Notes under the pieces: generated by a model | Told to the model about the DNA's origin: nothing | The model's input: only the letters and a program-made list of their open reading frames with translations | Databases searched by the model: none | Shown here: positions 1-26,990 of the stretch, one piece after another | Position numbering within the stretch: the first letter of the stretch is position 1 | Layout: every line of letters begins with the position of its first letter | Assembly: GCF_000003605.2 (NCBI RefSeq) | Contig: NW_003123424.1 | Span: 88,245-115,234 of the forward strand | DNA length: 26,990 nt | Origin: Saccoglossus kowalevskii | Lineage: Eukaryota > Hemichordata > Enteropneusta > Harrimaniidae | Reading direction: 5' to 3' | Made by a program: the position numbers and the translations under genes

Positions 1-598
1 TTTCGTCAGCGGTGTTTTGACATAGATCTCCAAAAATGGTGTGGTGTTGTAGATTATCTTCATATAAACTATATAAACGTAACCTGGAACTAGAATCGTA
101 TCTTGTAATTGAAATGAAAACAGCTTTTCGACTTGCTATGTTAAAATTCAGAACATCATCACATAGTCTAATGATTGAAAAAGGACGCCACCTAAACATA
201 CTGAGACCAAACAGGATCTGTCCACTTTTGTCGTAGTGGGGTTGAAGATGAGTTTCATTTTTTACTTCTCTGTCCCGCCTACGACGAGCTGAGGCAGCGC
301 TATATTCCAAACATATACACTAAGCAGCCCCGCCTACAACACCAGTTCATTAACCTAATGACCAACAAAAATCCACAAACTGTTAGATATTGTGCTAAAT
401 ATTTATTTTATTCTTTTCTTAATAGAGAAACGTTGTTAGAGGAAGCAATTCTTAATGATATCTAACTATTGTATTTAATCTTTGTTTAATCTTTACCATG
501 TGTAACCTGTGACCACATATACTAGTGATGTATCTTTGAGTGTACTTAGGGCCAGCGGCCTTTGGTACTTTGGAAATAAACATTATTATTATTATTAC
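1..598 (+). mobile_element. LINE (non-LTR retrotransposon) 3' end, decayed
   Basis: The + strand encodes the C-terminal tail of a LINE reverse-transcriptase polyprotein of the CR1/Jockey/RTE-like kind. The tail carries the Cys-His motif these proteins often have after the RT domain: C-x2-C at about 219-231, a His at 256-258 and a Cys at 271-273. It is followed by a conserved-looking 'CP-x-Y-x-x-L-R' stretch and ends at a TAA at 463-465. The reading frame is broken by one extra T in the run at 226-229, and an in-frame TGA lies at 18-20. After the stop comes a short 3' UTR, an AATAAA at about 574 and an (ATT)n tail to about 598, typical of a LINE that primes on a simple repeat. The 5' part lies outside the window. 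The family is inferred from motif layout and the subclade is uncertain. Confidence 0.75.
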
Positions 599-621
599 AA
601 TCTATGTATAAAGTTTATCTA

Positions 622-790
622 TTTATCAATTATTATGCAAATTAATAAGAGTAGATTTCAAACCAAGACTGAGCAGGTCTGTGAATTGTCCGAGAGCATC
701 CATTTACAAGTTTACATCATTGACAAGTGAAGACTAATTAATATGCAAATTATCTCAGAATATCAAGTTCACAGACAGAATGACAGGGTA
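622..790 (+). repeat. degenerate pearl/Helentron-like core repeat module
   Basis: An 'ATGCAAATTA' motif occurs at about 635 and again at about 742. Between them lies a block that lines up with the units in 23875-24765: a 'GGTCTGTG...ATTGTCC...AGAGCATC' segment followed by an 'ACAAGTTT' segment. The module ends in an ACAGACAGA-type stretch near 770, as the larger copy does. This is an old, single or double unit of the same interspersed family. The family name is inferred from architecture, not from a database match. Confidence 0.45.
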
Positions 791-1079
791 AAATATCAGT
801 AATGAAGGTCATGTTATCCAATCATTGAATTAATTTTTAATTAATTTTTTTAACCACTTAAGACCACTTCACCCAATTTTAGGGTGCACTCCTAAATCAG
901 ATTTCAGGATTGTGTTGGATAAAATTTATCATGAATCATTCAAACCCCAAAGTGCTTAGGATGTCGGGGTCAGCGAAAGCTTTTTTGCAGAACATATAAA
1001 GTGGAAATGCAAATTTGAAGGCCAAGACTTGAAAAAGTGTATGTAATTATTGTTTGATTTGTGTCTGTGTTTTTCAACT

Positions 1080-1511
1080 GTGAATAGTTTGTAGATTCAC
1101 CTTCTCACTCTCACACTCACATGTGAATAGTTTGTAGATTCATCTTCTCACTCTCACACTCACATGTGAATAATTTGTAGATTCATCTTCTCACTCTCAC
1201 ACGTGAATAGTTTGTAGATTCATCTTCTCACTCTCACACTCACATGTGAATAGTTTGTAGATTCACCTTCTCACTCTCACACTCACATGTGAATAGTTTG
1301 TAGATTCACCTTCTCACTCTCACACTCACATGTGAATAGTTTGTAGATTCATCTTCTCACTCTCACACTCACATGTGAATAGTTTGTAGATTCATCTTCT
1401 CACTCTCACACTCACATGTGAATAGTTTGTAGATTCATCTTCTCACTCTCACACTCACATGTGAATAGTTTGTAGATTCATCTTCTCACTCTCACACTCA
1501 CATGTGAATAT
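1080..1511. repeat. 43-bp minisatellite, 10 units
   Basis: Units begin GTGAATAG at 1080, 1123, 1166, 1203, 1246, 1289, 1332, 1375, 1418 and 1461, with a partial unit at 1504. The period is exactly 43 bp except for the unit at 1166, which is 37 bp because it lost six bases at its end. Units are nearly identical and fall into two types by one C/T difference (TTCACC against TTCATC). The unit is strongly strand-asymmetric, with a pyrimidine-rich half (CTTCTCACTCTCACACTCAC). Unit junctions create CACATGTG, a palindromic E-box. It has no coding potential and lies downstream of the SLC43 gene. Confidence 0.95.
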
Positions 1512-2475
1512 ATAAACTACTACGAGACAGCCTTCATTAGGTGTATCTTTCAAAATATTTTTTAGTTCACTAAAATAGAAATGCCTGTTTTTACAAAAGA
1601 CAAAAAGAAAATATATGCTAGAGAAACATATTAAACAACACTGTCACTATGGCAACTAAGCTTTCAGTGAGGTATCAGTGTTGAGGATGCTCTTTAATAA
1701 TTCCCTTTTTACTAAGAGAGAGCGATCTTTCAGAAATTGTCACTGGACTGAAAATAACAATCTAAAAACATAAATCCTACAAAGCATATTAAACTTAGTT
1801 TTAAAACATAATGAGCTTAATATAGCTAACAACAACAAATTATGGAATAAGCAGGTCAAAAATTTAATGTTGAACTTTAACCCTGAGCCATTACTGCTGT
1901 TTTAGTGAAGGTGAGTGTGAATTATTCATGGTAGAACAAATGCGGTTAAATTGAAGTATAGCAAAGTAAGTGACTGCGGAAGTAACATATCCCGATATTA
2001 TATCGGCATGGTCATGATAATGACGTACTACTGACTCAGTTCTATGCCATATGGCAACGTTTTCTTCATTAATCTACATAATACACATATATATTGCATT
2101 TACCCATTTCCAAAAAAACAATTGTTAATTACACTGTCCTTATTTACATTTATGGTCCCTGGAATCTGCATTCAGATACATTGGCTACATCATAGTATTA
2201 CACATTATAATATGGTATTAACATATTTCATAACATAATATAATATTTAACTAATCATATTGCAACCACTTCACGGGTCGATATATTTCAGTGCCTGTCT
2301 CTTTAAATGCATAACTCTCTTGTACAAGTCATATTGGGAGAGTACATTCTAATGTTTCACATCAGCAACTAGCCGGTATTCTCAACTGGCAGATTGTTAA
2401 CCATTTTGTGCCAATTTGTCTTTTATCACAAGTTCAATAAATACAAAAGACTATAGGAAAGCATTTTTTTTGTAC
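1512..2475. other. gene-free AT-rich stretch
   Basis: No credible ORF, splice-flanked exon or structured RNA was recognised. This is intergenic DNA downstream of the minus-strand gene. A far-extended 3' UTR cannot be excluded, but no clear polyadenylation signal supports one. Confidence 0.5.
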
Positions 2476-2645
2476 CCCACTCCACCCCTAATCCTAACTC
2501 TAATCCTCACCCCCCCCCCCAATTCAATTTTATATGCCCCTCTAGATAAATATAGGTGTCCTTCGAAAGGGAATATACAATTAAATTGGGAAGTGCTGGA
2601 CAGTAGAGGTAGGGTTAGTGTCAGGATTTGGGGTGGCGGAAACAA
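2476..2645. repeat. imperfect long inverted repeat (foldback/MITE-like)
   Basis: Two arms of roughly 75 bp (about 2478-2555 and 2566-2641) are reverse complements with scattered mismatches, separated by only about 10 bases around a TTCGAA palindrome. Both strands therefore read similar peptides in one frame, which shows the symmetry and not coding. The outer arms contain CCCTAA-like runs and an 11-base C homopolymer. No target-site duplication was identified. It is probably a foldback or MITE-like element. Confidence 0.6.
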
Positions 2646-3288
2646 AAGTATCTCTTTCAGGACAGTATTTATGCTATTAAAAGTGACAATCAGACTCTCA
2701 AAGATCTAGCTGTAATAATAAACTAGAAACAATGACATTTTGACTTTCATAAATATTTTCTATTTCAATCAACTTCTCTATGAATGTTAAAACATATTTC
2801 AACTTTTAAGTTAAATCACAACAAGCAGAAATCTTACTTATAAAGCATGTTTAAATTGATATCTCTGAGTGCAGCTGTGAAACACAGTGATAGTACCATT
2901 CCCTATATCAAATACTGATGCATATAAATAATGTATTTGAATACTTAAGTTTAACATTTTCATCAGCACGTTAGCGTTTCAGTAACAGACTTTTCAACAA
3001 TACAGCAATACATTCCACATTAGAATATTGTAAATAATAAATATATATAGTATATTTAGCAGTATGTCTGTAAATCCATGCCCCTCCCCCTTTTATATAA
3101 CCCCCTCCCCATGTAAATGCATTTTGCTCCATTATCAGCTAATTATCCTTTTTGCTCGCCGTGTTCACAGATTGTTCTTTACTTCCTTACTTGACCCTCT
3201 GTCTGTTACCCAGCATGCATCAGAGACTGTTCAGCTATCAAGTCAACTGTTCTTATCAGCTCTAAACAGTTAGATTTGTTTTTGTCTT
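2646..3288. other. 3' flank / probable 3' UTR region of the SLC43-like gene
   Basis: This is the DNA immediately downstream (minus direction) of the TAA at 3289-3291. No perfect AATAAA or ATTAAA was seen on the minus strand in the first few hundred bases. A TATAAA variant at 3092-3097 followed by a G-rich run is the only nearby candidate polyadenylation signal, and it is weak. The transcript end is therefore not placed. Confidence 0.3.
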
Positions 3289-3486
3289 TTATATGGCAAC
3301 TGGTTGGTTTTTCTCGGTCAGCAGCGCCACTCTGCTCGGTCGACTAGTAAGAAAAAGTGGTTCTGAGTCAACTGTATGAAGAGCACGCTTTGCTTTCAAT
3401 TCTTTTTCCACTTTTTTACTGTACCAGTATAGGTAGATTGGTAAACCAAAGCTGATAAATGACACTCCCAACATCACAATGTTCAC
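3289..3486 (-). CDS. SLC43A1/2-like: SLC43-like exon 11 (last coding exon)
   Basis: The acceptor is TGTTACACTTTCAG. The exon opens at phase 0 and runs 65 codons to a TAA at 3289-3291. It codes residues 555-619: TM12 and a basic cytosolic C-terminal tail of about 44 residues. Confidence 0.92.
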   Translation of the reverse strand: MNIVMLGVSFISFGLPIYLYWYSKKVEKELKAKRALHTVDSEPLFLTSRPSRVALLTEKNQPVAI

Positions 3487-6400
3487 CTGAAAGTGTAACA
3501 GATAAATTGATTGAAAGAAAATAATAAAAAGCAACCTGGCAAAATAAGCCCACTGCTTCAGCAGAGCACAGTTTTGCAATACTAAGTGCATGCATAGTTA
3601 CTGTACTGTAAATGGTGTGTGCTAATGATGTCAAGTTTTTAATGGTTTCAACAGAAATTTTCATTTTATATTCTTCACTAATTCTCAGGAACCTTTCAAT
3701 CCAACTTAAGTATTGCTTGATGTTTTTACGCAAATACACAAATAACCACGGCTTTATTTACAATTCTATCAACTGTCTTAACATGATAAACTAGTGGATA
3801 CATCAACCCTGGTTACAGTATATGAATTTAAATTCCTCTAACAAAAATATTTGTTAACAAGCAGCCTCTCGACTGAGATAGCTCTGCTGTTAGCAATGCA
3901 CATTTCAATTAAAGAACTGAAGATATCATCACAAAATGAACAAATCTGAGAGGGGTCCACTTGCAGTACCTGTATGTATAATATCAAATCAATCAGACTT
4001 GCAGTGTTTAACAAGAAGTCGAAAATATCACTTTTTACCAAAAATGAAAAAATTATTTACCAAAATTAGAGATTGAAAGATATCATCTAGAAATGAACAA
4101 ATCTTAGAGAGGTTTGCCAAGGTACATATAGTATCAAAGTATTAAGAATTGTAGTTTTCAAGAAGAAGTTGAATAAGTAACGTTGACACGGATGATGGAC
4201 GACGACGGACAATCACTCATATGATAAGCTCCGCTTGACAAAGTTGACAGTGGAGCTAAAAATTTGGTAAGAATGCTGAAACTGTGTAGTATACTGCCCT
4301 CAAGTGGTAGTCCTATGACATATACATATAATAGTATTATAGAAAAATAACTTACATAAAATGGATCTTGGTTGAGTGGCCCTTCTATTGCTACGAAAAC
4401 TGGGTATTGTAAAAGTGCAAACATAGCAGAAATCAATGACTGCAAACCAATCAGACCTCCTTGTTGATTAGCTGGGTACCTGGAACAAACCAAAAATATG
4501 AGAAAATCAAACTCCGCTCAAAGACAATTAATTTCTCTATTTAATTTTAATTTTTTCAAAATTGATATCAATAACTACAAGAAATGTTTCTTACAATGTG
4601 TTGTGTAATATGTACTTACTGCAGGGCATATAATGAACAGACGGCTGAATGGATGAAACCTCTAATAATTGTATGCAGCACAAATGTAAAAATCTGAAAG
4701 AAAACATAGAAATTTTAATAATTTCTCTTCGATGCATGGGCTATACCAAGCCAAAGCCTTTTTTCTGTGTCTCATTGGTTATACCATTATGTTCACAGGG
4801 GAGATTCTACATTCACTGAATGGCAAATAACAGCCAAAACTTTTTTACTGCATCTCATGGGCTATACCATTATATAGACTGGGGTGGGTAGGTGCATGCT
4901 TACCTGAAGTTCTAATATTGGAATAAGCACCAGGATTCCAAAGAAGACACAGGCAGTATTAGTAATGGTAAATGCAACAACACCATTGCGTAGTTTTTGT
5001 ATCTTCACATCGGTGCGTTTCTTCTTTCCAATGCTATCAGTGGAGCTGCCAGAACTTTTAGACTTCAGTGATTTTGAAGACCGTGCAGTTTTATCAGAAT
5101 CTTCAGATCGTTCTGACAATGAGATGTTTTCCGAGTTGGCATCTTCTTCGGCTGGTTTAGCTTCTTCAACGTCTTCAGTTTGTGGTTTTGCCTTTGTTTT
5201 CCAGTCCATAATGAGCCCAATTAGTGGGCAAGTACAGAGACACAACAGTTGAAGAAAACCAAAGATGGCCGCATATAGTTCAACTGTGAATTGAAAATAA
5301 CATCAATCACTTTACTTGACAAAGACATTTTTTCTGAACACAATCTTCGACCAACCAATAATTTCCCACCATTCACTTAATTTATTTCTTTTAAGGCAAC
5401 AAATAGCTTATGCTTCTCATCACACACTTTTGTTTGATGGTTTAATAATATACTAAAATTTTGGTCACTAAGCCAAATTTGCTTACTTAAGTGCAGAGGG
5501 TTTGCCCAACTGATTATGTAAATATTTGGGAATTGTGTTGATGTGAATGTTCGGCAGACCTACCACTATTTGGATCATCATCAGTCATTCCCTCCACCAT
5601 TTGACTGAAAGAGCCGATAAAAAAGAGAAGACGTAGCTGAGTGATACACATAACAACTAAGCTCCATAGGAATATAGGACTAAAGATGGACTGGCAGAAG
5701 GTTGGGTCAGAGCCTCGCTTCATTTTTAGTTCAAGGTTCATTCTGTAAATAAAAAAAAACATAACATGATGTTATCTTCTTGTCAGATTCTCACTCTAGA
5801 CAATTACAAATCCAAGGGGTCTGGTATTTTGAAGAAAAAAAGAATCTGCATCAAATTTGAGAAAACAAAATCTTCAGAGAAACTTGCAAACTAAAATTTA
5901 GTTCAACATCACCCTGAAAAATAAGTCTAGCTCAAAATGAAGGGAACAAGAATTTGCATAATGTTTCTGCCATCTCCAATAATTTTTCTAATGGTCAAAG
6001 ACAAATGAATATCTTGATTTTTGATGTTGATTTCTGAACAAAGTTTTTTTCCTGTTTTTTATTACTATCCAAGCAAGTACAAGTGGCATGATGATAACTT
6101 ACTTTGATCCATACATGTCTCCTTGCTTAAGTACCTCGCCTGTACTTAACCTACGACCAACGTTAGAGACTCGTCGGTAGAAATGCTGACCAGAGACTTT
6201 ATTGTCCAGCTTTAAGATGTTCCAATGAATTCTGAAAGAGAATGATTCATTGATTATAAGAGATTTGATCGTCAACACTATAACCTAACACTCAATTATA
6301 CAGATTATCCAAGAAAATTATTTTTTGAATAATGTATTTTGATATGGATTGAAATTTAACTTATGGCTGCATAGTAGATTCTTGTATACCCAAGAATCAA

Positions 6401-9400
6401 TTGCCTTGGTCTCCTCAAATGCTCACTTTATTAATACACTTCAAATCATATCATAATCATACAATCATATTTTTACAATGACTGTTTCAATTAACCAATC
6501 AAATCATGCCAATGAAAATGTGTTGATTGTAGAAATCTGGGAGACATCAGAAAGCTTGTGGGCTAGGACTCTTACCCAAAACTTTCATCATCAGGATCAG
6601 GAATAGCTTCACTGGGTACATTTAAGAAACAGTTCAACCAAACAATACAGCATCCTATTGCAAGCCCAACGAACATATTCTGCCTGGAGACACCCAGATC
6701 ATAAAGAGCCTGAAAAATGAGAAAAAATAAATTAAACTTCTTGTCATGAAAAATTAAATAATAAAAATAAAAATTATAAACTTTGTTTATTTGGTTTTAT
6801 GCTGACTAAATAATAACCATACTCGACAACATAAACAAATTGTCACCAGTGAGGGCAGTCTTCACTGACATTTTGTGAAGAAATACAATGTGTTAACAAA
6901 GCATTTGTTATAGGGAACTGGCTACATTTCTCCCTGTAATACTTTCAATATACATACCTTCAAGATAGGGAAGAGAATGGCAGATGATGCATATGAGCCA
7001 ATACATAGACTGATGACAGTTGATCTCTTGTGTCCAAATAAATTGGAAACCTAAGAATACGGAATCAAGTAGTGTGTTAGCGCATGACAAGTGGTAACAG
7101 TACAACATAGCTAAAATCATAACTACTTCTGAAGATATTGTTATCATGTGAAATGTTTTGAAACCGTTTATCCTTCAAGACTTTGTTACTTGGGTAAATG
7201 TGTTCAAACTGACAGAGACGCTGTAAATCTAATTTGGAATGTTTGCCAGGGATATATTGTTAACACAGCTTCATAGACAATGGAAGATTATTTCCATTTC
7301 ATACAAAGTTAAACGATATATACAAAATGTTACACCAACAATTTGGCTGAAAAAATTGAGGTGTTCTATCTTACAGTGCATATATTGAGTAAACATTAGT
7401 TTCAGCATTCACATTTTCACTGAGCCAATCACAAGACAGAAGACATGCCACCATTTTGGTGATTAGAAACCGTCAATTGTGTCATCTTATCAAATTTAGC
7501 AAAAAACATTTGTCAATTAATTTTTCAGTATTTTTACTATTATTCCTAATTTTAATGTTGGTCTTGACAGGTTTTCTTCAAAATAATGTGTATAATAATG
7601 AAAAAAATACCATTTGCTTGAGAAAGTTATATTTATCACAATAATCTGCTCTGTATTGTATTGTTTTGCAGATATTGATAAAGTCACAAGAAGAAATACC
7701 AAGGTTACATAGCAACCAAACAAGCATGACATGATGGAGAAGTATGAAGAAGCACTTTAAAGGAATATAGTCTTTTCTTGGTTGAGTTAGACAGCAATCA
7801 ATTTGTGCTGAATATGCAATGTAGTCATCATTATCACATTGAACTGTTGGTATTTACTAGCTTGTCTATAAATGCACTCAACTAGGTGAACATTGGTGAG
7901 CCTCAAACACACAGATAATGTAGAGTGTCCCTTTAATATGCATTTATTTTCCATCTCATTGTTTTAATAAGAAAATTTAAAAAGATGATCAGCATTATTA
8001 TACCTGTAACGATGTAAATACTAAAGTTATGCCACCAATGCCATTCAATGCCACAGCTGGAAATAGCAGCACCGATGTAGTGTCAGGATTTGCAAATGCT
8101 AATATCAAAGCTGATGCACAAAAAAAGAAACTGAAAATACAAAAAATATGAATATGCTTAATGTAACCAGTTGTAACCATGGGGATGTGAAATGAAAATG
8201 AGAAGGTTAATGAAGAGGAGAATTCAGGAATGGAACATGCGTTGTGCATTACAAACCACATATGGTTGTCAAGGTTACAGACACAAGATAAATGCAAATT
8301 TTGCAAGACGTTGTCAGGCAAGTTTATGGGAGTGCACTATATGCATGTGCATTATGTGAGTGCATTATGTGAGTGCATTAATGTGAGTGCATTATAAGTG
8401 CATGGGTGCATGCTGGAGACCCATACCTGGAAAGAGGTGAAAATTGTGCAAATGCCGCCAATACCGAGTAGTGAGACGGCTGGGAAAAGGAGCCAAGAGG
8501 TGGATGAACTGGAGAAAGCTAGGATAAGACATCCTGAGCCATACAACAGACTGCAAGTGGAAAAGACGATATAGACAGGTAAGAGTGCAAACAATTAACA
8601 TGCAGGACTGAATAAAAAAAAATCATGCCATTTAGTTCAATATCACGTTATTGCTATGATGACTTCTTTTGTTGATATTCTGCCTATATGCATCTGTACA
8701 CTGATACTGTAATATTGTTCTCATTTAGAAAAAAATTAAAGTTACCAACAATTTTGAAAACTGCACCTACCAGCCAATCATACGGAGAATTCTAGAACCA
8801 AACTTGTCCATGGCCATTCCTATAGGAAATGTCATTCCACTAAGAAGGAAGGAACCAACTGTGAAGGCCAGATTGAGTTGCGTTTCCTGCGCTGAACATG
8901 TTCCCATCTCATTCAAATTACTATTAAGGACTGTTTCATTGGATGTGGGATAAAGTCTGTAGGTCACATTGTCAAAGTCTGTTTCGTTGGGGTTGTATGT
9001 GAATTCCGACCAAGTACCATTCTGTGTGTTCAGTTCTGTTTGAGAAAACAAACAAATAAAAAAATGCAATATGACTTAAAGTACCAGTATTTGTCGTGCA
9101 TTTGGTTGTCTGCTGTATTATCATTAAGATAGGGGTCTTCAAAGTTTACAATGGTACAGATTGCTAGGTGGTCTCATTAGAGTTCACAGTATGATGTATT
9201 AGTTTAAACTGAATATTTAGTAATGACAAAGATACTCATCCAAGAATGTCACAAAGCCCCCCAAAAAATGATATTTGCTATAAATGTATATACATATAGA
9301 TAACTTTTTGAGCTGATTAAATCACTCCAATCATGAGAAAAAAAATCTTTATATATGTCAAGGTTTTTCTGTTTTAAAGAAATCAGATATCTACCAAGTT

Positions 9401-12400
9401 CACTGACACAAATATTCTTTTGCCTTTAATCTTGTTTTTGTTTAAAGTGAAATAAGATCCTGATATTTAAAATGATTGTGTACATCAGATGCAATCTCCC
9501 AGGCAGAGTTCTATTCCACGAATATATCTCTGCCACCACGCGATCTTATGCTTGTCGTTGATTTATCGATGCGTCACAGTGGCACTACTTTCAAAGACGC
9601 CCAACAAAACATTGCCACGCAAGTGTTCGATTTTCGAACCAAACGAAAGCGTACGCGTTGTTTGTAGATTCTGGCTGTTTTTAAAGTGAGAGTCTCATTT
9701 TTTTACTTTCCGTAACACAAACGGTGTGACAGTAGGACGATTTACTCGTTAATACCCCTACGTGCAATCGTTTCTTTATATTTCTTCGTCTGGCAATCGA
9801 CAAGGCGGTCACTTTGATGAACCGAGTAACACCTTAGTAACCGTTATTCCGCGATGAAATTATTTTCTTTTGTAAATTATATAACTAATTCACCGTTTTC
9901 AGTATGTTTACGAAAAAATCATTATCAGCAATCGATAACATATTTTAAAACTTGTTTACTAGGATGAAGAAATCAACACGAGAGCCCTCTAATAACAAAA
10001 ATACGCAAATGATACGCGTAGTAAAAGTCTTGTGGTGTTTCACCACAAAATGGCGGTGTGTGGTGGCAGAGATACTTTCGGTGATCTAACCGCAAGGAAC
10101 TCTGGGAAGGAGAATGCATCAGATGATGATGTATGTAAATCGATATGTATCTTAGTTCCAGTGAACACCTGTTGATAATAAACCACATTCATTGTACCGC
10201 CGTCCCATCCATGCTGATAACACTGCCTCACATTCCAAAGTTGTATGGACATACTACTCAAAGTAATCAATTGTATTATACAAGTTTGATAACATTGGCA
10301 AGACATATTATCTTAGGATTATAGTAATCTTATAAGGTATAGCTATATTTTATTAACGTTTCTCTGTAAATTTGTTGTTTCAAGTACAAAGTATGGGAAG
10401 TATAGTTTTTGGTTGCCATCAGCGTAAAACACATCCTCCATTGAACTTTTCCTCATTCATGTTATGTTTACATAAATCCTTTAATTATATGAATAAGGAA
10501 ACAAGTTGTTTTTAGTTTACCTTGTTACTTCATGCAAGAGTTTTTTTGACTTATTTTCAATTATTACAACTGTAACTTGTAAACCTACTAACACTGCAAT
10601 CTACTAAACACAGCTGTCAATGTCATTTGCTTATCTTGCTTATATATGAAGAATGTGGCGTGATCTCATGCATATGCAAATACAGTACCTGGTAGCGGCC
10701 GACATAATTCATACACTATTTTGCGTTTCTACTCATATTGCAGGTTTTATTAGCTACATTTTGTCTTCAACTTTTCAACCCATGATCAGCCTATATAATA
10801 AAGGCTCGGCGGTGACTCTTTTGATAAAGTAACAAGTGATAAGATAAGTTTATGATGGCTATTTTACAATGGACAGTGTGAACACAGGTCACAGTTCAGA
10901 AAACATACCAATGATATTTTACTATTTTTTTACTAATTTAATTCCCTGCAACTTTTGCAATTGTTTGATGTGCAATATTATTTTTTCAATGACCTTACTT
11001 TGTGTGCGTCTACCAACCACGAGTCATCAGATGTACTATTGCAACTCACTAGTTTTATCACCTTTATTTTAGCCTTGAGTGAAGTATGTACTACACTCAC
11101 ACAATGTCAAACAAAGGTCACACATATTACACCTTACAAAACATTTAATATTTTGTAACAACATTTCTGTGGATGACATTGGTATAACTGACATTTACAA
11201 GTAAAATCATTTTACCAAATCATATTTATTTATATATGTATTTTCTGTTTGAAATAATATGTGCTATTAAAACGTTGAAAAAATTGAAAAATTGCCTAAT
11301 AAGCAAAAATTGAAAGGGAACATCTGCTGCAGTACAAATCCTCTTAACAAATACCACTATGCTTATGTATTTTTCTATAATTTCTTTGTTAATATAAACC
11401 AAATAATTTTCCATTGCCTACAAGTTTCAATCATAATATTAAAAATTAAATTTGGAAAAATAACTTCATTTTGTAAAAAGTGACCAAGTTAACTTTGATT
11501 TTAACAAGGAACAGATAAATCTAAAAAAAAATGTTTGGGTTTATTTCACTGAATTTTGACATTTCAAGCAATATTTGTTCCAAAGAAACAAGATGACAAG
11601 ACTCAGACACCCACTAATAGCCCTGTAGACAAATTAGAATCCTGATTTTAATATGGTACCTATTAAAACATTACTGTGATCAGCAGACTGGTAACAAGCT
11701 GGACAAATAAGCTGTTGTCAATTCTTATGTGGTTTTATTAAATTTGTGAAATGTGCATTGAAATTCAGGGAGAAGTAAAATTGATATATTTTTAAAATTA
11801 TGAATTATTTATTTTAATGTAAGATTGTCTTCTAATCGGTGTGCAGGTAAAGTGTCAAAAGTTGAATCAATGGTAGTACATGACATATGTTATCAATGTA
11901 TGTTGCACGTAGCTTGGATGAAGGATGAGCAATGTCTACAAAACCACAGTGTAATCTCATAAGGTTGAGTGATGTCATACAGATTGATGAGGTCAATTAA
12001 CTGTGTCACCTGTGGTCACATAGTGGAAGACTCTGGAGTACACTATCTTCTTAAATAGTGCCAATGAAGAACGGTTGGGGCTTACAGTGGCAGTCTGGCA
12101 ATGGTTCCACCAAATATATATTTGTGTAGAAATATAATTTACACAATTACTCCCAAAAATTACATAATTACAATTATTTATTTTGTAATAATCACTGTCT
12201 CAGAAATATAATTTACACAATTACTCCCACAAATTACATAATTACAATTATTTATTTTGTAATAATCACTGTCTCAGAAATATAATTTACACAATTACTC
12301 CCACAAATTACATAATTACAATTATTTATTTTGTAATAATCACTGTCTCAAAGATGCCAATAATGTGCATGTAAACTACAATAGTATTTCTTCATCTCAG

Positions 12401-13466
12401 ATTATAATAATACATTTTTTAGACGCTGCATAAAATCTTTTGACAATTTACTTCAAAATAGTGATCCAGAACCTCGTAACCATTGTGACACTGATGTCAG
12501 TTTTCTCCTATTGTACTGTCAGTTTAAAGTGACAGCTCAGTCTTATCTGTTTTTTTTTTGTTTTTTTGCATGAATCATTTAATTTGTACAAATAATAGCA
12601 TTCTGATAAATGTGTGCATTTCAACACATCCTCAGTTATCTCAGTCTTCATCACTTTATCACTGTCAGAACAAATAATAAAGTTCTTTTGGTAGAGTTTT
12701 AAGTAAATACATTGATGTAGACAGTGCCTGGAGATAGCACCCGTACACACGGCATATCGGAAAATTCACACGACACCAATGAGACATCAATTGTAAAAAT
12801 ACAGATATAGGTAACTTTTCTAATCTAAATGGATCTGTTTAACATTAACACAGATGAAGTGCTCAGACATGATGTTACAGATTGTATATTCTTTTTATTA
12901 TGCATACACACCCTAATAATTGACCACAATGTCAAGTTTGCAATGTCAGCACTATTTAGTATCAGAAAAAGAGTCAAAGTCATTTTGCAAGGTCAAATGT
13001 CAGACATATGCTTCCCATAATGCAACACTACAGTCACAAGGCATGTACCATGACAATTATTGTCTCTCTTCATTAAATGAGAGCTTGGCAGGTAAGACAT
13101 TGACTAATGTGAAGGCAGTTTGTCGCCTATGACCTACAAAATGTACACTGAATGAATGAAACTTGCATTGTATTCAGATCATGGGGCAAGCATACATTAG
13201 CTTGCATGGAATACAGAGTACAGGGCCAACAAGACGTCCTGTACAAGATGAGTCAATTTGGCAAAGTATTCATTATTACAGGGCCGACATAATATATAAG
13301 TCTTACCTTCATCACACAAATAGGCATAGAATCTTTCAGCTCTCAATATCAGAAGCAGGGAACTCCACCCAAGAAGAACAGCGGAGAAAAAAAGATTCTC
13401 TATAATAACATTAGTTATTAGCAACCAATATCTTCTCTGCTGTGCTATAAACAATGTTGGTGCCAT
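3289..13466 (-). CDS. SLC43A1/2-like: SLC43-family amino-acid transporter (LAT3/LAT4-like), 11 coding exons plus one alternative
   Basis: A 12-TM major facilitator related to SLC43A1/SLC43A2, plasma-membrane sodium-independent uniporters of neutral amino acids such as Leu, Ile, Val, Phe and Met (family knowledge). Hand-joined exons give 619 residues, against about 560-570 for vertebrate LAT3/LAT4. Seen in the translation: the N-terminal MAPTL and 'SAVLLGW' of TM1 (about 15-41); an extracellular loop with four N-glycosylation sequons (N59, N70, N76, N86); TM2, then the MFS A-motif G-x3-D-x2-G-x-R-x2-R at 126-138; TM3-TM4 from the alternative exon; TM5-TM6 (about 195-244); a loop, then TM7 (about 322-347) and TM8 (363-388); a 72-residue Ser/Lys/Glu-rich linker (391-462); TM9-TM12 (463-575) with '[15 protein letters not shown]'-like family sequence in TM11; and a 44-residue cytosolic tail. 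Exon phases agree throughout. The SLC43 assignment is firm, the exact paralogue and substrate are inferred. Confidence 0.93.
3900..4262. mobile_element. pearl/Helentron-like non-autonomous element in intron 10
   Basis: Two diverged core units of about 157 bp start near 3921 and 4078; both carry AGATATCATC and an 'AAATGAACAAATCT' block. They are followed by a GAC/GACGG microsatellite-like run (about 4188-4211) and a small AAGC-TCC-GCTT hairpin at about 4227-4237. Tandem core repeats, then an ACGG-type microsatellite, then a terminal hairpin is the layout described for pearl elements of molluscs and for Helentron-associated elements. Boundaries are approximate and the class is inferred from architecture. 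Confidence 0.5.
4356..4479 (-). CDS. SLC43A1/2-like: SLC43-like exon 10
   Basis: The acceptor is TTTGTTCCAG and the donor TAT|GTAAGT. It is 124 nt, phase 2 to 0. It codes residues 513-554: a short loop, TM11 with '[14 protein letters not shown]', and an extracellular 'GPLNQDPFY' before TM12. Confidence 0.93.
4620..4693 (-). CDS. SLC43A1/2-like: SLC43-like exon 9
   Basis: The acceptor is GTTTTCTTTCAG and the donor GTAAGT at 4614-4619. It is 74 nt, phase 0 to 2. It codes residues 489-512, TM10, with the family sequence 'TFVLHTI-x-RGF-x-HSA'. Confidence 0.92.
4904..5283 (-). CDS. SLC43A1/2-like: SLC43-like exon 8
   Basis: The acceptor is TTTTCAATTCACAG and the donor CAG|GTAAGC. At 380 nt it is the longest exon, phase 1 to 0. 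It codes residues 362-488: TM8 ('[13 protein letters not shown]-x-IMDW', a LAT3-like signature), a 72-residue Ser/Lys/Glu/Asp-rich cytosolic linker (391-462) that appears longer than in vertebrate LAT3, the conserved 'KIQKL-x-N' just before TM9, and TM9. Confidence 0.93.
5564..5742 (-). CDS. SLC43A1/2-like: SLC43-like exon 7
   Basis: The acceptor is a T-rich tract ending TTTACAG and the donor GTAGGT at 5558-5563. It is 179 nt, phase 2 to 1. It codes residues 302-361: TM7 with 'FLWSL' and '[10 protein letters not shown]', a well-kept SLC43 signature, then an acidic extracellular segment (TDDDPN). Confidence 0.93.
6103..6231 (-). CDS. SLC43A1/2-like: SLC43-like exon 6
   Basis: The acceptor is CTCTTTCAG and the donor AAA|GTAAGT. 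It is 129 nt, phase 2 to 2. It codes residues 259-301, a basic hydrophilic stretch of the central cytosolic loop. '[11 protein letters not shown]' and 'VGRRLS' resemble the corresponding loop of LAT3. Confidence 0.92.
6576..6709 (-). CDS. SLC43A1/2-like: SLC43-like exon 5
   Basis: The acceptor is CTCATTTTTCAG and the donor GG|GTAAG. It is 134 nt, phase 0 to 2. It codes residues 215-258, mainly TM6, followed by an acidic segment (PDPDDESF) that opens the long intracellular loop between the two MFS halves. Confidence 0.92.
6958..7050 (-). CDS. SLC43A1/2-like: SLC43-like exon 4
   Basis: The acceptor is CCGTATTCTTAG and the donor GTATGT at 6952-6957. It is 93 nt, phase 0 to 0. It codes residues 184-214 with the family's 'NLFG-x-x-RST' loop and 'GSYASSAI' in TM5, both typical of SLC43 proteins. 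Confidence 0.93.
8004..8130 (-). CDS. SLC43A1/2-like: SLC43-like exon 3b (alternative TM3-TM4 exon, distal)
   Basis: The acceptor is TTTTTTGTATTTTCAG and the donor CAG|GTATAA (GTATAA at 7998-8003). It is 127 nt, phase 2 in and phase 0 out. It completes the same Cys142 and adds 42 residues, one more than exon 3a, with a one-residue insertion in the TM3-TM4 loop. It keeps the LNG-x-GGI pattern known from vertebrate SLC43A1/A2. It has no stop or broken splice site, so it looks functional. Joining 3a to 3b would shift the frame and reach a TGA after 15 codons. Confidence 0.9.
8340..8413. repeat. short GTGAGTGCATTAT repeat in the intron between exons 3a and 3b
   Basis: About four degenerate 13-15 bp copies of a GTGAGTGCATTAT motif lie in the 296-bp intron that separates the two alternative exons, ending roughly 15 nt past the exon 3a donor. 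A GCATGC palindrome at 8408-8413 gives the transcript a GCAUG, the core site bound by RBFOX splicing factors. A splicing role is inference only. Confidence 0.5.
8427..8550 (-). CDS. SLC43A1/2-like: SLC43-like exon 3a (alternative TM3-TM4 exon, proximal)
   Basis: The acceptor is TTTTCCACTTGCAG and the donor CAG|GTATGG (GTATGG at 8421-8426). It is 124 nt, phase 2 in and phase 0 out. It completes Cys142 and adds 41 residues covering TM3 and TM4, with 'LILAF', 'LLFPAV' and 'GIGGI'. It is homologous to exon 3b (about 23 of 41 positions identical). It carries LLGIGGI where 3b and vertebrate LAT3 have LNG-x-GGI, so it is the more diverged copy at that site. Confidence 0.92.
8771..9035 (-). CDS. SLC43A1/2-like: SLC43-like exon 2
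   Basis: The acceptor is TTTTCTCAAACAG and the donor is GTAGGT at 8765-8770. It is 265 nt long, entering at phase 1 and leaving at phase 2. It codes residues 54-141: the glycosylation-rich TM1-TM2 loop with four N-x-T sequons, TM2, and the MFS A-motif with the Asp and Arg residues (D130, R135, R138) that gate major facilitators. Confidence 0.93.
9483..10125. mobile_element. non-autonomous Mutator-like element with 9-bp target duplication
   Basis: The 9-mer CATCAGATG flanks the element on both sides as a direct repeat (9483-9491 and 10117-10125). The 625 bp between them begins and ends with inverted repeats: the outer 20 bases match with a few differences (CAATCTCCC... against CATTCTCCT..., then CAGAGTTC). 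About 30-45 bases further in, a perfect block TATCTCTGCCACCAC (9525-9539, complement at 10060-10074) recurs. TIRs of about 60 bp with a 9-bp duplication are typical of Mutator-like elements. The interior is CpG-richer than the surrounding intron and codes for nothing recognisable, so it is a MITE-like derivative. Confidence 0.7.
12128..12349. repeat. 74-bp tandem repeat, 3 units
   Basis: Units begin AGAAATATAATTTACAC at 12128, 12202 and 12276, a period of exactly 74 bp. Copies two and three are identical as far as can be read. The first has one difference (CCCAAAAATT for CCCACAAATT), which points to recent expansion. The unit is very AT-rich and includes TAATTACAATTA-like palindromic sequence. 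Confidence 0.95.
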
Positions 13467-13476
13467 TTTATATTCA
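13307..13476 (-). CDS. SLC43A1/2-like: SLC43-like exon 1 (first coding exon)
   Basis: The acceptor is a TTTTCCATTTCAG tract ending just above 13476. The ATG at 13464-13466 follows ten bases of 5' UTR and has a good context (A at -3, G at +4). The exon codes residues 1-53 plus one base (phase 1): the N-terminus and TM1. The donor is GTAAGA at 13301-13306. An in-frame ATG further up at 13532 would lie in the intron, so this start is preferred. Confidence 0.9.
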
Positions 13477-15103
13477 CTGAAATGGAAAATAATATTGTCA
13501 GTGTTGCCGTTGATTATTACAGTAGTTTCCATCTATACTTTAAACTTGCATTGTTTTGTTTTTATCAGGAAGTAAAAGAGTTGAATGATTTTTTTCAGGG
13601 AGTTGTCTGAAGTCACGATTATTTTTCGCTTTCCGGGAGGCTTTAGGTCTACAGGCTGCGTGTCAGAACGTACATTCCGAAACGGCCATCCCCCAAATAT
13701 GGTTTAGCCCAGCGACCAGTCAGTATAAATGGTGTTATTTGCGTCTTCTTTAACACAATCTACGAAGTTTGAATTACTCCATGGGGACCACTTAGGTTCG
13801 AAATCAAACAAACGCATACCAAAAAAACATAATTCAAAACTAAATATTCATGCGATATTCACGCGACCTGAAAGTCAAACCAAAAAGCTCCGTTTTCAAG
13901 TAATAATATATGTAGTAAGTAAAACATTTACAGAGACCAGATTTACAAATCGCATCCATACAGGACACTGTACGCGTAAATCACAACTGTTATTTTGAAT
14001 GTTAAAGTAGATAAAAACATACGTTTTATGATGTCACAGACGGGAACTACTGAATTTATCAGAAGGTCGTTGAACATGGACAAAGATTACTTATATTCAA
14101 TTGGTTGATTCGGATACCACATTCAAAGTTAAACTATTCTTACATTACGCACTCACAAATCTTCGGAAAGCTCATCTTTATTTCTGTTTTGCCTTTTTGG
14201 AGCGCTTTGTCCTGTGTCCTTGACATTGACGTTAATTTATCCTCTCAAAGTTAATTACGAAATTGGTGAACGAAATCACGTTGTTACAACCTAAATTCTC
14301 TCTTAATTTATACAAAATAAGTTTGAATGTGTTAAATACCTCGTTTCCAAACAGGGTTGTAAATCGCGGGTCACTCGGCGAACTACCTAATAGAGGCGTT
14401 TTTGCTTACTCAGGTTGTTTTATAACTCCATATTATAGCTCAGCCTATAAACGGTATTTCTATTCGGACAGTGGTAATTTTCGGTTAAAATAGGGGCATG
14501 AAAACCTAGGTTTATATCTTTGTTCACATTAGCACCATGGTGTCCCAATATCCATGGTTGTGTTAAACTTAAAATACTAAATATGGATTATAAACCGAGA
14601 CAGCAAAGCTAAACACGATGTGGTCGTATTCGTGTTTCTAGGTTTATTCAATCCTACGGTCCGGTCTTTTTATTCCATCGACTGAAGAGTCAAATTTACT
14701 TTCTTAGGATTCAGAAGCCGGACGAATGTGTGGGTGGGTTTCACGCGACCACATGACAAAGAGAACATTGAACTTAATTCTCATCTTCCACCCACGGACG
14801 TATGTCACATGGTGGACTGTTATGCTTCAAGAGGTTGTTTGTCGATTTTTTTCCCAATGACGCGATTTACTTCCGCCAATTAAAACAAAATTATTACAAA
14901 GAGCTTTCGCGCAAAAAATCTGTATTGTGGAATCAGAGGGAAAACATCGTTGTTGAAATAAAAACTTGGTTGTTAAATCTAACACTCCTTTCAAGTTATT
15001 TGTCCATATAGTCGACGCCGTAAAATGTGTTATATATAGAAAATTAAATTAAAAACAAAACAAAAACACAATTTTATAAAAGTAAAAGGTTTTCTATTTT
15101 AGA

Positions 15104-15199
<96 letters not shown>

Positions 15200-16824
15200 A
15201 ATATTCATGGAACAATGGATGACGTTGAAGGGGATATTATAAGTACATCGTACGACTTTTTTCGCATTCACTCGATGCCGATTGGCTGATCAGGCAGTTG
15301 TTTTTCCCAACCCTAGATGAAATAGAAACCGCTGCTGTTGCCATGGAACGGATACATTGAGGGGTGTGTCACAAACAGGCATGAACCGGTTATAAGCCTC
15401 GTGAATTATTAATCAACAGCTGATCAAAAAATTATCATGCTCGCAACAAAGACAGGACTGGCGGTCTATATAGCTTGATAGCTCGACATAATTGTCAGTG
15501 TTTCCCGCTATTTGGATTAAGTGTGTTATGATATCTACATATTCGTCAATTTTAAAAGGGCGCATTAATTTTCTTTGAACCTGGGACTTAACACAGACCA
15601 TATATCGTAAACAACATGCAACGTTTCTCACGATTGAGCGAATGAAAAGCTGTTGGCTTTTCCGTCATGTAACTTTCACCCCACCACTTTCACATTGACA
15701 TAAAAGGGCCAAGGTTATGATAATTTTAAGGGTTATGCTAACAATCCAGAATTCTGCATACCGTATATTGGTTTGGAATGAACACATACAATTAACGTAG
15801 AATTAATTTCTTACTATGAAGTTGGATTCATTCGCTTGAAACATCACCCACGCATTCATTCATACTCAGGCCGCTTTTGGATTTCGCAACTCGGCATATT
15901 TTTATTGCATCATCGCAATGAAACATGGTAGCGTTCATCTAGTAAATAATTCCCTCTAAAATTCTAAAAGGCTGGTTTAAATAATTGTAATGCAGCGTAT
16001 TATGTCTTGTCGCGATTGTGTTCAACTACGTTTCAAATAACCGCTCCTCTAGTTACACACAAGACAATGCGGAAAACAGCTGATTGTTCAAAAAAACATG
16101 ACTCATAGGCAATTTTTAAAGTTTATTTTTTCCAACAATATGATTCAGCGTTACTGTTGATGTATTCCAATGTTGTTGCATTTAGACTGTAGTCGTAATG
16201 TTATACTATGGTGTTGTTAAATCCTATCTTATCTTAATAATGAAAACACACTGTAAAATTCAATGATTTTATCATTGTCGGCTCGAAGACCTTTGCACAC
16301 CCAGACTGACTAACATTTTGTACAGAGACTACTATTAATGTAATACACACACTCTGACCGTCTAACGCATCGGGAAACTTCACTCATGTTGGCTTCAGTT
16401 CAAGCGCTCGCGTTTGACCACAGACCTATTAGGAATTCCCCTTGTGTCACTATCCACGTGTTTTGACAAAATACGTTAAAACAAAGAACAAATAAATTAT
16501 AATATTTTAAATTGTATATGACAAGCACGTTGCATATGCCGCATCTACCTTGAATGTAATTTGTTGTATCTTAATTGGCAATTTCATATATATTCCTATA
16601 TATGTATTATTAGTTACACTGGAAATTATTTAATTACCATGATTGGCAAATAATTTAAATAAAAAATAGCCAGTGACCAACTTCTACACGACTGTCATAT
16701 TGGCCTGACAGTAAAATGATACAAATGAAACAAAGACTGGGATCCCTTCTCGTGTAAAAATGAGTGCCAAAATTTAAGATAAAATATACTAGGACCGTTA
16801 GTAAAATATATAAAATAGACTCAC
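13477..16824 (-). other. probable 5' intron of the SLC43-like gene
   Basis: The acceptor at the top of exon 1 shows that the transcript continues upstream. Two strong donor-like sequences on the minus strand are candidates for its start: TCG|GTGAGT at 16819-16824 and CAG|GTAAAA near 17977. If the first is used, this span is intron. No coding exon was recognised in it. The part from 13600 to 14800 has noticeably more CpG than the coding introns, so an alternative promoter there is possible. Confidence 0.4.
15111..15197. repeat. (TA)n microsatellite
   Basis: An uninterrupted AT dinucleotide run of about 87 bp, some 43 repeats. The exact length is likely to be polymorphic or an assembly compromise. 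Confidence 0.97.
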
Positions 16825-17240
16825 CGATTTTGTTGTTTTTTTTGTGGAAAAAATCAGCGATCACTGTTAAAATATTATGCTAAACGCAGAATCTTGTCCT
16901 TGATGGTTCACAACAGAACGTTCCGTTCTCGCTCTCCGTCAGCCCGCGAGTGGATAGACTACGGAGCGAACAGCTGACTCTATCAGCTGACGAAATCCCC
17001 CAGCTGAGTAATGATTTATTCATGTATTCGACACGATTGGGGCGTGTCTCCATTGTTCGCCACTGAGTGTTGTTGGAACAGCCAATCATAGGCGGATTTT
17101 GTAAACGTGCTTTGTTTCTTCTTCCATCGTAGCTGCCACACAAGCCCCGAGATACGCCCATCCCCTCTCACCCCGACAATATATTGGTATCGTCCGACTT
17201 GTTTACCACTATTTTTCGGCAGAATGTAACTGTGTCTTCT
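16825..17240 (-). promoter_or_regulatory. candidate promoter / 5'-untranslated exon of the SLC43-like gene
   Basis: This segment lies just upstream (minus direction) of a strong donor TCG|GTGAGT and has more CpG and G+C than its surroundings. It holds three CAGCTG E-boxes (16971-16976, 16984-16989, 17001-17006), a 15-bp inverted repeat AGAACGTTCCGTTCT (16915-16929), and CCAAT boxes in both orientations (ATTGG near 17036, CCAAT near 17082). No TATA box is placed. That it is the start of this gene is inferred only from position and composition. Confidence 0.35.
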
Positions 17241-18850
17241 CAGTTAGAAGCTATTTTCTGACGATGATCTCACTAAAATGCAATTGTCTTTGTGTCGAAA
17301 TTGACATGTTTTGGTGAACGTCGCCTAGAATTAAATTGTGTATTTCAATGAGCATTCTAAGCGCAACAACCACAAAGATCATTAATGTGTAATACTGTTT
17401 AAAAAGAAAATGTGTATTTTTCTTCATATCAATTGTTATGTAATACAATATAGTTTTGACTTTTTGTGAAATTCGGCATGATGTCCTTGTAAAAAAACAA
17501 ACAAAAAAACCCAAAAAAACTATTCCTAGTAATTCAGTTAGCTCAGTTTAACAGCATTTTGTTTGATGTTATTTTACTACCCCGAATTCAAGAAGACACA
17601 AACTACCCCATCATAAACGAGTTTATGGGACTTAATCGATTATAAAACGTAACTATTACATGTCACGTTTAATGATATGTTGTTGATGCAAATTGTGGTC
17701 GCGTTATTGAATAGTCTGACGTTATATCCATGCAAACTTACAATAGAGTTGTGAACTGAACAAAAAACGCACCCACGTGAAAACAACCACGTAACAACGG
17801 TTATTTCAAAACCAGGTTACTTTCAGGCGACACATTGTGGTCGCACTTGTAGAAGGCCAATTTTACTTTGATCTGCGGCGTAATATAACATTCAGACCCT
17901 TGGAAAGGAACTCCCTGACGACGTGCACAATGCTTATATGCAAATGACTGATGTGACGTCATGAGCGTCAGTTTTACCTGGCAGGCGAGGTTTCGTGCAG
18001 CAATGTTTCGCCTGAATATTGGGGACCAAGTTGTTGCGAATACTTTATGAGGAAATAAAAAATCGAAAAGCCTTAGTCATCAAATATTTCATACTGCATT
18101 CAAAGTCGAGGCTTTACTCAGATGTAGGTCAATACGAGGCATACTCAAATATAGAATATAGGGGAAGGTCAATTTCAAAAATAATAAGTTAAAGTAGCAA
18201 CGTTTTCATTCAATATAAAATCAGGAGTTTTTTTAATAGTATTTATAAGCGCTGAAATGTGTACATGTGTTACGTGGACACTGCTGAATGTGGGCATGGA
18301 AGGGGGGGAGATGGTTAGGATGCTCGTAAAGGGGCGGGAGTTGTCAGGTCACATGGAATCGCCAGTTGTTTGCGTCGCGGATTTCATAGCACGGTCCTCA
18401 TTATGCTAATATTCAAGAGATACATTAGGAAATCCCATTCAATGCTAATGTCGTTGTTACTAATTATAATAATATTACCATGAATGTGAAATGTACTTAA
18501 CATTGTATACTTAACCATCTTGTACCACAGTCATCATGCACTACCACATATTTCGATCAATTGAAGAAGCCAAAACATTTATAATCGATTAAACAGCGAG
18601 AAGTTTAAAAAACGTCGGGGCGAAGTAAATCTAAAACAGCACTTGCTGTTATAACAGACCGAACATGGTCTAAAAAATGGACGGTATTCTTTTTGTAAGA
18701 CATCTGAGACGTCGCATGAGTATTACTGCACAACATGACGGAGATGTCACTCCAGTATTGTACTGTTCACATGTACATAGCCGCGTTAAGATATTGACAA
18801 CGGCAACGACATGATCTTAATAAACTTAGACTCGTGATCTAGTAGCTGTA
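17241..18850. other. intergenic stretch, no gene seen
   Basis: No supported exon was seen. The notable sites are an octamer ATGCAAAT (17938-17945) followed 8 bp later by a full CRE palindrome TGACGTCA (17954-17961), and a donor-like sequence on the minus strand near 17977. This makes it a second, weaker candidate for a distal promoter. Confidence 0.4.
17938..17961. promoter_or_regulatory. octamer plus CRE palindrome
   Basis: ATGCAAAT (POU-factor octamer) and TGACGTCA (CREB/ATF site) lie within 24 bp, upstream of the SLC43-like gene. Site identity is exact; function is not shown. Confidence 0.4.
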
Positions 18851-19033
18851 GGGCCGCCCATGGAGCTAAAAAAGAGACTGAACTGGTTTTAATCCTACTC
18901 GAGTCTTTTGTTTTAAGCTGATTATTCCTTTGTGTTTACGCGCCTTTCATGTCGATGACTTCTGCCGGCTGCCGTCACACTGATTATTCAGCAGTCTTCG
19001 CCTTTCGTCTTTTTTTTAGCTCCATGGGCCGCC
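18851..19033. mobile_element. MITE with 22-bp TIRs and TA target duplication
   Basis: The left terminus GGCCGCCCATGGAGCTAAAA (from 18852) and the right terminus (complement of 19012-19033) match over 22 bases with one difference. TA lies directly outside each end (18849-18850 and 19034-19035). The element is about 183 bp and non-coding. Short TIRs with a TA duplication are typical of Tc1/mariner-derived MITEs. Confidence 0.75.
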
Positions 19034-19387
19034 TAATACATTTTCATTGCAGGACAGTCACAATCTGATTTAATGTAGAAGGCTACTCAGAAATACAAAT
19101 TGTTTCCCGGGCAATAAGACTTAAGACAAGTTGGGGGTTACCAGTCTAATTGAAAAATGAAGGTTGTATTTTAGTTCCCAAAGGTAGTGGCCATTTTGTC
19201 AGTATTATAACGCTTTTAGGTACCTGTGGCAGAGATAATGTGTCATATCTTAAATTGTAGGTTGCTGAAAATATCATATATTGTTAACGTTGGGCGTCAT
19301 GTGATTTATGACCAACTTTCTCAAAAATTATGAGTAGGCCTTAAGTTATAACCGTCTATATGTACACTATAATATACAATCAGCACA

Positions 19388-19704
19388 GTCCAGGATCGTA
19401 ATCTGTATTCAGTTTAGGATCGTAATATATATTCAGAAAATGATCGTTATGTATTCAGTATCTGATCGTAATATGCATTCAAGTTTAAAACCGCAATAGG
19501 TAATATGTATTCAATGAGACCGTAACGTGTATTCAATATATATCGTAATATGTTTTCAGCATGTGATCGCAATATGTATTTAATTTAGAACCGTAATATG
19601 TATTCAGTCCTAAACCCGTAATATGCCACAAGTTACATCCGTAATATATACCCAGTCTGAAGCAGGTAAATGCATTCAATATTAGGCCCGTAGTATGTAA
19701 TGCT
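19388..19704. repeat. left fringe of the satellite: degenerate ~24-bp units
   Basis: About a dozen loosely spaced units carry 'GATCGTAATATG-TATTCAGT' or close variants, beginning near 19394, 19418, 19442, 19464, 19518, 19541, 19565, 19589 and 19614. The spacing is 22-27 bp. They share CGTAA-ATG-ATTCAGT with the core 43-bp unit but lack its TAGGCCTGTATTCCGCCTAA part. Confidence 0.75.
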
Positions 19705-22290
19705 TCTAATACACGTAACATGTATTCAGTATTGGGCCTGTATTCCGCCTAATACTTGTAACATGTATTCAGTATTAGGCCTGTATTGCGTCTAATACAC
19801 GTAACATGTAATCAGTATTAGGCCTGTATTCCACCTAATACTCGTAACATGCATTCAGTATTAGGCCTGTATTCCGCCTAATACTCGTAACAAGCATTCA
19901 GTATTAGGCCTGTATTCCGCCTAATACTCGTAACATGTATTCAGTAATAGGCCCGTATTCCGTCCAATTCACATAACATGCAATCAGTATTAGGCCTGTA
20001 TTCCGCCTAATATACGTAACATGCATTCAGTATTAGGCCTGTATTCCGCCTAATACTCGTAACATGCATTCAGTATTAGGCCTGTATTCCGCCTAATACT
20101 CGTAACAAGCATTCAGTATTAGGCCTGTATTCCGCCTAATACTCGTAACATGTATTCAGTAATAGGCCCGTATTCCGTCCAATTCACATAACATGCAATC
20201 AGTATTAGGCCTGTATTCCGCCTAATACACGTAACATGCATTCAGTATTAGGCCTGTATTCTGCCTAATACTCGTAACATGCATTCAGTATTAGGCCTGT
20301 ATTCCGCCTAATACTCGTAACAAGCATTCAGTATTAGGCCTGTATTCCGCCTAATACTCGTAACATGTATTCAGTAATAGGCCCGTATTCCGTTCAATTC
20401 ACATAACATGCAATCAGTATTAGGCCTGTATTCCGCCTAATACACATAACATGTATTAAGTACTATGCATGTATTCCGTCTAATACACGTAACATGCATT
20501 CACTATTATGCCTGTATTCCGTCTAATACACGTAACATGCATTCAGTATTAGGCCTGTATTCCGCCCAATACACGTAACATGCATTCAGTATTAGGCCTG
20601 TATTCCACCTAATACTCGTAACATGCATTCAGTATTAGGCCTGTATTCCGCCTAATACACATAACATGTATTAAGTACTATGCCTGTATTCCGTCTAATA
20701 CACGTAACATGCATTCAGTATTAGGCCTGTATTCCGCCTAATACTCGTAACATGCATTCAGTATTAGGCCTGTATTCCGTCTAATACACGTAACATGCAT
20801 TCAGTATTAGGTCTGTATTCCGCCTAATACACGTAACATGCATTCAGTATTAGGCCTGTATTCCGTCCAATACACGTAACATGCATTCAGTATTAGGTCT
20901 GTATTCCGCCTAATACACGTAACATGCATTCAGTATTAGGCCTGTATTCCGTCTAATACACGTAACATGCATTCAGTATTAGGCCTGTATTCCGTCTAAT
21001 ACACGTAACATGTATTCAGTATTATGCCTGTATTCCGTCTAATACACGTAACATGCATTCAGTATTAGGCCTGTATTCCGCCTAATACACGTAACATGTA
21101 ATCAGTGTCAGGCCCGTATTCCGTCTAATACACATAACATGTATTCAGTATTAGGCCTGTATTCCGCCTAATACTCGTAACATGTATTCAGTAATAGGCC
21201 CGTATTCCGTCCAATACACATAACATGCAATCAGTATTAGGCATGCATTCCGCCTAATACACGTAACATGCATTCAGTATTAGACCTGTATTCTGTCTAA
21301 TACACGTAACATGTAATCAGTGTTAGGCCCGTATTCCGTCTAATACACGTAACATGTATTCAGTATTAGGTCTGTATTCCGCCTAATACACGTAACATGC
21401 ATTCAGTATTAGATCTGTATTCCGCCTAATACACGTAACATGCATTCAGTATTAGGCCTGTATTCCGTCTAATACACGTAACATGCATTCAGTATTAGGC
21501 CTGTATTCCGTCTAATACACGTAACATGCATTCAGTATTAGGTCTGTATTCCGCCTAATACACGTAACATTCATTCAGTATTAGGCCTGTATTCCGTCTA
21601 ATACACGTAACATGCATTCAGTATTAGGCCTGTATTCCGTCTAATACACGTAACATGCATTCAGTATTAGGCCTGTATTCCGTCTAATACACGTAACATG
21701 TATTCAGTATTATGCCTGTATTCCGTCTAATACACGTAACATGCATTTAGTATTAGGCCTGTATCCCGCCTAATACACGTAACATGTAATCAGTGTTAGG
21801 CCCGTGTTCCGTCTAATACACATAACATGTATTCAGTAATAGGCCCGTATTCCGTCCAATACACATAACATGCAATCAGTATTAGGCCTGTATTCCGCCT
21901 AATACACGTAACATGTAATCAGTGTTAGGCCCGTATTCCGTCTAATACACGTAACATGTATTCAGTATTAGACCTGTATTCCGTCCAATACACGTAACAT
22001 TTATTCAGTATTATCCCTGTATTCTGCCTAATACTCGTAACATGTATTCAGTAATAGGCCCGTATTCCGTCTAATACACGTAACATGCAATCAGTATTAG
22101 GCCTGTATTCCACCTAATACACGTAACATGTATTCAGTATTAGACCTGTATTCCGTCCAATACACGTAACATGTATTATCCCTGTATTCTGCCTAATACT
22201 CGTAACATGTATTCAGTAATAGGCCCGTATTCCGTCTAATACACGTAACATGCAATCAGTATTAGGCCTGTATTCAATCTGAGACATGTA
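19705..22290. repeat. 43-bp satellite array with 215-bp higher-order repeats
   Basis: There are about 60 head-to-tail copies of a 43-bp unit (CAGTATTAGGCCTGTATTCC, then GCCTAATACACGTAACATGC, then ATT). Variants are arranged with a period of five units. CAAGCATTC recurs at 19891, 20106 and 20321, and ATGTATTAAG recurs at 20451 and 20666, each exactly 215 bp apart. A variant ATGTAATCAGTG recurs at 21096 and 21311, again 215 bp. Each unit contains arms TATTAGGC and GCCTAATA around a nine-base loop. One shortened unit lies near 22165. It is non-coding. Confidence 0.95.
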
Positions 22291-22440
22291 ACATATACTA
22301 GTAATAAGAATAGGGCCTGTGATATATATTTAGTTTAAATAACGTAAAAAGTATCCATCAATTGACCCATATTGTGTATTCAGTTCAACAAAGCAGGTAA
22401 TATACATGGCTATGTAGATTCACATAACGTAATATACGAC
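22291..22440. repeat. right fringe of the satellite, degenerate units
   Basis: Scattered remnants ('TAACATATACTAGTAAT', 'GGGCCTGTGATATATATTTAG', 'TGTATTCAGTTCAAC', 'CAGGTAATATACATG') show the decayed edge of the array, mirroring the left fringe. Confidence 0.5.
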
Positions 22441-22944
22441 GGAGGTAGGTGTGATTGTGAGACGAACCCTAAATAAAAAATATTTATGAACACATTATGA
22501 ATTAGTTAATGCTGCACAATATCATATCATATCCTGATCATCACTGTGCAAAACAGTGAAACCTCAAAAAACACCAACCTAATTTAAATAGTACAAAGCA
22601 CTGGGTTATCTCGGTGACACGTGTGAGACTATCCAAAATCCAACATCAACGAAAATACTACTGACCAAATGTTTCACGACACGACCAACGATGTTTTTAT
22701 CCGAATTTCACTCCGTTCTCACATCTAACTAGTGAAACGCACATCAATATACCGCTGACATTTTGAGATTTACTAGTATGTCATAGTATGAAATGATTGA
22801 CACTGTCAGTGTAAGCTTACAAGTATCTCTACCAAGTGAACACGTGTTTATTGTTGTTCAACATATTGTGTTATGTCAAACACTTGTACATTTCATGACA
22901 TTCTGTTTACTTTGAGAATATGATTCGTCGACTATGAACCCTCG
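22441..22944. other. gene-free spacer between satellite and duplication
   Basis: No ORF, repeat or RNA signal of note was seen. Confidence 0.5.
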
Positions 22945-23655
22945 ATTCATTTGTGATTTGTTCTCGAACCTCCCTGTCAAAATTTGTAACTGCAGAAGTT
23001 AGTTTTGGGGAGTGCCTTTAACAGTGTTTATTTATAATCGTGCATACCCGCCCATAAACATCTAAAATGTTTTCATTTACCAAAAGATTGTCGCCTCTTT
23101 TGATGGTAACAACTGTGTCAACGAGACCCAAAGATAAATTGATATGCAATCTTGACAATTGTCATATGACGGTCGACGTCTCACGGACAGCGCTCTGTTT
23201 AATCAGTTCGTTGACAATTAAAAACGGATTATGCTGTGGTGCCAATGTACATTAATTACCGATGACGGCTGTCATTAGACAATGGTACGTCGTTCACATC
23301 AATTATATCTCCTCTACAAATGACATAACCTCTTGACTTGTCAAACATGGCACTTCAAATGTCCTCGTCATCGTATTATGTAAGCCTGTGCCAACTAAGC
23401 TCTGTATGGGGTCTAAGCATTGATATTCCCTTGATTTATGAAAGACACTTCTTTCTCGAGTGTCTTTAAATTTACATAGCTTTCTAGCTTCTAGTGTGGA
23501 TCGAAAGTATTGAGCTTTTTTTTTACATACTTGCGTGAAATCTCCACAAATTATTTTCTGGCCTGTGTTCATTTTTTTTGTTTTCATTTTTCTGTTAGAT
23601 AACATTTAAATTATGTGCATTTGATAATAACAGAAATGACGTCATTGTTGTTGAA
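22945..23655. repeat. tandem segmental duplication, copy A
   Basis: It begins at ATTCATTTGTGATTTGTTCTCG and runs to the CRE-containing AATGACGTCATTG at about 23635-23647. The same order of sequence blocks recurs in 23720-25705, with near identity over 23165-23390 against 24838-25055. Short ORFs in it are not supported as genes. It lacks the insertions present in copy B and so records the pre-insertion state. Confidence 0.85.
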
Positions 23656-23783
23656 ACGTACATGCTGTACACCTATGGAACCCTAATTCTAGTAACATAG
23701 TACGTGTATTTCAGACTCTATTCATTTGTGATTTGTTCTCGGACCTCAACGTCAAAACTTGTAGCTGCAGAAGTTAGTTTTGG

Positions 23784-23810
23784 CATGGAACTATAAATTA
23801 TAGTATCATG
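23784..23810. repeat. 27-bp palindromic insertion flanked by GTTTTGG
   Basis: A near-perfect palindrome (CATGGAACTATA centred on AAT, then TATAGTATCATG) sits between two copies of GTTTTGG (23777-23783 and 23811-23817). Copy A has a single GTTTTGG at the matching place, so this is an insertion with a 7-bp target duplication. Confidence 0.6.
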
Positions 23811-23874
23811 GTTTTGGTTAGTACCTTGAGCTGTGTTTATTTATAATCGTGCAAACCCGACCATAACATCTAAT

Positions 23875-24765
23875 CAAACAAAGCTTAAGAACTCCCCTGT
23901 GCTGAGGTATTGAAGACACATTAAAAATTAATTCAAAATTACTTGTACATGAGATATTAATGGAAAAGCTGAAAACTAATTATGTAAATCAGATAACTAA
24001 TATGAACAGAACAAAAAAAATTATGAATTATTATGCTAACTGGAGAATTAATATGAACAAATTTTAAACCAAAATTAATTAGGCCTGTCTATTGTCCTAG
24101 AGCATTTATGTATCAAATTTTATTCAAATGTGATGATCAGTAATTGAGATATCAGTGTTAATTAATTATATTAATTACGTGATTAATGAGCATAAATATT
24201 TACCGAAAACTAATTGGGTCTCTGCATAGTTCTAAATTCATTGAAATGTGATGAGTACTCTTTAAAAGTGTCATTAAAATCAAATTCGTGGTTCATTATA
24301 TACAAGTGTAACATTATGCAAATTAGGTAATTAATATCCAATTAAAACTAATAAGGTCTCTGCATAGTCCTAGAAGATCTATGTACCAAGTGTCATTGAA
24401 ATGTGATGATTACTACTTGAAATATCAAAAGATGAAAATTATTAACTATTAATATTACCCTAAAAATTATCAGGTTTGTGCAGTGTCCTATGACATCTAT
24501 GTACCAAGTTTTATTGAAATGTGATTACTACTTGAGTTGTCAGTGGAAAAGCCAAAAATTGAATAATCATTATGCAAATTAGGTAATTAATATTGCACAG
24601 ATTTTTACCCAAAACTAATCAAATCTGCGCATTAGTTTGGAGCATCTATGCACGAAGTTTCATCAAAAATCAATGTATAGATATCAGTGGAACAGACACA
24701 CACAGACAGACACAAAAACTGCAAAGATTCCCTTTATGTGCTTCGCACACGGGAGTCAAAAAGTT
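23875..24765 (+). mobile_element. pearl/Helentron-like non-autonomous element with tandem core units
   Basis: About five degenerate core units of 120-150 bp recur, marked by GGTCTSTGCAT-like sequence near 24081, 24219, 24355, 24473 and 24622. Each is followed by CATCTATGTACCAAGTTT-like and GAAATGTGATGA-like blocks. 'ATTATGCAAATTAGGTAATT' occurs at about 24313 and 24571. The right end holds an ACACACAGACAGACAC run (24698-24714), then a TGTGC-TTC-GCACA hairpin (24737-24749). Copy A of the duplication lacks this block. The layout matches pearl/Helentron-associated elements. The class is inferred. Confidence 0.6.
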
Positions 24766-25097
24766 GTCATTGACCAAAAGATTGTCGCCTTATTTTGTGT
24801 CAACCCAAAGATTAAAAATAAAATTGATTTTCATATGACGGTCAACGTCTCACAGACAGCGCTCTGTTTAATCAGTTCGTTGACAATTAAAAACGGATTA
24901 TGCTGTGGTGCCAATGTACATTAATTACCGATGACGGCTGTCATTAGACAATGGTACGTCGTTCACATCAATTATATCTCCTCTACAAATGACATAACCT
25001 CTTGACTTGTCAAACATGGCACTTCAAATGTCTTCGTATTATGTAAGCCTGTGCCAACTAAGCTCTGTATGGAGTACATGGCTCTGCCACAGCTAAA

Positions 25098-25253
25098 CAC
25101 CTTTAAGGCGTAATAGTGTGTTCTCATCTGTTTTACGCTGTCGTAACAATCACGTAATGGTTTTACCCCTGATAAACCCGGCAACTTCTAAACCCTCTAT
25201 ATGTCGGCGTAATGTGATCACACCCGTTCTTCACTTATGTCTGCGTAAAGGGA
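25098..25253. mobile_element. possible small TIR element in duplication copy B
   Basis: Copy A lacks about 190 bp here. The ends CCTTTAAGGCGTAATAGTG and, in complement, CCTTTACGCAGACATAAGTG are partly matching inverted repeats. No clean target duplication was found, so an unrelated deletion in copy A is an alternative. Confidence 0.35.
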
Positions 25254-25344
25254 CACAACACGGGAGATACGTTCATATGATTTACCAAACACTTCTCAAG
25301 TGTGTTTAAATTTAACTAATATAGGATTTTCATTTTACATACTT

Positions 25345-25585
25345 AAAGAGCGGTAATCATCGCGCCACGCATGCGCGAGCTATATCCGTCCCATATAAAC
25401 AAAGATGGGGACTTTGTTGGGCAGATCATGGAGCTAGAAAGCTAGCTTCATGGGCAGATCAACGAGTACAATTAGTGCAAGTCGCGCCTGGACAAACTTC
25501 ATACTTGTGATTTGCATTGAATTGTAGGAAAACCGATGTTTATCAACACAAATATCGCACATGCGCAGCACGACTACCACCCTTT
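25345..25585. mobile_element. 241-bp MITE with ~31-bp TIRs
   Basis: The left terminus AAAGAGCGGTAATCATCGCG and the complement of the right terminus (AAAGGGTGGTAGTCGTG...) match over about 31 bases with a short gap, including a shared GCGCATG/GCATGCGCGA block. Copy A of the duplication runs from ACATACTT directly into the right flank, so the empty site is visible. The interior holds a CATGGAGCTAG-AA-AGCTAGCTTCATG hairpin (about 25428-25452) between two GGGCAGATC copies. It has no coding potential. The target duplication is unclear (possibly TNA). Confidence 0.65.
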
Positions 25586-25705
25586 GAGAACAATCTCCAC
25601 AAATTATTTTCTGGTCGGTGTTCAATCTTAATTTTCATATCTATTCTTTTGGCAGATAACGTTTAATTATGCATATTTAATATCTGAAATGACGTCATTG
25701 TAGAA

Positions 25706-26990
25706 TGGTGAAAGTGGAAGAGGTAAAATCTGACAATGTAGCAGAGAAAAATACAAACTTAAATGTAATTCGTTGAACATAATGACCAGGAGAATACTTT
25801 AATTCACTGCTAACTAAACGCTACACAGATCAACAACCTGCAATGAATAGAGCATGTCTATTTCAATCAACTTGCTGACAACAAATCTGCAACTTGCAAC
25901 ATTGTATGGGGCAACTTTTGTTGTCAACAAAAATTGATCTGTTTATCATTGACATTTAGTATCGATGGAACCAAACGTGTTTGTGACGTCATTGATGATA
26001 CTGAATCATTCTCGCAATTCCATTTGAATGAGGTTCAAATACACAATAATGTAACTGCATTAAATTTGCATTCAATGTCAGCTTGACATGGGTCTAATTA
26101 TTTGGTACTAGAATAATGTTACCATACATGTAACAATGTCTACACAATTGTAGTAACAAAACACCAGCCATGTAAGATGCATTACCTACACATTTGCTCG
26201 CTAGTGAATGCATTGAATTTATTCTACTCGCATGCTGTTCCCAAATAATTATATTTCTCACCTGTCATTGTCTATATAGTCTTAATGTCATTGCAATGAC
26301 CCGTATACGGCTACAACACTGTAACTACATTTCATTTGCATAGCGTTATACTGGACAGGGTTATACTGGTGCTCAATAGCTTTTATAAACTATGGGAGAG
26401 ATGATAAATTAATAATTTCAACTCCCCTCTTTCACAAGAACAATACTTGCACGAAATTTATCCTGGTTATAACGTATTCAGTACACACAAATTCTACCCT
26501 ACCCACGAGAACGAGGCAAGTGTGGTGCTTTCATATATATTGTTACATTGGTAACAATTAGTATTGTCAAGGTACAATGACCTGGATAGTATTGACACAT
26601 TGTTAAGTTTTATTATATTAACCTTCTATTGTATGTTAATTAGGTTAAAGTTCACTGGGTCAATTATATAGTTAGTTTTGAAGCCTTCCCATCATGTTCG
26701 TTTCACACCCCAAGTAGAGTTGCAAATTTTACTTAACTTTTATTAAGGTTGTGCATATATTCATTTACCGGTATCATTGATTAAACAAAAACGAAAATTC
26801 AAAACATATTTCAGCAATTCCATTTACAATCGGTAACCTTCAGAGAAGAAGTGATTGTATTACCATCAAAGCAAACAATGCTGACAGCTGAGTACTCAAG
26901 GATACAATCAAGGACAGCTTAGCAGGACAGGATACAAACATATCACATATTATATGACCTCATAAAACCCACAATGCAATATGTAATCAT
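25706..26990. other. gene-free right end
   Basis: No supported exon, repeat array or RNA gene was seen. A CRE palindrome TGACGTCA lies at 25984-25991 and a TTGTTAC-ATT-GGTAACAA hairpin near 26540-26557. Neither can be given a role. Confidence 0.5.

Follow-up and report, generated by a model that had tools for sequence, protein, structure and literature searches.

Exon swaps that tune transport are already known in a few solute carriers. One of these carriers, ZIP14, is a ZIP metal transporter rather than a major facilitator, with a fold and substrate unrelated to those of the protein described here. Its human gene, SLC39A14, has two mutually exclusive exons, 4A and 4B, that change affinity, with the exon 4B form reported to have an eightfold higher affinity for Cd2+ (PMC10761908, in excerpt). 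In human SLC25A3, also a carrier gene, mutually exclusive exons that lie within a folded domain are chosen according to tissue (PMC5740500, in excerpt), but the product is a mitochondrial phosphate carrier and not a member of the major facilitator superfamily (MFS). One exon of two is likewise included in OGDH (exons 4a/4b) and in U2AF1 (exons Ab/3), the latter pair being termed duplicated (excerpt of PMC5224494). In OGDH, the choice is enforced by distant branch points, which lie 25-41 nt from the donor (excerpt of PMC7969005), whereas none is indicated at the present locus. According to the excerpt of PMC5740500, exon lengths make joint inclusion non-functional in 377 of 629 validated human clusters (60%), and steric interference is a potential factor in 57 (9%).

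Members of the SLC43 family did not feature among the cases found: searches of the open-access literature on SLC43 splicing yielded no earlier account of exon swapping among the papers listed, in agreement with the initial annotation of this DNA, which knew of none. Alternative TM3-TM4 exons in SLC43 genes were also absent from the open-access reports found, a comparison made at the level of publications. As far as that literature was searched, the exon pair described below is new for the family and ordinary in kind.

The pair lies in a window of 26,990 nt from the hemichordate Saccoglossus kowalevskii, the whole stretch of DNA analyzed here. The window contains a complete SLC43 gene on the minus strand, running from an ATG at 13466 to a stop codon ending at 3289, with 12 coding exons and GT-AG introns throughout. 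Exon 1 (13307..13466; 160 nt, exit phase 1) carries the ATG and TM1 and is supported by the exon model, tblastn and a match in the organism's own genome, and exon 2 (8771..9035; 265 nt, exit phase 2) encodes an extracellular loop and TM2. Two alternative TM3-TM4 exons follow, 3a (8427..8550; 124 nt, donor CAG/GTATGG) and 3b (8004..8130; 127 nt, donor CAG/GTATAA), both entered in phase 2 and left in phase 0 and separated by an intron of 296 nt (8131..8426). The exon model then gives exon 4 with TM5 (6958..7050; 93 nt), exon 5 (6576..6709; 134 nt), exon 6 (6103..6231; 129 nt), exon 7 (5564..5742; 179 nt), exon 8 (4904..5283; 380 nt), exon 9 (4620..4693; 74 nt), exon 10 (4356..4479; 124 nt) and exon 11, which includes the stop codon (3289..3486; 198 nt). 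The initial annotation had given the same limits for 3a (8550-8427), 3b (8130-8004), the upstream exon (9035-8771) and the start of the downstream exon (7050), as well as the phases and full splice signals for both alternative exons, and all of these are correct; an AG precedes and a GT follows each of the two. Within the first coding intron, at 12128-12350, are three tandem copies of a 74-bp unit that match at 99%.

Both forms of the protein carry the MFS fold signature, with PF07690 (MFS_1) matched above its cut-off at E values of 8e-23 (3a form) and 7.9e-22 (3b form). Against solved structures, the 3b form matched LAT4/SLC43A2 (9jbs; E 1.3e-144) and ENBT1/SLC43A3 (9l38; E 6.8e-61) and no other chain at E 0.1, and its alignment to LAT4, the nearest solved relative, has 51% identity. 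For the first 259 aa of the 3a form, LAT4 (2.9e-60) and ENBT1 (2.8e-32) were followed by the next MFS protein at 0.0013. By these matches the gene is closer to SLC43 proteins than to other MFS proteins and is predicted to encode a LAT4-like SLC43 transporter; the family and exon structure first proposed agree with the Pfam result, the LAT4 and ENBT1 matches and the 12-exon model. When the full-length 3b isoform was searched against its own genome (572 Mb in 4,830 contigs) at E 0.01, the 14 matches comprised the 12 exons of this gene, one on contig C1063 and one on contig C1850. Relatives were absent from the viral and prokaryote contigs scanned, as expected for an animal gene, and tRNA and Rfam scans of the whole window gave no matches.

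Exons 3a and 3b are adjacent internal exons that share their phases, have compatible GT-AG sites and contain no stop, as members of the mutually exclusive class do, and their lengths (124 vs 127 nt) differ by one codon, inside the limit of 20 aa for tandem duplicates. In the excerpt of PMC3228551, duplicated exons are defined by a length within 20 aa and a default relative homology score of at least 15%; with the gap costs of that study, 3a and 3b score 0.50 in both directions. The control in the same excerpt, on the D. melanogaster X chromosome, found such features in 90 of 16,180 exons (0.56%) that are not mutually exclusive. The encoded peptides are identical at 24 of 42 residues when the Cys codon that begins in exon 2 is included and at 23 of 41 without this split codon, the latter being exactly the identity claimed at the outset. 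Their alignment score of 108 lies so far above 5,000 shuffles (mean -9.8, s.d. 9.2, maximum 30) that chance resemblance is excluded. A WebScipio-like scan of overlapping pieces on both strands of the rest of the window returned 470 other AG..GT open stretches of like phase and length, the best with a relative score of 0.023 vs 0.50 for the real pair. Searched against the organism's own genome, a 56-aa query built round 3b had exons 3a and 3b as its sole matches up to E 10; within the window, tblastn found no third copy of exon 3 (next best E 0.079), and the repeat finder left 3a and 3b unlinked, showing no recent duplication at the DNA level. The two adjacent versions of exon 3 are confirmed as genuine, and both are conserved as coding exons.

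Mutually exclusive splicing of 3a and 3b is the best explanation of this arrangement and, judged from the sequence, a highly probable one. An ancient tandem duplication of exon 3 in a LAT3/LAT4-type SLC43 gene would have given rise to two mutually exclusive exons, every mRNA would carry either 3a or 3b, and the resulting proteins would differ in TM3-TM4 only. That the pair is an artefact of assembly or haplotype, with alleles or a misjoined paralog mistaken for a tandem, is conceivable in a genome assembled in 4,830 contigs but extremely improbable here: DNA identity between the exons is 72/126, far under the level of alleles, the 3b query has these two sites as its only matches in the genome, and the flanking gene is intact with all 12 exons on one contig. 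A single exon might instead be in use, with the other copy a relic or barely used and heading for decay. Death of duplicated exons can occur, and among the 11 donors that of 3b (GTATAA) ranks lowest, scoring -0.09 on a consensus matrix vs 5.41 (good) for 3a and 2.04 to 8.17 across the other ten; exon 3b could therefore be rarely used. We nevertheless rate the relic explanation as very unlikely, because 3a and 3b are both open, in phase and flanked by GT-AG sites, and because the copy with the weak donor is the one more similar to LAT4 (20/43 vs 15/42). The pattern of divergence also argues against it. Identity between the exons is 25/42, 33/42 and 14/42 at codon positions 1, 2 and 3, so that third positions are almost randomised (9.9 matches expected by composition), and the same codon is used for only 5 of the 24 identical residues; dN is 0.36 (NG86). 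When each exon was evolved neutrally until the observed DNA identity between 3a and 3b was reached, none of 6,000 runs (3,000 from each exon) kept 24 of 42 residues (best run 20; means 13.1 and 12.7), and the runs free of stops numbered 569/3,000 and 526/3,000 for the two starting exons. Since third positions are near random and yet 24 of 42 residues are kept, both exons have been under protein selection for a long time, which speaks against a relic.

Computed joining of the exons bears on how exclusivity could be maintained. The predicted frame is open with 3a alone (619 aa) or 3b alone (620 aa), reaches a stop at codon 199 when 3a and 3b are joined and stops at codon 172 when both are skipped. 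The exclusivity logic of the initial annotation is thereby upheld in a stronger form than it had been given, because inclusion and omission of both exons each stop early. A message with both exons has its stop 79 nt before the exon 3b-4 junction, and in one with neither the stop precedes the exon 5-6 junction by 136 nt; the position rule for nonsense-mediated decay is 50-55 nt. Decay is expected for both kinds of message because of these distances, and their removal would enforce exclusivity at the protein level. The same early stops would suit regulated unproductive splicing, in which 3a-3b joining or double skipping serves to turn the gene off, either in addition to isoform choice or in its place. 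One cassette exon would be enough for such a switch, and the switch alone leaves the conservation of two divergent peptides unexplained; we give it little chance. Two transporter types from one gene are probable because the frame is open only with exactly one version of exon 3.

Under mutually exclusive splicing, the choice between 3a and 3b would presumably be made through regulated use of splice sites. The donor of 3a is the stronger of the two, and 3b, with the lowest-scoring donor in the gene, would require help. Exon 3a may be the default with 3b dependent on an activator, or 3b may be used at a low level. We found no device that would impose exclusion at the level of splicing. Steric exclusion, which calls for a branch point less than 50 nt from the donor, is not apparent in the intron of 296 nt, where a distant branch point is not indicated; such exclusion is only one mechanism and is optional for membership of the class. 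By motif, the 3b acceptor is preceded by 24 AG-free nt with a branch-like A at -19. Pairing between the introns, assessed with a crude duplex method, did not exceed the shuffled level (45, 55 and 51 of 60 at least as stable), and RNA docking structures were dropped as a candidate for lack of signal above shuffles. We also counted short motifs of RBFOX (GCATG), Nova (YCAY), MBNL (YGCY) and PTB (TCTT). GCATG occurred 2 times vs 0.3 expected before 3a, 2 vs 0.8 between the exons and 1 vs 1.0 after 3b, TCTT occurred 11 times vs 6.9 expected after 3b, and YCAY and YGCY were not enriched in the introns around exons 3a and 3b. These excesses are too small to interpret without comparison species, and the argument from splicing-factor motifs was dropped. 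Counts of ATGCAC and CACTCAC were set aside because both are inflated by a 13-nt tandem array (TTATGTGAGTGCA) at 8324-8395, which lies inside the 3a-3b intron ~30 nt downstream of the 3a donor. This array could differ in length among individuals and influence exon choice.

Placed on solved LAT4, the swapped segment covers TM3, an extracellular loop and TM4, the position originally assigned to it, and the accompanying claim that TM4 lines the central cavity is borne out by the presence in this segment of the pocket residues M159, F163 and L166. In the excerpt of PMC13269557 on LAT4, these three form the hydrophobic pocket together with I184, phenylalanine is held by S100, Q335, Y187 and H465, the L166 alanine mutant is among those losing 30-90% of methionine transport, and L166 is included in the hydrophobic contacts of the cytosolic gate. 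With the LAT4 numbering checked at 33 positions, both isoforms retain S100, F163, I184, Y187, Q335, H465, Q488 and S489. They differ from LAT4 in having Ile at M159 and T485, Ala and Gln at the cytosolic-gate residues S478 and F481, and Tyr, Leu and Ile at the extracellular-gate residues Q500, I339 and M342; L166 is altered in 3a only, where it is Phe, and is Leu in 3b. ENBT1, a protein of the same family that was compared outside its C-terminal part, departs from LAT4 at S100, F163, I184 and Y187 (N, I, N and F), positions at which both isoforms keep the LAT4 residues. It shares with 3a a Leu at the position of LAT4 N154. Because the LAT4 pocket residues are mostly kept, the gene appears to belong to the LAT3/LAT4 amino-acid kind, altered at the gates. 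The behavior of LAT4 cannot simply be transferred to it because T485, S478, F481 and Q500, all outside the swapped exon, are changed.

The isoforms are set apart by 18 substitutions plus one inserted residue, spread over two helices and the loop. On an ideal helix wheel with the cavity face set by M159, F163 and L166, which is not a structure of this protein, three of the seven 3b/3a differences at LAT4 positions 145-167, namely 145 Val/Trp, 152 Ala/Ser and 166 Leu/Phe, are no more than 35 degrees off that face, and position 154 (Asn in 3b, Leu in 3a) is on the far side of the modeled helix. We infer that the isoforms may differ in transport through the pocket and gate site 166 and the residues on the same face. 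Most of the amino-acid site is retained, and we expect affinity, turnover or the preference for side chains to shift, not a new mode of transport to arise. It is also conceivable, though we think it unlikely, that the swap alters which substrates are carried, with 3b a LAT4-like methionine/phenylalanine facilitator and 3a of narrower or shifted range, one gene doing the work of two vertebrate SLC43 paralogs; the shifted range is proposed because of Phe at 166, Trp and Ser on the same face and the ENBT1-like Leu at N154. If mutually exclusive splicing is true, the gene would supply a natural matched transporter pair within a family whose pocket is solved, so that effects on affinity and gating would be directly testable, and would represent an alternative path to what vertebrates may have gained through gene duplication.

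The age of the duplication was approached through an SLC43 paralog on contig C1850 (~114.1-138 kb; L020, L022, L023), in which one exon covers both the exon 1 and the exon 2 part. Exon 3 of the paralog is single (L022:4173-4296) and 124 nt long, as 3a is, with the phases found here, and the next exon, exon 4, has 93 nt as in the present gene. A search between exons 2 and 4 of the paralog at E 0.2 gave no second exon 3, and the other matches there sit on the opposite strand in a tandem repeat (best E 0.003). With one exon 3 of equal length and phases in the paralog, the exon boundaries predate the split between the paralogs and the duplication falls in the lineage of the present gene. We call the paralog SLC43A3-like because its exon 1-2, 4 and 5 parts match ENBT1 (35, 58 and 50%) better than the protein of this gene (26, 32-33 and 38%), a tentative label because exon 3 of the paralog resembles 3a (16/42) more than it does ENBT1 (14/42).

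Exons 3a and 3b are closest to one another, at the alignment score of 108 given above. Identity to LAT4 is 20/43 for 3b and, for 3a, 15/42 in a multiple alignment or 16/45 pairwise; the score to exon 3 of the C1850 paralog is 65 for 3a vs 36 for 3b. A simple reading would place the duplication after divergence from the vertebrate lineage and have 3a change the faster of the two, a history that 42 residues cannot settle. Even in 3b, the swapped segment is less LAT4-like than its flanks (20/43 vs 27/42 and 24/41). Elsewhere in the genome, another SLC43-like fragment lies at C1063:23328-23726, where one open frame of 167 aa encodes TM1-TM2; its identity is 35% over the exon 1-2 region.

The window has several features apart from the SLC43 gene. 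Overlapping open frames on the plus strand at 21-465 had no significant Pfam match and give us the impression of the tail of a non-LTR retrotransposon protein. On the minus strand, two open frames at 23303-23605 and 24972-25187 have a common peptide (SLVGTGLHNT... TFEVPCLTSQEVMSFVEEI); they are repeated sequence, for which Pfam gave no match. Two arrays of 43-bp units that differ in sequence occupy 19706-22275 (~60 copies) and 1079-1510 (~10 copies).
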